Assembly: GCA_026125795.1 (NCBI GenBank)
Contig: JAHCKM010000005.1
Span: forward strand, 434,001-498,000
Direction of reading: 5' to 3'
DNA from: Burkholderiaceae bacterium
GTDB taxonomy: Bacteria > Pseudomonadota > Gammaproteobacteria > Burkholderiales > Burkholderiaceae_C
Length of the DNA stretch: 64,000 nucleotides
Numbering within the stretch: the first letter of the stretch is position 1; each line of letters begins with the position of its first letter. The notes below the pieces were generated by a model, which was not told the DNA's origin, did not search any database, and saw nothing but the letters and a program-made list of their open reading frames with translations. Both the position numbers and the translations under genes were made by a program. This document shows, one piece after another, positions 1 to 64,000 of this stretch.

Positions 1-1251
1 AGCGTCGATCGTGTGGCTCGGCTGCCTGGCTGTGAACTGATCGGATGGCCTGAACTGCTCGCTCTTGGGCAAGGGCATAGGCACCGGGTAGTCGATGCCG
101 ACATGGTTGCGATCTTCTACACGAGCGGATCGACCGGGCGTCCGAAAGGCGTTGTGCTGTCCCACCGAAACATGGTGGTCGGGGCGAAGAGCGTCGCAAC
201 CTACCTTGAGAACCATTACGGCGACACGCTGTTGGCCGCGTTGCCGTTGTCATTCGATGCAGGCTTCAGCCAACTGACGACAGCCTTTCATGCCGGTGCA
301 CGTGCGGTGCTGCTGAACTATCTAGTGCCGCGCGATGTGCTCATGGCGATGGGGCGAGAGCATGTAACGGGAATCACAGCGGTGCCTCCGCTGTATATCC
401 AACTCTCCCAGTTGGAGTGGCCGCGTGCAGTCACCGACCACCTGCGCTATTTCGCGAACACCGGTGGGCGCATGCCGCGCGAGACGTTGTCGTTACTCCG
501 GCAGCGCGCACCGAATGCCAAGCCGTTCTTGATGTACGGGCTGACGGAGGCATTCCGCTCCACCTACCTGCCACCGGACCAGGTCGACCGCCGGCCCGAT
601 TCGATCGGCAAGGCAATACCGAACGCGGAGATATTGGTGTTGCGGGAAGACGGCACTGAGTGCACGGCCAACGAACCGGGCGAACTGGTTCACCGAGGTG
701 CCCTGGTGGGCATGGGGTACTGGGGTGACCCGGACAAAACGGCGGAACGCTACAGACCCCTGCCCATCGGCGTGGGGGGGCGCGAAGCAGGGCTACCACT
801 ACCAGAGATGGCGGTCTTCTCGGGCGATACGGTGCGCCGAGATCCAGACGGCTTCCTGTACTTCGTCGGACGGCGCGACGAGATGATCAAGACATCGGGC
901 TATCGCGTCAGCCCGACCGAGGTGGAGGAAGTCCTTTACGCCATCAAGAAGGTGGGTGAGTGTGCTGCGTTCGGTGTCGAGCACCCTGTGCTTGGCCAGG
1001 CGATCTGCGTGATCGTTACCTCTCCCGATGGTGGTACCTCGATTGACGCAGCCGACGTGCTGCGCGATTGCCGCATTCGTATGCCTGCCTATATGGTTCC
1101 CTCGAAGGTGATCGTCGTGCCGGGTCCCCTGCCTCGAAACCCGAACGGCAAGATTGACCGTAAGGCGTTGTCCGCGGAGTTCGCACAGCTCGTCGCTGAC
1201 GACTGGCGAGGAAACGGCGCTGGCTTGTTGCATCAAGGGGCGCGGAAGTGA
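1..1251 (+). CDS. Acyl-CoA ligase (AMP-forming), exosortase A-associated type, 5' truncated
   Basis: The reading frame is open from base 1, so the N-terminus lies outside the window. The visible 416 residues carry the AMP-binding signature YTSGSTGRPKGV, a later YGLTE motif, the SGD-(x)n-GRRDEMIKTSGYRVSP hinge and the C-terminal PRNPNGKIDRK lysine motif. These belong to the ANL superfamily, which adenylates a carboxylic acid and transfers it to CoA or a carrier protein. The stop overlaps the GTG start of the next gene by 4 bases, indicating translational coupling. Sequence and pairing with a PLP decarboxylase match the ligase/decarboxylase pair known from exosortase A (PEP-CTERM) EPS loci. The substrate is unknown. 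An internal GTG at 13 is unlikely to be the true start because upstream codons fit the family. Confidence 0.85.
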   Translation, partial: SVDRVARLPGCELIGWPELLALGQGHRHRVVDADMVAIFYTSGSTGRPKGVVLSHRNMVVGAKSVATYLENHYGDTLLAALPLSFDAGFSQLTTAFHAGARAVLLNYLVPRDVLMAMGREHVTGITAVPPLYIQLSQLEWPRAVTDHLRYFANTGGRMPRETLSLLRQRAPNAKPFLMYGLTEAFRSTYLPPDQVDRRPDSIGKAIPNAEILVLREDGTECTANEPGELVHRGALVGMGYWGDPDKTAERYRPLPIGVGGREAGLPLPEMAVFSGDTVRRDPDGFLYFVGRRDEMIKTSGYRVSPTEVEEVLYAIKKVGECAAFGVEHPVLGQAICVIVTSPDGGTSIDAADVLRDCRIRMPAYMVPSKVIVVPGPLPRNPNGKIDRKALSAEFAQLVADDWRGNGAGLLHQGARK

Positions 1252-2477
1252 GCGACATCCCCGTCCACAGCAAGCCACTCGTCGAATCGACTGCGACCGG
1301 TGAGCTGCTCATCGGCGGCCAACGACTTACGAGGCTCGTGGAGCGAGCCGGCCGCACGCCGTTTTACGCCTACGATCGACGCCTGATTCGCTCACGTGTC
1401 GCGGAACTGCGTGAGACGTTGCCCGCCGGTACGAAGCTCCACTATGCGATGAAGGCGAACCCTTTTGTGCCATTGGTCTGCTTCATGTCGCAGCTGGTCG
1501 ATGGCATTGACGTGGCCTCTGCGGGTGAACTCAACGTTGCCCTCAACGCCGGGGCCGATCCCGCTGAGGTGAGTTTTGCCGGGCCGGGTAAGTCGGAAGC
1601 GGAACTGAGCCAAGCGGTAGCTTCGGGTGTCTTGATCAACGTCGAGTCCCAGCGCGAATTGCGTCTGCTGGCTAGCGTTGCCGATCGGCTCGGCATCGCT
1701 CCGCGTGTGGCCCTGCGAGTCAATCCGGGCTTCGAGCTGAAGGGCTCGGGCATGAAGATGGGTGGCGGGCCCAAGCAGTTCGGCATCGATGAAGAAGACA
1801 TTCCCGAGGCGCTCGCGGACATTCGGGCGCTTGGGCTTGCCTTCGAAGGCTTTCACCTGTTCGCAGGCTCGCAGAATCTGCGTGCCGACGCTGTGTGCGA
1901 GGCGCAGAGGCAGGCGTTTGCGCTGGCGAGGCGGCTGGCTGTTCATGCACCGGCGCCCGTGCGGGTGCTCAACCTCGGTGGTGGTTTTGGTATCCCGTAC
2001 TTTCCAGGTGAACGCCCACTCGCGCTGGGCCCCATCGGTGAGAACTTGACCCAGATACGTGAGCAGTGCCTCCGCGAGATGCCTGAGGCCATCATGGTTG
2101 TTGAATTGGGTCGCTACTTGGTTGGCGAAGCCGGTGTCTATGTCGCGCGGGTCGTTGACCGCAAGGTTTCCAGGGATCAAATCTTTCTGATCACAGATGG
2201 CGGGTTGAACCATCATCTGTCGGCCAGCGGCAACTTCGGGCAGGTGATTCGCAAGAACTTTCCCGTAGCAATCAATGGAAAGGCCAGCGGCCAACGGGAA
2301 ACGGTCTCCGTCGTCGGGCCTCTATGCACCCCGCTCGACCTGTTGGCCGACCGCGTGGAACTTCCGGCGGCTGACATTGGTGACCTATTCGTGGTATTCC
2401 AGTCCGGCGCATATGGAGCGAGTGCGAGCCCGCAGGCATTTCTCGGCCATCCGCCGTGCGCTGAACTGCTTGTCTGA
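1248..2477 (+). CDS. PLP-dependent decarboxylase, exosortase A-associated type
   Basis: The 409-residue protein is a fold-type III PLP enzyme related to diaminopimelate and ornithine decarboxylases. The PLP lysine lies in KLHYAMKANPFVP, and the glycine-rich phosphate-binding loop is NLGGGFGIPYF. A C-terminal barrel region includes VVGPLCTPLDLLAD, with the Cys expected at the active site. The GTG start overlaps the preceding ligase stop. Its pairing with an AMP-forming ligase is the arrangement seen in exosortase A-associated EPS loci, where the two are thought to prepare a small amine or amino-acid derivative. That role is inferred; the family is not biochemically settled. Confidence 0.85.
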   Translation: MSDIPVHSKPLVESTATGELLIGGQRLTRLVERAGRTPFYAYDRRLIRSRVAELRETLPAGTKLHYAMKANPFVPLVCFMSQLVDGIDVASAGELNVALNAGADPAEVSFAGPGKSEAELSQAVASGVLINVESQRELRLLASVADRLGIAPRVALRVNPGFELKGSGMKMGGGPKQFGIDEEDIPEALADIRALGLAFEGFHLFAGSQNLRADAVCEAQRQAFALARRLAVHAPAPVRVLNLGGGFGIPYFPGERPLALGPIGENLTQIREQCLREMPEAIMVVELGRYLVGEAGVYVARVVDRKVSRDQIFLITDGGLNHHLSASGNFGQVIRKNFPVAINGKASGQRETVSVVGPLCTPLDLLADRVELPAADIGDLFVVFQSGAYGASASPQAFLGHPPCAELLV

Positions 2478-2668
2478 TGCCTTTGCGGAGCCCCTGGCTC
2501 GTGCCGTGGCAGTTCGGGCAGTCATCCCCCTTGAACGAGTGGCCGATTTCCCCCTAACTCCCCGCTCGCGACCAGCCCCATTTCCCCCAAGGGGCCTGAG
2601 AATACGTGTACTTGCCCTGCCCGCGCCTGCGGCCAACAGAGGGCGAGCATCGTTCTCGCGGAGAAATT

Positions 2669-3205
2669 ATGCAAGATTCAAACCCGCTGAGTGAACAGGG
2701 AAGCGCCAGGCGGAGGCTGATTCGCGGGTCTTTTGCTGTGCCGGCCTTGCTGACACTGCACAGCGGTGCGTCTATGGCTGGATCGTCGATCAATGGCTGT
2801 CTGGTGCGCCAGAATAAGTATCCGGTTTCGCAGCGGGTCGCCGGTAACGACGACGTCTGGTTTCGATACCAGTTGTGGGGCTATGTCAAAACAACTGGAG
2901 AAGTCGCTGATCAAGCAGGCCTCTGGATCCGAGGGTCCGACTTAGCCGTCTATGACATCGGCAGAAATCGGGTCTGGCTCAGCGGTGGAGCGTATCAGCG
3001 CTTCAACGCTGCCAGCAACAGCCTGGGTCAGATGGAGTATTCGCAGCCCAAAGGGCCGGCCGGGTGCAATTGGAAGCGGGTCAATCGCTGGGTGTCGCTC
3101 CGCGTCGACCGCTATGGCAACCTGACGGGTGCGGGCAGTAGCGGATACGGATCCGCAGTGGCCGACTCCTGCTGGAACTCGTTCGCCATCGGCGCACGGA
3201 CTTGA
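2669..3205 (+). CDS. Small exported protein with Tat-like signal, first gene of HprK/PqqD cassette
   Basis: I chose the ATG at 2669 because GGAGA lies a few bases upstream; a GTG at 2606 would add a Pro/Arg-rich leader without a convincing ribosome site. The 178-residue product starts with a polar N-region, then ARRRLIRGSF and a hydrophobic stretch (AVPALLTL), resembling a twin-arginine signal. The mature part is Gly/Ser/aromatic-rich with three cysteines (NGC, AGCNW, DSCWN). I do not recognise the fold. Its stop overlaps the TTG start of the PqqD-like gene, so it belongs to that operon and may be the product handled by it. Function unknown. Confidence 0.7.
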   Translation: MQDSNPLSEQGSARRRLIRGSFAVPALLTLHSGASMAGSSINGCLVRQNKYPVSQRVAGNDDVWFRYQLWGYVKTTGEVADQAGLWIRGSDLAVYDIGRNRVWLSGGAYQRFNAASNSLGQMEYSQPKGPAGCNWKRVNRWVSLRVDRYGNLTGAGSSGYGSAVADSCWNSFAIGART

Positions 3206-3468
3206 GCCGGTTTGCGCGTAGCGCTGGCTTGAGAATCGAATCTCTCGGGGATACCTGGGCGGTGTTCAGCCCGCGGTCGGGTGATACGGTGCAACTCAAT
3301 ACCGAGGCAACTGCGGTTCTGGAGTTACTTGCCGATGGACCTCTTCATGACTCCGAGGTCGTTCGTATGCTGGCAGCCGTAAGTGGGACTGAGCCTGCTG
3401 GTATCGCGGCGGAACTCTCTGAGCTTTGGCCCCAACTGGTAGCCGTTGGCTTCGTCGATCAGCTCTGA
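3202..3468 (+). CDS. PqqD-family protein of the HprK-related (HPr-rel-A) system
   Basis: An 88-residue protein with the PqqD winged-helix layout: SPRSGDTVQLNTEATAVLELL is the strand-turn-helix typical of PqqD peptide chaperones, followed by a helix and a short C-terminal segment. PqqD proteins bind precursor peptides in RiPP-type pathways; variants next to HprK-like kinases are called the HPr-rel-A system in family databases but have no proven function. The start is TTG, overlapping the upstream TGA by 3 bases, so translation is probably coupled. The stop lies just before the HprK-like kinase start. Confidence 0.75.
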   Translation: MSRFARSAGLRIESLGDTWAVFSPRSGDTVQLNTEATAVLELLADGPLHDSEVVRMLAAVSGTEPAGIAAELSELWPQLVAVGFVDQL

Positions 3469-3497
3469 GCGGGTCACGGCAGGATCCTGAGCACGAC

Positions 3498-4433
3498 TTG
3501 TCTCAATCGCTGCGCGACGTCGAGCCGGGAGTTCTCAGACAAGCCCTTGCGGCCGATGGCGTCCGGCTCGATTTCGGCGCTGCGCGACTGCGTCTCAGTT
3601 CGACCTCAAGGGCGTTGGCGAACCACTTGCGCTTGGCCTATGCGAACTTCCCGCTCGACGTCGAGCCTTCATGGTCTGACATTCACGCGCGAATCAGTCC
3701 GGTCCGCGGGATTCGTCGCTGGATCCGACCTCAAGTGGCGTTCCACTGCGACGGCACGAGACCTTTCGAGCCCTTTCCCGCCGATGCGGGGTTGCCGCTG
3801 TTGGAGTGGGGAACGAACTGGCTGTTCAGCCAGCGGCTGAACGAACTTCTGCTGTTTCACGCAGGGGTGGTTGAGCGCGACGGTCGCGCACTGTTGATGC
3901 CCGCGATGCCGGGATCGGGGAAGAGCACGCTCACGGCAGGTCTCTCGGTGCGAGGCTGGCGTCTTCTCTCTGACGAATTTGGCGCGTGGGATCTCCAACT
4001 GCGAGAGTTCCACCCCGTCCTGAAACCGATCGCGCTGAAGAACGAGTCGATCGCGGTCATCCGTCGCTTTGCTCCGGAGGCGCAGTTCGGTCCGAGCTTT
4101 CCGGGAACGCGCAAGGGAACGGTGTCGCATCTCGCGGCCAACTCGGATGCCGTGGCGCGCCGCCACGACCGCGCCAAGCCGGGCGCGATTGTCCTTCCAA
4201 AGTGGGTCTCTGGAGCTCACATCCAACTGGATCCGCTGGGGCCAGATCGCGCGTTTCCGTTGTTGGCGTTCAACTCCTTCAATTACACCACCCTGGGCGA
4301 GGCGGCCTTCGATGCCGTCGTGCGACTGGCGCGAGGCTGCCCCGCCTACAGCCTGATCTACGCCAACCTCGACGAGGCGGTCGCGCTGCTGAGTGAGAAA
4401 TGGCCCACGCTGATCGAGCGAGCCGGCGAGTGA
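3498..4433 (+). CDS. HprK-related kinase A
   Basis: The protein resembles the C-terminal kinase half of HPr kinase/phosphorylase: LLLFHAGVVERDG, then a P-loop MPGSGKST, then LLSDEFGAWD and a conserved LKPIALKNESI segment. I place the start at TTG 3498, giving 311 residues beginning LSQSLRDVEPG, which fits related proteins; a TTG at 3426 would add 24 residues overlapping the PqqD-like gene. True HprK phosphorylates serine on HPr, but no HPr gene is present here, so the target is unknown. Location between PqqD-like and nucleotidyltransferase-like genes defines the cassette. Confidence 0.78.
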   Translation: MSQSLRDVEPGVLRQALAADGVRLDFGAARLRLSSTSRALANHLRLAYANFPLDVEPSWSDIHARISPVRGIRRWIRPQVAFHCDGTRPFEPFPADAGLPLLEWGTNWLFSQRLNELLLFHAGVVERDGRALLMPAMPGSGKSTLTAGLSVRGWRLLSDEFGAWDLQLREFHPVLKPIALKNESIAVIRRFAPEAQFGPSFPGTRKGTVSHLAANSDAVARRHDRAKPGAIVLPKWVSGAHIQLDPLGPDRAFPLLAFNSFNYTTLGEAAFDAVVRLARGCPAYSLIYANLDEAVALLSEKWPTLIERAGE

Positions 4434-4464
4434 TCGCGGCTTGCCGATTCAAAATGGCGCTGTG

Positions 4465-5568
4465 ATGCATCGTTCGGAACCGGGGCCTCCACACCAGGAA
4501 CTCATCGCAGCGATTCGCAACCCCCAGGTTGTGCTGGGCTGGACGATGGCAACCTGGGAGATCCAAGTCAGGCTGTCGCGTCGACTTCGCCTGCTCTCGC
4601 GGTTGGCGGCTGCGCTCGAAGCGCACGGAGTGCTTGCCGACGTGCCGGCAGAACCCGGACGACTCCTGCGCTCGGACCTCCAACTCTCCCGCTGGCGCAC
4701 CAGATCAATGCGATGGGCTGTCGAGCGCGTGGGTGCCTGCTTGAGCGGGCGCGGCTACCCGCTCGTCCTGCTGAAGGGGGCAGCGTATCTGAGCCAGCAG
4801 CTCGGGATCGCGCGCGGCCGGCTGCCCTCCGATCTTGACATCCTGGTTCCCAAGGACGCCATCGGCGACGCGCAGGAACAACTGCGCTTGGCCGGCTGGC
4901 AAGAGATGGAACTGGATGCCCACGATCAGCGCTACTACCGCGAGTGGAGCCATGAAGCATCGCCGATGCGACATCCGGCGCATCGCATGGAACTGGACCT
5001 ACATCACAACGTCCTGCCCCCGATCGGCAAACCGCGCGTCGATGCGGCGTTGCTCTTGGACGAGATCGAGCCATCACCGTGGACCGGCTGGCATGTCTTG
5101 TCAGGCCCGGACCAGTTCCTGCATGCGGCGGCACACCTGTTCTGTGATTCCGTGCTCCGCGACCGGCTGCGTGACCTGGTCGATCTCGACGGGATTGCGC
5201 GCGAGATGGGTCCGACGGGAGTGTTCTGGAACCGGGTTGTCGAGCGGGCTCGGACCCTGGGTCTGACCGAGGAGTGCGCCCTGGCATGCCGATTCTTGGC
5301 CGAGTGGTTCGATACCCCGATGGGCGAGACCGCGCTGTTGATAGGACAGCGGCCGGTTGCGCGGCATGGGAGACGGCACCTGCTGTTTTCGTTGTTGTCG
5401 AAAGCGATGACGCCATTGGCGCCCGATGAAGAGCCTGGCGTACTGAATCGACTCGTGGACCTCACCGTGCTGAGCCGGTACCACTTGAACCGAATGCCGA
5501 TTCGGCTCTTGATTCCCCATCTTGCGCACAAGCTGAAGAGTCCGAAGGCTGAGTTGACGGTTCGGTGA
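4465..5568 (+). CDS. Nucleotidyltransferase-like family protein (HprK/PqqD cassette)
   Basis: The 367-residue product contains LVLLKGAAYL followed by GRLPSDLDILVP. This is the G-x(n)-D-x-D pattern of the nucleotidyltransferase superfamily group often found beside PqqD-like and HprK-like genes. Downstream are conserved MELDLHHNVLPP and a His-rich DQFLHAAAHLFCD segment. The start is ambiguous: ATG 4465 is preceded directly by an in-frame GTG and, further up, TTG 4441; none has a good ribosome site. It ends the cassette that begins at 2669. Whether it transfers a nucleotide or a phosphate-linked group to a peptide or sugar is not known. Confidence 0.72.
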   Translation: MHRSEPGPPHQELIAAIRNPQVVLGWTMATWEIQVRLSRRLRLLSRLAAALEAHGVLADVPAEPGRLLRSDLQLSRWRTRSMRWAVERVGACLSGRGYPLVLLKGAAYLSQQLGIARGRLPSDLDILVPKDAIGDAQEQLRLAGWQEMELDAHDQRYYREWSHEASPMRHPAHRMELDLHHNVLPPIGKPRVDAALLLDEIEPSPWTGWHVLSGPDQFLHAAAHLFCDSVLRDRLRDLVDLDGIAREMGPTGVFWNRVVERARTLGLTEECALACRFLAEWFDTPMGETALLIGQRPVARHGRRHLLFSLLSKAMTPLAPDEEPGVLNRLVDLTVLSRYHLNRMPIRLLIPHLAHKLKSPKAELTVR

Positions 5569-5680
5569 AGGCAGCGGTACCCAGTCTTTTCGCGGATTTG
5601 TGTGTGCAGCTCCCCGCGGCTGCGCCAGACAGCCACTCGAATTGGGGAGTTTGCAGCGGGGACCGCCGAGGCCAGCGGGC

Positions 5681-5686
5681 GATAAT
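5681..5686 (+). promoter_or_regulatory. Possible -10 element upstream of tviB
   Basis: GATAAT lies 59 bases before the tviB start in a 176-base gap after the HprK cassette. A TTGCAG at 5651-5656 is too far away (24-base spacing) for a standard -35, so this is only a weak suggestion of a separate transcript for the nucleotide-sugar genes. Confidence 0.25.
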
Positions 5687-5744
5687 CCGATCCCGCACGC
5701 GACACGGCAACATGGTATCGGAGCGAGGCGAGGATGGAATCGGC

Positions 5745-7043
5745 ATGCAGGAGAATTCACCAGTGATCACGCTCGCGGTCGTCGGATTGGGCTATGTCGG
5801 ATTGCCTCTTGCCGTCGAGTTTGGCAAGAAGTTCCGCACCATCGGCCTGGATCTTTCGGTGGAGAAGATCGAAGCGTACAAGCGTCACGTCGACCCCACG
5901 GGAGAGGTCAGCACAGCGGACCTCAAGGCGGCGGTGTACCTGAAACCGACGACCGATGCCGCCGCGCTGAAAGATGCTGACTTCATCGTCGTGGCGGTAC
6001 CTACACCGGTCGACGAGGCCCACATTCCGGATTTCGCACCGCTGATCGGCTCCAGCACTTCGGTGGGCAAGAACCTCAAGAAGGGCGCCATCGTCGTCTA
6101 CGAGTCCACCGTCTACCCGGGCGCCACTGAAGAAGTGTGCATCCCGCTGCTGGAAAAGCACTCGGGGCTGAAATGGAAGCAAGACTTCTTCGTCGGGTAT
6201 TCACCCGAGCGGATCAATCCCGGAGACAAGCAGCACACGCTGACCAAGATCACCAAGGTCGTGTCGGGCGATACGCCGGAAACCCTGGCCAAAGTGGCCG
6301 AAGTCTACGGAGGCATCATCACGGCTGGCGTTCACAAGGCATCGAGCATCAAGGTGGCCGAAGCCGCCAAGGTGATCGAGAACACGCAGCGTGACTTGAA
6401 CATCGCGTTGGTCAACGAGTTGTCGCTGATCTTCCATCGCATCGGCATCGACACTCTCGAGGTGCTGCAGGCCGCGGGCACCAAGTGGAACTTCCTGCCC
6501 TTTCGTCCTGGCCTGGTTGGTGGCCACTGCATCGGCGTGGACCCCTACTACCTGACGCACAAGGCAGAGACACTCGGCTATCACCCACAGGTCATTCTGG
6601 CCGGCCGACGCATCAATGACGGCATGGGTAAGTACATTGCCGAGCAGACCGTCAAGCAGATGATTCAAGCCGGTTTCTCGATCAAGGGCGCCCACATCAT
6701 CGTGCTTGGTCTAACCTTCAAGGAGAATTGCCCCGACCTGCGCAACTCCAAGGTGATCGATGTCATACGCGAACTCGAGAGCTACGGTGCCGCGGTGCAT
6801 GTGCACGATCCGGTGGCCGAGACCGCCGAGGCTGAACACGAGTACGGCGTCAAGCTCGTGTCATGGGAACATCTGCCGCGTGCCAATGCGATCGTTGCCG
6901 CGGTGGCGCACAAGGAGTTCGCCGAGCGGCCGATGGACCAAATGCTGTCCAAGCTGGCGAACGGCGGCGTCTATGTCGATGTCAAGTGCACCGCGGATGC
7001 GCAGGCGCTGAAGGCACGAGGCATCAACGTCTGGCGCCTGTAG
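5745..7043 (+). CDS. tviB: UDP-N-acetyl-D-glucosamine 6-dehydrogenase (TviB/WbpO type)
   Basis: The 432-residue protein has the Rossmann motif [12 protein letters not shown], the family segments VPTPVDEAH and [12 protein letters not shown], the substrate signature SPERINPGD, and the catalytic-cysteine motif [12 protein letters not shown]. It oxidises a UDP-HexNAc C6 to the uronic acid; the sequence is of the VipA/TviB/WbpO group, giving UDP-GlcNAcA or UDP-GalNAcA. I chose ATG 5745, preceded by AGGA at 5731; longer frames lack conservation. The stop overlaps by one base the GTG start of the epimerase, so the pair is coupled. Confidence 0.9.
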
Positions 7044-8080
7044 TGCAACCGACGACCGATGCGATCGCCGAGTCGCTGCGCACTCGGCCGCGGCGCTGGT
7101 TGGTGACCGGCAGCGCCGGCTTCATCGGATCCAATCTGCTGGAGGCCTTGCTCGCCGCTAACCAGCACGTGGTGAGCCTCGACAACTTCGCCACCGGTCA
7201 CCGTGAGAACCTGGACCGGGTGCGTGCCCTCGTCGGCGAGTCGGCTTGGGAGCGGCATACCTTCATCGAGGGCGACATCGCCGACAGCCAGACCTGCCTT
7301 CGTGCCTGCAACGGCATCGACGTCGTGCTGCACCAGGCGGCGCTCGGCTCGGTGCCGCGCTCGATCAAGGATCCGTTGGCGACGCACCGAGCCAACGCCA
7401 CCGGTTTCATCGAGATGCTGGTGGCGGCCAAGGACGCCGGTGTGAAACGGTTCATCTACGCTGCCTCGAGTTCGACCTATGGCGATTCGCTGCAGTTGCC
7501 GAAGGTCGAGGATGTGATCGGTCGCCCGTTGTCGCCGTACGCCGTCACGAAGTACCTCAACGAGCTGTATGCCGACGTGTTCGGCCGCTGCTATGGGCTG
7601 GCGACAATCGGATTGCGCTATTTCAACGTGTTCGGTCCGCGCCAGGATCCCCAAGGAGCTTACGCCGCGGTGATCCCACGCTGGGTGTCCGCCATGCTGG
7701 CCGGGCGTTCCTGCACCATCAATGGCGACGGCCGCACGACACGCGACTTCTGCTACGTGGCCAACGCCGTGCAAGCCAATCTGCTGGCAGCTACCACCGA
7801 AAACCCGCAGGCGATCGGACAGGTCTACAACGTTGCCTGCGGAGAACAAACCAGCCTGCTGGATCTGCACTCGCTGATCGCCGATGCGCTGCGCGCTCGG
7901 CGGCCGTCGTTGCGCATCGGAGCCCCGCGGTTTGCCGAGTTCCGCGAAGGTGACATCCGGGACTCGTTGGCCGACATCAGTAGGGCCCGCGAGCTTCTCG
8001 GCTACCGGCCGAGCCACCACATTCGCGACGGCTTGCATGCGGCAGTCGATTGGTACATTGGGGCGTCGACCTCGGCGTAG
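7043..8080 (+). CDS. tviC: UDP-HexNAc(A) 4-epimerase (TviC/WbpP type)
   Basis: An extended short-chain dehydrogenase of 345 residues with the NAD motif GSAGFIGSN, the Ser-rich AASSSTYGD loop and the catalytic [18 protein letters not shown] and RDFCYV motifs are as in WbpP/TviC/Gne epimerases. The start is GTG 7043, overlapping the last base of the tviB stop. Together the two enzymes interconvert the Glc and Gal series of UDP-HexNAc and its uronic acid, so a GalNAcA residue in the polymer is likely. Specificity for the acid or the neutral sugar cannot be read from sequence alone. Confidence 0.88.
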
Positions 8081-8218
8081 GGCACTTCGTGGCTCCCACC
8101 GGCCGCATCCGACAACCCAAACCGCACCTGCGGGATGCAGCGTCGGCACGATCGGAGAAAATGCAGGCTGTTTGGCCATTGGCCTCCGCGCAAATGAGCC
8201 GGAGCGTTTCGTGTCTAC

Positions 8219-9574
8219 ATGAAGATCACCATCAGCGGCTCGGGCTACGTCGGACTTGTCACCGGCGCGTGCCTGGCGGAAATGGGCAACCACGTGATGT
8301 CACTGGACGTGGACCCGCGAAAGATTGCCGTCCTCCAGTCGGGAGGCGTGCCGATACACGAGCCGGGCCTGGATGTCCTGATCCAGCGCAACGCGAAGGC
8401 CGGGCGCTTGCAGTTCACCACCGACATCGAACGGGCCGTGCAACACGGCACGGTGCAGTTCGTTGCAGTGGGCACGCCTCCTGGTGAGGACGGATCGGCC
8501 GACTTGAGCTACGTGGTCCAGGCCGCGCGCGCGATCGGTGAGCGCATGACCGACTACAAGCTGATTGTTGACAAGAGCACGGTGCCGGTGGGCACCGGCG
8601 ACGTGGTGGAAGCCACCGTCCGCGAGGCGTTGGCTGCGCGCGGGGTCGAGCTTCAGTTCTCGGTGGTGTCCAATCCGGAGTTCCTGAAGGAAGGCGCGGC
8701 GATCGCCGACTTCATGAAGCCCGATCGGGTGATCGTCGGCAGCGAGGATGATGATGAGCGCGCGATTCACCTGATGCGCGCCTTGTACGCCCCATTCATA
8801 CGCAACCGCGACCGCCTGCTGGTGATGGACGTGCGCAGCGCCGAGCTGACCAAGTACGCAGCCAACGCGATGCTGGCCACGCGCATCAGCTTCATGAACG
8901 ATCTGGCCAACCTGGCCGAACGCCTGGGCGCCGACATCGAGCTCGTGCGCCAGGGCATCGGCAGTGATCCGCGCATCGGCACGCAGTTTCTCTATCCCGG
9001 CTGCGGCTACGGGGGCTCGTGCTTCCCCAAAGACGTGCGCGCGTTGCTGCACACCGGCGAACAAGCCGGCCTCGGCCTGCCGGTTCTGCGCGCGGTCGAA
9101 GCGGTCAACCACGGGCAGAAGCGACTGCTGGTCGACAAGATCGTGGCGCGCTTCGGTGAAGATCTCACCGGGTGTCGCTTCGCGCTCTGGGGGCTCGCCT
9201 TCAAACCGGGCACCGACGACATGCGCGAGGCGCCCAGCCTGGTGGTCATGCGCGAGCTGATCGACCGCGGCGCGCTGGTGGTCGCCTACGATCCCGTTGC
9301 GCTGGACGAGGCCCGGGCGCGCACGGCGCAGTGGCACGGGGTGGAGTTCGCCACCAGTGCGGCCGAAGCAGTGAAGGGCGCGGATGCGCTCGTCATCGTC
9401 ACCGAATGGAAGGAGTTCCGCAGTCCTGACTTCGATGCGCTGCGCGCCGGCCTCAAGCAGCCGCTGATCTTCGATGGTCGCAACCTGTTCGACCCGCTGT
9501 ACCTGACGGGCCTCGGGTTCGACTACCGCTGCGTCGGACGGGCCGCGGTTCAGGCGGCGGGCGACCCACGCTGA
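8219..9574 (+). CDS. ugd: UDP-glucose 6-dehydrogenase
   Basis: A 451-residue UDP-glucose dehydrogenase: the NAD motif [17 protein letters not shown] starts at residue 7, [16 protein letters not shown] and KSTVPVGTG follow, and the catalytic-cysteine motif is [27 protein letters not shown] is the conserved C-terminal domain signature. It converts UDP-Glc to UDP-GlcA. It is separated from tviC by 138 bases without visible coding and its stop shares one base with the wecB ATG. Having both Ugd and TviB in one locus predicts two different uronic acids. Confidence 0.95.
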
Positions 9575-10722
9575 TGGACCGCCAGCCCGCCGGCCACTCG
9601 ACATCGGGCGATAACGCCCCGCTGATCGACATCATCGCCGGCGCCCGCCCCAACTTCATGAAGATCGCGCCGATCATTCGAGCGATCGACGCGCGGCGCG
9701 CGCAAGGCAGCCGTCTGCGTTGGCGCCTCGTGCACACCGGTCAGCACTACGACGCGCGCATGTCGGCCGATTTCTTCGAGCAGCTCAACATTCCCGAGCC
9801 TGACGTGAACCTCGAGGTGGGTTCCGGTTCGCAGGCCGAGCAGACGGCGGCCATCATGATCCGCTACGAACAGCTGCTGATGAAGCAGCGCAGCAGCCTC
9901 TGCCTGGTGGTGGGCGATGTCACCTCCACCATGGCCTGCGCGATCACGGCGCAGAAGTTGTGCATCCCGGTGGCGCACGTGGAGGCGGGCATCCGCTCGG
10001 GCGACTGGCGCATGCCGGAAGAGATCAATCGCATGGCCACCGACGCGGTGACGAACTACTTCTTCACCACCAGCGAGGTGGCCAACGACAACCTGCGCCG
10101 CAACGGGGTGCCAGAGGAACGGATCTTCTTCGTCGGCAACACGATGATCGACACGTTGCTGGCTCACATGAGCCGCTTGCGGGCGCCGGCCTTCTGGGAA
10201 ACGATGGCGCTCGTCCCGGGTGAGTACTTCGTGATGACCTTGCACCGGCCTGCGAACGTGGACACGGAGGCGGGTTTTCGCTCGGTCCTCCTGGCCGTCG
10301 CCGATGCCGTGCGTGGGATGAAGGTCGTCTTCCCGGTCCATCCGCGCACCGCCAAGACCTTGAGCGCACTGGGCGGCTTGCCGCCGAATCTGTTGCTCGT
10401 CGAGCCGCAGCCGTACCTCGAGTTCAACTACCTGGTGAAGCATGCCAAGGGCGTCATCACCGACTCCGGCGGGGTGACCGAGGAGACCACCGTGATGGGC
10501 GTGCCCTGCGTGACGATGCGCGACTCCACCGAGCGGCCGGAGACGGTGGACATCGGCACCAACGAGCTGATCGGTACCGACCCGGTCCGGCTGCGGCCCA
10601 CGCTGGACCGGCTCTTCGCCAACCAATGGAGGCGCGGGTCCATACCGCCGCTTTGGGACGGGCGGACCGGCGAGCGCATCGCAGCCGAGCTCGAGCGGGT
10701 GCTCGACGCCGGCAACAGCTGA
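9574..10722 (+). CDS. wecB: UDP-N-acetylglucosamine 2-epimerase (non-hydrolysing)
   Basis: The 382-residue protein has all expected WecB residues: Arg and Lys in GARPNFMKIAP, HTGQHYD, Asp in VVGDVTST, Glu in HVEAGIRSGD, PEEINR, His in TLHRPANV, and the UDP-binding segment TDSGGVTEET with ERPET. It interconverts UDP-GlcNAc and UDP-ManNAc. It starts on the last base of ugd. Its intact active site is a useful contrast to the degenerate copy of the same fold fused to the ATPase at 40907-43060. A WecG-type transferase (30331-31122) could use the ManNAc made here. Confidence 0.94.
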   Translation: MDRQPAGHSTSGDNAPLIDIIAGARPNFMKIAPIIRAIDARRAQGSRLRWRLVHTGQHYDARMSADFFEQLNIPEPDVNLEVGSGSQAEQTAAIMIRYEQLLMKQRSSLCLVVGDVTSTMACAITAQKLCIPVAHVEAGIRSGDWRMPEEINRMATDAVTNYFFTTSEVANDNLRRNGVPEERIFFVGNTMIDTLLAHMSRLRAPAFWETMALVPGEYFVMTLHRPANVDTEAGFRSVLLAVADAVRGMKVVFPVHPRTAKTLSALGGLPPNLLLVEPQPYLEFNYLVKHAKGVITDSGGVTEETTVMGVPCVTMRDSTERPETVDIGTNELIGTDPVRLRPTLDRLFANQWRRGSIPPLWDGRTGERIAAELERVLDAGNS

Positions 10723-10943
10723 TGCCTTGAACCGGCTCGCTGGCGCGTGCAACCCACGCGCTATCGAGGCATTGTGCGAGCTGGGACCCGTGATTAGGCG
10801 CGCGATCTCAAACACGCGCCATCCCCCGGAACGCAGGATCGGCGCAGACCTCTGCGCTGGCGAAAATCCAACGAATTTCACGCCTCTTTGCAGTCCCGGA
10901 CATCGTTGGGGGTCCGGCGGGGTGTTGTGCGAACCACGGTGAC

Positions 10944-12359
<1,416 letters not shown>

Positions 12360-12392
12360 CCGACCTCGCAACGTCCACGAGACAAGGTCGGC

Positions 12393-13631
12393 ATGAAGAA
12401 AGTACGGAACACCCGGGTTCGCCTGGCCGTGGCCCTGTTGGGATGCGCCGGAGCTGCCGGCGTGATGGCGCAGGAACCGAACCCCTACTACATCGGCGCC
12501 TCACAGGCCTTCACGCGCGAGAACAACGTCTTTCGCGTTCCAGAGGGTCAGCCCGAAACGGACGACACCTATTCGACGACATCGCTGCTGGCGGGGGTGA
12601 ACCAGCCATTCGGGCGCCAGCGCATCCTCGCGGATGCCGCCGTGCGGCACAACCGCTACCGCAACAACGACCAGCTCGATCACACCGGCTACGGGCTCGA
12701 CCTCAATCTCGATTGGGAGACCATCGAGTCGCTGTCGGGTCGGATCGGTTACGCGGCCAAACAGAGCCTGGCGCGCTATGGCGCCGATCTGGGGCCGGCC
12801 ATCACCGCCAGAAACCTCGAGCGCAGCCAGGAGTTTGTCGCGCGTGGCCAGTATGGCGGGGCCTCCGTGCTGGCCCTGGAAGCGTCTTACGTCAACCGGC
12901 GGCTCGACTACTCGGCGCCGGAGTACGCCTTTCAGGAGCTTCGCCAGGATGCGGTGCGGGCGGGCTTGTTGTACCGTCCCGGCGCCTCGCTCACGTTGGG
13001 CATCGGGGTGCGCCGCACCGATGGAGAGTATCCGTTCGCGGTCGAGCCCATCCCGGGCACCTTCCAGAGTGACGATTTCAAGCGCAACGACGTCGATCTC
13101 ACAGCGGTGTGGGTGCCCACCGGGCAAAGCACGTTGCGGGCACGCCTGAGCTACACGAAGGAAGAGCACGAGTTGGTCACCTCGCGCGACATCTCCTCGT
13201 CCACCGGGGCGCTTAGCTGGGACTACAAGCCGACCGCCAAGCTGGCCTTCACCACCGAGGTGATCCGCGACACCGGTGCCGAGACCGCGTTCGCTTCAAC
13301 GAGCCCGGGTGGCACGGCCGGCGTCGGCAACAACAGCTCGCTGTCGAACACCTTCTTCCTGCGCGGCCTGTACGAGGTGACCGCGAAGATCCAGTTCGAG
13401 GCCAGTGGCCGCTACGTGGAGCGGGACCTGGTCAACACCCAGGGCGGTGGATTGCCGCCCACCGGGTCCGACCGGCGCACGGAGTACCGCCTGGGGCTGA
13501 CGTGGGCACCGACGCGAAGCCTGTTGTTCGGCTGTTCCGTCGGTCAGGATCGCCGCCGCACCAACTCGGCACTGTCTTACCCTTACTCGGCCGACATCGC
13601 CAGCTGCCTGGGGCAGTTCAAGCTTCAATGA
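12393..13631 (+). CDS. epsL: EpsL-like outer-membrane beta-barrel EPS protein
   Basis: The 412-residue protein starts with a clear Sec signal (KKVRNTRVRLAVALLGCAGAAGVMAQ) and consists of alternating amphipathic strands, many ending in aromatic residues, up to a C-terminal LGQFKLQ. This fits EpsL, the beta-barrel protein of methanolan-type and exosortase-associated EPS loci, presumed to help the polymer cross the outer membrane. It lies 33 bases after the phosphotransferase. No lipobox is present: the signal cysteine is in the hydrophobic core, not before the cleavage site. Confidence 0.78.
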   Translation: MKKVRNTRVRLAVALLGCAGAAGVMAQEPNPYYIGASQAFTRENNVFRVPEGQPETDDTYSTTSLLAGVNQPFGRQRILADAAVRHNRYRNNDQLDHTGYGLDLNLDWETIESLSGRIGYAAKQSLARYGADLGPAITARNLERSQEFVARGQYGGASVLALEASYVNRRLDYSAPEYAFQELRQDAVRAGLLYRPGASLTLGIGVRRTDGEYPFAVEPIPGTFQSDDFKRNDVDLTAVWVPTGQSTLRARLSYTKEEHELVTSRDISSSTGALSWDYKPTAKLAFTTEVIRDTGAETAFASTSPGGTAGVGNNSSLSNTFFLRGLYEVTAKIQFEASGRYVERDLVNTQGGGLPPTGSDRRTEYRLGLTWAPTRSLLFGCSVGQDRRRTNSALSYPYSADIASCLGQFKLQ

Positions 13632-13791
13632 GGACCTCCTCCTGGAGTCCTGAGGGCTCACGGGCGGGCGCCGGCAGCACCCGGTGAGCCGCGGCGCGAG
13701 CCGCTCCCGCCTCGTTGCGCCTCCCTCGAATGCGCGTGCGTTGGCTCGATTCGGGCTTTGCAGCCCGTCTGACGGGCGATGATGTCGGACC

Positions 13792-14913
13792 ATGCAAGCA
13801 GTTAAGAAGACGGCGCTGATCACCGGGATCACCGGGCAGGACGGGGCGTACCTGGCGGAGTTGTTGCTGGGCAAGGGATATGTGGTGCACGGTGTCAAGC
13901 GCCGGAGTTCGCTGTTCAACACCGACCGCATCGACCACCTGTACCAGGACCCGCACGTGCAGGACCAGCGCCTGGTGCTGCACTACGGGGACCTGACGGA
14001 CTCCACCAACCTGATCCGCATCGTGCAGCAGGTGCAGCCCGACGAGATCTACAACCTCGCGGCGATGAGCCACGTGGCGGTGAGCTTCGAGACCCCGGAG
14101 TACACCGCCAACGCCGACGCGCTGGGCACGCTGCGCATCCTGGAGGCCATCCGGATCCTGGGGCTGGACAAGAAGACGCGCTTTTACCAGGCCAGCACCT
14201 CGGAGCTGTACGGGCTGGTGCAGGAGACCCCGCAGAAGGAGAGCACGCCGTTTTACCCGCGCAGCCCCTACGCGGTGGCCAAGCTCTACGGCTACTGGAT
14301 CACGGTGAACTACCGCGAAGCCTACGGGCTGTACGCCTGCAACGGGATCCTGTTCAACCACGAGAGCCCGATCCGCGGCGAGACCTTCGTGACGCGCAAG
14401 ATCACGCGCGCGATGGCGCGCATCGCGCTGGGGCTGCAGGACTGCCTGTACCTGGGCAACCTGGCGGCGTTGCGCGACTGGGGGCACGCGCGCGACTATG
14501 TGCAGATGCAGTGGCTGATGCTGCAGCAGGACAAGCCCGAGGACTACGTGATCGCCACCGGGGTGCAGGTCAGCGTGCGGCAGTTCGTGGAGCTGGCGGC
14601 GCAGCAGCTGGGCGTCACGCTGGAGTTCCAAGGTCACGGCGAGCACGAGGTGGGCCGCGTGGCGCAGGTGCAAGGCACGCGCGCCAGGCTCAAGCGCGGC
14701 GACGTGATCGTGCGGGTGGATCCGCGGTACTTCCGGCCCACCGAGGTCGAGACGCTGCTGGGCGACCCCAGCAAGGCGCGCGAGCGGCTCGGCTGGACAC
14801 CGACGACCACGCTGCAGCAACTGGTGGCCGAGATGGTGGAGGCCGACTACAGCGCCGCCAAGCGCGACAGCCTCGTCAAGCTCGCCGGCTTCCAGGCCTT
14901 TGACTACAACGAG
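13792..14913 (+). repeat. Inverted repeat of gmd, left arm
   Basis: The gmd coding sequence is repeated in opposite orientation at 36060-37181. By eye the copies differ at only about six or seven positions in roughly 1.12 kb, mostly third codon positions. Similarity begins at the ATG and ends at the last sense codon: flanks and stop codons (TAG here, TGA there) differ. Confidence 0.9.
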
Positions 14914-14916
14914 TAG
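13792..14916 (+). CDS. gmd: GDP-mannose 4,6-dehydratase, copy 1
   Basis: A 374-residue extended SDR with [15 protein letters not shown], the active-site Tyr/Lys in [24 protein letters not shown] and the C-terminal [16 protein letters not shown], all diagnostic of Gmd. It makes GDP-4-keto-6-deoxymannose, the precursor of GDP-L-fucose. The protein differs from the second copy (36057-37181) at one residue only (Arg versus Gln in SKARE(R/Q)LGW). No fucose synthase follows this copy; instead a deacetylase does. A 160-base gap after epsL contains no gene. Confidence 0.95.
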
Positions 14917-14920
14917 CCTC

Positions 14921-15730
14921 ATGCTCGCCCGGTTGGTCGGAGCCGTCGCCAAACGCCTGCCCTCGCATGCGAAAGATCGCATCGAGGAAGCGCTGCTCGG
15001 CTTGCGCGACTTCGAGCGTTTGCCGGTACCGCGCCAATCGGCACTGACGATCGTTTGCGACGACGGCGAGCTGAACGACCTCGACGTGGTGCAGGTGCTC
15101 GACCGTCACGGGGTCAAAGGGGTGTTCGCCGTCTCGCCCGACCTCATCGGCCGCCCCGGGTTCCTGGACTACGAACAGCTGCGCCGCCTGCGCGCCGACG
15201 GACACGAGATCGCCTTTCATGGCACGACGCACGATCCGTTCACCGGCTTTGCCGACCGTGCGGCACTGCTCAAGTCGGTGGGGCGCGGTATGCGCCAGCT
15301 CGAGGCCGAGGCACTCGGGACGCCGTCGACGCTGATCTATCCGTTCGGACGTCACAATCGCGCTGTGCGCCAAGCAGTGTCGGCGCACTTCCATTGTGCC
15401 TTCACCACTTGGTTCGGCATCAACCAAGGCGCGGCCAACCGCTACGCGATCCGGCGCATCCCGTTCGGGGCGTACACCGGCAAACTGCCGGCCACCGAAG
15501 CCTGGTATCGCGGCCTGCTGGAGCGCAGCGCCGCAGGCGGCTGCTGGCCGACACTGATGCTGCACCCGGCCGCGCCCGGACACACCGCCACACACCATGC
15601 GCTGTTGTCCCGCCTGATCGACCATGCCAAGAATCTCGGCATGCCGGTGCAGACCGTGGTGGCGCATCTCGGCCCGGCGATGGCCGATGGGCCGGTTGGC
15701 GTTCCAGTCGACACGGCCCAGCGCAGTTAG
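14921..15730 (+). CDS. Polysaccharide deacetylase (NodB domain, CE4)
   Basis: The 269-residue protein has the CE4 motifs: TIVCDDGE (catalytic base and metal aspartates), FHGTTHDP (H-x3-H metal ligands), IYPFGRHN and LMLHPA near the C-terminus. It would remove N- or O-acetyl groups from a sugar. No signal peptide is visible, so it may work on the cytoplasmic side, on a lipid-linked or nucleotide precursor. ATG 14921 is 4 bases after the gmd stop; a TTG inside gmd is less likely. The gene sits between gmd and the flippase. Confidence 0.82.
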   Translation: MLARLVGAVAKRLPSHAKDRIEEALLGLRDFERLPVPRQSALTIVCDDGELNDLDVVQVLDRHGVKGVFAVSPDLIGRPGFLDYEQLRRLRADGHEIAFHGTTHDPFTGFADRAALLKSVGRGMRQLEAEALGTPSTLIYPFGRHNRAVRQAVSAHFHCAFTTWFGINQGAANRYAIRRIPFGAYTGKLPATEAWYRGLLERSAAGGCWPTLMLHPAAPGHTATHHALLSRLIDHAKNLGMPVQTVVAHLGPAMADGPVGVPVDTAQRS

Positions 15731-15737
15731 GGGCACC

Positions 15738-17273
15738 ATGGGCACCTCGGGCCTGACCGGACGCGCGCTCACCGGCTTGAGCTGGAACTACGTCGGCACG
15801 TTGGGGCGCATTGCGGCCACCTTCCTGAGCCAGATTCTGCTGGCGCGCCTGCTCGGGCCCGAGCAGTTCGGTCTGTTCGGCTACGCCTTTCTCACCGTGA
15901 CCGTGCTTGCGTTGGTGGTCGAGATGGGCCTGCAGATGGCACTCGTGCAAGTGCCCCAGCTGCGCGACGAGGACATTGCGCGCGCGTTCGGGCGGCTGTT
16001 GCTGGCCGGCGCGGTGGCCGCGTCGATGGTGGTGCTGTTCGCCGACGGCATCGCCGCGTATGTGTTCGCGGTGCCTCAGGCGGCCGATGTGATCAGGGCC
16101 ATGGCGCCGACGCTGGTGGTCGGCGCCGTCACCGCCGTGGCAACGGCACTGCTCAGCCGCGACATCGAGTTCAAGGTGATCCAGCTCGCCGGCCTCGGCT
16201 CCTACGTGGTGGGCTATTTGATCGTCGGCGTGGGCGCAGCGATGGCCGGTCTCGGCGTGTGGAGCCTGGTGCTGGCGTGGCACGTGCAGACGATCTCGGC
16301 CTGCGTGGTCATGGTCTATTTCGCGCCGCGCGTGCAGTTGCCGGGCAATCCCTTCCGGCCACTGGGGATTGCACGGTTCGGCTCGGTGATCATGGTCACC
16401 AACATGATCAACTGGCTGATCGACAACAGTCCGCATGTGGCGATCGGTCGCTGGCTCGGGCCTTCTCAGCTGGGGCAATACACCATTGCCAACAATCTCG
16501 TGCGGGTGCCAGCGGACCACTTGGTCAGGAACCTGCAGACCGTGCTGTTCCCGCTGGCCGCGCGAGCCCAGAACAATGACGAGGGCGTGCGACGTGCCTA
16601 TCTCACCGTGCTGGCCGGTGTGGCCCTTGTCGCACTGCCGACGTTCACCTTCATCGCCATCGCGTCGCAAACCATCGTGTTGCTGCTGCTGGGCGCGAAA
16701 TGGGCGATCGCCGCCGATGTGCTGGTGCCGCTTTCGATGGCCATGATCGGCCACGCGGTGGAGGCCTTGTGCGGTCCCGTGCTGGGGGGACGCGGCGAGC
16801 CCAAACTCGAGCTGAAGGTCAAGGCGGCCACCTTGCTGGTGATGGCGGCTGCGCTGGCCGTCACGGCCACGTGGTCGCTGGTGGCCGTGGGGTGGAGCGT
16901 GGCGTCGGTGTACCTGTTCCGCTGGGTTTGGATGAACGCCGCGGTGATGAACCGCCTCGCCATTTCTTCGCTGACGATCCTGCGGGTTCTGGTGGGCCCG
17001 CTGGTTCTGGCCGCGGTGTGCGCCGTCGTCGCAGGCAGTGTCATTGCCTACGTCGCTTCCGTTCCGCCGCTGTCCACGCCGTTGTGGATGTTCTTGATCA
17101 CGGCCGCCTGTGCGTTCATCGCCGTCGTGCTCACCGTCGAGATCATTCCCGCCATCGTGCTTGGGCCGCACCTGCTGGCGTTGTTGAACATCATGGTGGC
17201 CAGGCGGCCGGGAATCGGGCGCGTGCCCGGGCTGCGGCGGGTGGTCGCGATCGCGGCGCGCATGGCCGTATAG
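15738..17273 (+). CDS. Lipid-linked oligosaccharide flippase (Wzx/WzxC, MOP superfamily)
   Basis: A 511-residue membrane protein with about 12-14 hydrophobic helices, starting GLSWNYVGTLGRIAATFLSQ and containing LLARLLGPEQFGLFGYA, the conserved first two helices of the polysaccharide transporter family. WLGPSQLGQYTIANNLVRVP is the matching repeat in the second half. It should flip undecaprenyl-linked repeat units to the periplasm. ATG 15738 follows GGGGCACC just after the deacetylase stop. Together with the Wzy-like gene downstream it indicates Wzx/Wzy-dependent assembly. Confidence 0.9.
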   Translation: MGTSGLTGRALTGLSWNYVGTLGRIAATFLSQILLARLLGPEQFGLFGYAFLTVTVLALVVEMGLQMALVQVPQLRDEDIARAFGRLLLAGAVAASMVVLFADGIAAYVFAVPQAADVIRAMAPTLVVGAVTAVATALLSRDIEFKVIQLAGLGSYVVGYLIVGVGAAMAGLGVWSLVLAWHVQTISACVVMVYFAPRVQLPGNPFRPLGIARFGSVIMVTNMINWLIDNSPHVAIGRWLGPSQLGQYTIANNLVRVPADHLVRNLQTVLFPLAARAQNNDEGVRRAYLTVLAGVALVALPTFTFIAIASQTIVLLLLGAKWAIAADVLVPLSMAMIGHAVEALCGPVLGGRGEPKLELKVKAATLLVMAAALAVTATWSLVAVGWSVASVYLFRWVWMNAAVMNRLAISSLTILRVLVGPLVLAAVCAVVAGSVIAYVASVPPLSTPLWMFLITAACAFIAVVLTVEIIPAIVLGPHLLALLNIMVARRPGIGRVPGLRRVVAIAARMAV

Positions 17274-17280
17274 CGGCCTC

Positions 17281-18738
17281 GTGCAGGAGATGGGCTTGGA
17301 CTCTTCGGTACTCATCACTTCCGGACTGCTTGCCGTCGGTGCGGTGGTCACCTTTGTCGTGATTGCGCTGGGCCTTTGGCTGTACATCCGGTCCACGACG
17401 TACAAGACGGTGCCCATCGCGCTGCTGCTGATCGGCTTTTGCCTGGAGTCGGCGTTCGGCACCAAGCAGCCCTACGTTCAGCTCGGACTGCAGATCTATC
17501 CCAACGACGTGATCTCGCTGTTCGTGCTGATGTCGACATTCGCCGGTCTGTTCTACCGGCCGTTGCCGGTGCACCGCAGCCCGTTCCTGCTGTGGCTTGC
17601 CTTCGGTGTGACGATCATCCTGTCGTTCCTGGTGGGCCTTGGCGAATACGGGCGCTACGCCGGCACCGAGGTGCGTCCGTTCTTCTACCTGTGGGTGGCA
17701 GGTCTGTATGCCTGCACGGCCGATTTCGACGACGACGAGCTGCGCCGCATCGGGCGCTGGTGCGTGTGGGCGGCCTATGCCTTCATCGGGATATCGATCA
17801 TCCTCTTCGGCGGCGTCGAGGCCGGGCTGATCGATCGCAAGGAGTACTTCGGTGATGCCGAGGGGACGGTGTTCCGCCCGATCGGCTCGCACGCCGTGTT
17901 CTTTGTGGCGGCAGTCGCGCTGGTGCAGGCGATGGCCTGGCTGCGCGGATCCGGCACGCGCCACAGCGGCCTGCATGCGGCCCTGCTGTTGATCTTCGTG
18001 ACGGTTCTGCAGCATCGATCCGTGTGGATCGCGGCGATCTTCGGGCTGTTGTGCGTGATGTTGCTCGAGCGCAGACATCTGCCAAGGCGGTTCCCGCTGT
18101 TGCTGGGGTTCGTGCTTGTCGTCACGCTGTCGACGGCCGTGGCCGCCTGGCTGGGGGCGCTGGACGACCTGGGCCGCCGGTTGGTGCAGTCCACGGTGTC
18201 GATGGGCGACAGCCAGGGCACGTTCGCTGCGCGCGTCGATGGCTGGGAGCGGTTGGTCGAACAATGGGTCGATGCATCCGCCTGGGTGGCGGCCTTCGGC
18301 TTTCCGTTCGGCCGCGGCTACACGCGCATGTACAACGGCCAGCTGATCGAGTTTGCGCCGCACAACTTCTACCTGGACCTGGTGCTGCGCGTGGGCGTCG
18401 TTGGGGCCATCTTCTTCATCCTGGCCACCTTGATGGCCATCGTGGGGACGCTGCGCGCAAAGTGCGAATCGGAGTTCGAGTACTTGCTGACCCGCGGTCT
18501 TTCGGTGGGACTGATGGCCTCGCTCGTCTACAACATCGCGTATCCGTCGTACTACATCGTGGGTGGGGCGACCGGGGTGGCGCTCGCCTACATCATGCGA
18601 CAGCGCAAGCGTCCCGTGGTCGTCCCTCAGGCGATGCCGCTGCCGCCGCGCGCGCATGCAACACCGATGCGCCACACCGGCGTGCCGGTCATCCGCGCGC
18701 GCGGACCGGCCCGAAGAGGAGGGTGGACCGATGCTTGA
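17281..18738 (+). CDS. O-antigen ligase/polymerase family membrane protein (Wzy-like)
   Basis: The 485-residue protein has about ten to eleven hydrophobic helices and a long periplasmic loop holding FAARVDGWERLVEQW and FGRGYTR...EFAPHNFYLDLVLRVG, the R-x(n)-H-N-x2-L pattern of the WaaL/Wzy family. Its place after the flippase makes it the likely polymerase. The C-terminal tail is Pro/Arg-rich and cytoplasmic. The start is GTG 17281 or ATG 17290. It overlaps the next gene by 8 bases. Confidence 0.85.
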   Translation: MQEMGLDSSVLITSGLLAVGAVVTFVVIALGLWLYIRSTTYKTVPIALLLIGFCLESAFGTKQPYVQLGLQIYPNDVISLFVLMSTFAGLFYRPLPVHRSPFLLWLAFGVTIILSFLVGLGEYGRYAGTEVRPFFYLWVAGLYACTADFDDDELRRIGRWCVWAAYAFIGISIILFGGVEAGLIDRKEYFGDAEGTVFRPIGSHAVFFVAAVALVQAMAWLRGSGTRHSGLHAALLLIFVTVLQHRSVWIAAIFGLLCVMLLERRHLPRRFPLLLGFVLVVTLSTAVAAWLGALDDLGRRLVQSTVSMGDSQGTFAARVDGWERLVEQWVDASAWVAAFGFPFGRGYTRMYNGQLIEFAPHNFYLDLVLRVGVVGAIFFILATLMAIVGTLRAKCESEFEYLLTRGLSVGLMASLVYNIAYPSYYIVGGATGVALAYIMRQRKRPVVVPQAMPLPPRAHATPMRHTGVPVIRARGPARRGGWTDA

Positions 18739-19657
18739 GATGCCACTCCCATCGCCGCCGCGTGCGCGGATCATCGCCGTTCTGACCTGCTTCAATCGCC
18801 GGCAGCTGACGCTCGCCTGCCTCGACGCGCTTGCAGAGTCGTCGCGTGTTGCCGCCGTCGATCTGTCGGTGGTGCTGGTCGACGACGCCAGCACCGACGG
18901 CACGGCCGCCGCAGTCCGTGCGCGGTTTCCGTGGGTCGAAGTCATCGATGGTCAGGGCGACCTGTACTGGAACCGCGGCATGCACCAGGGCTTCGCGCGG
19001 GCATTGGGGCGCGATGCCGATCACTACCTGTGGCTGAACGACGACACGCACCTGGTTCCCGCGGCTTTGTCGATGCTGTTGGACCAGTCCGATGCACTGA
19101 GGCGGCGCGAGGGCAATCCTGTCGTGATGGTGGGTGCGACCGTGGGGCGCGACAGCGGCAAGTTGTCGTACGGCGGCCGCGTGGCGCGAGACCGGCTGCG
19201 GCGCTTCAACTACACGCTGGTGTGGAGCGAGCGTGAACCGGTGCCCTGCCAGGCGATGGAGGGCAACTGTGTGCTGATCCCGCGCGAGATCGCCAGCAAG
19301 GTGGGCAACCTGGATCCCACTTTCGAGCACGCGATGGGGGACACCGACTACGGCCTGCGGGTGCTGGCGACCGGCTACAAGCTCTACGTCGCCCAGGGGA
19401 TCGTCGGCCATTGTTCGGTCAATCCCACTGGTGGCACCTATTTCGACAGTTCGTTGCCGCTGGCCAGGCGCTGGAAGCTGATCCGCAGCCGCAAAGGGCT
19501 CCCGGTGCGTTCGTGGCTGCACTTCACGCGACGCCACGGCGGCGTGCTGTGGCCGCTGCATTTCGCCTGGCCCTACGCGCGCGTGCTGCTGTCGGGCATC
19601 GGCGGCGTGATCCGGCGGCGGCACTCGAACGACGCACGGGTATCGAGGTCGGCATGA
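18731..19657 (+). CDS. GT2-family glycosyltransferase
   Basis: A 308-residue GT-A fold transferase: IIAVLTCFNRRQLTLACL at the N-terminus, VVLVDDASTDGT for nucleotide binding, YLWLNDDTHL as the D-x-D-like metal site, and EHAMGDTDYGLR as the acceptor-side acidic motif. The layout resembles rhamnosyltransferase-like GT2 enzymes. The C-terminal stretch (GVLWPLHFAWPYARVLLSGIGG) is hydrophobic and may attach it to the membrane. ATG 18731 overlaps the Wzy-like gene by 8 bases. Donor and acceptor are unknown. Confidence 0.86.
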   Translation: MLEMPLPSPPRARIIAVLTCFNRRQLTLACLDALAESSRVAAVDLSVVLVDDASTDGTAAAVRARFPWVEVIDGQGDLYWNRGMHQGFARALGRDADHYLWLNDDTHLVPAALSMLLDQSDALRRREGNPVVMVGATVGRDSGKLSYGGRVARDRLRRFNYTLVWSEREPVPCQAMEGNCVLIPREIASKVGNLDPTFEHAMGDTDYGLRVLATGYKLYVAQGIVGHCSVNPTGGTYFDSSLPLARRWKLIRSRKGLPVRSWLHFTRRHGGVLWPLHFAWPYARVLLSGIGGVIRRRHSNDARVSRSA

Positions 19658-19747
19658 GACAGGCAAACGCATGCGCAGTCGATGGTCGACTGCACCATCA
19701 GCAACACGGTTCGCCCGCGCGGCAACCCACGTTCAGCGAGTGACACC

Positions 19748-21640
19748 ATGTGCGGGATCTTCGGCCATGTCGGCAAACTCGAGCGTGCATCCGCCGAGCG
19801 GTGCCTCCACACCTTGTCGCATCGCGGTCCGGATGGGTGGGGGCTGTGGCAAGGCGACGGTATCACGCTGGGACATCGCAGGCTCTCGATCCTCGACCTG
19901 TCGGAGAACGGCAAGCAGCCGATGAGCTATGCGAACGGCCGCTACTGGATCACCTTCAACGGCGAGATCTACAACTTCCTCGAGATCCGCAGCGAACTCG
20001 AGGCTGCCGGCCACGCGTTCCGCAGCGAATCCGACACCGAGGTGATTCTGGCGGCCTATGCGCAGTGGGGCGAGGCCTGCCTCAACCGCTTCAACGGGAT
20101 GTGGGCGTTCGCGATCTGGGACACGGTGGAGCGCAGTCTGTTCCTGGCCCGAGACCGCTTCGGCAAGAAGCCGCTTTTCTACGCCGAACTGCCCGACGGC
20201 GGATTTGCCTTCGCCTCCGAAATGAAGGCCTTGTTGCCGTTGCTGCCGGATGCTGCACCGGATCGCCAGATGATCCGCAGCATGACGCTGCGCTCGAGCT
20301 TTGCCTACGAAGCCACCGAGCGCTGCCTCATCTCCGGCATCAAGCGATTCCTGGCCGGTCATTGCGGCACGTTCAGCGCGGGGCGCCTGCGCGCCAGTCG
20401 TTGGTGGAACACGCTCGATCACCTGCCGCAAATCCCCGAGCGCTACGAGGAGCAGGTGGAGCAGCTGCGCAGCCTGCTCACCGATGCCTGCCGGCTGCGC
20501 ATGCGCAGCGACGTGACCATCGGCACCGCGCTGTCGGGCGGGTTGGACTCCAGCGCGATCTTCTCGCTGCTGGCGCAGATCAATCGCGAGCATCGAGGCG
20601 AGGCGCGCCTCTCGGGCGACTGGCAGCACGCCTTCGTGGCGTCGTTTCCCGGTACACCGCTGGACGAAGCCGAGTTCGCCCGACAGGTGGCCCGGCATGC
20701 GGGCATCGAAGCGACGATCCTGCCGATCGATCCGGCGCAGCACATCGGCCAGCTGCAACGCATGCTGTATCTGTACGAAGACCTGACAGTGACCAGCCCG
20801 CTGCCTTTTGTGGCGCTCTACGGCGAAATCAAGCGCGCCGGGGTCACCGTCACGCTCGACGGCCACGCCGCTGACGAACTGTTCGGTGGATACAGCACCG
20901 ACTGGGCCTACGCCTTGATCGACGCCGGGTTGGATCGGGCTCGGATCAACGACGTGCTCGATGTCTACGACGGCGGCATTCCGCAGGGATCGAGCCAGTT
21001 CCGCAGGCCCAGCGGACGCCTGGCTTCCTATGCGCGGCGCCTGGGCGGTACGCTGGCCAAGTACGCCTTCGGCATGCACGACAACCTCGGGCCGGAATAC
21101 ACCCGCCACCCGCGCTGGGCGGAGCTCGACCATTTGAGCCGTGCGCTGTTCTGGCAGACGCATGCCTTCGTGCTGCCCACCATCTTGCGCAGCTACGATC
21201 GTTACGGCATGGCCAACTCGGTCGAGATCCGCATGCCGTTCCTCGATTGGCGCGTGGCGGCGTTTGCTTTCGCGCTGCCGTGGCACTCCAAGATCCGGCG
21301 CGGATTCTCCAAGGCCATCGTGCGCGACGCCGCGGCCCCGTACATGCCGCAGGAGATCGCCTATCGCCGCACCAAGATCGGCTTCAACTCGCCGATCGTC
21401 GACTGGATGCGCGGTCCCCTGCGCGGTTTCTTCATGGACACGCTGAACTCGGCGGCGTTCAAACGCTGCGACCTCGTGAACCCCGTGCAGGCGACCCAGC
21501 GGGTCGAACACGTCCTGCGCGACAGCACGGCCACCTTCAAGGAGGGCGAGCGCGCGTGGTGGAGCGTGTTGCCTTTCCTGTGGCAGGAAGCGATGCGCTA
21601 CGACTCCACGCCGACGCCGGCGGCGCTCAAGCCGGCCTGA
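19748..21640 (+). CDS. asnB: Asparagine synthase-like glutamine amidotransferase
   Basis: A 630-residue class II amidotransferase. The start at ATG 19748 puts the catalytic cysteine at position 2 (MCGIFGHVG). LSHRGPDG, LGHRRLSILDLS and FNGEIYNF complete the glutaminase domain; the synthetase domain has the pyrophosphate loop ALSGGLDSSAI and DGHAADELFGGY. Both halves look functional. In O-antigen and EPS loci such proteins (WbpS is an example) are linked to amidation of uronic acids, which fits the TviB/TviC pair at 5745-8080. Free asparagine synthesis is the alternative. It converges on the leftward GT4 gene with a 14-base overlap. Confidence 0.87.
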   Translation: MCGIFGHVGKLERASAERCLHTLSHRGPDGWGLWQGDGITLGHRRLSILDLSENGKQPMSYANGRYWITFNGEIYNFLEIRSELEAAGHAFRSESDTEVILAAYAQWGEACLNRFNGMWAFAIWDTVERSLFLARDRFGKKPLFYAELPDGGFAFASEMKALLPLLPDAAPDRQMIRSMTLRSSFAYEATERCLISGIKRFLAGHCGTFSAGRLRASRWWNTLDHLPQIPERYEEQVEQLRSLLTDACRLRMRSDVTIGTALSGGLDSSAIFSLLAQINREHRGEARLSGDWQHAFVASFPGTPLDEAEFARQVARHAGIEATILPIDPAQHIGQLQRMLYLYEDLTVTSPLPFVALYGEIKRAGVTVTLDGHAADELFGGYSTDWAYALIDAGLDRARINDVLDVYDGGIPQGSSQFRRPSGRLASYARRLGGTLAKYAFGMHDNLGPEYTRHPRWAELDHLSRALFWQTHAFVLPTILRSYDRYGMANSVEIRMPFLDWRVAAFAFALPWHSKIRRGFSKAIVRDAAAPYMPQEIAYRRTKIGFNSPIVDWMRGPLRGFFMDTLNSAAFKRCDLVNPVQATQRVEHVLRDSTATFKEGERAWWSVLPFLWQEAMRYDSTPTPAALKPA

Positions 21641-22805
21641 CGCCGCGCATGGGCGGCATCTGCAAGCAGCGCTCGATGCCGGTGACGAAATTGTCCACCA
21701 TCGCGTCGAGCGTGTAGCGGCCCGCGTCTTGCACCGCGGCCGTGCGCACGCGCTGATGCAGCGCGGCGTCGCGCAGCAGCGCGAGGTAGCTGTCGGCAAT
21801 GGCCCGAGCGTCGGCATCAACGACAAAGCCGTTGCGCTCGGGCTCCAGGTACGCGATCTCGGGCCCGTGGCGCGCATCGCGCGTGGTGATCATCGGCAGT
21901 CCGGCGCAGAAGGCGTCCAGCACATGCAGGCCCACTGCGCCCGGGCTCAGGTACGCGTTGGCCACCCGGAACCAGGCCGCCTTGTCGGCACCCCGTTGAA
22001 CGCCGACGCAATGCAGCCATGGGCGGGTGGCAGCGGCCTCGGTCAGTTGGGACCGGCTCGGCCCGTCTCCAATCACGGCGAGCCGGAAGTCCGGGCGCTC
22101 GGCATGCACAAGGTCCGCGGCGGCCACCAGCAGATCGAGCCGCTTGTCCGGATACAGCGAGCCGCAGTACACGCCGATCGGTGCGCCCGGCTCGGCGCCG
22201 AGACGCTCGAGGCAGCTGTTCATGCTCGCGGCGCCCACCGCAGCCAGATCCTGGACGAACCGGTCGTTGTCGATCGCGTTGTTGAGCACCGAGATGCGTT
22301 CGTCCGGAAAGCCGTCCGAGCGCAAGAGTGAGCGCGTGCTGTCGGTGTACGCAAACCACCAATCGACCCGGTTGACGAACCAACGCTTCCAGCGCTCGCG
22401 CAGACCCGTGGGTGCTGTGCTTTGAAGGTTGCGGCCATGTCCCCAGAAGGCCACGCGCTGCCCGGGCGGTGTGCGAAGCCGCAGCAACCAGGGGTAGTTG
22501 GACAGCAGCCGGTTCTCCTGGATCAGCACGACCAGATCGGCATCGCGCAGCGCGGCGGGATACGGTTGCCAAACCAGATCGACGCCGCCCACCCGCAGGA
22601 ACCGGTTGCGCACCGTATCGGCCCACGCAATCTGGCCGGTGTCGCGCTTGAGAGCCTCGTAGGGCGAAGCCTGGCCGTGAACCAGGTGCAGCTCGACCCG
22701 ATGCTCCGCGCAGGCCGCACGCAATCGCTCGAACAAGGCCACTCGATAGTGCAGGAGCCGGTGCTGCGCGATCACGACGCGGGCACGCCCGCCAGAGCGG
22801 TTCAC
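21627..22805 (-). CDS. GT4-family glycosyltransferase
   Basis: The leftward product has a GT-B fold with GVYCGSLYPDKRLDLLV (donor-domain entry of GT4), AVIGDGPSRSQL, and the C-terminal E-x7-E-like region around GLHVLDAFCAGLPMITT and HGPEIAYLEP. I place the start at GTG 22805, giving 392 residues starting NRSGGRARVVIAQHRLLHYRV; GTG 22817 is an alternative and a longer frame overlaps the acyltransferase. It ends inside the asnB 3' end (14-base convergent overlap) and is transcribed after the acyltransferase gene upstream. Confidence 0.8.
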   Translation of the reverse strand: MNRSGGRARVVIAQHRLLHYRVALFERLRAACAEHRVELHLVHGQASPYEALKRDTGQIAWADTVRNRFLRVGGVDLVWQPYPAALRDADLVVLIQENRLLSNYPWLLRLRTPPGQRVAFWGHGRNLQSTAPTGLRERWKRWFVNRVDWWFAYTDSTRSLLRSDGFPDERISVLNNAIDNDRFVQDLAAVGAASMNSCLERLGAEPGAPIGVYCGSLYPDKRLDLLVAAADLVHAERPDFRLAVIGDGPSRSQLTEAAATRPWLHCVGVQRGADKAAWFRVANAYLSPGAVGLHVLDAFCAGLPMITTRDARHGPEIAYLEPERNGFVVDADARAIADSYLALLRDAALHQRVRTAAVQDAGRYTLDAMVDNFVTGIERCLQMPPMRGVRPA

Positions 22806-22863
22806 GGCACGACCCACGCGCCACCTGCGCCGGGATAGGCGCCTCCGAGGTCGCCGTGCCAGC

Positions 22864-23562
22864 TCATGGAACCGTTCGCTTGTGGCCAGGCTGCACGATC
22901 CAATGGTCGTAGCCGCGTTCCGAAGACCTGAAGCGGCCGGCCTGAACGCCAGATTCATGCGCCTGGATCTCTTCGCTTGAAGTGAATCGCCGCCCGATCG
23001 GCTTCGCCGGGTTGCCGCCGACCACGCTGTAGGGTTCCACATCCTCCTTCACCACCGATCCAGCGGCAACGATGGCACCACGGCCGATTCGAACGCCGCT
23101 CAGCACGATGGCGCCATAGCCGAGCCACACGTCGTCGTCGATGAACACCTCTTCGGAGCGATACGGCGACGGCGTGCGCTGGCTGCCGATCCAGTGGCCA
23201 AACCGCACAGGCACGCCTGGCGTCTTGAAGTCGTGGTCGCGCCTGCCGACCAGAGCGACACGATTGGCGACCAGCACGAAGCGCCCGATCCGACAGTTGG
23301 TTTCGATGCACACCTCGTGGCCCAGGTAGCTGTGATCACCGATCTCGATGCGCTCGGGTGCCCACAGGCGCGGCCTCGAGCCCACGTGGAGGTCGGTGCC
23401 GAAGCGTCGGATCGGCGCACTGCAGGTGGCCAGCCGATACCGGGTGGCCAGCCGCCGCAGGCCCGCCAACACGCCGGCCAGGCCGCTACGCAGCATGGGC
23501 AGAGGCGCGAGCCGCCGCGCTGCACACAATGGCACAGCCTGAAACGAGCTTGACGCCATCAA
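22864..23562 (-). CDS. Left-handed beta-helix acyltransferase (WcaF/CatB type)
   Basis: A 232-residue protein whose central part carries hexapeptide-repeat turns (PERIEIGDHSYLGHEV, RIGRFVLVANRVAL) and the C-terminal VWLGYGAIVLSGVRIGRGA with VVGGNPAKPIGRRF, typical of CatB/WcaF/Maa sugar O- or N-acetyltransferases. A conserved histidine is in RRDHDF. It probably adds acetyl groups to the EPS repeat. Two adjacent ATGs (23562, 23559) could start it. It is the promoter-proximal gene of a two-gene leftward unit with the GT4. Confidence 0.82.
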   Translation of the reverse strand: MMASSSFQAVPLCAARRLAPLPMLRSGLAGVLAGLRRLATRYRLATCSAPIRRFGTDLHVGSRPRLWAPERIEIGDHSYLGHEVCIETNCRIGRFVLVANRVALVGRRDHDFKTPGVPVRFGHWIGSQRTPSPYRSEEVFIDDDVWLGYGAIVLSGVRIGRGAIVAAGSVVKEDVEPYSVVGGNPAKPIGRRFTSSEEIQAHESGVQAGRFRSSERGYDHWIVQPGHKRTVP

Positions 23563-23652
23563 GGGTTGTCTTCATATCGCGTTACGAAGCCCGGATTGTC
23601 CTTACAACTTGGTGCCCGGCTGGCCGGTGCCGAGCCTCGATGATGAACCCAG

Positions 23653-23668
23653 CCCCCTGTTCAGGGGG
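23653..23668. other. Short perfect hairpin in the acyltransferase/lipoprotein gap
   Basis: CCCCCTG and CAGGGGG form a 7-base perfect stem around a two-base centre, 34 bases before the lipoprotein start, in the divergent gap 23563-23701. No U-run follows, so it may be a 5' leader structure or operator-like palindrome rather than a terminator. Confidence 0.4.
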
Positions 23669-23701
23669 TTCCTCACATCAAGAGAGCTTGGAACCTGCTA
23701 G

Positions 23702-24865
23702 ATGATCCATCAGTCCCGAACAACAAAGCCACGCCATTCGAGCATGAGTGCAGCGATCATGCTGCTTCTGTCGGCTTGCGGAGGAAGTGGCGGCGGCACA
23801 TCCACCGAGGCCGAAGCATCGGGCGAGTCGCCCACCGTGGCGGAGGTGGCATGGTCGCAATGCGCCACCGAAGGCGGCACCTGCTCCTTCTCCGGCACTC
23901 GCGCCGTGCGATACGGCACCTCCGACAAGTTCAACACGCTCACCGCCAGCAATGGCGTCTCCTGCACGAACCAGGTGTTCGGTGACCCGGCCGTGGGCGA
24001 GTTGAAGACCTGCTGGGTTGGGGGCAATGGGGCCAGCACCCCCGCGGCGCCGCCGACGCCGGCGGTATCGCCGAACAGTGGCTCGGCAGGTCCGCGTGTC
24101 AGCTCGTTCTCATCGTCCGGGCCGATCGTCGCCAGTGCCGGCCAGGTCATCGCCGGTGTGCGGATCCAGAATTCCGGCGGCCCTTGCATCACCATCCCCG
24201 CCGGCGCCACCGGAGTGGTTGTGCGCGACTCCGACATCGGACCGTGCGGCGGCAGCGCCAACATCCTGATCGAGGGTGCGAACGCGACCGTCGAATACTC
24301 CTTCGTTCACAACGGCAATCGCGGCGTGCTGGCGCACCACACCAGTGGCGCCGTCACCCGCAACAGCAAGTTCGACACCTTCTACGGGCCCAAATTCAAC
24401 GGCACCGCGATCGAGTACGACTACATGGACGGCGGCGTGATCGACGGCAACGTGGTCACCGGCAGCAACTACGCGAGCGATGCGGTGAGCTCGTACGAAA
24501 GCTCCGGCATCCGGATGACCAACAACCTCATCGACATCAATGTGGCCGAGCCGTCGGCGGCCGCTTTCACGATGGGCGATTCCACCAGCGGCAAGCCCGG
24601 CGCCAACAACTACGTCGCCGGCAACATCGTGCGCCAGAGCGGCGGCGTACCGGCCGGCGTGTTCGGCTCCAACGGCAACACCGTCCTCGAGAAGAACTGC
24701 CTCACCGCCGGCATCCAGGCCTACAACTACTCCGGCGTGTTCGTCGGTGTGACGGTCCGGAACAACGTCATCAACATGGCCGCCTCGTTCGTCCCCGACG
24801 CCTCCGCCATCGCCGGCTGGGGGACCAATATCAATTCGACGAACTGCGCTCTGGTTCCCAACTGA
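23702..24865 (+). CDS. Lipoprotein with right-handed parallel beta-helix domain (paralogue A)
   Basis: The 387-residue protein has a lipoprotein signal with lipobox LLSAC (Cys near residue 26) followed by a Gly/Ser/Thr linker. A small domain (WSQCATEGGTCSFSGTRAV) comes next, then from about residue 135 a region of short repeated strands with Asn/Gly ladders (GGVIDGNVVTGSNY, NNYVAGNIVRQSGG). This looks like a right-handed parallel beta-helix, as in polysaccharide lyases and C5-epimerases. It probably sits on the cell surface or outer membrane and may act on or bind the EPS; catalytic residues cannot be assigned. The gene at 25010-26524 is a close, convergent paralogue. Confidence 0.75.
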   Translation: MIHQSRTTKPRHSSMSAAIMLLLSACGGSGGGTSTEAEASGESPTVAEVAWSQCATEGGTCSFSGTRAVRYGTSDKFNTLTASNGVSCTNQVFGDPAVGELKTCWVGGNGASTPAAPPTPAVSPNSGSAGPRVSSFSSSGPIVASAGQVIAGVRIQNSGGPCITIPAGATGVVVRDSDIGPCGGSANILIEGANATVEYSFVHNGNRGVLAHHTSGAVTRNSKFDTFYGPKFNGTAIEYDYMDGGVIDGNVVTGSNYASDAVSSYESSGIRMTNNLIDINVAEPSAAAFTMGDSTSGKPGANNYVAGNIVRQSGGVPAGVFGSNGNTVLEKNCLTAGIQAYNYSGVFVGVTVRNNVINMAASFVPDASAIAGWGTNINSTNCALVPN

Positions 24866-24916
24866 ACCTGCCGGCGTGCCAAGCCGCAGCACTGGCCTGC
24901 GGCGGGCACAAACAAT

Positions 24917-24949
24917 CAGGGGCGGTCATCCATCGGATGACCGCCCCTG
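24917..24949. terminator. Bidirectional terminator between the two beta-helix genes
   Basis: A 15-base perfect stem (24917-24931 with 24935-24949) closes a 3-base loop, followed on the + strand by TGTCGTTTT. It lies between the converging lipoprotein genes and can serve both strands, since the minus strand shows ATTGTTTG after the stem. Confidence 0.85.
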
Positions 24950-24976
24950 TCGTTTTGCGCGCCGTTTGCGGCGCTT

Positions 24977-25001
24977 CCGGGACGCGCAAAGTGCGTCCCG
25001 G
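24977..25001 (-). terminator. Second hairpin just after the minus-strand lipoprotein gene
   Basis: CCGGGACGC pairs perfectly with GCGTCCCGG across a 7-base loop, 9 bases past the stop of the leftward lipoprotein gene. A further GC-rich hairpin (about 24958-24974) lies beside it. It is probably part of the terminator region for the minus-strand gene. Confidence 0.55.
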
Positions 25002-25009
25002 GTCTCAGA

Positions 25010-26524
25010 TCACTTTGGCAGCAGCGAGCAGTTGGTCGAGTTGATGTTGGTGCTCCATCCTGCGATAGCCGACGTGTCGGGGACAAACGAGGCGCCCATG
25101 TTGATCACGTTGTTCCGGACCGTCACGCCGACGAACGCACCCGAGTAGTTGTAGGCCTGGATGCCGGCAGTGAGGCAGTTCTTCTCCAACGTGGTGTTGC
25201 CGCCGGAGCCGAACACGCCGGCCGGTACGCCCCCGGTCTGGCGCACGATGTTGCCGGACACATGGTTGTTCACTCCGGGGTTTCCGGTGGTCGAGTCGCC
25301 CATCGTGAAGGCGGCCCCGCTGGGCTCGGCCATGTCGATGTCGATCGTGTTGTTGATCAGCTTGGCGTTGCTGCTCTCATAGAACGACACCGCGTCACTC
25401 GCGTAGGCGCGACCGGTGACCAGATTGCCTTCGATCACGCCGTACTGGGTGCGGTCGTATTCGATCGCCGTGCCTTTGAACTTTGGGCCGTGGAACTGGT
25501 TGAACTTGGAGAACCGCGTCGTCACGTTGCTCGCCCCGTCGACGAGCACCCCGCGCGCTCCATCGTGGACGAAGCTGTATTCGATCGTGGCGTTGTTTCC
25601 CCAGACCACGATGTTGCCCTCACCCTCGCACGGACCGATGTCGGAATCGCGCACGACCACACCGGTGACGCCGGAGGGGATCGTGATGCAGGGGCCGTTC
25701 GGGTTGCTGATCCTCACCCCGGCGATGATCTGGCCGGAGGTGGCAGTGATCGGCGCCGAGACCGTGAATGTGGAAACTCGCGGTCCAGGGGCATTGGTTG
25801 CCGGTGCCGGTGCCGGTGCCGGTGCCGGTGCCGGTGCCGGTGCCGGTGCCGGTGCCGGCGCGGGGGCAGGTGCCGGCGCGGGCGTTGGAGTCGGTGAGGG
25901 CGCCGGGCTTGGTGCAGGCGCCGGGACCGGCGCGGGAGCCGGACTCGGCGTAGGCGATGCCGTGACCGGTGCGCTGGTCGTCGTGCTGCTGTGCGAACAG
26001 AGGTTCTCGTAGTTGGTGGCAGGCGCCTGGAACGCGCTGTCGACGCACGCCACCGCGCCATCGGCAACACGAGTCAGGACGCGGCTGCCGTCGATGGCGG
26101 CGTATCGCACCTCACGTCGACCCGAGAACGTGCAGCTGCCTCCCTCCCTGGCGCAGTGAACCCAGCTCGACGTGGCAGGAGCGGGTGCCGGAGCTGGCGT
26201 CGGCGACGGGGCCGGCGCGGGTGCTGGCGTCGGCGCAGGAGCCGGCGCCGTTGATGGGCTGGGCGCGGGTGCCGGCGAAGGGTTGAGCGTGCCGCCGCCG
26301 AGCCGGCGCCTCCATTTGCCGAACAGAGCGTCGGCCGATTCGCCGCTGATGCCGGTGGGTTCGACGACCACGCCTGCACCGGTGCTGCCACCAGCTTGTT
26401 CGAGCCCTTGACCGGTTTCTGAACTGCCGCCGCACGCGGCCATCATCATCGTGACGCAGGTCGTGATCGTTGCGCCGCGCAAGCGAGCATCTGATTTCGG
26501 TTGCAGTGCCTTTGACGTGTTCAC
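25010..26524 (-). CDS. Lipoprotein with Pro-Ala linkers and right-handed beta-helix domain (paralogue B)
   Basis: GTG 26524, preceded by AGAGG, gives 504 residues. The signal ends in lipobox MMAAC. A first Pro/Ala linker (about residues 83-118) leads to a small Cys-containing domain (WVHCAREGGSCTFSGRREV). A second, longer Pro/Ala linker encoded partly by a perfect hexamer repeat follows, then a beta-helix domain. The last ~260 residues match paralogue A closely (for example NCLTAGIQAYNYSG in both), and the DNA is also similar there. The added linkers could carry the domain out through a capsule layer. Function is unknown; surface binding or modification of EPS is an inference. Confidence 0.75.
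   Translation of the reverse strand: MNTSKALQPKSDARLRGATITTCVTMMMAACGGSSETGQGLEQAGGSTGAGVVVEPTGISGESADALFGKWRRRLGGGTLNPSPAPAPSPSTAPAPAPTPAPAPAPSPTPAPAPAPATSSWVHCAREGGSCTFSGRREVRYAAIDGSRVLTRVADGAVACVDSAFQAPATNYENLCSHSSTTTSAPVTASPTPSPAPAPVPAPAPSPAPSPTPTPAPAPAPAPAPAPAPAPAPAPAPAPAPATNAPGPRVSTFTVSAPITATSGQIIAGVRISNPNGPCITIPSGVTGVVVRDSDIGPCEGEGNIVVWGNNATIEYSFVHDGARGVLVDGASNVTTRFSKFNQFHGPKFKGTAIEYDRTQYGVIEGNLVTGRAYASDAVSFYESSNAKLINNTIDIDMAEPSGAAFTMGDSTTGNPGVNNHVSGNIVRQTGGVPAGVFGSGGNTTLEKNCLTAGIQAYNYSGAFVGVTVRNNVINMGASFVPDTSAIAGWSTNINSTNCSLLPK
25800..25853. repeat. Perfect tandem hexanucleotide repeat (GCCGGT x9)
   Basis: Nine uninterrupted copies of GCCGGT encode alternating Ala-Pro in the longer linker of lipoprotein B; imperfect GC-rich copies continue to about 25950. 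Because the unit is six bases, copy-number change would alter linker length and keep the frame. Confidence 0.95.
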
Positions 26525-27093
26525 CTGGGAAGTACCTCTGCTCAGGAGTCGCCCCAAACGCCGTGGCGCGAGGGTCAGCTCGTGTCCCTTCGACTCTGAA
26601 GTTAGTGATCTGTGCGATCGCCTATTGGCACGTCGATACAACGTGGCGCGCGCAGTTTCGTGGCGCAACTCGAACGCTCTGTAAGCGCGAGGCCGGGTTC
26701 GTAACGACGAGCACACGCGGTCGATGCTTCGCGTGCGGATTCGCGTCAGATGTCGTCGTTGCTCGAGCAATGCGACGTCAGCTCTGCGGCGGATGATCGT
26801 GAGGCCGCGTTGGCGATCGCATGTTCGCGATGGCGTCACCAAGGCGGATGCGGCGGCGCGAAGCGCGCACTCCGTCACGCATTCAACGCGGACACGCCGT
26901 TTCCAATCGGCTAATGGCGCCGCCCTTGCGGGGCGTTTGGCCGTGACGCGAAGACCAGCCCGAGCGTTGCGCCAGTGCCGATATCATGGATCCGCGGTGC
27001 GATGCGTTTCGGCACGATCGTTGGGACTTTGTTGCGCAATGGCACAGGCACCAACAGTCGACGTGCGGCATCCGTCGCAAGGACTCAACCCGT
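26525..27093. other. 569-base divergent intergenic region
   Basis: This gap separates the leftward lipoprotein B from the rightward glycoside-hydrolase-like lipoprotein, so it should contain two promoters. I see no protein with recognisable features, no strong -35/-10 pair, no RNA gene and no long inverted repeat. Open frames crossing it are Arg/Ala-rich and look like GC-driven artefacts. Confidence 0.6.
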
Positions 27094-28230
27094 TTGGAAA
27101 CAGCCTTGTTGCGCCAGGTCCACAGCCGTGGTCATCGCTTCCGCTGCGGCGCGACGGTCGCGCTTGTGCTGCTGCTGCTCGGCTGCCGGGAGCGTGTGAT
27201 CTACGAGGGCGAGGGCATCTCCGTGCCGCGCGACTTCGGCTGCTGGCACGACGTCGGCTATGTGGTCAACTGGCCCAAGCTGAATGGGCAGGACCTCTAT
27301 CACGGTCCCGACCCCGCGTTTCGCGTGCGTGCCAACCGCGTGCGCCTGTACGGCATGGGCGGCCTCGAGTGGAACCACACGGAAAAGGCCCCCGGCGAAT
27401 TCGATTGGTCCAGGTGGGACGAGGCGTTCCAGAAGCTGCGTTCGACCGGTGTGCGTCACGTGACGCTCAATCTCTACAACCCTCCGGCGTTCGCCGTGCG
27501 ACGGCGTCACGACTACGCGGGCTGGCGCATGCAACTGCCGCGCGAGCGCGAGATGTTGTGGCGCTGGCTGTCAGCCGTGACGTCGCGCTATGCCGAGATC
27601 GACGCGATCGAAGTCGCCAACGAGGTCTTCACGCCGGGAATCGGGGATAACAAGAGCTACTTCGCCGGCAGCAGCACGGAGCTTGAGCAACTGGCCGACT
27701 GGACGCTCGATTGGCGGGCGCACACGCGATGGGGCGGGCAGGTGTGGGCGCCCTCGATTCCAGGCGTGGGTCCAAACGTCGAAGCGATGCTCGAGTGGCT
27801 GCGCCGTTACCCGCGAGCCAGGGAGTTCAACGCCTTTCCTCTGCACCTGTACCGCCTGACGGAGCACAACGTCGGCAAGCGCACGGGCCGGTCCACGGCA
27901 TGGACGGCGCTTGTCGAGTTTCGCGAGGGCCTGCAGGCGTTGAACCTCGGTCCCGTGATCGATTCGGAGAAGGGCTTCGACCCCGGCGACGTGCAGCCGG
28001 GCACGCTCTACAACTATGCAGTGGCCGCGCTGGTGCACGGTGTCCAGCAGACCTGCTACTTCAGCCTCGGCAGCTACGGACACGACGAAACCAACCTTGG
28101 CCAGCCGTTTCGCAACGCCTGGGCCAAGGACGATCTCGAGGCCGTCGCGGCTCTGGCCGGGCGGGTGATCACCCGAGTGGAAACCACACCAAAGGGTCGC
28201 TGGAGCGTGACCACACAGCCGGCCAAGTGA
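27094..28230 (+). CDS. Putative glycoside hydrolase lipoprotein (clan GH-A-like barrel)
   Basis: The 378-residue product (TTG 27094, with AAGGA 11 bases upstream) has a lipoprotein signal ending VLLLLGC. The remainder reads like a TIM-barrel hydrolase: NRVRLYGMGGLEWN, FDWSRWDEAFQKLRSTGVRHVTLNLYNPP, and IDAIEVANEV, which matches the Asn-Glu acid/base motif of clan GH-A. A later glutamate in PVIDSEKGF is a candidate nucleophile. It resembles GH39/cellulase-type enzymes loosely. Placed between surface lipoproteins and the EPS operon, it may trim the polymer at the outer membrane. Family membership is tentative. Confidence 0.65.
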   Translation: METALLRQVHSRGHRFRCGATVALVLLLLGCRERVIYEGEGISVPRDFGCWHDVGYVVNWPKLNGQDLYHGPDPAFRVRANRVRLYGMGGLEWNHTEKAPGEFDWSRWDEAFQKLRSTGVRHVTLNLYNPPAFAVRRRHDYAGWRMQLPREREMLWRWLSAVTSRYAEIDAIEVANEVFTPGIGDNKSYFAGSSTELEQLADWTLDWRAHTRWGGQVWAPSIPGVGPNVEAMLEWLRRYPRAREFNAFPLHLYRLTEHNVGKRTGRSTAWTALVEFREGLQALNLGPVIDSEKGFDPGDVQPGTLYNYAVAALVHGVQQTCYFSLGSYGHDETNLGQPFRNAWAKDDLEAVAALAGRVITRVETTPKGRWSVTTQPAK

Positions 28231-28285
28231 ATCGGCGCACGAGCCGTCACGGCGGCCGCGTGATGGCGCCCGGGCCGGACAAGGA

Positions 28286-29164
28286 TCAGGCCGGGATCTG
28301 ACTGGGAGAGGACAGTTCGTCGATCAGCGCCTTGGTCTGCCGGATGTTGGCGCGACTCGACGCGCCGAACACGATCGACTCGATGCGCGGCTGATGGCAC
28401 ACATATTCCAGCGCTTCGCGGGGCGGAATCGCGCCCGAGGCGAAGACCGACATCGCGACCGGCCGGAACCGGCGTGTGGCCAGCGTGCGCTCGTACAGGT
28501 CGACACCGCCGCACATGCGGAAGCCGATCTTGTTGATGTTGGAGCAGACGATGGGGTTGCGGATGTCGAGTTCATCGAGCACATCGAGCAAGCGCGGCGT
28601 GTTCATCGTGATGAAGCCCGGTTCGGCCTGGTACCGGTCGCGCACATGGTCGGCGAAGACACGAAACGCCTCCTTCATGCCGAGACCGAGAAGCAGGTCG
28701 GTGATCACGTTCTGGATGAAGATCACCGGCGTGGAAAGGCCGTGGAACGCTTTCATCTCGGCATCGATCAGCAGGGTCATGATGCCGCGCATGTCCTTCT
28801 GCGCCAGCGCCACGCCGCCTTTGAACATCGCGCCCACCGCGCCGTCGTCGGGCAGGAACATCCGCAGCGCCTCGACCATGCCGTGCTCGGTGACCGCATT
28901 GGCGTACTTGTGCGCGTAAGGCATGCACGGGTAGAAGCGGTAGTCCGGGTACTTGGCTCGGTTGGCGCGAAAGTGGTCGCAGATGTCGACGATGCGGTCG
29001 TGCGTGGTGCACATGAACGTGCGGATGCCTTCCTGGTAGGCGGCATCGAGCACGTCGATGATCGCCTGCAGGTCCTGGAACCGCATCGCCTGCGCGCGCG
29101 CCTTCTCCTCCGACATGTGGTTGACACCGAAGAACTGGTTGTCACCGAACAGGACTCGATCCAT
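28286..29164 (-). CDS. Aldo/keto-reductase-like TIM-barrel protein of EPS locus
   Basis: The protein begins MDRVLFGDNQFFGVNHMSEEKA when started at ATG 29164, which has GAGAGA directly upstream; ATG 29185 would add seven residues. The 292 residues show a barrel-like pattern: QAIIDVLDAAYQEGIRTFMCTTHDRI early, and HQPRIESIVFGASSRANIRQTKALID near the end, which resembles the C-terminal cofactor segment of aldo/keto reductases. A canonical catalytic Tyr/Lys pair is not obvious, so activity is uncertain. It is the last gene of the leftward EPS operon, after a Gfo/Idh/MocA oxidoreductase. Confidence 0.6.
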   Translation of the reverse strand: MDRVLFGDNQFFGVNHMSEEKARAQAMRFQDLQAIIDVLDAAYQEGIRTFMCTTHDRIVDICDHFRANRAKYPDYRFYPCMPYAHKYANAVTEHGMVEALRMFLPDDGAVGAMFKGGVALAQKDMRGIMTLLIDAEMKAFHGLSTPVIFIQNVITDLLLGLGMKEAFRVFADHVRDRYQAEPGFITMNTPRLLDVLDELDIRNPIVCSNINKIGFRMCGGVDLYERTLATRRFRPVAMSVFASGAIPPREALEYVCHQPRIESIVFGASSRANIRQTKALIDELSSPSQIPA

Positions 29165-29202
29165 CGTCTCTCTCTTGGCAGCCATCGGGCGAAGCGTGCG
29201 GG

Positions 29203-30294
29203 TCAGCTGAAGATTCGGCGCCAGAAGCCTCGCACCGGCGTGCCTTGTGTCTCCACGGGTTGCAGCGGTCGCGCAGCCGCGCTGCTGGCGCCATGCAGGA
29301 TCATCTCCACCACGCGGTCGGCCTCGAGCGCGGATGCGAAGCTGTTGATGCCGTCGGTGCGGCGCAGCTTGATGCTCTGCAGGAAGTAGTCGATCTGTGC
29401 CGAGTACTCTTCTCCGCGCAGGTAGTACCAGACCGGCTCACTGAGATCGGTCGTGTAGCGCACCGACCAGCCTTGCGGCGCTTCGGGCAAAGCGGCGTGC
29501 GCTTCGCGCAGGAAGATCTGGCACTCCTGACGGTCGGCCGTGATGCGACCGTTGGTGCCCCACACGGTCACCTTGGTCGACATCTTGCGATAGCTCTCGT
29601 CGCTCCAGTTGACGGCCAGCTGCCCGCTCGCGCCGTTGGCGAAGTGCATGGAACAGTACACCTCGTCCTCCACGTCGCGCGAAAAGAGCCGATTCAGTTC
29701 GACTCCGCCCACGCTCTTGGGCGTGCCGACGATGCAGTTGATCAGGTCAACGGCATGGCAGGCGTAGTCGTACAAGGCGCCGCCGCCCTCGTTCTTGGCC
29801 GTGCGCCAGGTGCTGCCTTTGGGGCGCAGCACGACGGGCCCGTAGGCTTCGGCGCGCACGTGATGAACCGTGCCCAGCGCGCCTGAGCCGACAACGCGAG
29901 CGGCCTCGCGGAACGCACCGACGAATCGGTAGTGGTAGCCGACCTGGGTGACCAGTCCTCGGTCAGCGGCCGCCTTGATCAAGCGCTCGCCGTCGCGCAC
30001 GTCAAGCACAAAGGGCTTTTCGCAGAACACATGCAGGCCGCGTTGCAGGCACTTCTCGACCATGTCGGCATGAAGCTTGGAAGGTGTGGAGACCACGACG
30101 GCATCGAGCGTCTCCTGCTCCAGCATGCGGTCGAGGTTTGAATGACACTTCAGGCCGGTGTATTTGTTCAGCACCTCTGTCAGGTAGGCCGATGTGTCGC
30201 AGGCTGCAACGACCTTGGCCTCCGGATGCACGTTGACGATGGCATGGTGGGACAGCCCCATCTTGCCCAGACCGATCATTCCGATGCGAACCAC
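29203..30294 (-). CDS. Gfo/Idh/MocA-family sugar oxidoreductase
   Basis: A 363-residue NAD(P)-dependent oxidoreductase: Rossmann motif MIGLGKMGLSHHA, VVSTPSKLHADM, the catalytic-lysine motif CEKPF at about residue 93, QVGYHYRF, and the conserved GGGALYDYACHAVDL histidine/aspartate region. The family oxidises or reduces sugar hydroxyls, often on nucleotide sugars. Here it may form a keto or acid sugar for the repeat unit, together with the following aldo/keto-reductase-like protein 38 bases downstream. The substrate cannot be told from the sequence. Confidence 0.87.
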   Translation of the reverse strand: MVRIGMIGLGKMGLSHHAIVNVHPEAKVVAACDTSAYLTEVLNKYTGLKCHSNLDRMLEQETLDAVVVSTPSKLHADMVEKCLQRGLHVFCEKPFVLDVRDGERLIKAAADRGLVTQVGYHYRFVGAFREAARVVGSGALGTVHHVRAEAYGPVVLRPKGSTWRTAKNEGGGALYDYACHAVDLINCIVGTPKSVGGVELNRLFSRDVEDEVYCSMHFANGASGQLAVNWSDESYRKMSTKVTVWGTNGRITADRQECQIFLREAHAALPEAPQGWSVRYTTDLSEPVWYYLRGEEYSAQIDYFLQSIKLRRTDGINSFASALEADRVVEMILHGASSAAARPLQPVETQGTPVRGFWRRIFS

Positions 30295-30330
30295 AAATTT
30301 CTCCGATCCGACGCTCGCCGCCCGTTGGCG

Positions 30331-31122
30331 TCAGAGCGGTGCCTGCCGACGCAGGAACTGAAGCGAGAACAAGCCCTTGGCCATCGACTGCACGACGAAC
30401 ACCAGCGACCACCAGTAGCGCTGCGCGCGCAGCTTGGGCTGGATGATCAACCGGAACAGCCACTCGAGACCGAGGCTGCGCAGCAACGGCGGCGCCCAGG
30501 GCACGGCGCCGGCGTGGTAGTCGAATGCCGCGCCGACACCAACCATCCACGGCGCGTCGATGCGATGCAGATGCTGCTGGATCCAGCGCTCCTGCTTGAT
30601 CAGACCGAGGCCGACCCAGACGATGTCAGGCCGGGTCGCATTGATGTGCTCGATCAGCGCAAGATCCTCATCGTCGCTCAGGTCGCGAAACGGCGGACAG
30701 TAGGTGCCGCACACGATCAAACCCGGGTAGCGCTGCGTCAGGCGGGCGGCCATTTCCTCGGCCACACCCGGCTTGCCTCCGTAGAAGAAGTGCCGCCATT
30801 GGCGTTGGCGACCGTGGTCGGAGGCATCGAGCTGCAGCACCGGGCCGTTGTAGCGCGTGATGCGATGTCCCCATGCCCATCCGGCGACGATGACGCCCAC
30901 ACCATCACAGAGCGAGAAGTCGGCGTTGCGGATGTGGTCGCCATGCGACGGGATGCGCAGGCCGTGGTACATCGACTCGGTGTTGGTGATGGAGATGTAG
31001 TGCCCGCGCTCGCGCCGCGCGATGACATCGCCCATGGCGCTTAGCACCGCGTCGCGTGAGTGCGTGCTGATGGGCAATCCCATGATCGTCACGGCGCCGC
31101 GATTTTCCGGATCGAAGGACAT
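30331..31122 (-). CDS. WecG/TagA/CpsF-family glycosyltransferase
   Basis: The 263-residue protein (ATG 31122) has the GT26 signatures: ISITNTESMY, LCDGVGVIVAGWAWG, FFYGGKPGVAEEMA, DIVWVGLGLIKQERWI and MVGVGAAFDYHAG. The family transfers ManNAc, ManNAcA, Glc or GlcA to lipid-linked acceptors without a large membrane domain. UDP-ManNAc from WecB (9574-10722) is a possible donor. A longer frame upstream is Ala/Arg-rich and unlike the family, so I rejected it. The ribosome site before 31122 is weak. Confidence 0.87.
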   Translation of the reverse strand: MSFDPENRGAVTIMGLPISTHSRDAVLSAMGDVIARRERGHYISITNTESMYHGLRIPSHGDHIRNADFSLCDGVGVIVAGWAWGHRITRYNGPVLQLDASDHGRQRQWRHFFYGGKPGVAEEMAARLTQRYPGLIVCGTYCPPFRDLSDDEDLALIEHINATRPDIVWVGLGLIKQERWIQQHLHRIDAPWMVGVGAAFDYHAGAVPWAPPLLRSLGLEWLFRLIIQPKLRAQRYWWSLVFVVQSMAKGLFSLQFLRRQAPL

Positions 31123-31181
31123 GTTCTGTAGAGACTGCTCGTGTGTACCGCTTGGCGCTGCCGCGGCAGCGCGCGTCGGCG

Positions 31182-31922
31182 TCAAGTGCTCACCTGCGCC
31201 TTCGAGCGGAAGAACACTCCGTCGAACTGCAGCATGCGGGCCGATTGTGGATCGATGAAGCCCGGAATCACGTTCCACAGGTCGAAGCCGCGCTGCTGCA
31301 GCCACTGCGTCATGGCCAGATGCAGCACTTGGCCCTCGTATAGAGGCGTCACCGACAGCTCCAGCTGCACGCCGGCCACGCGCTCGAGCAGTTTGGGCGC
31401 GCCTTGCAGCACCATCATTTCGTATCCCTGCGTGTCGATCTTCAGAAGCATGCGGTCGGCCGCGCTCAACGCGGGCAACTGCACGTCGTCGAGCCGGCAC
31501 AGGCGCACCTGCTGAACGCCGACGTACTTTGACTCGGGAGCTGCCCGCTCGTGAGTCTCGTGCATCGGCAGGATCGAGCTGCTGGCCGAGTTGCCTGCGA
31601 CATGGATCGTGATGTCCTTGTTCTCGTCACCGAGCGCCATGCGGGGCGCGACGATCCAGTTGCCATCGTGCGCGGCCGCGGCGGACAACGCAGCGTGCTC
31701 GTGTTCGAGCGGCTCGAACGACACGATGGTTCCGGTGAAACCGCCACGCCGGAGCAACTTGCCGTAACCGCCGTCGTTCGCACCCACATCGATCACCGTG
31801 TCGATGCGATGTGTGTTCAACAGCGCCAACAGCCTCGCCTCGGTGGATTCCACGGCGTTGTAGCGGTTGACCTCGATCCCCAGCCTTCGGGCGGTGAGTT
31901 TCAGAGCATGTTTGATCGACAT
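31182..31922 (-). CDS. FkbM-family SAM-dependent methyltransferase
   Basis: The 246-residue protein (ATG 31922) has FkbM features: DTVIDVGANDGGYGKLLRRGGF for SAM binding, VSFEPLEHEHAAL, LLKIDTQGYEMMVLQGA, and ELSVTPLYEGQ. These enzymes O-methylate sugars or other hydroxyls; in an EPS operon the likely target is a sugar of the repeat unit. It sits between the GT4 and the WecG-type transferase, with 59-base and 91-base gaps. Confidence 0.88.
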   Translation of the reverse strand: MSIKHALKLTARRLGIEVNRYNAVESTEARLLALLNTHRIDTVIDVGANDGGYGKLLRRGGFTGTIVSFEPLEHEHAALSAAAAHDGNWIVAPRMALGDENKDITIHVAGNSASSSILPMHETHERAAPESKYVGVQQVRLCRLDDVQLPALSAADRMLLKIDTQGYEMMVLQGAPKLLERVAGVQLELSVTPLYEGQVLHLAMTQWLQQRGFDLWNVIPGFIDPQSARMLQFDGVFFRSKAQVST

Positions 31923-32013
31923 GGCGTTGTGAAGCGAGGCAAGCTCCGTCGGTCGGAGGCCATTCGGTACAAACGAGGATTGTGGTCCCGTGCCGGCACG
32001 CTGCCACACGCAT

Positions 32014-33261
32014 TCACGGGGTCGGGTTGAGGGCGGCTGCGGTCTCGATCCCGGCGCTTTGCACGCCGGCGTACAACTCGATGTATCGGTCCACCACGGC
32101 ATCGGAGGAGAACAACCGACGAGCGCGTGCCCTCGCGGCAACGGACCAGCGTTCCCACTGGACGGCATCGCTGGCCATGCGGACGATGCTTGCGGCGGTG
32201 TCTTCGGGGTCGGTCACATCGACCAAGGCGCCCGCTGCACCGTTGTCGAGCTGCCAAGGCACGCCGTCCGTCTTGCGCCCGGCGATCACCGGAAGGCCAA
32301 CGCTCATGGCTTCGGCGATCGACATGCAGCAGGCTTCCCACCGCGACGGATGCAGCAATGCCGTGCTGTTGCACATCTGTTCGATGATTGCGCGATGGGG
32401 GACCGGACCACGAAACGACACGTTCACGTCGAACCCGTGGCGCTGCGCCCAAACGTGCGCGGGGCCAGCGTGCTCGAACCCGGCGCCGAAGCACGTCAAT
32501 TTCAGCTGCGGGTCGGCGCGGCGCGCCCGACTGAAGGCGCGCAGCGCGGTCGCGCCATTCTTCAGGCTCGTCCACCCATTGAGCACCATGACGAACGACT
32601 TGCTCTGGAATGCCGTCGCTGTGCAGCCCGCAACGGCAAGCACGTCGTTGGGAATCGGATTGGGCACCACGCTGATAGGGGCATTCGTCCAGTGGCGCAG
32701 ATCGTCGGCCAGGTCGGGTGAGACCGCCGTGAGATGCCGAACACGCGCCAGCACGTGGCGCGCCATCAGATAGCGCGAGGCGCGGTACAGGTTGGGTGTG
32801 AATCGCAGCACCTTCGCGGGCGAATCATGCGCCGTGGCCAGCGTTGGAATGCCGCTGTCGAGCGCAGCCCAGACGAACTCGTACGTCCAGTGCGCATGGA
32901 TGAGATCGGGGGCAAAGTCCTTGATCGCTGCCAGCAGGCACTCGCGCTCGAACTTGAAGTGATCCAGCGAACGTCCGCGCCTGCCGCCCGAGCTGCGAAA
33001 AGAGTGCGGACGCTGCGGGCAGAAATAGGCTGTCACGCCGGGAGCGTGAAATGCCCTGAACGGCTCCAGCTGATCCACGGGCGTGGTGTAGTCGGTCGAG
33101 ATGCATCCGACACGGTGCCCTCGTTCCACCAGGGCCTTTGCCAGCGCCGTCATCAGCGGTGCGCCTGGGTAGCCCGGGGGCAGCCCGCCGTCGGCGGCGG
33201 TGAAGGGGAACTGGGCCGACAGCGTGGCGCCGGCATACGGCCCGATCAGCGCGATGCGCAT
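32014..33261 (-). CDS. GT4-family glycosyltransferase
   Basis: A 415-residue GT-B enzyme. N-terminal GPYAGATLSAQF and GYPGAPLMTALAKALVERGHRVG form the acceptor domain; LIHAHWTYEFVWAAL, VVPNPIPNDVL and LHPSRWEACCMSIAEAMSVGLPVIAG form the donor domain with the E-x7-E catalytic pattern. It starts 2 bases after the GMC oxidoreductase stop, in the same operon. Donor sugar unknown; with fcl just upstream, a fucosyltransferase is one possibility, but only by context. Confidence 0.88.
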   Translation of the reverse strand: MRIALIGPYAGATLSAQFPFTAADGGLPPGYPGAPLMTALAKALVERGHRVGCISTDYTTPVDQLEPFRAFHAPGVTAYFCPQRPHSFRSSGGRRGRSLDHFKFERECLLAAIKDFAPDLIHAHWTYEFVWAALDSGIPTLATAHDSPAKVLRFTPNLYRASRYLMARHVLARVRHLTAVSPDLADDLRHWTNAPISVVPNPIPNDVLAVAGCTATAFQSKSFVMVLNGWTSLKNGATALRAFSRARRADPQLKLTCFGAGFEHAGPAHVWAQRHGFDVNVSFRGPVPHRAIIEQMCNSTALLHPSRWEACCMSIAEAMSVGLPVIAGRKTDGVPWQLDNGAAGALVDVTDPEDTAASIVRMASDAVQWERWSVAARARARRLFSSDAVVDRYIELYAGVQSAGIETAAALNPTP

Positions 33262-33263
33262 GC

Positions 33264-35033
33264 CTATCTCACGGCAGGCGTCGGCTGTACGCGTGCGCGC
33301 AGGGCCGCGGGCTCCCCTTCTTCGGCGGCCGAGACCGCCAGTTCCTTGTCATGTCCGGCGGTCACGGCATTTGCCACCGACTGTCGCAGTTCGGCGTCGG
33401 GTCGCCGCAGCCGGGTAACGATGTGATCTGACAGGCGCAAGGCCAAAGCCACCAGCGTGAACGTGGGGAAGTTCGCCCCGGCCGTGGGAAATACCGAGCT
33501 GCCCGCGACGAACATGTTCGACACGCCATGGATGCGGCAGTTTCGATCCACCACGCCGAGCTTGGGCGAGTCGTGCATGCGGGTCGTGCCCATGTGATGC
33601 CACGTGCCCTCCAACGCGGCAGGCCATTCCCGCCCCAACAACGGTGGATCGAGCTCGATGTCGGCGATCTGCGCGGCCTGGAGCTCCTTGGCGATGATGC
33701 TCAGCGTCCGGTCGAAGGTGTGCTTGACCTGATCACCGAGTTGCCAGTTGACCCGCGCTCGCGGCATGCCGAGAGCATCCCGCGAGGAAGCCAGCGTGAC
33801 GCGGCTGTTCGGGTCCGGCGTCGGCTCGCAGATCATCTGGAAACGCGCTTCCTTGATCATCTGGAAGTGCAGCTCTTTGAGGATCCCCACGGGACGCAGT
33901 TGGCGGGCGGCGATGAAGTTGAGCGTGTTGAACGGCTCACGCGCCATGGTCAGCAGGTCGCCCAGGAACGAGTGCTGCGGATCCACCTTGGCGTGCAGCC
34001 GATGCTTCATGCGAATCAGCGCATCGGCGGCCGCGGTTCCTTCGCCGGGAAACACGGACCAGAACCACACGCGGCCATTGAGCAGACGCTCGCGTCGCCG
34101 GACCTCCGGTGCCACCGTCATCTGCGCCGCCACCATCGTGCCGTGCGCGGCCACCGCGGGGTTGAGGTAGTGGAACATGATGTCGTACAGCTTGTTGCGG
34201 CGCCAGGCGTCGCGGAACCGCACCTTTCCGAGCTGAAGACGGGGATGGTCCATAAAGTAGCGACCGACCAAGTCGTTGCCGTTGCCGAGTCCGGCGCCGT
34301 GTCCCTTGTTCGAGGCGAGCAGGATGCGAGCGTTCTCGATGCCGCCGGTGGCCAGCACGAAGTGCCGTGCTTTGACCGTCATGCGGCTGCCGCTGAACGT
34401 CTTGACCTGAACCGACGTCACGCTGCCGCCGTTGGCGTCGGTCTCGATGTCGACCACGTTCGCGTGCAGGAACAGCCGCACGTGGCGCGCGTCACGGAGC
34501 TGCTTGCGATAAGCCTTGGCAAAGCGCAGCGGCGGGCTGAACTGCGACACGCTGTCCAACACGTCCCCGCTGGGCAACGGCATGCGCCGCACGTCCGACC
34601 GGTTGACCGCGGAAACCCAGTGTTCGATGTCGTAGTTGAGCGGCCCCAATCGCAGCAACGGGTGCGCACGCTCGTAGTAGGGCAGCAACTCGTTCAGTTC
34701 GAACGGCCACCCGCTGTCGGGAATCCAGTCGTGGCGGTGCATGTCCTCGGCATCGAGAGGACGGCACCAGCCGCCCCAGCAGTTGCTGCCACCACCGAGC
34801 AGCCGGCTGCGCATGCCGTCACCAAACTCGTAGGGGATGCCGACGTTCTCGCCTCGATAGAGATCCATCGTCTGCGCGTGCGGCTTGAAGCCCCCGCTCT
34901 CGAGCAACACGGTGTCGATGCCGTGTCGCTCGAACTCCAGCGCCATGGTGATGCCCGCGGCACCACCACCCACGATGCAGATCGTTGTCTCCTGCACCAG
35001 ACCGTCATCGACTCGGCGTGCATCGAAAAACAT
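33264..35033 (-). CDS. GMC-family FAD-dependent oxidoreductase in EPS operon
   Basis: The 589-residue protein has the FAD-binding CIVGGGAAGITMALEFE, a second FAD segment LLGGGSNCWGGWCRPLD, VLATGGIENARILLAS, the catalytic-histidine region GTWHHMGTTRMHD and the C-terminal MFVAGSSVFPTAGANFPTFT. These fit glucose-methanol-choline oxidoreductases of the bacterial sugar or fructose dehydrogenase/GMC_oxred_C type. No Sec or Tat signal is visible, suggesting a cytoplasmic role, possibly oxidising a sugar or lipid-linked sugar. Its presence between fcl and a GT4 is unusual for Wzx/Wzy loci. Confidence 0.85.
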   Translation of the reverse strand: MFFDARRVDDGLVQETTICIVGGGAAGITMALEFERHGIDTVLLESGGFKPHAQTMDLYRGENVGIPYEFGDGMRSRLLGGGSNCWGGWCRPLDAEDMHRHDWIPDSGWPFELNELLPYYERAHPLLRLGPLNYDIEHWVSAVNRSDVRRMPLPSGDVLDSVSQFSPPLRFAKAYRKQLRDARHVRLFLHANVVDIETDANGGSVTSVQVKTFSGSRMTVKARHFVLATGGIENARILLASNKGHGAGLGNGNDLVGRYFMDHPRLQLGKVRFRDAWRRNKLYDIMFHYLNPAVAAHGTMVAAQMTVAPEVRRRERLLNGRVWFWSVFPGEGTAAADALIRMKHRLHAKVDPQHSFLGDLLTMAREPFNTLNFIAARQLRPVGILKELHFQMIKEARFQMICEPTPDPNSRVTLASSRDALGMPRARVNWQLGDQVKHTFDRTLSIIAKELQAAQIADIELDPPLLGREWPAALEGTWHHMGTTRMHDSPKLGVVDRNCRIHGVSNMFVAGSSVFPTAGANFPTFTLVALALRLSDHIVTRLRRPDAELRQSVANAVTAGHDKELAVSAAEEGEPAALRARVQPTPAVR

Positions 35034-35053
35034 TCAAGACCACTCCCAACCCA

Positions 35054-36043
35054 TCAGTTCTTCTCAGTGCAGGATGCAACGAAGTCGCGGTAGGCCAATT
35101 GAAGACCTTCCGTCAACGGCGTACGCGCCCGCCATCCCGTTCGTTCCAGGCGATCCACATTCAGCAGCTTGCGCGGCGTGCCGTCCGGCTTTGTCGGATC
35201 GAGAACGATCTCCCCCGCGTAGCCGGTGACTTTCGCCACCAACTGCGCCAGCTCCGCGATGGTGATGTCGTGGCCCACGCCGATGTTCACCAGCGGCGGC
35301 TCGAAGCGGCCGCTGCGCGACTCGTCGGAGCCGAGCAGCGTCTGGAAGGTGTCGTCCGGCAGCGCCATCAGGTGCACGCACGCGTCCGCCATGTCGTCGC
35401 TGTACATGAACTCGCGTCGAGGCGTGCCGCTTCCCCACACGCTGACAGTCGGATCCTTGCGCTGCTTGGCTTCGTGAAACTTGCGCAGCAGCGCCGGAAT
35501 CACGTGGCTGTTCTCGAGGTGGTAGTTGTCCCCGGGGCCGTACAGATTGGTCGGCATCGCCGCCAGAAAGCGCGTACCGTATTGCCGGTTGTAGCTCCAA
35601 CACATCTCGATGCCGGCGATCTTGGCCAGCGCGTAGGGCCGGTTGGTCGCCTCCAGCGGACCGGTGAGCAAGCTCGACTCGGCGATGGGCTGCGGCGCCA
35701 GACGGGGATAGATGCAACTCGAACCGAGGAACAGCAGCCGTCTCACGCCGGCGCGCCAAGCCGAGTGGATCACGTGGGTCTGGATCGCCAGGTTGTCGCG
35801 AATGAACTCGGCGGGATAGGCGTTGTTGGCAGCGATGCCACCGACCTTTGCAGCGGCGAGGAACACATACTCGGGACGCTCGCTGGAAAAGAACGCCTCG
35901 ACCCGCTCGGCATCGGTCAGATCCAGTTCGGCGTGCGAGCGAAGCAGCAGATGGTCGAATCCCTTCGCGCGCAGATTGCGGACGATGGCCGAACCGACCA
36001 GCCCTCGGTGGCCTGCCACATAGACGCGCGCGTCGGTTTGCAC
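35054..36043 (-). CDS. fcl: GDP-L-fucose synthase
   Basis: A 329-residue SDR with [22 protein letters not shown], the [16 protein letters not shown] loop and the Tyr/Lys motif [10 protein letters not shown], as in WcaG/Fcl. It epimerises and reduces GDP-4-keto-6-deoxymannose to GDP-L-fucose. I chose GTG 36043 with GTGAGG upstream; a TTG at 36073 would overlap gmd copy 2 and add ten non-conserved residues. It follows gmd copy 2 by 13 bases, forming the normal gmd-fcl pair. Confidence 0.92.
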
Positions 36044-36056
36044 GATCCGTCGAACC

Positions 36057-37181
36057 TCACTCGTTGTAATCAAAGGCCTGGAAGCCGGCGAGCTTGACGA
36101 GGCTGTCGCGCTTGGCGGCGCTGTAGTCGGCCTCGACCATCTCGGCCACCAGTTGCTGCAGCGTGGTCGTCGGTGTCCAGCCGAGCTGCTCGCGCGCCTT
36201 GCTGGGGTCGCCCAGCAGCGTCTCGACCTCGGTGGGCCGGAAGTACCGCGGATCCACCCGCACGATCACGTCGCCGCGCTTGAGCCTGGCGCGCGTGCCT
36301 TGCACCTGCGCCACGCGGCCCACCTCGTGCTCGCCGTGACCTTGGAACTCCAGCGTGACGCCCAGCTGCTGCGCCGCCAGCTCCACGAACTGCCGCACGC
36401 TGACCTGCACCCCGGTGGCGATCACGTAGTCCTCGGGCTTGTCCTGCTGCAGCATCAGCCACTGCATCTGCACGTAGTCGCGCGCGTGCCCCCAGTCGCG
36501 CAACGCCGCCAGGTTGCCCAGGTACAGGCAGTCCTGCAGCCCCAGCGCGATGCGCGCCATGGCGCGCGTGATCTTGCGCGTCACGAAGGTCTCGCCGCGG
36601 ATCGGGCTCTCGTGGTTGAACAGGATCCCGTTGCAGGCGTACAGCCCGTAGGCTTCGCGGTAGTTCACCGTGATCCAGTAGCCGTAGAGCTTGGCCACCG
36701 CGTAGGGGCTGCGCGGGTAAAACGGCGTGCTCTCCTTCTGCGGGGTCTCCTGCACCAGCCCGTACAGCTCGGAGGTGCTGGCCTGGTAAAAGCGCGTCTT
36801 CTTGTCCAGCCCCAGGATCCGGATGGCCTCCAGGATGCGCAGCGTGCCCAGCGCGTCGGCGTTGGCGGTGTACTCCGGGGTCTCGAAGCTCACCGCCACG
36901 TGGCTCATCGCCGCGAGGTTGTAGATCTCGTCGGGCTGCACCTGCTGCACGATGCGGATCAGGTTGGTGGAGTCCGTCAGGTCCCCGTAGTGCAGCACCA
37001 GGCGCTGGTCCTGCACGTGCGGGTCCTGGTACAGGTGGTCGATGCGGTCGGTGTTGAACAGCGAACTCCGGCGCTTGACACCGTGCACCACATATCCCTT
37101 GCCCAGCAACAACTCCGCCAGGTACGCCCCGTCCTGCCCGGTGATCCCGGTGATCAGCGCCGTCTTCTTAACTGCTTGCAT
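36057..37181 (-). CDS. gmd: GDP-mannose 4,6-dehydratase, copy 2
   Basis: The 374-residue protein is identical to copy 1 (13792-14916) except for one Arg-to-Gln change in SKAREQLGW; the same motifs ([21 protein letters not shown]) are present. ATG 37181 is preferred because similarity to copy 1 starts exactly there; an upstream in-frame start at 37229 would add 16 residues absent from copy 1. It is followed by fcl and preceded by epsG, so it supplies the fucose branch inside the leftward operon. Confidence 0.95.
36060..37181 (-). repeat. Inverted repeat of gmd, right arm
   Basis: This is the reverse-orientation partner of 13792-14913, about 21 kb away, with roughly 99% identity by eye. It is long enough for homologous recombination, which would invert the DNA between the arms. 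Confidence 0.9.
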
Positions 37182-37253
37182 GTTGATCCAGGCGCTGGTG
37201 GTCACGACGCGGTGCTCCCTCCGCGTCAAGACAATCGCGACCCATCCAACGAA

Positions 37254-38243
37254 TCAATACTCGTTCATGATCACGCCCGCCATGCGGGCGGTGCTGTCGG
37301 ACAGCGCACTCACGAGCTTCTGCAGGGCACCGACCTTCGATGAGTTCTTGCGCGCCACGACCAGCGCGGCGCCGCAACGTGCGGCAACCACCTGGGCGTC
37401 CACGCCATACATGGCGGCGGGAGTGTCCACGATGACATGGTCAAACTTGGACGTCAGCTCACGCAGCAGGATTCCAAATGCAGGCCGCTCGATCAGTTCG
37501 AGCGGATTCGGGGGCGTCACCCCGACCGGCATGATGAAAAGATTGGCGGTCTCGGGTACTTGCTGAATGACCTTTGAGTCGACATGGCCGGCCAGCACGC
37601 TCGACAGGCCGGTGGTGTTGTCCACTTTGAACACCTCGTGCTGGCGGGGGCCGCGCAGATCGGCATCGACGATCAACGTTCGCCCGCCCACCTGGGCCAG
37701 CGCCACCGCGAGGTTGGCGCTGAAGAACGTCTTGCCGTCACCCGACGATGGGCTGACGATCGCCAGTGCGGGACGGGGCTTGGACTTGAACACCCGCATC
37801 ATCACCTGGCTGCGAATCTCGCGGATCGCCTCGGCCTGCAGGGAGAACGGCTGGTTCAGGCCGACCAGCTCCGGCATCTGCTTGCGGCGCTCCTCGCTGG
37901 CGTAGGCATAGCCAAACTGCTCGGCGAGCGCTTGCAGCACCTGGTCCTGGGAGACCAGCTTCAGGGCCACCGCCGCGTCACCGAACCGCACGCCGTTCTC
38001 GCGTGCGTAAGTGAGGATGCGTTCCACCTGGTCCGGACCCAGCTCGACCTTGGTGCTGAGAATGGCACCGATCAGGCGCTCGGGAGCGACACTGTCGTCG
38101 TGCGAGTTGAACAGCGATCGGTGCGCCCTCGTGCCCTGCACCTTGGCCACGACTCCGGGAATCAGATCCACCTCGACCGGCGGCGCGAGCGTCGACTCGG
38201 TACGCTCTTCTCCGAGCGTCGGATTTTCGATTCTTCTCATCAT
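37254..38243 (-). CDS. epsG: EpsG-type tyrosine kinase / chain-length control ATPase with MshEN-like N-domain
   Basis: The 329-residue protein has a BY-kinase ATPase core: Walker A SPSSGDGKT at about 164-172, Walker A' LIVDADLRGPR at 190-200 and Walker B HVIVDTPA near 269. Residues 57-109 look like the MshEN domain: two 24-residue motifs separated by exactly five residues, the second being close to the consensus (RFGDA... to ...QALAEQ). Such domains bind c-di-GMP in type II/IV secretion ATPases. The usual tyrosine-rich tail is missing; a single Tyr is the last residue. It overlaps epsF by 4 bases and should partner EpsF in controlling polymer length. Confidence 0.9.
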   Translation of the reverse strand: MMRRIENPTLGEERTESTLAPPVEVDLIPGVVAKVQGTRAHRSLFNSHDDSVAPERLIGAILSTKVELGPDQVERILTYARENGVRFGDAAVALKLVSQDQVLQALAEQFGYAYASEERRKQMPELVGLNQPFSLQAEAIREIRSQVMMRVFKSKPRPALAIVSPSSGDGKTFFSANLAVALAQVGGRTLIVDADLRGPRQHEVFKVDNTTGLSSVLAGHVDSKVIQQVPETANLFIMPVGVTPPNPLELIERPAFGILLRELTSKFDHVIVDTPAAMYGVDAQVVAARCGAALVVARKNSSKVGALQKLVSALSDSTARMAGVIMNEY

Positions 38244-39679
38244 GCTTCCCTGCCGGGTGCCGGCAACCTCCGCAAGAAACCGCTGGACGTCACGAGCGGC
38301 ACGCGCGGTCCGATGAACCGTCCCTTGCCGCCGGGCTTCGGCAACACGCCGAGAAGCGGCAGACCGAGCACCTCGGACACCTCGTCATCGGTGCGCACCC
38401 TTCGGTCGACGTATTCGAGGAGGATCACGGCCGCGATCGCCAGCACGGACCCGATCACGATCGATACCACCACGTTGCGCAGCACGTTGGGCGACGACGG
38501 CGCGAACGGGGCAACGGCCTGCGCCAGCGGATACGAATTGCTCTGTGTGGTCTGGCTTTCAAGCGTGGTCTGGTTCAGGCGTGCCATCACCGCCTCGTAG
38601 GAGCGCTGGGCCGCATCCACGTCGCGCACGAGCACGGCGCCTTCCTCACGCGCCGTGCGCATGCGCAAGACCCTTGCGCGCTGCACCTCGAGGGCCGTGC
38701 GGATCTCGGCCTCGCGCTGCCGATTGATCGAGTTGCTGACGCCAAAGGTGCCGGTCACGCGGCGCGTCTCGGCGTCCAGGCGTCCACGCAGCGACGAGAT
38801 GCTGGCCTTGGTCTCGATCACCTGGGGGTGGTTCTCGCCCAGGCGCGAGCCGAGCTCCTGGAGCTTGGCCTCCGCACGCGTGATTTCGGCTCGCAGGGCG
38901 GACAGGGTCGGATTGTTCACAACCTCCTGCAGTCGATCCGCGGCGCCCGCCTGGGCCTGCATCTGCCGGCTGCCCGATTCGGCGGCCACTGCCTGAAGCG
39001 CCACCAACTGGGACGACAGCTCGTTCAGGCGCGCCGTCTCGACATCCATCTGTCCGTCAGAGGCGATGACCACGCCTTTCTCGCGTTGGTAGGCCGAAAG
39101 CCTTGCCTGGGCCTTCTCCAGGTTGGCTCTGAGCTCCCGCGCGCGGCTGTCGAAGAACGATGAGTACTGCTTTGCCGGATCGACGCGCAGTTCCAGGTTG
39201 ACGTCGAGATATGCCTGCACGAAGAGATTGGCCACGGAGGCCGCTCTCACGGGATCCGGATCCTTGAAGCTGACGCTGATGACGTTGGAGTCGCGCGACG
39301 GCTTGACGTCGAGCGACAACTGGATGCGATCGACCAGCCAGGCGTCGAAGTTGCCCTCGCCGCCAGATTCTTCTTGCCACGCCTGGCGCACGGCGGGGTC
39401 GTTCGCCAGCCCCAGCTTGCGAATCACGTTTTGCGCGACACGATCACTCTTCAGCACGTCGACCTGAGTCGCCATGAACGCCGGGGTCGGGTTGCCGTTG
39501 AACGCATTGCCGGACACCGGGTCGGGACGGCTCTGGTCGACCACCACCGTGGCCACCGCGGTGTATTTCTTCGGCAGCAGCAGGCTGGCTCCGACGGCCA
39601 GGCCGACCGTGAGCGCGAGGATCAACAGGGCCACGCCCCAGCGCGCCCGGATGATGGTCAGGAATTGGCCGAGGGTCAT
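38240..39679 (-). CDS. epsF: EpsF-type chain length determinant protein (Wzz/PCP family)
   Basis: A 479-residue inner-membrane protein with the Wzz fold: an N-terminal membrane helix (ALLILALTVGLAVGASLLL, about residues 16-34) and a C-terminal helix (VVVSIVIGSVLAIAAVILLE, about 400-420). A long coiled-coil periplasmic region containing LRVDPAKQYSSFFDSRARELR and SLRGRLDAETRRV lies between. It sets EPS chain length together with EpsG, with which it overlaps by 4 bases, and with the outer-membrane exporter EpsE, 24 bases upstream. Confidence 0.92.
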   Translation of the reverse strand: MTLGQFLTIIRARWGVALLILALTVGLAVGASLLLPKKYTAVATVVVDQSRPDPVSGNAFNGNPTPAFMATQVDVLKSDRVAQNVIRKLGLANDPAVRQAWQEESGGEGNFDAWLVDRIQLSLDVKPSRDSNVISVSFKDPDPVRAASVANLFVQAYLDVNLELRVDPAKQYSSFFDSRARELRANLEKAQARLSAYQREKGVVIASDGQMDVETARLNELSSQLVALQAVAAESGSRQMQAQAGAADRLQEVVNNPTLSALRAEITRAEAKLQELGSRLGENHPQVIETKASISSLRGRLDAETRRVTGTFGVSNSINRQREAEIRTALEVQRARVLRMRTAREEGAVLVRDVDAAQRSYEAVMARLNQTTLESQTTQSNSYPLAQAVAPFAPSSPNVLRNVVVSIVIGSVLAIAAVILLEYVDRRVRTDDEVSEVLGLPLLGVLPKPGGKGRFIGPRVPLVTSSGFLRRLPAPGREA

Positions 39680-39703
39680 GGTTGTTCCAGTGTTGCGGCT
39701 AGG

Positions 39704-40543
39704 CTAGAAGAGACTTTCGGGCACCTGCACCACGTCATCCGGCAGCAGGGGTTCCTGCAGCCCGGGCGTCAGCACCTGCGTCACTCCGTCCGCGCCTTTG
39801 CGATGCACGCGGATCCCGCGCTGCGTGCCGCGTGGCGTCAAGCCTCCGCCGGCGGCCAGCGCCTGCAGGATGTTCATGCCGCGTTCCAGGCGGAGCGTCC
39901 CGGGCTTCTGCACTTCGCCGTAGATGTAGATCTGCGGCTGCCGATCGACGTAGACGACATCGTTGTTCTGGATCACCATGTCCTGCGATTGGGCGTCGCT
40001 GCGGAACAAGGTGCGAAAGTCGATCTGCGTCCGAAACGGCTTGCCGTCGCGCGTGCCCACCACGGTGAGGATGTCGCTGCCGTCCGGCGCGACACCTCCG
40101 GCCAACGCCATCAGATCGGACAAGCGTGTGTTGGTCACTTCGAGCGTATAACGTCCCGGCCTCACGGCGTGCCCGAGCACCGAAGCCTGTGCACCACGCA
40201 ACTGGGTGACCAGGATCGACACTTGAGGTTGCTTCAGGAACTTGCCGGTCAGCAATCCGTTGGCGATGCGTTGTTCGGCCTGGCTGATCGTCAACCCGCC
40301 CAGGGTCACGGCGCCGAGCAGCGGATAGTTGACGACACCGGTTTCAGGAATGCGCGCCTCGAGCGACAACTCCGGACTCTGGAACACCGTCACGCGAACG
40401 ATGTCGCCGGCACCGAGCACGTAGTCGGTCTTGGCGACCGCCGGCGCTTGAGCGCGTGGGGCCGGCGCCTGCGCGCGTGCAGGCCCCGTGACGATCAAGA
40501 TGAGCAACGCGAGCGCGAACCACGCGAGGGAATAGCCTTTCAT
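39704..40543 (-). CDS. epsE: EpsE-type polysaccharide export protein (Wza/OPX family)
   Basis: From ATG 40543 the protein has 279 residues: a Sec signal cleaved after ARA (about residue 24), the Poly_export domain (YVLGAGDIVRVTVFQSPELS... to PETGVVNYPLLGAVTLGGLT), and SLBB domains (GHAVRPGRYTLE, GEVQKPGTLRLE). It forms the periplasmic/outer-membrane export channel. Unlike E. coli Wza it lacks a lipobox cysteine. A TTG start nine codons upstream (40570) is possible. It is the first gene of the leftward run to 28286 and divergent from the ATPase fusion gene. Confidence 0.92.
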   Translation of the reverse strand: MKGYSLAWFALALLILIVTGPARAQAPAPRAQAPAVAKTDYVLGAGDIVRVTVFQSPELSLEARIPETGVVNYPLLGAVTLGGLTISQAEQRIANGLLTGKFLKQPQVSILVTQLRGAQASVLGHAVRPGRYTLEVTNTRLSDLMALAGGVAPDGSDILTVVGTRDGKPFRTQIDFRTLFRSDAQSQDMVIQNNDVVYVDRQPQIYIYGEVQKPGTLRLERGMNILQALAAGGGLTPRGTQRGIRVHRKGADGVTQVLTPGLQEPLLPDDVVQVPESLF

Positions 40544-40906
40544 TCCTGCCACAGCCTTTCCAGTCCGCAAAACAGCCGCTCCCCAATCGATGGCGACATC
40601 AAGTAGGCAGCACGCCTTCCCGCTTTGGCCACGGTCGAAGAAGTCTAATGCTCGGTGCTTTCTCGGCGCCCACCCGACTCAGGGGAGCGTATTCTCCATC
40701 GCCGTCACGCCGCGTGTGCAAGCATGTTTTCCCATGGGCAAGCGGCCCCCGGCAACAACAACTGCGAAGGCAACGCAACCGCCGCTTTGCCGATCGCGGG
40801 GGTGTCGCCCCACTGCATTTCAGACACAATCGTTCGTCTGGGTGTCGGGGCGCGGGGACGTCGCATTTCGTGGCGTGCCGCCGCCTGACCCTCGAGGGCA
40901 TGGGAC
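40544..40906. other. 363-base divergent region between epsE and the ATPase fusion gene
   Basis: The region should hold promoters for both the long leftward EPS operon and the rightward ATPase gene. I find weak candidates only: TCTAAT near 40645 (minus strand ATTAGA) and ACACAAT near 40827 on the plus strand, neither with a good -35. No coding sequence, RNA or sigma-54 site is evident. Confidence 0.5.
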
Positions 40907-43060
40907 ATGTACGAGAGTCACTTCGGCCTGACTGGGTCGCCGTTTCAGCTGAACCCGGATCCGTCGTTCTACTTCGACAGCCGCGGTCACAGCAACGCCC
41001 TCTCGTACTTGAAGTTCGGCGTGCACCAGGCCGAAGGCTTCATCGTCGTTACAGGCGAGATCGGGGCCGGCAAGACCACGCTGGTCAGAACACTTCTTAG
41101 CGAACTCGACAGCAACGAGGTGGTCGCCGGGCAGATCCTGAACACCCAGCTCGAGTCCGGGGAATTGCTGCAATCGATCCTCACTGCGTTCGGCGTCGCC
41201 TCGCAGGGCCAGTCGAAGGCGCAGCTGCTGGCCAGCCTGGAAGCGTTCCTGACCGAAGTCGCCGCCGAGGGCCGGCGTGCGCTGTTGATCGTCGACGAGG
41301 CACAGAACCTCGGGCCCGAGGCCATCGAAGAGATTCGCATGCTCTCGAACTTCCAGCTCGAGAACCACGCCTTGCTGCAAAGCTTTCTGGTGGGGCAGCC
41401 CGAACTGCGCAAGCAGCTCGAGTCCCCCGCTCTGGAGCAACTGCGCCAGCGTGTCATCGCATCGTGTCACCTCGGGCCCTTGACCGCCGATGAAACGCAG
41501 GCGTATGTCGAGCATCGGCTGCGCCATGTCGGATGGGATGGGAGACCTTCCTTCGGCGAAGGTGCCTTTGCCGGCATCTATGCCTGGACCGGCGGCATCC
41601 CGCGGCGCATCAACCTGTTGTGCAATCGCCTGCTGCTTGCCGCGTTCCTCAACGAGCTGGAAGACATCTCGGCGCAGCTCGTCGAAGACACCGGCGCCGA
41701 GCTCGTGCGCGAGACGGGGGGTGCGCGCGGCCTCGCGACGATGCCCAACCGCAAGGCCGAGGCGGCTGCATCGCCCGGCCAGGGGGCGGATGGACCCGCG
41801 GGCGCGCTCGAGCGTCGAATGCTGGCGCTCGGCGAGGGCGAGGTTGTGCGCGTGCCGCGCGCGCATGAAGACCTGCAGGGGCTGCGGCCGTTGGTCTGTA
41901 TCGCGGACACACCCCTGGGCTACATGAAGTTCGCCGCGCTCGCGGCCTCACTCGGTGCGGATCCGGACATGCCGCCCGTCGTCCTGGTCAATCCTGGGCC
42001 GGCCAGCGCGATCGAGATCGAGGAAACGCCGGCGGACATCGGCAAGGCGCTCGCCGCGGAGATCCACCTCGGCGTGGTCAGTGCATCGGTGGCCGACAGC
42101 ATGGCCAGCGTGATCATGCGATTGGGCGAACTGCTCGACGAGCTGGCCCCGGTCGCGGTCATCTGCGAGGGCATCAGCGACGCGATCCTCACCAGCGTCT
42201 ACCTGGTCAGCAAGCGCGGCATTCCGCTGGGGCGGCTGGGAGCGGGACAGCGCCGCGAGATGCAGACGCTGACCTGCGACCTCAACGCCGTGATGATGGA
42301 CCGCATGTCCGAGGTGCTGTACACGCCCACGCTGAAGACGCACTACACCCTCTATCGGGAGGGCATTCCGGCCAATCGCATGGTATGCATCGGCAACCTC
42401 CTGAGCGACGCGCTGCGTGTGGCGCTGGCGCCGCAGCCTCCAGTGTCCGAGTTGCTGAAGTCGATGGGTCTGTCGCGCGACCTGATGCGGCGCGCCATGC
42501 GCGGCTTCGTGCTGGTAAGCGCCCAGGTTGCCGAGGGCGACCTCAAGGCGAGCGACCTTTCAAGCGTCGCGCGCGTGGCGCGCGATCTGGGCAAGGAAAC
42601 CTTGGTGGTCTGGGTGGTGACGCAGGCCACGCGCGACGCGATCGCCGGCAGCAAGGCCGACGCACTGCTGCAGCGCTCCGGTGTGGTGCTGGCGCCGTAC
42701 TCGGGGTATCAGGTTCAACTGGGCTTGATGCGTGGCGCGATGTGCGTGATCGCGGGGCCGGGCTGGAGCCTGGTCGAAGAAGCCGACACCGTGGACGTGC
42801 CGAGCATCGTGCTGTACCCCGGCGGTGAGGTGCCAGCCGGCGCGCCGGGTGGCGTGATCGCGAAGATTCCGTGCGACTCGGTGGCCTGCATGCGCGCCCT
42901 GCATGAGATCCTCGAGCGCGGCCGTGCCGACGATGAAGTCGTCGACGATTCCGAAGGCGCAGCGGCGACCCGGTTGATGGAGCACTTACGGCGCTGGCTG
43001 CCACCCGCGCTGCCCACCCGCGCCAGCCGCTCCAGGAGCACCGACGTCCCGAGCGCCTGA
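40907..43060 (+). CDS. GspA/ExeA-type AAA ATPase fused to a degenerate UDP-GlcNAc 2-epimerase domain
   Basis: This 717-residue protein starts as the exosortase-associated secretion ATPase family (MYESHFGLTGSPFQLNPDP; Walker A GEIGAGKT at 50-57; Walker B LLIVDEAQN at 126-134; YAWTGGIPRRINLLCNRLL). That family normally ends by about residue 300-350. After an Ala/Gly-rich linker (270-300), residues ~326-680 align with the whole WecB fold: EGISDAILTSVYLVSKRGIP, NAVMMDRMSEVLYTPT, GIPANRMVCIGNLLSDAL. By eye its catalytic positions are replaced (Asp to Glu421, Glu to Gly445, Glu to Cys457, His to Ala539; the UDP-site DSGG is GPGW). I infer a sugar-nucleotide-sensing, non-catalytic domain coupled to an ATPase. 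Confidence 0.85.
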   Translation: MYESHFGLTGSPFQLNPDPSFYFDSRGHSNALSYLKFGVHQAEGFIVVTGEIGAGKTTLVRTLLSELDSNEVVAGQILNTQLESGELLQSILTAFGVASQGQSKAQLLASLEAFLTEVAAEGRRALLIVDEAQNLGPEAIEEIRMLSNFQLENHALLQSFLVGQPELRKQLESPALEQLRQRVIASCHLGPLTADETQAYVEHRLRHVGWDGRPSFGEGAFAGIYAWTGGIPRRINLLCNRLLLAAFLNELEDISAQLVEDTGAELVRETGGARGLATMPNRKAEAAASPGQGADGPAGALERRMLALGEGEVVRVPRAHEDLQGLRPLVCIADTPLGYMKFAALAASLGADPDMPPVVLVNPGPASAIEIEETPADIGKALAAEIHLGVVSASVADSMASVIMRLGELLDELAPVAVICEGISDAILTSVYLVSKRGIPLGRLGAGQRREMQTLTCDLNAVMMDRMSEVLYTPTLKTHYTLYREGIPANRMVCIGNLLSDALRVALAPQPPVSELLKSMGLSRDLMRRAMRGFVLVSAQVAEGDLKASDLSSVARVARDLGKETLVVWVVTQATRDAIAGSKADALLQRSGVVLAPYSGYQVQLGLMRGAMCVIAGPGWSLVEEADTVDVPSIVLYPGGEVPAGAPGGVIAKIPCDSVACMRALHEILERGRADDEVVDDSEGAAATRLMEHLRRWLPPALPTRASRSRSTDVPSA

Positions 43061-43097
43061 GCGCGCCGGCGCCGCCTGGGCGGCGCGCGGCGCTCAG
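43057..43097. terminator. Bidirectional terminator-like hairpin containing both stop codons
   Basis: CTGAGCGC at 43057-43064 pairs with GCGCTCAG at 43090-43097 around a GC-rich inner stem (GCCGCC/GGCGGC). The outer arms contain the stop codons of the two converging genes (ATPase fusion and manC). No T-run follows, so it may slow polymerase rather than terminate intrinsically. Confidence 0.5.
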
Positions 43098-44530
43098 CCG
43101 GTGCGGCCGTAGTGATCCTCGAAGCGCACGATGTCGTCCTCGCCGAGGTACGACCCCGACTGCACTTCAATGATCTCCAGCGGCACCTTGCCCGGATTGG
43201 CCAGGCGGTGCGTTTCGCCGAGCGGGATGTAGGTGCTCTGGTTCTCGCTCAGCATCAGTTTCTTGTCGCCGCAGGTCACCTCGGCCGTGCCTTGCACGAC
43301 GATCCAGTGCTCGGCGCGATGGTGGTGCATCTGCAGGCTCAGCGACGCGCCCGGCTTGACCATGATGCGCTTGACCTGGAAGCGCGGTCCGGCGTCGATG
43401 CTGTCGTACCAGCCCCATGGGCGATGCACCTTGCGGTGCAGGTTCTTCTCGCCGCGTCCGTCGGCTTCGAGCCGCGCGACGATGCGCTTGACGTCCTGGC
43501 TGCGCGCCTGGCTGCTCACCATCACCGCGTCGGCGGTCTCCACGACCACCACGTCGTTCAAGCCCACCGCCGCGACGAGCCTTTCGCTGGCGTGCACCAG
43601 CGTGCCGCTGCAGCCCTCGAGCACCACGTCGCCGAGCGCGGCGTTGCCGGCGCCGTCCTTCGGCAGCACCTGCCACACCGCATCCCATGCACCCAGGTCG
43701 TTCCAGCCGGCCGCCATCGGCACCACCTGCATCGGCAGGCCGGCCTTCGGCACCTGCTCCATCACGGCGTAGTCGATCGACTCCGCTGGCGCCGCGGCGA
43801 ACGCGAGCTTGTCGGGGCGCACGAAGCTGGCGTCGCGCTGCCGGCCCTGCCACGCCAAGCGCACCGCGCTGCCGATGTCGGGGCGGAACCGCTCGAGCGC
43901 GCTCATCCACACCGAGGCCTTGAGGACAAAGATCCCGCCGTTCCAAAGACAACCCTCGCGCACATAACGCTCTGCGGTGGCGGCATCCGGCTTCTCGACG
44001 AATCCGAGCACGGCCGATTCGCGGCCGGGCGTGGCGGCCTGGATGTAGCCGTAGCCGGTTTCGGGACGCGTCGGCACGATGCCCAGCGTGACGATCGCAC
44101 CCCCGTGAGCCAGCTCGGCGGCGCGTCGCATGGCGGCAGTGAACGCCGGCACGTCGGTCACGGTCTGGTCGGCCGGCGTCATCGCCAGCACGGGATCGAC
44201 GCCGTCTTCGAGCGCGGCCAGCGCCGCCAGCGTCAGCGCGGGGGCGGTGTTGCGGCCCATGGGCTCCAGCAGCAGCGTGGCGCCGGTGATGCCGATCTCG
44301 CGCAACTGCTCCAACAACAGGAAGCGGTGCTCGTCGTTGCCCACCACGAGCGGCGTCAGCGTGGCGATTCCTGGGCCGTTCAGCGCTGCCAGCCGCTCGG
44401 CCGCCTGCTGAAACAGGCTTGAACGCCCGTCGAGGGCGAGAAACTGCTTCGGAAAACCGCTGCGCGACAGCGGCCACAGCCGCGTGCCGCTGCCGCCGGC
44501 CATGATCACGGGTTGGACTTGTATCGTCAT
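43094..44530 (-). CDS. manC: Mannose-1-phosphate guanylyltransferase / mannose-6-phosphate isomerase
   Basis: The 478-residue bifunctional protein (ATG 44530) has the pyrophosphorylase signature GGSGTRLWPLSRSGFPKQF, LEPMGRNTAPA, GFVEKPDAATA and, from about residue 350, a cupin isomerase domain (HRPWGWYDSID, LQMHHHRAEHWIVVQG, ETHRLANPG). It makes GDP-mannose, the substrate of the two Gmd enzymes and a donor in itself. It is downstream of galE by 25 bases on the minus strand and converges on the ATPase fusion gene. Confidence 0.95.
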   Translation of the reverse strand: MTIQVQPVIMAGGSGTRLWPLSRSGFPKQFLALDGRSSLFQQAAERLAALNGPGIATLTPLVVGNDEHRFLLLEQLREIGITGATLLLEPMGRNTAPALTLAALAALEDGVDPVLAMTPADQTVTDVPAFTAAMRRAAELAHGGAIVTLGIVPTRPETGYGYIQAATPGRESAVLGFVEKPDAATAERYVREGCLWNGGIFVLKASVWMSALERFRPDIGSAVRLAWQGRQRDASFVRPDKLAFAAAPAESIDYAVMEQVPKAGLPMQVVPMAAGWNDLGAWDAVWQVLPKDGAGNAALGDVVLEGCSGTLVHASERLVAAVGLNDVVVVETADAVMVSSQARSQDVKRIVARLEADGRGEKNLHRKVHRPWGWYDSIDAGPRFQVKRIMVKPGASLSLQMHHHRAEHWIVVQGTAEVTCGDKKLMLSENQSTYIPLGETHRLANPGKVPLEIIEVQSGSYLGEDDIVRFEDHYGRTG

Positions 44531-44555
44531 GGATGTCTCGCGCGCCGCCGCGCCA

Positions 44556-45572
44556 TCAGTTCGTGAAACCCTCGGGATTGTCCCGCTGCCATGTCCACGC
44601 GTCGGCACACATCTCGTGCAACGCGTAGCGTGCGTGCCAACCGAGCAGTTGTTGTGCCAGCGACGGATCGGCGTAACAGGCGGCCACGTCGCCGGGGCGC
44701 CGCGGCAGCACCCGATACGGGATCTTGCGACCGCTCGCCGCCTCGAAGGCGCGCACCACCTCCAGCACGCTGCTGCCCTTGCCGGTGCCCAGGTTCACCG
44801 TGTGCGACGCGCCGCCGTCGAGCAGGTGGCGCAGCGCCGCGACGTGGCCTTCAGCCAGGTCCACCACGTGGATGTAGTCGCGTATGCCGGTGCCGTCGGG
44901 CGTGTGGTAGTCGTCGCCGAACACGCGCAGGTATTCGAGCTTGCCCACCGCGACCTGGGTCACATAGGGCATCAGGTTGTTCGGGATGCCGCCCGGGTGT
45001 TCGCCGATGCGCCCGCTCGGATGAGCCCCCACGGGATTGAAGTAGCGCAGGTATGAAAAGCGCCAATGGGGCTGGTTGTGCTCGAGATCGCGCAGCAGTT
45101 GCTCGCCCACCAGCTTGGTCATGCCGTACGGGTTGGTGGCCGACAGCGGCGCATCTTCGGTGATCGGCAGCTTGTCCGGTTGTCCGTACACGGTGGCCGA
45201 CGAGCTGAACACCATCTTGTGCACGCCGTGGGCGTCCATCACGCGGGCCACGTTGATCAGGCCGCCGATGTTGTTGCGGTAGTACTCGAGCGGCTTCTGC
45301 ACCGATTCGCCAACCGCCTTGTGGGCCGCGAAATGCACCACCGCGTCGATGCGACGGCGCGCGAACACCTCCTGCAGCGCGCCCGGGTCGCACACATCGA
45401 CGCGTTCGAACACCGGCGCTCGCCCCGCGAGCTCGTGCAGGCGCTCGAGCACTTTGGGCGAGCTGTTGGCGAAGTTGTCGACGCCCACTACGTCGAAGCT
45501 GGCCTGCAGCAGCGCCAGCCAGGTGTGAGAGCCGATGTACCCGGTGGCGCCGGTCAGGAGGATGCGAGGCAC
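44556..45572 (-). CDS. galE: UDP-glucose 4-epimerase
   Basis: A 338-residue SDR with LLTGATGYIGSHTW, the FSSSATVYG loop, the catalytic YGMTKLVGEQ and LRYFNPVGAHPSG with RDYIHVVDLAEGHV, all GalE hallmarks. It interconverts UDP-Glc and UDP-Gal, adding galactose to the sugar set. The first gene of the leftward galE-manC pair, it is divergent from ubiJ. It marks the right border of the EPS locus. Confidence 0.95.
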   Translation of the reverse strand: MPRILLTGATGYIGSHTWLALLQASFDVVGVDNFANSSPKVLERLHELAGRAPVFERVDVCDPGALQEVFARRRIDAVVHFAAHKAVGESVQKPLEYYRNNIGGLINVARVMDAHGVHKMVFSSSATVYGQPDKLPITEDAPLSATNPYGMTKLVGEQLLRDLEHNQPHWRFSYLRYFNPVGAHPSGRIGEHPGGIPNNLMPYVTQVAVGKLEYLRVFGDDYHTPDGTGIRDYIHVVDLAEGHVAALRHLLDGGASHTVNLGTGKGSSVLEVVRAFEAASGRKIPYRVLPRRPGDVAACYADPSLAQQLLGWHARYALHEMCADAWTWQRDNPEGFTN

Positions 45573-45610
45573 GGCGCGATCTTATCGGCCGTCGCCACGG
45601 CACCGCCCCC

Positions 45611-45616
45611 TACAAT
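45611..45616 (+). promoter_or_regulatory. Possible -10 element upstream of ubiJ
   Basis: TACAAT occurs in the galE/ubiJ divergent gap, 118 bases before ubiJ. No good -35 is present 17 bases upstream. A GC-rich repeat-like stretch (45640-45730) follows it. Confidence 0.3.
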
Positions 45617-45733
45617 CGGTGGCCGTGAAATTGCCCCCACGCTCGTGTTGCTCGCTGCCCCCCGAGCTCCGAAGGAGCCCCTTCGTGCCTCCTGGGTCGC
45701 GTCAGCGCCTTCGGGCGGCCGGGCGCCGCTGAC

Positions 45734-46276
45734 ATGCAAAACCTGCAGGGATTGCTCGTCCCGGCCGTCGTCGAACGGCTGGTCCTGGTGGTGAACCATG
45801 TGTTGACCAGCGAGCCGGTGGCGATGCAGCGGCTCGCGCCGCATCAGGGCCGCCTGATCGCACTCGACTGGGATCAATGGCCCGCCTGGCTGCCGGCCGT
45901 GCCGATGCTCCGGTTCCGCGTCACGCCGCCCGGGCTGCTCGAGTGGTGCGGGCTCGAAAGTGCGCCGCCGGCCTCGCTCACGGTGCAGGTCGACGCGTCC
46001 AATCCGCCGCTGCTGTTCGCGCGTTCGCTCGCCGGCGAACCGCCGCCGCTCACCATTTCCGGCGACGCGGCGCTGGCCACCGACATCCGGTGGCTGGTCG
46101 ACAACCTGCGCTGGGATGTGGAGTCCGATCTCGAACGCTTCTTCGGTCCGGTGGTCGCGCGGCAGCTGGGCCGCCTCGGCTCGGCGCTGGCTGCAGGCTT
46201 GCGCGGGCTGGCACGGCGCACCCCGTGGACGCAGCAGCGCGACGACCCGGGCCGCGGCTCGCATCCGTCGGCATGA
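45734..46276 (+). CDS. ubiJ: Ubiquinone biosynthesis accessory factor UbiJ (SCP2 domain)
   Basis: The 180-residue protein resembles UbiJ/SCP2 lipid-binding proteins: short length, a hydrophobic pocket region (LRFRVTPPGLLEW), PLTISGDAALATDIRWLVDNLRWDVESDLERFFG, and a basic C-terminus. UbiJ is a lipid-binding partner in the soluble ubiquinone biosynthesis complex. The gene is upstream of ubiB, as usual in betaproteobacteria. Its stop codon lies at the left edge of a duplicated GC-rich element. Confidence 0.8.
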   Translation: MQNLQGLLVPAVVERLVLVVNHVLTSEPVAMQRLAPHQGRLIALDWDQWPAWLPAVPMLRFRVTPPGLLEWCGLESAPPASLTVQVDASNPPLLFARSLAGEPPPLTISGDAALATDIRWLVDNLRWDVESDLERFFGPVVARQLGRLGSALAAGLRGLARRTPWTQQRDDPGRGSHPSA

Positions 46277-46390
46277 GCCGCCGGGCCGCTCCCAAGGCGA
46301 ATTCCGGAGCGCGCAGCGCGGAGGTTTCCTTATGAGCGCGCCGGGCCGCACCCAAGCGCGAATCCCGCAGCGCGCAGCGCGCAGGGTTGC
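46273..46390. repeat. Tandem pair of GC-rich intergenic elements between ubiJ and ubiB
   Basis: Two related units of about 59 bases start at 46273 and 46332 with ATGAGC and share the core GCCGGGCCGC(T/A)CCCAAG plus GCGCGCAGCGCG. A partial third core (CGCCGGGTGCGG) is near 46407. The core also occurs, inverted, at 48051-48126. Confidence 0.75.
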
Positions 46391-46448
46391 TCGACTGAAA
46401 GCCGCGCCGGGTGCGGCCTGAGAGCCGGTCGGATCGACTGCGCACCGC

Positions 46449-47999
46449 ATGAGACGCCTGGCGCGCCTGCTGTTCATCGCCTTGACGCTGCTGCGTTTCG
46501 GCGTCGACGAAGTGGCGTTGTCGGGCTTCAAGCAGCGCTGGGTGCGGTTGCTGGTGCGCGTGGTCACGATCGGCCGGCGCTTCGACGAGCCGCGTGGCGT
46601 GCGGCTGCGCAAGGCGTTCGAGCGCCTGGGCCCGATCTACGTCAAGTTCGGCCAGGTGTTGTCGACGCGGCGCGACGTGCTGCCGCTCGACGTGGCCAAC
46701 GAGCTGGCGCTGCTGCAGGACCGCGTGCCGCCGTTTTCCGGCGCGCTGGCGGTGGCGATCGTCGAGCGCGCATTCGGCGCGCCGATCGGCACGCTGTTCG
46801 CTCACTTCGATCCGCAGCCGGTGGCCAGCGCGTCGATCGCGCAGGTGCATTTCGCCACATTGAAGACCGGACGCGAAGTTGCCGTGAAGGTGCTGCGCCC
46901 CGGCATGCTGGCGTCGATCGAGAGCGATCTGTCCCTGCTGCATACGCTGGCGCGCGGCGTCGAACGCGTCTGGGTCGACGCCAAGCGCCTGAAGCCGCGC
47001 GAGGTGGTGGCCGAGTTCGACACCTACCTGCATGACGAGCTCGACCTGGTGCGCGAGGCGGCCAACGCGGCGCAACTGCGCCGCAACATGGCCGAGCTCG
47101 GCCTGCTGATGATTCCTGAGATGGTGTGGCACCTGTGCGCGCACAACGTGATCGTGATGGAGCGCATGAAAGGCGTACCGATCAGCCAGCTCCAGCGCCT
47201 GCGCGAGGCCGGCGTCGACGCGAAGAAGCTGGCGCGCGACGGCGTGACGATCTTCTTCACGCAGGTGTTCCGCGATGGCTTCTTCCACGCCGACATGCAC
47301 CCGGGCAACATCCAGGTCAGCATCGAGCCGGCCACGCTCGGGCGCTACATTGCGCTTGACTTCGGCATCATCGGCACGCTGACGGAGTTCGACAAGGAGT
47401 ACCTGGCGCAGAACTTCCTGGCGTTCTTCCGCCGCGACTACAAGCGCGTGGCCGAGTTGCACGTTGAGAGCGGCTGGGTGCCGCCGCACACCCGCGTCGA
47501 TGCGCTGGAGAGCGCGATCCGCGCGGTCTGCGAGCCCCATTTCGACCGGCCGCTGAAGGACATCTCACTCGGTCAGGTGCTGATGCGGTTGTTCCAGACC
47601 TCGCGCCGCTTCAATGTCCAGATCCAGCCGCAGCTGGTGCTGCTGCAAAAGACGCTGCTCAACGTCGAAGGGCTCGGGCGCCAGCTCGACCCCGACCTCG
47701 ATCTCTGGAGCACGGCCAAGCCGTTTCTCGAGCGTTGGATGCACGAGCAGGTGGGCTGGCGCGGGCTGCTCGATCGGCTGAAGAACGAGGCGCCGCGCTA
47801 CGCGCAGCTGTTGCCGGAGCTGCCGCGCCTGGCGCATCAGGCGCTGCAGCGGCACGGCAGCATCGAGCCCGCGCTGCTCGAGGCGATGCTGCTGGAGCAG
47901 CGCCGCACCAACCGGCTGCTGCGCAGCTGGATGGTCGTGGCGATCGTTTTCGTCGCCGGCGTGCTGATGGTGCAGTGGTGGTTGTCGTGGCCCACGTGA
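46449..47999 (+). CDS. ubiB: UbiB-family ubiquinone biosynthesis kinase-like protein
   Basis: A 516-residue ABC1/ADCK-family protein: the N-terminal KxGQ-type motif ([16 protein letters not shown]), [13 protein letters not shown] in place of the usual glycine loop, [10 protein letters not shown], the H-D-like FHADMHPGN loop and LDFGIIGTL. Two C-terminal membrane helices end in [19 protein letters not shown]. UbiB supports ubiquinone synthesis through an ATPase activity at the membrane. It lies after ubiJ; the gap holds tandem repeats. Confidence 0.93.
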
Positions 48000-48050
48000 C
48001 CACGTTGCCGCAGAGGCCGCGCGATTAAACTGCGCGCCCAAAAGCCGGAT

Positions 48051-48126
48051 GTCCGCCCCCATGCTCACTGCGTTCGCTGCCCCCCGAGGGGGCGCTCAGT
48101 TGGCTTGGGAGCGGCCCGGCGCCGAC
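48051..48126. repeat. GC-rich intergenic element with hairpin, inverted relative to the ubiJ/ubiB copies
   Basis: The element holds TGCGTTCGCTGCCCCCCGAG followed by GGGGGC, a six-base stem around a CGA-type loop, and ends in CTTGGGAGCGGCCCGGCG, the reverse complement of the core in the 46273-46390 units. Elements of this style are common between genes in Burkholderiales genomes. Confidence 0.65.
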
Positions 48127-48140
48127 TGCCGAGGGATGCC

Positions 48141-49643
48141 ATGCTGATCGCCTTTGTCGCGCTGTACCTGCTGGTCACGATCACCATCGGCCTGATCGCG
48201 TCGCGCCGGGTGCACGTGACCAAGGACTACCTGGTCGCCGGCCGCAGCCTGCCGCTGTACATGAACATGGCCACCGTGTTCGCCACCTGGTTCGGTGCCG
48301 AGACGGTGCTGTCGGTGTCGGCCACGTTCGCTAAGGACGGACTCAACGGCGTGCCGGGCGATCCGTTCGGCGCCTCGGTGTGCCTGGTGCTCGCGGCGCT
48401 GCTGTTCGCGCGGCTGTTCTACCGCCTCAACCTGCTGACCATCGGCGACTTCTACAAGGTGCGCTACGGCAAGTCGGTCGAGGTGCTGACCAGTGGCGCG
48501 ATCGTGCTGTCGTACCTCGGCTGGACCTCGGCGCAGCTCACCGCGCTGGGCCTGGTGATCCACGTGCTGTCGGGCGGCGTGGTTGAGTTGAACACGGCGA
48601 TCCTGATCGGCGCCGGCATCGTCGTGATCTACACCATCTTCGGCGGCATGTGGTCGGTGGCCTTCACCGACCTGTTCCAGACCGTCGTGATCGTGATCGG
48701 TCTCACACTGGTGGCGCTGCTGGTGGGTGACCTCGCCGGCGGCGCGGGCAAGGTGATCTCGCAGGCCGCGGCCGAGGGCAAGCTCTCGATGTTCCCGGCC
48801 GAGATGGATGCCGCCGCCTGGTGGGCCATGGCCGGCGCGTTCTTCGCATTCGCCTTCGGCTCGATCCCGCAGCAGGACGTGTTCCAGCGCATGACCAGCG
48901 CCAAGGACGAGCGCACCGCGGTGCTCGGCACGATCCTCGGCGGCATCATCTATTTCTGCTTCGCGTTCGTGCCGATCTTCATCGGCTATTCGGCGCTGGT
49001 GGCCGACCCGTCGCTGAAGGAGCTGTTCGGCAGCGATGATGCGCGCACCATCCAGCGCATCCTGCCCGACCTGGTGCTCGGCAAGATGCCGTTGTGGGCG
49101 CAGATCATGTTCTTCGGCGCGCTGCTCTCCGCGATCCTCTCCACCGCCAGCGGTGCGCTGCTGGCGCCCACCGCGGCGTTCACGGAGAACGTGCTGCGGC
49201 CGTTCGTGCCGCACATGACCGACCGACAGAACCTGCTGACGCTGCGCATCATCCTGGTCACGTTTTCGGTGTGCGCGCTGCTGTTCGCGCTCAACAGCAA
49301 GAGCACGATGTACGAGATGGTGCAGAACGCCTACAACGTGACGCTCACCGGCGCCTTCGTGCCGCTGCTGGCCGGCGCCTACTGGAAGCGCGCCACCACG
49401 CAGGGCGCGCTGTGTTCGATCGTGTTCGGCATCGGCTTCTGGCTCGGTGCCGACACCGTGGCCGCCGAGGCGTTGGTGCCGCCCAATCTGGTGGGCCTGT
49501 TTGCCTCGGTGATCGGCATGGTGCTCGGCTCGGTGGCACCCTCGGTGCTGGCCAACAAGGGCACGTCGATCGAGGCGGCGCTGCGTCATCAGGGGCATGC
49601 GGGCGGGGGCGCTCACGCCAAGCACGCAGCCACTCCCCACTAA
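48141..49643 (+). CDS. Sodium:solute symporter (SSS family)
   Basis: A 500-residue integral membrane protein with 13 or so helices. VTKDYLVAGRSLPLYMNMATVFATWFGAE is the conserved start of the SSS family, GWTSAQLTALG and FGGMWSVAFTDLFQTVVI follow, and GSIPQQDVFQRMTSAKDE and ILSTASGALLAPTAAF are the family signature regions. It imports a solute with Na+; the substrate is not evident. ATG 48141 is chosen because the longer frame overlaps the upstream repeat. The tail is His/Ala/Gly-rich. Confidence 0.9.
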   Translation: MLIAFVALYLLVTITIGLIASRRVHVTKDYLVAGRSLPLYMNMATVFATWFGAETVLSVSATFAKDGLNGVPGDPFGASVCLVLAALLFARLFYRLNLLTIGDFYKVRYGKSVEVLTSGAIVLSYLGWTSAQLTALGLVIHVLSGGVVELNTAILIGAGIVVIYTIFGGMWSVAFTDLFQTVVIVIGLTLVALLVGDLAGGAGKVISQAAAEGKLSMFPAEMDAAAWWAMAGAFFAFAFGSIPQQDVFQRMTSAKDERTAVLGTILGGIIYFCFAFVPIFIGYSALVADPSLKELFGSDDARTIQRILPDLVLGKMPLWAQIMFFGALLSAILSTASGALLAPTAAFTENVLRPFVPHMTDRQNLLTLRIILVTFSVCALLFALNSKSTMYEMVQNAYNVTLTGAFVPLLAGAYWKRATTQGALCSIVFGIGFWLGADTVAAEALVPPNLVGLFASVIGMVLGSVAPSVLANKGTSIEAALRHQGHAGGGAHAKHAATPH

Positions 49644-49691
49644 TCGCGCCCCGAGGGCGGCAAGAGGGCGGCTCGCCGCCCCCGCCGCCCG

Positions 49692-49697
49692 TATAAT
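49692..49697 (+). promoter_or_regulatory. -10 element of the fmdB-DUF502-aspS group
   Basis: A perfect TATAAT lies 28 bases before the fmdB ATG, predicting a start near 49704 and a short leader with AAGGG. The -35 region is GC-rich and unclear. Confidence 0.6.
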
Positions 49698-49724
49698 TTC
49701 CCGTTTTGCATCAAGGGCTTAGCC

Positions 49725-50105
49725 ATGCCGATCTATGCCTATCGCTGCAGCTCGTGCGGGCACGGCAAAGACGTGCTGCAGAAGCTGTCGGACCCGGCCT
49801 TGACCGAGTGCCCGGCCTGCGGGGCCGCCACGTTTGCCAAGCAGGTCACTGCAGCGGGCTTCCAGCTCAAGGGTTCAGGCTGGTACGCCACCGACTTCAA
49901 GGGCAGCAACTCCACCAAGAAGACCGATGCCGAGGGCAACAAGACCGACTCGGGCTCGACCGACACTGCCAAAACGGGTCCCACCGACGGCGCCAAGACG
50001 GGCGATTCGAGCACCACGGCCAAGTCGGGCGACGCAGCCGCGTCGACGCCCGCCTCCAGCGCCCCCAAGGCGGCCGGGTGCGGGCGCTCGTGCGCCTGCC
50101 ACTGA
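49725..50105 (+). CDS. FmdB-family zinc ribbon protein
   Basis: A 126-residue protein with [20 protein letters not shown] and ECPACGA, the two Cys pairs of the FmdB/CxxC zinc ribbon, then a Thr/Ser/Ala/Lys-rich low-complexity tail and a terminal CGRSCACH. The domain is a putative regulatory zinc ribbon of unknown role. It is the first gene of the conserved fmdB-DUF502-aspS group and is preceded by a clear -10 element and AAGGG. Confidence 0.88.
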
Positions 50106-50141
50106 GCACTGCGCCGCGTCCCGGTGCCGGGCGGTCCTGCC

Positions 50142-50792
50142 GTGAGAAAACACCTCATCACCGGCCTTCTGGTGTGGATGCCGCTGGCCATCACGATCTG
50201 GGTGGTGCTGTGGGTGCTCGGGTTGATGGATGGCCTGTTCTCGTGGCTGCTCGGCCTTTCGCAGGCCGTGCTGCCCGAGGCGATGCGCGAGGGCATCGAG
50301 GTGCTGCGCGGCGTGCCGGGGCTCGGCGTGGTGTCGCTGCTGCTCGTGCTGTGGCTCACCGGGCTGTTCGTGGCCAACATGTTCGGCCAGTGGTTCCTGC
50401 ACCAGTGGAACCGCCTGCTGCACAAGATCCCGATCGTCAAATCGATCTACAGCTCGGTCAAGCAGGTGTCCGACACGCTGTTCTCAAGCAGCGGCAACGC
50501 CTTTCGCGAAGCGGTGATGGTGCAGTACCCGCGCGCCGGATCATGGACCATCGCCTTCGTCACCGGCACGCCGAGCGGGGAGGTGGCGGCGCACCTGGCG
50601 TCGCCGCATGTCAGCGTCTACGTCCCGACCACGCCCAACCCGACCTCGGGCTTCTTCCTGATGATGCCGCGCGCCGACGTGGTGCCGCTGCAGATGAGCG
50701 TCGACGAGGCGCTGAAATACATCATCTCGATGGGCGTCGTCGCGCCGCCGCCGCCGGCGCCGCCGCGCGCCGCGACGCCGGCGCGCAATTGA
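50142..50792 (+). CDS. DUF502 inner-membrane protein
   Basis: The 216-residue protein (GTG 50142) has two membrane helices ([40 protein letters not shown]) and then the DUF502 domain: [20 protein letters not shown] and [18 protein letters not shown]. The tail is Pro/Ala-rich. Function unknown; it is conserved upstream of aspS in Burkholderiales. Confidence 0.88.
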
Positions 50793-50926
50793 CGATCGCG
50801 CCCGGCGGGCCGCGCCCGGACGACGCAGGCACAGTCACACGGCCGCACCCACAAGCGCCCACAATTCGACCTCGCGCCCCTGCAGGCGTAAGCCGAACCC
50901 GACAAGAAGCACAGGAGAGTGCACCC

Positions 50927-52717
50927 ATGCGAACCACCTATTGCGGCCTGGTCAGCGACACGCTGATGGGCCAGAGCGTCACGCTGATGGGCTGGGCCCA
51001 CCGGCGGCGCGACCACGGCGGCGTGATCTTCATCGACCTGCGCGACCGCGAGGGCCTGGTGCAGATCGTCTGCGACCCGGACCGCCCGGAGATGTTCAAG
51101 ACCGCCGAGGGCGTGCGTCACGAGTACTGCCTCAAGGTGGTGGGCAAGGTGCGTCCGCGCCCGGCCGGCACCGAGAACACCAACCTCACCAGCGGCAAGG
51201 TAGAAGTGCTGGCGCAGGAGCTCGAGGTGCTCAATCCGAGCGTCACGCCGCCGTTTCAGCTCGACGACGAGAACCTGTCGGAGACCACGCGCCTGACGCA
51301 CCGTGTGCTGGACCTGCGCCGCCCGACGATGCAGAAGAATCTGATGTTGCGCTACCGCGTGGCGATGGAGACGCGCAACTTCCTCGACAGCAACGGCTTC
51401 GTCGACATCGAGACGCCGATGTTGACCAAGAGCACGCCCGAGGGCGCGCGTGACTACCTGGTGCCCAGCCGCGTGCACGACGGCATGTTCTTCGCGCTGC
51501 CGCAGTCACCGCAGCTGTTCAAGCAGCTGCTGATGGTGGCCGGGTTCGACCGCTACTACCAGATCACCAAGTGCTTCCGCGACGAAGACCTGCGCGCTGA
51601 CCGCCAGCCCGAATTCACCCAGATCGACATCGAGACCTCGTTCCTCAACGAGGAGGAGATCCGTGGGCTGTTCGAAGGGATGATCCGCACGGTGTTCCGC
51701 AACGTGATGCAGATTGACCTGCCGGGGTTCCCGGTGATGACCTATGCCGATGCAATGCGCCGCTACGGCTCCGACAAGCCCGATCTGCGCGTGAAGATGG
51801 AATTCACCGAGCTGACCGACGTGATGCGCGAGGTCGACTTCAAGGTGTTCTCGTCGGCGGCGCAAGCCAAGGGCGGTCGTGTCGCCGCGCTGCGCGTGCC
51901 GCGGGGCGGCGAGCTCAGCCGCGGCGAGATCGACGGCTACACCGAGTTCGTCAAGATCTACGGTGCCAAGGGACTGGCATGGATCAAGGTCAATGACGTC
52001 GCCAAGGGCCGCGAGGGGCTGCAGAGCCCGATCGTCAAGAACCTCAACGACGGCGCGATCGCCGAGATCATCGCGCGCAGCGGGGCGCGCAACGGCGACC
52101 TGCTGTTCTTCGGCGCCGACAAGGCCAAGGTGGTCAACGACTCCATCGGCGCGCTGCGCAACAAGATCGGCCACAGCGAGTTCGCTCGCACCCATGGCCT
52201 GTTCGACGACAAGTGGGCGCCGCTGTGGGTGGTGGACTTCCCGATGTTCGAGCACGATGAGGAGGCGCAGCGCTGGGTCGCGGTGCACCATCCGTTCACT
52301 GCGCCGAAGGATGGCCACGAGAACCTGATGGACACCGATCCCAGCCAGTGCGTCGCCAAGGCCTACGACATGGTGCTCAACGGCTGGGAGATCGGCGGGG
52401 GTTCGGTACGCATCCACCGCGAAGAGGTGCAGAGCAAGGTGTTCCGCGCGCTCAAGATCGGCCCCGAGGAGGCCAAGGCCAAGTTCGGCTTCCTGCTCGA
52501 TGCACTGCAGTACGGCGCTCCGCCGCACGGCGGCATCGCGTTCGGCCTGGACCGCATCGTGACGATGATGGCCAAGGCCGATTCGATCCGCGACGTGATC
52601 GCGTTCCCCAAGACGCAGCGCGCGCAAGACCTGCTCACCGGTGCGCCCGGCCCGGTCGACGAGGCACAGCTGCGCGAGCTGCACATCCGCCTGCGCAATC
52701 CGACGCCGGCGGCCTGA
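50927..52717 (+). CDS. aspS: Aspartate--tRNA ligase
   Basis: A 596-residue class II synthetase, normal bacterial AspRS length. It has the N-terminal OB fold ([23 protein letters not shown]), the class II motif 2 [18 protein letters not shown], the bacterial insertion domain ([20 protein letters not shown]) and motif 3 [13 protein letters not shown]. It charges tRNA-Asp. ATG 50927 has AGGAG 10 bases upstream. Whether it also charges tRNA-Asn depends on anticodon-domain residues I cannot judge. Confidence 0.97.
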
Positions 52718-52730
52718 CCCAAGACCCGAG

Positions 52731-53279
52731 GTGAAAGGCCGCGCGTACAAGATTCCGGAGTCGGTGCTCGTCGTGATCCACACCTCGGAGTTGGAGGTGC
52801 TGCTGATCGAACGTGCCGACAAGCCGGGTTACTGGCAAAGCGTCACCGGCTCGAAAGATCGCGTCGACGAGCCGCTGGTCGAGACCTGCGTGCGCGAGGT
52901 CGCCGAAGAAACCGGGATCCGCCTGACGGCGGACCCGGTGCCCGGAGTCACGGGCTCCCCCCCACCCCCCGCCCACCCCCTCGAGGGGGCGGGGCCGCCG
53001 ACGGTACCGCTGTCGGCCTTGCGCGACTGGCGCATGTCGAACGTGTACGAGATCTATCCGGTGTGGCGCAGCCGCTATGCGCCCGGGGTGACGCACAACA
53101 CCGAACACGTGTTCGGCCTCACGGTGCCGGCCGGCATCGCGGTCACGCTGAACCCGCGCGAGCACCTGCGCCACCAGTGGCTGCCGTTCCTGGCCGCGGC
53201 CGATCGTTGTTTCTCGCCGAGCAATGCCGAGGCGATCCTGCAGTTGCCGCGCTTCGCGCCGCCAGGGGCACGGCGGTGA
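52731..53279 (+). CDS. nudB: Dihydroneopterin triphosphate diphosphatase (Nudix, NudB)
   Basis: The 182-residue protein (GTG 52731) has the Nudix box in GSKDRVDEPLVETCVREVAEETGI with the catalytic REVAEETG core, and NudB-type segments IPESVLVVIHT, RMSNVYEIYPVWRSRYAPGVTHNTEHVFGL. NudB hydrolyses dihydroneopterin triphosphate in folate synthesis. Residues about 75-92 (GSPPPPAHPLEGAGPP) are a Pro-rich insert not typical of the family, encoded by a GC-rich palindromic element. It lies 13 bases after aspS. Confidence 0.88.
   Translation: MKGRAYKIPESVLVVIHTSELEVLLIERADKPGYWQSVTGSKDRVDEPLVETCVREVAEETGIRLTADPVPGVTGSPPPPAHPLEGAGPPTVPLSALRDWRMSNVYEIYPVWRSRYAPGVTHNTEHVFGLTVPAGIAVTLNPREHLRHQWLPFLAAADRCFSPSNAEAILQLPRFAPPGARR
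52952..53003. repeat. GC-rich palindromic element inside the nudB coding region
   Basis: The stretch includes CCCCCTCGAGGGGG, a perfect 14-base palindrome, with C-rich runs on one side and GGGGCGGGG on the other. It resembles the hairpin of the intergenic elements near 48080 and encodes a frame-keeping Pro-rich insert. Confidence 0.55.
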
Positions 53280-53334
53280 GCGCCGCACGGCCGCTCCGAA
53301 GGCGCTCGCTCCCCCGCAGGGCCCAGGGGGCTCG

Positions 53335-54162
53335 ATGACGACCACGCGGCCCACGCGTCTCGGTCCTGGCGCATCGCGCTTCGCGCCGTCGACGCAGTAC
53401 GACAGCACGCGCCTGCGCGTGGCCACCTACAACATCCACAAGGGCGTGCGCGGCCTCGGGCTGCGCAAGCGGCTGGAGATCCACAACCTCGGGCTGGGCG
53501 TCGAGGCGCTCGACGCCGACCTGGTGTTCCTGCAGGAGGTGCGCCTGTTCCATCGGCGCGAGGCGCGCCGCTTCGAGCGCACCTGGTTCGGCTGGCCCGA
53601 ACAGGGGCAGGCCGACTATCTGGCACCCGAAGGCTACGACGTGGCCTATCGCACCAACGCGATCACCCGCCACGGCGAGCACGGCAACGCGCTGCTGTCG
53701 CGCTGGCCGATGGGCGACGTGGATCACCACGACGTCAGCGCACATCGCTTCGAGCAGCGCGGCCTGCTGCACGTGCCGGTGCACTGGCAGGGCCGCACCG
53801 TGCATACGGTGGTGGCGCACTTCGGCCTCACGCACGGGGGACGGCTGCAGCAGGTGCAATACCTGTCGCGCTTCATCGCGCAGTTCGTGCCGCGCAGTGC
53901 GCCGCTGCTGGTGGCCGGCGACTTCAACGACTGGAACGAGCGGCTCGACGCGCCGATGCACGGCATCGGGCTGCACCGCGCCGAGCTGCACCCCGGTGGG
54001 GCGCGCCTGCGCCCCACCTTTCCGTCGCGCGTGCCGGTGTTCGCGCTCGATCGTGTGTACACGCGCGGTTTCCACTGCGTCTCGCTCGAGGTGCCGCGCG
54101 GCGCGGCGTGGGCCCGCATGTCCGACCACCTGCCGCTGGTGGTCGAACTCGAAGCCGACTGA
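53335..54162 (+). CDS. Endonuclease/exonuclease/phosphatase (EEP) family protein
   Basis: A 275-residue EEP-fold protein with VATYNIHKGVRG (Asn metal site), LVFLQEVRLF (Glu metal site), VVAHFGLTHGGR, VAGDFNDWN and the C-terminal SDHLPLVVELE. All catalytic residues appear intact. The family covers nucleases and phospholipid or phosphoinositide phosphatases. Neighbouring clsB suggests a lipid-related role, but this is context only. The ATG at 53335 lies at the end of a GC-rich intergenic stretch related to the repeats nearby. Confidence 0.87.
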   Translation: MTTTRPTRLGPGASRFAPSTQYDSTRLRVATYNIHKGVRGLGLRKRLEIHNLGLGVEALDADLVFLQEVRLFHRREARRFERTWFGWPEQGQADYLAPEGYDVAYRTNAITRHGEHGNALLSRWPMGDVDHHDVSAHRFEQRGLLHVPVHWQGRTVHTVVAHFGLTHGGRLQQVQYLSRFIAQFVPRSAPLLVAGDFNDWNERLDAPMHGIGLHRAELHPGGARLRPTFPSRVPVFALDRVYTRGFHCVSLEVPRGAAWARMSDHLPLVVELEAD

Positions 54163-54167
54163 CGCGA

Positions 54168-55475
54168 TTGAACAAGGACGAGCGCGCCCAGCCCGCGTCA
54201 TCGAGCCGCGTGCCGATGCCGGTGGCCTCGGCATGGGCGCGCCGCAACGCGCCCGAGTTCCTCGGCGGCAACCAGGTGCGTTTGCTGCAAGGCGGCGACG
54301 AGCTGTTCCCGGCGATGCACGCGGCCATCGCACAGGCCCGCCGCGAAGTGATCCTCGCCACCTACATCTTTCACGACGACGATGCCAGCCGCGCGATGGC
54401 CGATGCGTTGTGCGCGGCCGGGCGGCGCGGCGTGCGCGTGTGCGTGGTGGTCGACGGCTTCGGCTCCAAAGCCACGCTGGCACGTCTGCGCCAATGGATG
54501 CCGCAGCCCGAAGTCGAGCTGGTGGTCTTCCGCCCGGTCGGTACCTGGTGGAGCCTGCTGCAGCCGGGGCAGCTGCGCCGGCTGCACCAGAAGCTGTGCA
54601 CGGTCGACCGCGAGATCGGCTTCGTCGGCGGCATCAACATGATCGACGACCGCATCGACCTGCGCCACGGCCTGTCCGATGCGCCGCGCCTGGACTTCGC
54701 GGTCGAGGTGCGCGGTCCGATCGCGGCCAGCGCGGCGCAGTCGGCGCGTGCGGTCTGGACGCGGGCGGCGATGGGCGCCGACTGGAAAGAAGAAGTCATG
54801 TCGCTGGCCAAGAGCGCGCAGCCGATGGCGCGCATGCGGCGCGTGATGCAGCGGCTGCGCATGGTGGCGCCGCCGCCCGTGCAGATGCAGCCGCTGCAGC
54901 CGGTGGTGGCGGCGTTCGTGGTGCGCGACAACGTGCGCCAGCGCCGATCGATCGAGCGCGCCTACATCGAGGCGGTGCTGCGCGCGCGCGAGCGGGTCGA
55001 CCTGGTGACCCCGTACTTCTATCCGGGCCGCATGTTCCGGCGCGCGTTGTTCCGCGCGGCGCAGCGCGGCGCGCGTGTGCGCCTGCTGCTGCAGGGCAAG
55101 ATCGACTACCGCTTCGCCGCACTCGCCGCGCAGGTTCAGTACGACGAGCTGCGCCGCCACGGCATTCAGATCTACGAGTACACGCCCGCCTTCCTGCATG
55201 CCAAGGTGGCGCTGGTCGACAACGAGTGGGCCACGGTGGGCAGCTCCAACATCGATCCGTTGTCCCTGCTGCTCAACCTCGAGGCCAACGTGATCGTGCA
55301 GGACGCGCAGTTCGCACGTGAGCTTTCGCAACGCTTCGACGCCGCCATTGCCGCGTCGCGCGAAGTCATTGAAGCGGCAAGCGGCATCGGCTTGCGTCCG
55401 GTGATGCTGCGCGGGTTTGTCGCCTGGTGCGCCAACTGGTTCCTGCGCATGGCCGGCATTACCGGCCGTTACTGA
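54168..55475 (+). CDS. clsB: Cardiolipin synthase B (phospholipase D family)
   Basis: The protein has two HKD motifs: LHQKLCTVDREIGFVGGINMIDD and FLHAKVALVDNEWATVGSSNIDPLS, with NQVRLLQGGDELFPAMHAAI upstream, as in ClsB. It joins phosphatidyl groups to make cardiolipin at the inner membrane. The start is uncertain: TTG 54168 (435 residues) or ATG 54216 (419 residues); neither has a strong ribosome site. It follows the EEP gene by 5 bases, a pair common in Burkholderiales. Confidence 0.9.
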   Translation: MNKDERAQPASSSRVPMPVASAWARRNAPEFLGGNQVRLLQGGDELFPAMHAAIAQARREVILATYIFHDDDASRAMADALCAAGRRGVRVCVVVDGFGSKATLARLRQWMPQPEVELVVFRPVGTWWSLLQPGQLRRLHQKLCTVDREIGFVGGINMIDDRIDLRHGLSDAPRLDFAVEVRGPIAASAAQSARAVWTRAAMGADWKEEVMSLAKSAQPMARMRRVMQRLRMVAPPPVQMQPLQPVVAAFVVRDNVRQRRSIERAYIEAVLRARERVDLVTPYFYPGRMFRRALFRAAQRGARVRLLLQGKIDYRFAALAAQVQYDELRRHGIQIYEYTPAFLHAKVALVDNEWATVGSSNIDPLSLLLNLEANVIVQDAQFARELSQRFDAAIAASREVIEAASGIGLRPVMLRGFVAWCANWFLRMAGITGRY

Positions 55476-55627
55476 AACGGGTGAAGCCCCACTTGGCTTG
55501 CGTGTATTGCCGACCGGTTCAGCGCGTCGTGATGCGTTCAGGGCATCGTCTGCGTTGGCCACGTTCGGCCGGCAGACGTTGCGGAGCAGCATGCCGTCGC
55601 TTCAGTCCCATGGGTGAGTTCACGCCG

Positions 55628-56347
55628 ATGAGCGTGGTGCGTGCGGTGTTGCCGCCGCGGGCCCGCCGTTGGCTGCGCCGCGTCTATGGAGCACGGCGTT
55701 TCGATGGCGCGATGCGGCGCTTTGCGGCCGACCCCGTGGCGGCCGTCGCACCCGGCAACGGCTTGCTGGCCGAGTTGATTGCGGCGTGGGGCAATCCGGG
55801 CTGGAGCGCGCAGGAGGAGTACCTGCGGGTCTGCGTCACGCATGCCCTGCGCTCCAACGGTCCCACGCTGGAGTGCGGCTCGGGCCTGTCCACCCTGCTG
55901 CTGGGCGTCGTGGCGCAACGCAACCGGTCCGAACACTGGGCGCTGGAGCACGAGCGCGAATGGAGCGTGCGCGTGGGCCGCACCGTGGCGCGTTATGGCC
56001 TCTCGGCCGTGCGCCTGAGCACGGCGCCGCTCAAGCACTACAACGGCTTCGACTGGTACGACCCGCCGCTGCACGACATGCCGCAGCACTTCGCACTGGT
56101 GGTGTGTGACGGTCCACCCACGGGAACGTTGGGCGGACGCTACGGCATGGTGCCGGTGATGCGCGAGCGCCTGCGCCCGGGTTGTGTGATCCTGCTCGAC
56201 GACGCCTGGCGCGAAGACGAGCGTGTCGTGGCGCGGCGCTGGCAGGCCGAGCTCGATTCCACGCACGAACTGGTGGCCTGCAAGAAGCCCTACATCCGCA
56301 TGGTGGTGACCGGGGCTGCGGCTCCGGGGCTTTTCAAGCCGGCCTGA
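55628..56347 (+). CDS. Putative SAM-dependent methyltransferase-like protein
   Basis: A 239-residue protein from ATG 55628, which has GGTGAG upstream; ATG 55610 is an alternative. LECGSGLSTLLLGVVA resembles SAM-binding motif I, EHWALEHEREWSVRV fits motif II with the acidic residue, and ALVVCDGPPTG resembles motif IV. Similar proteins are annotated as class I methyltransferases of unknown target. It converges on the FAD monooxygenase with a 4-base gap. No close functional context is seen. Confidence 0.65.
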   Translation: MSVVRAVLPPRARRWLRRVYGARRFDGAMRRFAADPVAAVAPGNGLLAELIAAWGNPGWSAQEEYLRVCVTHALRSNGPTLECGSGLSTLLLGVVAQRNRSEHWALEHEREWSVRVGRTVARYGLSAVRLSTAPLKHYNGFDWYDPPLHDMPQHFALVVCDGPPTGTLGGRYGMVPVMRERLRPGCVILLDDAWREDERVVARRWQAELDSTHELVACKKPYIRMVVTGAAAPGLFKPA

Positions 56348-56351
56348 GGGC

Positions 56352-57536
56352 TCAGAGCTCCGCGGCCCAGGGGTCGTACGGATACAGCCACTCGTTGCGC
56401 GAGCGCGCGATGTCGCGTTCCACGAAGGCCTGGCGCATCGCCGCGGCATCGGCGATGTGGTAGAGCTCTCCCATCTCGTCGGACTCGCGGATCACGCGCG
56501 CCGTGCGCGGACCGCGGTGGCGGTGGTAGGCGGCGAGCTGCTCGGCCAGCGGCGCGGCGATGTCGAGCGCACGTGCCAGCACGGCCGCATCCTCGATCGC
56601 CATCGCCGCGCCCTGGGCCATGTACGGCAAGGTGGCGTGCACCGCGTCGCCGAGCAGCGTGACGCGGGCGCTGCTCCAGCGTTCGACCGGCGCGCGCCGG
56701 TTCAGCGCCAGCCGGTGACAGGGCTCGCGGTCGAGCGCATCGATCACCGCACGCACCATCGGATGCCAGCCGGCGTAGTCGTCGCTCAGCTCCTGCCACG
56801 GGCGGCGCGCGCTCCATGACTCCTCGTCGGCCGTGCGCTCGACGCAGCCCACAAAGTTGAGCAGGCGGCCAGCGCGCAGGTAGTACGTCACCGCATGGTT
56901 GCGCGGCCCGCACCAGATGGTCGAGACGATGTCGGTGCGCAGCGCGGGCGCGATGCGCTCGATTGGCACGGTACAGCGCCAGGCGAGTTGGCCGGTGAAC
57001 ACCGGCGCGTCCGGACCGACGGTGTGCCGGCGCACCATCGACTTGATGCCGTCGGCGCCGACCACGAGGTCGGCCTGCCAAGCCGGGCCCTGTTCGAAAG
57101 ACACCGTCACGCCGTCGTCGCGTTCGTGCAGCGCGGTGGCGCGCGCGCCGAGCACCAGTGCCTGCGCATCGAGCGTATGCACCGCGGCGCGCAGCGCGTC
57201 GTGCAGGTCACGCCGGTGCAGCTGGAAATACGGCGCACCGTGGCGCTGTTCGTGCTGCTCGCCGAGCGGCAGGCGGTGCAGCAGCTCGCCGTCGTCGAAG
57301 CGTCGGAACTCGAACGCTTTGGGACGCACGGCCAACGGCTCGAGCACGGCGCGCAGACCCAGCCGGTCGAGCACCTTCATCGCGTTGGCGCTCATCTGGA
57401 TGCCGGCTCCAACCTCGCCGAGCACCGCGGATTGTTCGGCCACGCGCACCCGATGGCCGCGCTGCAGCAGCGTCGCGGCAGCGGCCAGCCCGCCGAGGCC
57501 GGCGCCGACGATCGCGATGTTCAGGCGCGGGGTCAA
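56352..57536 (-). CDS. FAD-dependent aromatic monooxygenase (salicylate/3-hydroxybenzoate hydroxylase type)
   Basis: A 394-residue flavin monooxygenase with IAIVGAGLGGLAAAATLLQRGH, the DG motif VGADGIKS, the GD motif VTLLGDAVHATLPYMAQGA and an N-terminal GAGIQMSANAMKVLDRLGL as in 3-hydroxybenzoate 6-hydroxylase and salicylate hydroxylase. It would hydroxylate an aromatic acid with NAD(P)H and O2. I chose TTG 57536, four bases after the Bug-protein stop; no better start is near. The two genes form a leftward operon. Confidence 0.85.
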   Translation of the reverse strand: MTPRLNIAIVGAGLGGLAAAATLLQRGHRVRVAEQSAVLGEVGAGIQMSANAMKVLDRLGLRAVLEPLAVRPKAFEFRRFDDGELLHRLPLGEQHEQRHGAPYFQLHRRDLHDALRAAVHTLDAQALVLGARATALHERDDGVTVSFEQGPAWQADLVVGADGIKSMVRRHTVGPDAPVFTGQLAWRCTVPIERIAPALRTDIVSTIWCGPRNHAVTYYLRAGRLLNFVGCVERTADEESWSARRPWQELSDDYAGWHPMVRAVIDALDREPCHRLALNRRAPVERWSSARVTLLGDAVHATLPYMAQGAAMAIEDAAVLARALDIAAPLAEQLAAYHRHRGPRTARVIRESDEMGELYHIADAAAMRQAFVERDIARSRNEWLYPYDPWAAEL

Positions 57537-57540
57537 GTGC

Positions 57541-58548
57541 TCAATCGGCGGTGATGCGCTGGGCCTTGATGACCTGGGCCCAGCGCTGCGCATCGCGTTC
57601 GATCAGCGCGGCGAACTCCTGCGGGCTGCTGTGCGCCGGTGTCATGCCCTGCGTCTCGAACGCGGTCTTGACCTCGGGCAGCGCAAGAATGCTTTTCAGC
57701 TCGGCGTTCAAGCGCTCCATCAGCGGCTTGGGCGTTCCTTTGGGCGCGAGTACGCCGTACCACATGTCGACGTCGAGGTTGCCGAGCTGCAGCGCGCGCA
57801 GCGGCGGTACGTTGGGCAGCAGCGCGTGCGGCTTGTCGCTGCTGATGGCCAGCGCGTGCAGCGATCCGGCCCTGACATGCTGCAGCGCCACGTGGATCGG
57901 CAGGAACATCAGGTCGATCTGCCCACCGAGCAAGTCGGCTACCGCGGGGCCGGTGCCGCGGTAGGGGATGTGGGTGATGAACACCTGCGCCTGGTTCTTC
58001 ACCAGCTCCATCGCCAAGTGGTGCGGCGTGCCGTTGCCGGGCGAACCGTAGTTGAGCGCGCCGGGCCTCGCCTTGGCGCGTGCGATCAGGTCGGCGGCAC
58101 TGGTGATGCCGGTCTTCGGGTGCGCCACCAGCAGCAGCTGGCCCCAGCTGGTGACCGATACCGGCTCGAGGTCGCGCACCGCGTCGAAGGACAGGTTGGG
58201 GTATAGCGCGCGGTTCATCACCAGCGTGTTCACCGTGACCAGCAGCGTCGATCCATCGGGCGCGGCGCGCACCACGGCCTCGGTGCCGAGATTGCCGGAG
58301 GCGCCGGTGCGGTTCTCCACCACCACCGGGCGGCCCAGCCGCTCGGAGAGCTTGGGGCCGATCTGGCGCGCGATCAGATCGATGCCGGTGCCGGGCGTGA
58401 ACGGCACGATCAGCTTGAGCGGCGTGGCAGCCGGCGCGGTCTGCGCGTGTGCCGCAGTGCCGGCCAAGCCGAGTGCGACAGCGGCTGCAGCGCGCAGCAG
58501 GGCGCGACGGCTGGCACGCGATGAGATCGGTCCGGCGGCGCGCTTCAT
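57541..58548 (-). CDS. Tripartite tricarboxylate transporter substrate-binding protein (Bug family)
   Basis: The 335-residue protein has an export signal with SRRALLRAAAAVALGLAGTAAHA, then Bug hallmarks: LIVPFTPGTGIDLIARQIGPKL, VVENRTGASGNLGTEAVVRA, GSPGNGTPHHLAMEL and HIPYRGTGPAVADLLGGQIDLMF. It binds a carboxylate in the periplasm. No membrane TctA/TctB genes are in the window; orphan Bug genes are common in Burkholderiales. With the aromatic monooxygenase downstream it may sense or import that enzyme's substrate. Confidence 0.92.
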   Translation of the reverse strand: MKRAAGPISSRASRRALLRAAAAVALGLAGTAAHAQTAPAATPLKLIVPFTPGTGIDLIARQIGPKLSERLGRPVVVENRTGASGNLGTEAVVRAAPDGSTLLVTVNTLVMNRALYPNLSFDAVRDLEPVSVTSWGQLLLVAHPKTGITSAADLIARAKARPGALNYGSPGNGTPHHLAMELVKNQAQVFITHIPYRGTGPAVADLLGGQIDLMFLPIHVALQHVRAGSLHALAISSDKPHALLPNVPPLRALQLGNLDVDMWYGVLAPKGTPKPLMERLNAELKSILALPEVKTAFETQGMTPAHSSPQEFAALIERDAQRWAQVIKAQRITAD

Positions 58549-58639
58549 CGGAAAGGCCCCTTGCAGTGCAGCAGCTGAAGCAGCATTGTGCAACGCACGC
58601 GCGGCGTGGCGACAATCGGGCATGCCAAGAGGAGGGTGC

Positions 58640-59929
58640 ATGAACCGACCCGACGATTCGAACGAACCGCTGCTCGCCCCGGGGCTCAAGGGCTTCCCGC
58701 ATCGGCATGCACCGGTGGCGCGGCGCAACGTCGGTGCGCTCGGCTGGCACGTGCTGGCCGACGACCTGCCGCTGCCGGTGGCGCTGCTCAAGCGCAGCGC
58801 GCTGGAGCACAACATCGCCTGGATGCAGCGTTTCGCCCGTGAGCGCGGCATCGACCTGGTGCCGCACGGCAAGACGACGATGTCGCCGCAACTGTTCCGC
58901 CGCCAGCTCGACGCCGGCGCGTGGGGCATCACGGTGGCCAACGTGACGCAGCTCGCCGTTGCGGTGGCCGCCGGCGCACGCCGCACGCTGATCGCCAACC
59001 AGGTGCTCGCCGATGGCGACCTGGCCGCGATCCAGGCCCAGCTCGCCGAACACCGCGACCTGCGCGTGGTGTTCCTGGTCGACTCGATGGCGCAGTCGGC
59101 CCTGATCGAAGCCTGGCACGGCGATCACCCCGGCAGCGCGCCGTTCGAGGTGATGGTCGAGATCGGCGTGCCGGGCGGCCGCACCGGCTGCCGCACGTTC
59201 GACCAGGCGCTGGAACTGGCGCGCCGTCTGCATGCCAGCGCCGCGATGCGGCTGGTGGGCATCGAATGTTATGAAGGCCTCGGTGCCAAAGGCCGCACCG
59301 AAGACGACGTGCCGTACGCACGCGCACTGATGGACCGCGTCGAGGCGATCGCGCGGCAGGCCGCGCGCGAAGGCCTGTTCGATGCCGACGAGGTGCTGTT
59401 GTCGGCGGGCGGTTCGGCCATCTTCGACCTGGTGGCGGGCCGACTGAAGCCCGACCTCGGCCGGCCGGTGCGCGGCCTGCTGCGCTCGGGCTGTTATGTC
59501 ACGCACGACCACGGCAACTACGGTCGCATGCTGGCCCAGGTGGCGCAGCGCTGCGGCTGCGAGCGCACGCTGCAGCCGGCGCTGGAGGTGTGGACCCTGG
59601 TGCAGTCGTGCCCGGAGCCGGGGCTGGCGCTGCTCACCGCCGGGCGGCGCGACCTGTCGTTTGACATCGAGATGCCGATCCCGATGGCACGCGCCGCGCG
59701 CGGCGTCCGCGGCGCAGGGCCGGTGCCTGCCAGCTGGAAGGTGGTGGGGCTGAACGACCAGCATGCGCACCTGCGCTGGGACGCCGCCGATGCCGCGTTG
59801 GCCCCGGTGGTGGGCGAGCGCGTCGGCCTCGGCATCTCGCACCCTTGCACCACGTTCGACAAGTGGCATTGGATGCCGGTGGTCGACGACGACTACCGCG
59901 TGGTCGATGCGATCACGACACGCTTCTAG
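58640..59929 (+). CDS. D-serine dehydratase-like / amino acid deaminase (fold-type III PLP enzyme)
   Basis: A 429-residue protein with an AlaR-type barrel: the PLP lysine in [29 protein letters not shown], and a C-terminal domain ending [18 protein letters not shown]. The His-x-Cys there matches the zinc site of eukaryotic-type (DSD1) D-serine dehydratases. It likely deaminates a D-3-hydroxy amino acid. ATG 58640 follows an excellent AGGAGGG. It is divergent from the Bug gene and 47 bases before a class III aminotransferase, perhaps in one operon. Confidence 0.85.
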
Positions 59930-59976
59930 GCCACCCGAGGCCGCCGACAATCAAAGCCAACCCACAAGGGCCCGAC

Positions 59977-61350
59977 ATGACCGCAGCCATCACGCCCGCC
60001 GCCCAGCGCGACATCGCGCACCACCTGCATCCGTACACCCAGTTGCGCGCGTTCGAGCGCGATGGACCGCTGGTGATCGTGCGCGGCGACGGCGTGCACG
60101 TGATCGACGAGCACGGCAAGCGCTACATCGAAGGCATGGCAGGCTTGTGGTGCGCGTCGCTCGGCTTCAGCGAGACGCGGCTCGCCGATGCCGCCGCGCG
60201 GCAGATGCGCACGCTGCCCTACTACCACACCTTCTCGGGCAAGGTGCCCGGCCCGGCCACCGACCTGGTGGAGGCGCTGGTGCGCTGGTCGCCGCTGCCC
60301 AACACGCGCGTGCTGTTCGCCAACTCGGGCTCGGAGAGCAACGACACCGCGTTCAAGTTGGTGCGCTACTACAACAATGCGCGCGGCCGGCCCGACAAGA
60401 AGAAGATCATCGCGCGCGTCAAGGGCTACCACGGCGTCACCGCGGCGGCGGCATCGTTGTCGGGGCTGCCGGTGATGCACCAGCACTTCGACCTGCCGCT
60501 GCCCGGCGTGCTGCGTGTGGGTTGTCCGCACGCCTACCAGTACGCGCACGACGGCGAAAGCGAGAGCGCGTTCGTCGAACGGCTGGCGCGTGAACTGGAG
60601 GAGACGATCCAGAACGAGGGCCCGGACACGATCGCCGCTTTCATCGCCGAGCCGGTGCAGGGCGCCGGCGGTGTGGTGATCCCGCCGCCGGGGTACTTCG
60701 ATCGGGTGCAGGCGATCCTGAAGAAGCACGACATCCTGTTCATCGTCGACGAGGTGATCACCGGATTCGGCCGCCTGGGCCAGCCGTTCGGCTCGCAGGT
60801 GTTTCACCTGCAGCCCGATCTCGTGACGGTGGCCAAGCAGCTCACCGCGGCCTATGTGCCGATGTCGGCCCTGTTCGTCAGCGATCCGATCTATCAGGTG
60901 GTGGCCGACGCCAGCGCCGGGGTGGGGAGCTTCGGCCATGGCTACACCTACAGCGGCCATCCGCTGGCCTGTGCCGTGGCGCTCGAGACGCTGCGCATCT
61001 ACGAGAGCGACGACATCATCGGCCACGTACAGCGCGTGGCGCCGCGGCTGCAGCAGGGCTTGCGGCGCTTCGAGGGCCACGAGCTGGTGGGTCACGTGCG
61101 CGGCATGGGACTGATCGGCGCGATCGAGCTGGCCGAGGATCCCAAGCGCCGCAAGCCGTTCGATCCCGCGCGCGGGGTCGGCGCCTACTTTGTGCGCCGT
61201 GCGCAGGAGCATGGATTGATCACGCGCGTGCTGGGCGGCGACATCATCGCGTTCTCGCCGCCGCTGATCATCAGCGAGGCCGAGATCGACACGATGCTGC
61301 AGTGTGCCGAGCGCGCGCTGGCCGATACGCTGAAGTGGCTCAAATCCTGA
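59977..61350 (+). CDS. Class III PLP-dependent aminotransferase
   Basis: A 457-residue omega-aminotransferase: [44 protein letters not shown], the acidic cofactor motif [12 protein letters not shown] and the PLP-lysine motif [16 protein letters not shown]. The sequence resembles beta-alanine/4-aminobutyrate/polyamine:pyruvate transaminases of the class often named aspartate aminotransferase family protein. ATG 59977 has AAGGG upstream. The natural amine donor is unknown. Confidence 0.93.
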
Positions 61351-61351
61351 G

Positions 61352-62569
61352 TCAGGGCGCGCGGCGCAAACGCTGCAGCATCAGCGGCTTGAACGGCGGC
61401 TGCACACCGTCGCAGTAGCGCACCGGCGTGCCGGTGCCGCGTTCCGTCACCTCGAGGTCGCGACCGAGGTCGAACGGCGCCAGGAAGACCGAGAAGCCGA
61501 TCCGTGCCCGGGCGGGCCGGCACGTGAAGAGCCCGGGCCAGGCCGTCTGGCCGACGGCGAGCGCATCAAAAGGACTGAACCCGTCGCTGTCCATCAGCTG
61601 GCCCTGCCAGAACTCGAGCCAGCCTTCGCTGCGCTCGGCCAACCACGCGGCGAGCGCGTCGCCGCGGCGCAGCTGCTCGAGATCGCGCGCGCCGATGGTG
61701 AGCGTGATGGCCAGGTCAAACGGCACCAGCGTGACCGGCACGCCGGCGTCGAGGATCGCCTGCACCGACGCCACGTCGTGCGAGACGTTGAAGTCGCTGA
61801 AGTGAAACCACCAGTGCCGGCCCGGATGGAACAGGCGCCCCGGCGACTTGCCGCCGACGAAGACGATGCGATCGATGCGGCGCACGACCTCCGGATGGCA
61901 CAACAGCAGTGTCGCCACGTTGGTGGCCGGCCCTTGCGCCACGATGGTGAGCCGCGTGCGCATCAGCGCCTCGGCCATGGCCTTGGAGGCCGGCGTCGGT
62001 CGCCATCGGCCGTCGGCCGGCGCGTCGCTGCCGGGCACCACCGGCACGTCCTGACCGGCCGCGCGCAACAGCGTGCGCGCCAGCTCGGCGCGCTCGACGG
62101 GCGAAGGTCCGGGATTGCCGAACACGGTGCTGACGCCCACCAACTGAAGCTCGGGGGCCCGCGCGGCGAGCGCCAGCGCCCAACAATCGTCGACATCGGA
62201 CGTGTCCTTCCAACCGCATGCCGGATCGGCGTCAAGCCACACCGGCTTGGGTGTGCCGGCGGGGCGCTCGATGACCGTCGGCGCACGCACGGCCGATGCG
62301 CTGCGCGCCCCACGTGCCGTGAGCGCCGTCGCGGTCGCCCCGGCGACGAGCGCCAACAAGACCGTGTTGACCACCAGGGCCGGGGTCGCGAAGCGGCAGC
62401 GGCGCAGCAACAGCAAGCCCAGCACCGGCCACAACCACAACACCGCGAGCCCCACGGTCTCGGCCTGTGACCGGACGTCGGCGTTGGAGAGGCTGAAGCC
62501 CACGGCGAGCAGCCATGTCGCGGCAAAACCGGCGAGCGGCACGATCCATGCGACGCGGCGCGGAGGCAT
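61352..62569 (-). CDS. Membrane-anchored nucleoside hydrolase-like protein (IUNH family)
   Basis: From ATG 62569 the protein has 405 residues. The first ~100 contain about three membrane helices (LAGFAATWLLAVGFSL; GLAVLWLWPVLGLLLL; ALVVNTVLLALVAGA). The rest is an inosine/uridine nucleoside hydrolase-like domain: the metal motif is split (WLDADPACGWKDTSDVDDCWAL rather than DxDPGxDDAxAL), then VVPGSDAP, IVAQGPATNVATLL and DFNVSHDVASVQAIL. Calcium ligands seem kept. A membrane anchor on this family is unusual. It converges on the aminotransferase with a one-base gap. Confidence 0.78.
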   Translation of the reverse strand: MPPRRVAWIVPLAGFAATWLLAVGFSLSNADVRSQAETVGLAVLWLWPVLGLLLLRRCRFATPALVVNTVLLALVAGATATALTARGARSASAVRAPTVIERPAGTPKPVWLDADPACGWKDTSDVDDCWALALAARAPELQLVGVSTVFGNPGPSPVERAELARTLLRAAGQDVPVVPGSDAPADGRWRPTPASKAMAEALMRTRLTIVAQGPATNVATLLLCHPEVVRRIDRIVFVGGKSPGRLFHPGRHWWFHFSDFNVSHDVASVQAILDAGVPVTLVPFDLAITLTIGARDLEQLRRGDALAAWLAERSEGWLEFWQGQLMDSDGFSPFDALAVGQTAWPGLFTCRPARARIGFSVFLAPFDLGRDLEVTERGTGTPVRYCDGVQPPFKPLMLQRLRRAP

Positions 62570-62736
62570 CGAAGAAGGATTCCCACAAGTCGGCTTGGCC
62601 AACTCGGCAAAGACGGCAATGCCCGTGCCTTGGTGCCGGCGCGGCCGGACCTCGCATGCGAATCGAATGTCCGATTGCGGCCGGCAGGCACCGCATCACC
62701 GCGTCACACTGTCGGCGAACCGTGGAGATTCATCGG

Positions 62737-63483
62737 ATGAACGCCCGCGATCCGCACACCTTCGACGCCGTGGCGCACGACATCGCGCGCCGCATCGATG
62801 CCATGGTCTGGCCGCAGCTGGAGGCCGAGCTGGACGCACACGGCGCCGCGTGCCTGCGTGCGTTGATCACGCCCGCTGAATGTCGCGCGCTGGCCGCGCT
62901 GTACGACGTCGATGGCGCGTTTCGCAGCCGCGTGGTGATGGCGCGTCACGGCTTCGGCCGGGGCGAGTACCGCTACTTTCGCCATCCGCTGCCGCCGCTG
63001 GTCGCCGCGTTGCGCGGCGCGCTGTACCCCCGGCTGGTGCCGCTGGCCAACCGCTGGCACGAGGCGATGGGCCTGCCGGCGCGCTTTCCCGGCAGCCACG
63101 AGGCCTTCGTGCGGCGCTGCCATGCCGCGGGGCAGACGCGGCCCACGCCGCTGCTGCTGCGTTACGGCGCCGGCGACTACAACTGCCTGCACCAGGACGT
63201 GTACGGCGAGCACGTGTTCCCGTTGCAGCTGGTGTTGCTGCTGTCGCAGCCTGGGCACGACTTCGACGGCGGCGAGTTGGTGATGACCGAGCAACGCCCG
63301 CGTTTGCAGACCCGGCCGATGGTGCTCCCGCTGCAGCAGGGCGACGCCGCGATCATCGCGGTGTGCCACCGGCCGGTGCGCGGTTCACGCGGCTTCTATC
63401 GCGTGAACCTGCGCCACGGCGTCAGCCGCGTGCGCAGCGGCCAGCGATTCACCGCCGGCGTGATCTTTCACGACGCGGCGTGA
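62737..63483 (+). CDS. 2-oxoglutarate/Fe(II)-dependent oxygenase
   Basis: A 248-residue protein with a prolyl-4-hydroxylase-like double-stranded beta-helix. The iron ligands are His-x-Asp in CLHQDVYGEH and a distal His in NLRHGVSRVRSG, and the 2-oxoglutarate arginine lies just after it. DFDGGELVMTEQRPR and QQGDAAIIAV are the usual core strands. It resembles bacterial proteins annotated 2OG-Fe(II) oxygenase, possibly for repair or hydroxylation; the substrate is not evident. A GGAGATTCATCGG leader precedes ATG 62737. Confidence 0.87.
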   Translation: MNARDPHTFDAVAHDIARRIDAMVWPQLEAELDAHGAACLRALITPAECRALAALYDVDGAFRSRVVMARHGFGRGEYRYFRHPLPPLVAALRGALYPRLVPLANRWHEAMGLPARFPGSHEAFVRRCHAAGQTRPTPLLLRYGAGDYNCLHQDVYGEHVFPLQLVLLLSQPGHDFDGGELVMTEQRPRLQTRPMVLPLQQGDAAIIAVCHRPVRGSRGFYRVNLRHGVSRVRSGQRFTAGVIFHDAA

Positions 63484-63487
63484 ACGA

Positions 63488-64000
63488 TCAGCGCGGCGCC
63501 GCCCGGGCCGCCAGCAGCGACGACAGCTCGATCGCCATGGCATCCGGGCCGCCGTCGACCGCGCCTTGCGCATAGGTGCGCAGCACCGCGTCGGCGATCT
63601 CGGCCACGGCGCCGGTGTCGTGCGCCATCGTGCGGTAGTAGCTCAGGTCCTTCTGCGCGTTGCTCATCGCGAAGCGCAGCGACGACGCGTCGTGTTGCAG
63701 CAGGTAGGGCTTGAGCCGCTCGAGCGCCACACTGGCGCCGCCACCCTTGGCCAGCACATCGACGAACACGTCGCTTGCCACGCCGCAGCGCTGCGCACAG
63801 GCCGCGGCTTCGGAGAGCAACGCGATGAAGCCGAGCGACACGTAGTTGTGTAGCAGCTTCATGCGGTGGCCGGCGCCCACCGACCCCACGTGCGTGATGT
63901 TCTCGGCGAAACACGCCAGCAGCGGCCGGCATTGGGCAAACAGCGCCGCGTCGCCACCCACCAGCAGGTTGAGCCGGCCCTCGGCGGCTTCCTTGGGCGT
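63488..64000 (-). CDS. NAD-binding 3-hydroxyisobutyrate dehydrogenase-family protein, 5' truncated at window edge
   Basis: The frame stays open to base 64000, so the N-terminal Rossmann domain is outside the window. The visible 170 residues contain TPKEAAEGRLNLLVGGD (domain junction), then VGSVGAGHRMKLLHNYVSLGFIALLSEA with the catalytic-lysine motif GxxxKLxxN, and the all-helical C-terminal domain. The family oxidises beta-hydroxyacids with NAD(P). It converges on the oxygenase gene with a 4-base gap. Confidence 0.87.
   Translation of the reverse strand, partial: TPKEAAEGRLNLLVGGDAALFAQCRPLLACFAENITHVGSVGAGHRMKLLHNYVSLGFIALLSEAAACAQRCGVASDVFVDVLAKGGGASVALERLKPYLLQHDASSLRFAMSNAQKDLSYYRTMAHDTGAVAEIADAVLRTYAQGAVDGGPDAMAIELSSLLAARAAPR

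Follow-up and report, generated by a model that had tools for sequence, protein, structure and literature searches.

This locus raises the question of why an ATPase of the type that accompanies exopolysaccharide (EPS) export should carry, in the same polypeptide, the fold of a UDP-GlcNAc 2-epimerase from which the catalytic residues have been lost. The gene lies within a stretch of 64,000 nucleotides, the whole of which is called the window here. The first-pass annotation had read it as a secretion-type ATPase joined to a degenerate epimerase, and had suggested that it senses the supply of nucleotide sugars. The gene and its parts are as follows:

40907..43060, + strand: fused gene, XrtA-type AAA ATPase plus non-catalytic epimerase fold; a single ORF of 717 aa
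40907..41707, + strand: ATPase domain, residues 1-267; TIGR03015, 376.6 bits
41054-41077, + strand: Walker A motif GEIGAGKT, residues 50-57, read in the sequence
41288-41293, + strand: Walker B acidic pair D128-E129, read in the sequence
41708..41881, + strand: linker, residues 268-325; low model confidence, no transmembrane-like stretch
41882..42997, + strand: non-catalytic UDP-GlcNAc 2-epimerase fold, residues ~326-697; PF02350 and Foldseek

The open reading frame is uninterrupted, and the reading of 40907-43060 as one gene was borne out. The N-terminal score exceeds the curated cut-off of TIGR03015 (324.5 bits), the family of the XrtA/PEP-CTERM-associated ATPase, and the Walker A and B patterns were found in the window gene as in 42 of the 42 fused proteins collected below; the secretion-type ATPase with intact motifs was thus correctly recognized, its GspA/ExeA-like character being a relation that we assume for the TIGR03015 ATPase. 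Residues 383-692 matched Epimerase_2 (PF02350) with 79.5 bits, above the gathering cut-off of 30.6, and all 12 solved-structure sequences that matched the fused protein were 2-epimerases, with the best stretches inside residues 339-699. Annotation by the Pfam match alone would suggest an epimerase, whereas the score against the WecB equivalog TIGR00236 was 58.2 bits, far under its cut-off of 210.15. An orthologue in an Ideonella MAG showed 68% identity (best segment) across residues 1-712. Of the 42 fused proteins, 37 had a linker long enough to score, and its hydropathy over 19 residues did not exceed 1.48; the highest value in the epimerase domain of the fused proteins was 2.12, which was read as buried core. 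The protein is predicted to be a cytoplasmic AAA ATPase of an EPS-export module. A promoter and terminator scan of window positions 40500-41000 found neither.

The C-terminal fold was also recovered by structure prediction. AlphaFold models were made from shallow alignments (5 rows for the full length, 4 rows for the domain), and they lean towards the WecB fold because intact WecB rows were included. With such alignments, the full-length model had a mean pLDDT of 62.4 and a pTM of 0.48, with residues 270-320 of the linker below 50, and the domain-only model had 67.7 and 0.68, respectively. In Foldseek searches against the PDB, 47 of the 50 matches listed for the full-length model carried 2-epimerase names, as did 49 of the 50 listed for the domain model, with a probability of 1.00 in both runs; the remaining match of the domain model was CapG, a capsule synthesis enzyme. 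Over both runs, the other matches outside the 2-epimerases were one named NeuC and one whose title is uninformative. The TM-score by target ranged from 0.56 to 0.73 among the 50 matches listed for the domain model, whose alignment contained intact WecB rows. The predicted fold agrees with the epimerase fold proposed at first, both in the Pfam match and in the model, with the bias that the intact WecB rows impart.

The catalytic residues of the active enzymes are, as we take them with their E. coli numbering, Asp95, Glu117, Glu131 and His213, and the names and numbers of the pocket residues are assumed likewise; the 17 pocket positions are our own choice from conserved motifs. By alignment to intact enzymes, these four positions are occupied by Ile423, Gly445, Cys457 and Gln540 in the fused protein, and the DSGG of the intact enzymes became GPGW at residues 617-620. 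The earlier mapping by eye was right for Gly445, Cys457 and GPGW; it had placed Asp95 at Glu421 and His213 at Ala539, which shift by two residues and one residue, and the loss of catalytic residues stands with this correction and extends over the clade. Among 42 fused ORFs, none of the four core residues was kept in 17, one in 19 and two in 6, while 14 of 14 unfused epimerases (12 from XrtA loci and 2 generic) kept all 17 pocket residues. A first set of 30 loci, which overlaps with this larger one, gave 11 fused loci with most of the active site lost (one core residue kept in each of L007, L010, L013 and L027) and 19 unfused loci that retained D, E, E, H and SGG. The fused domain would thus be expected to lack epimerase activity. 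Ancestral residues were retained at 0.298 of the pocket positions and at 0.361 of the other columns that are invariant in active enzymes, and the permutation P of 0.20 points to general drift; a targeted loss of the pocket was not supported.

The joining of the two domains recurs. With the window included, at least 42 fused ORFs were found in at least 41 loci of at least 39 genomes and at least 13 genera, all in one GTDB family, one locus (L067) holding two of them; they were called with profiles built in this analysis, and both domains were required. An assembly or frameshift error joining two genes was ruled out, because 41 other fused ORFs occur in 40 other loci. Sixty loci had been fetched, comprising every listed family match with a frame of at least 650 aa, plus others. 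For comparison, 64 of 200 genomes of the host's family matched the C-terminal half at E <= 1e-8, a count that takes in true epimerases, and 139 of 399 family genomes had a TIGR03015 match over the cut-off. Wider searches covered overlapping samples of the class, order and phylum (369, 399 and 398 genomes; E-value limits 1e-90, 1e-97 and 1e-85). Of the long-frame TIGR03015-like loci fetched from the class sample (frames of at least 582 aa), 23 of 24 were without an in-frame epimerase domain, the exception being L098 (see below); 6 of 6 long-frame ATPases fetched from the order sample were without one too. Two family genomes taken as further candidates (G356 and G288, loci L074 and L075) likewise encode the ATPase with no in-frame epimerase domain. 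These other ATPases share the long open frame, and some of their tails are OmpA-like or TonB-like by eye. Among the open-access matches listed, titles and the beginnings of abstracts did not describe the fusion, most subscription papers lying outside this scope, and the word 'epimerase' is absent from the main text of the 2006 PEP-CTERM paper (PMC1569441), of the Aquincola floc paper (PMC9850573) and of PMC8929069.

Locus L098 (genome G459), from the same class but a different family, also encodes a TIGR03015-type ATPase followed by an epimerase in a 740-aa frame (6887-9106). It differs in that all 20 key positions checked are kept and in that it falls outside the fused clade, so it is probably a separate fusion. 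Fusion does not always mean loss of activity-related residues, and L098 offers a natural control.

Where the C-terminal half came from was addressed with two trees, in both of which long branches leave some placements unsure. The own genome has two Epimerase_2 genes, the fused gene and the following one:

9574..10722, + strand: intact WecB with active-site residues present; TIGR00236, 303.2 bits; of a lineage different from the fused domain

In the ATPase tree (65 rows), a branch with 100/100 support parts 17 solo ATPases from 42 fused and 6 solo ones; the position of six fused rows, which are of a diverged second type and have long branches, is uncertain. The six solo ATPases within the fused clade cluster together (97/91), and this cluster joins the window's genus (92/93), a pattern consistent with a single fusion after which the domain was lost once. 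The epimerase tree (34 rows) comprised 19 fused rows of at least 300 bits, 12 wecB genes from XrtA loci of the family, L098 and 2 generic WecB, the 23 more diverged fused rows (<300 bits) being left out. Here the 19 fused rows formed one group (100/100) and joined the 12 XrtA-locus wecB (99/99), with L098 and the two generic WecB apart. The window's own WecB, to which the domain had been compared at first, is thus not its closest relative, and descent from it is unsupported by a tree in which generic WecB are represented by two rows. Of the 17 solo loci, 12 have a free-standing wecB that abuts the ATPase gene or overlaps it, and no separate wecB was found in the other 5. The simplest reading, which the trees fit, would be a single old fusion of the ATPase with a neighbouring active wecB. 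Loci L076, L077 and L079, whose solo ATPases belong to the fused clade, each hold a further ATPase-epimerase fusion, strongly diverged, at a distance of 2-5 kb; it looks as though paralogues had shared out the two halves.

The neighbourhood ties the fused gene to EPS export. Three export genes lie beside it in the window:

39704..40570, - strand: EpsE, Wza-like export protein, divergent from the fused gene; TIGR03028, 315.4 bits, above cut-off
38240..39679, - strand: EpsF, chain-length determinant; TIGR03017, 507.6 bits, above cut-off
37254..38243, - strand: EpsG-like tyrosine autokinase; TIGR03029, 260.7 bits (below the cut-off of 313.8), and TIGR01007, 133.1 bits (above cut-off)

Of the 41 fused loci, 32, 30 and 30 contain clear export, chain-length and kinase genes of the XrtA type, and 32 an outer-membrane protein gene. 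In these loci all four lie upstream of the fused gene on the same strand, at median offsets of about -5.4 kb (export), -4.3 kb (chain-length), -3.0 kb (kinase) and -1.9 kb (outer-membrane). By NCBIfam, one member of each was named TIGR03027, TIGR03007, TIGR03018 (below its cut-off) and TIGR03016, respectively. If weaker cross-matches in the window, L054 and L056 are counted as well, the figures for export, chain-length and kinase genes rise to 35, 33 and 33; the partners in these three loci differ, being EpsE (TIGR03028 type), EpsF (TIGR03017 type) and an EpsG-like kinase (TIGR03029 type) that are divergent from the fused gene. No EpsE, EpsF or EpsG-like genes were seen in L060, the fourth locus of the window's genus (17.4 kb, at a contig end). 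The link with EPS export that had been proposed for the window therefore holds across the fused clade. The EpsG-like kinase at 37254-38243 (- strand) also bears, in its N-terminal part (residues 58-109), a weak resemblance to a c-di-GMP-binding domain related to MshE (31.8 bits, cut-off 38).

The fused loci differ from those of known XrtA/PEP-CTERM ATPases, which they resemble in the ATPase domain and the export neighbours, by the additional epimerase fold and by the exosortase. An exosortase was found in 0 of 41 fused loci vs 16 of 20 unfused loci, with profiles grown from single queries (for the exosortase, one exosortase of the own genome) over loci that reach about 9 kb on each side, some of the fused ones being short (8.5 kb in L054, 10.3 kb in L069) and the window being counted over 30000-52000 only; an exosortase of very divergent sequence might have escaped notice. 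Among the unfused loci, the four in which none was found are L078, L080 and L081, which are solo loci of the fused clade, and L082 on an 8.9-kb contig. The two exosortases of the own genome lie on contigs C1 and C4, and the window on C5. Among the matches listed, fused proteins scored 351-386 bits against TIGR03015 and solo ATPases of XrtA loci about 385-425 bits. WecB/MnaA, the non-hydrolysing UDP-GlcNAc 2-epimerase (PF02350, TIGR00236), has the same fold and length as the fused domain, which differs by its replaced catalytic and UDP-site residues and by its low equivalog score. At the window's beginning (13-2477), an acyl-CoA ligase (TIGR03098) and a decarboxylase (TIGR03099), both above cut-off, bear names of the exosortase A system-associated type.

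The recurrence of this join in at least 13 related genera suggests that what was once an enzyme now serves the ATPase as a structural or regulatory part. We give about an even chance to the reading that this pseudoenzyme is kept as a scaffold or docking module of the EPS-export ATPase, a role that is reached by elimination. The ancestor would have been an XrtA-locus ATPase that fused with an active wecB directly downstream; the module would have persisted without an exosortase beside the gene while the epimerase half lost its catalytic residues, and the fold would have been retained by selection, most likely as a structural module. Either the old dimer surface of the epimerase may pair ATPase protomers, or the domain may dock the ATPase on a partner in the export machine, which could be the chain-length protein, the autokinase or the export channel. 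Against a scaffold it can be said that the six solo ATPases nested in the fused clade manage without the domain, that the pocket has drifted no faster than other columns invariant in active enzymes, and that invariant pocket columns in the window's genus hint at a kept pocket.

The dead domain is under purifying selection, which bears on the possibility that it is a decaying remnant of the fusion with no present role. The Nei-Gojobori method was applied to 13 pairs of fused genes picked by hand, three of which include the window gene, and gave a dN/dS of 0.07-0.34 for the domain, 0.025-0.44 for the ATPase and 0-0.84 for the linker. The domain lay above the ATPase in 11 of 13 pairs, and one subclade of six ATPases is without it, as decay would predict; against this, the domain values are low and were exceeded by those of the linker in 12 of 13 pairs, and we regard a vestige as very improbable. 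Interrupted fused copies were not seen among loci picked by long open frames, a choice by which broken ones could be missed. Nearly as improbable, in our judgement, is a cleft rebuilt for another substrate or chemistry with Asp425 and the kept Arg449 and Asn460, even though the conservation weights over 39 fused rows are high at Asp425 (0.83), Gly447 (0.97), Arg449 (0.92) and Asn460 (0.76) and the Asp425 position is Asn or Thr in unfused enzymes. Arg449 and Asn460 are ancestral, and the residues conserved across these rows are for the most part Gly, Ala, Leu, Pro, Val, Cys or Trp, as expected of a structural fold, with Asp425, Arg449, Asn460, Arg491 and Arg689 as polar exceptions. This composition favours a fold kept for its structure. 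In one pair, L072 (8347-10617) and L073 (7896-10289), the dead epimerase domain is 86% alike and the ATPase only 60%.

The sensor proposed at first, in which the dead domain would bind a nucleotide sugar or UDP and couple its supply to the ATPase and to EPS export, was not supported across the family, and we consider it unlikely. It would need a kept pocket, so that drift in the pocket counts against it: His213 is kept in 1 of 42 fused ORFs, Arg214 in 2, Gly291 in 6 and Gly292 in none. The fold nevertheless appears to be retained at full length, and the adjacent Glu pair of the old UDP site (21/42 and 24/42), Asp289 (27/42) and Lys15 (26/42) are better kept. Nine fused subclades, which together take in 36 of the 42 ORFs, were compared. 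In eight of them invariance is no commoner among pocket columns than elsewhere; the ninth, the window's genus, has 14 invariant columns among the 17 of the pocket vs 57% of all columns (P = 0.024, uncorrected and weak as one of nine tests), so that sensing may persist there. In unfused active enzymes 17 of 17 are invariant. The difference between the eight subclades and the active enzymes favours a structural over a ligand-binding role. For the window's genus, it is improbable that the altered cleft has become a conserved site for a new ligand and the fused protein a ligand-gated AAA ATPase; if it were so, a former sugar-nucleotide enzyme would be a control subunit of EPS export in loci without an exosortase.

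On the preferred reading, that of a scaffold or docking module, a known ATPase family carries a pseudoenzyme whose origin can be traced. Nature offers here a clean case in which an enzyme became a non-catalytic part, and both states survive in one family: the ancestral one, separate, active and beside the ATPase gene, and the derived one, fused, without the catalytic residues and under selection. The change is accompanied by the lack of a neighbouring exosortase. The fusion also suggests a physical link between a little-studied ATPase family and the adjoining sugar-nucleotide enzyme in exosortase loci, and through it the part that the ATPase plays in EPS export becomes open to experiment.

Two further features of the window were observed. 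The convergent genes at 23702-24865 (+ strand; no NCBIfam match at 1e-5) and 25010-26878 (- strand) encode products with C-terminal parts that look alike by eye. Inverted copies of one gene, presumably a GDP-mannose 4,6-dehydratase, lie 21 kb apart at 13791-14914 (+ strand) and 36059-37182 (- strand) with 99.5% identity over 1124 bp, and these copies within the EPS locus are a possible site of inversion or gene conversion.
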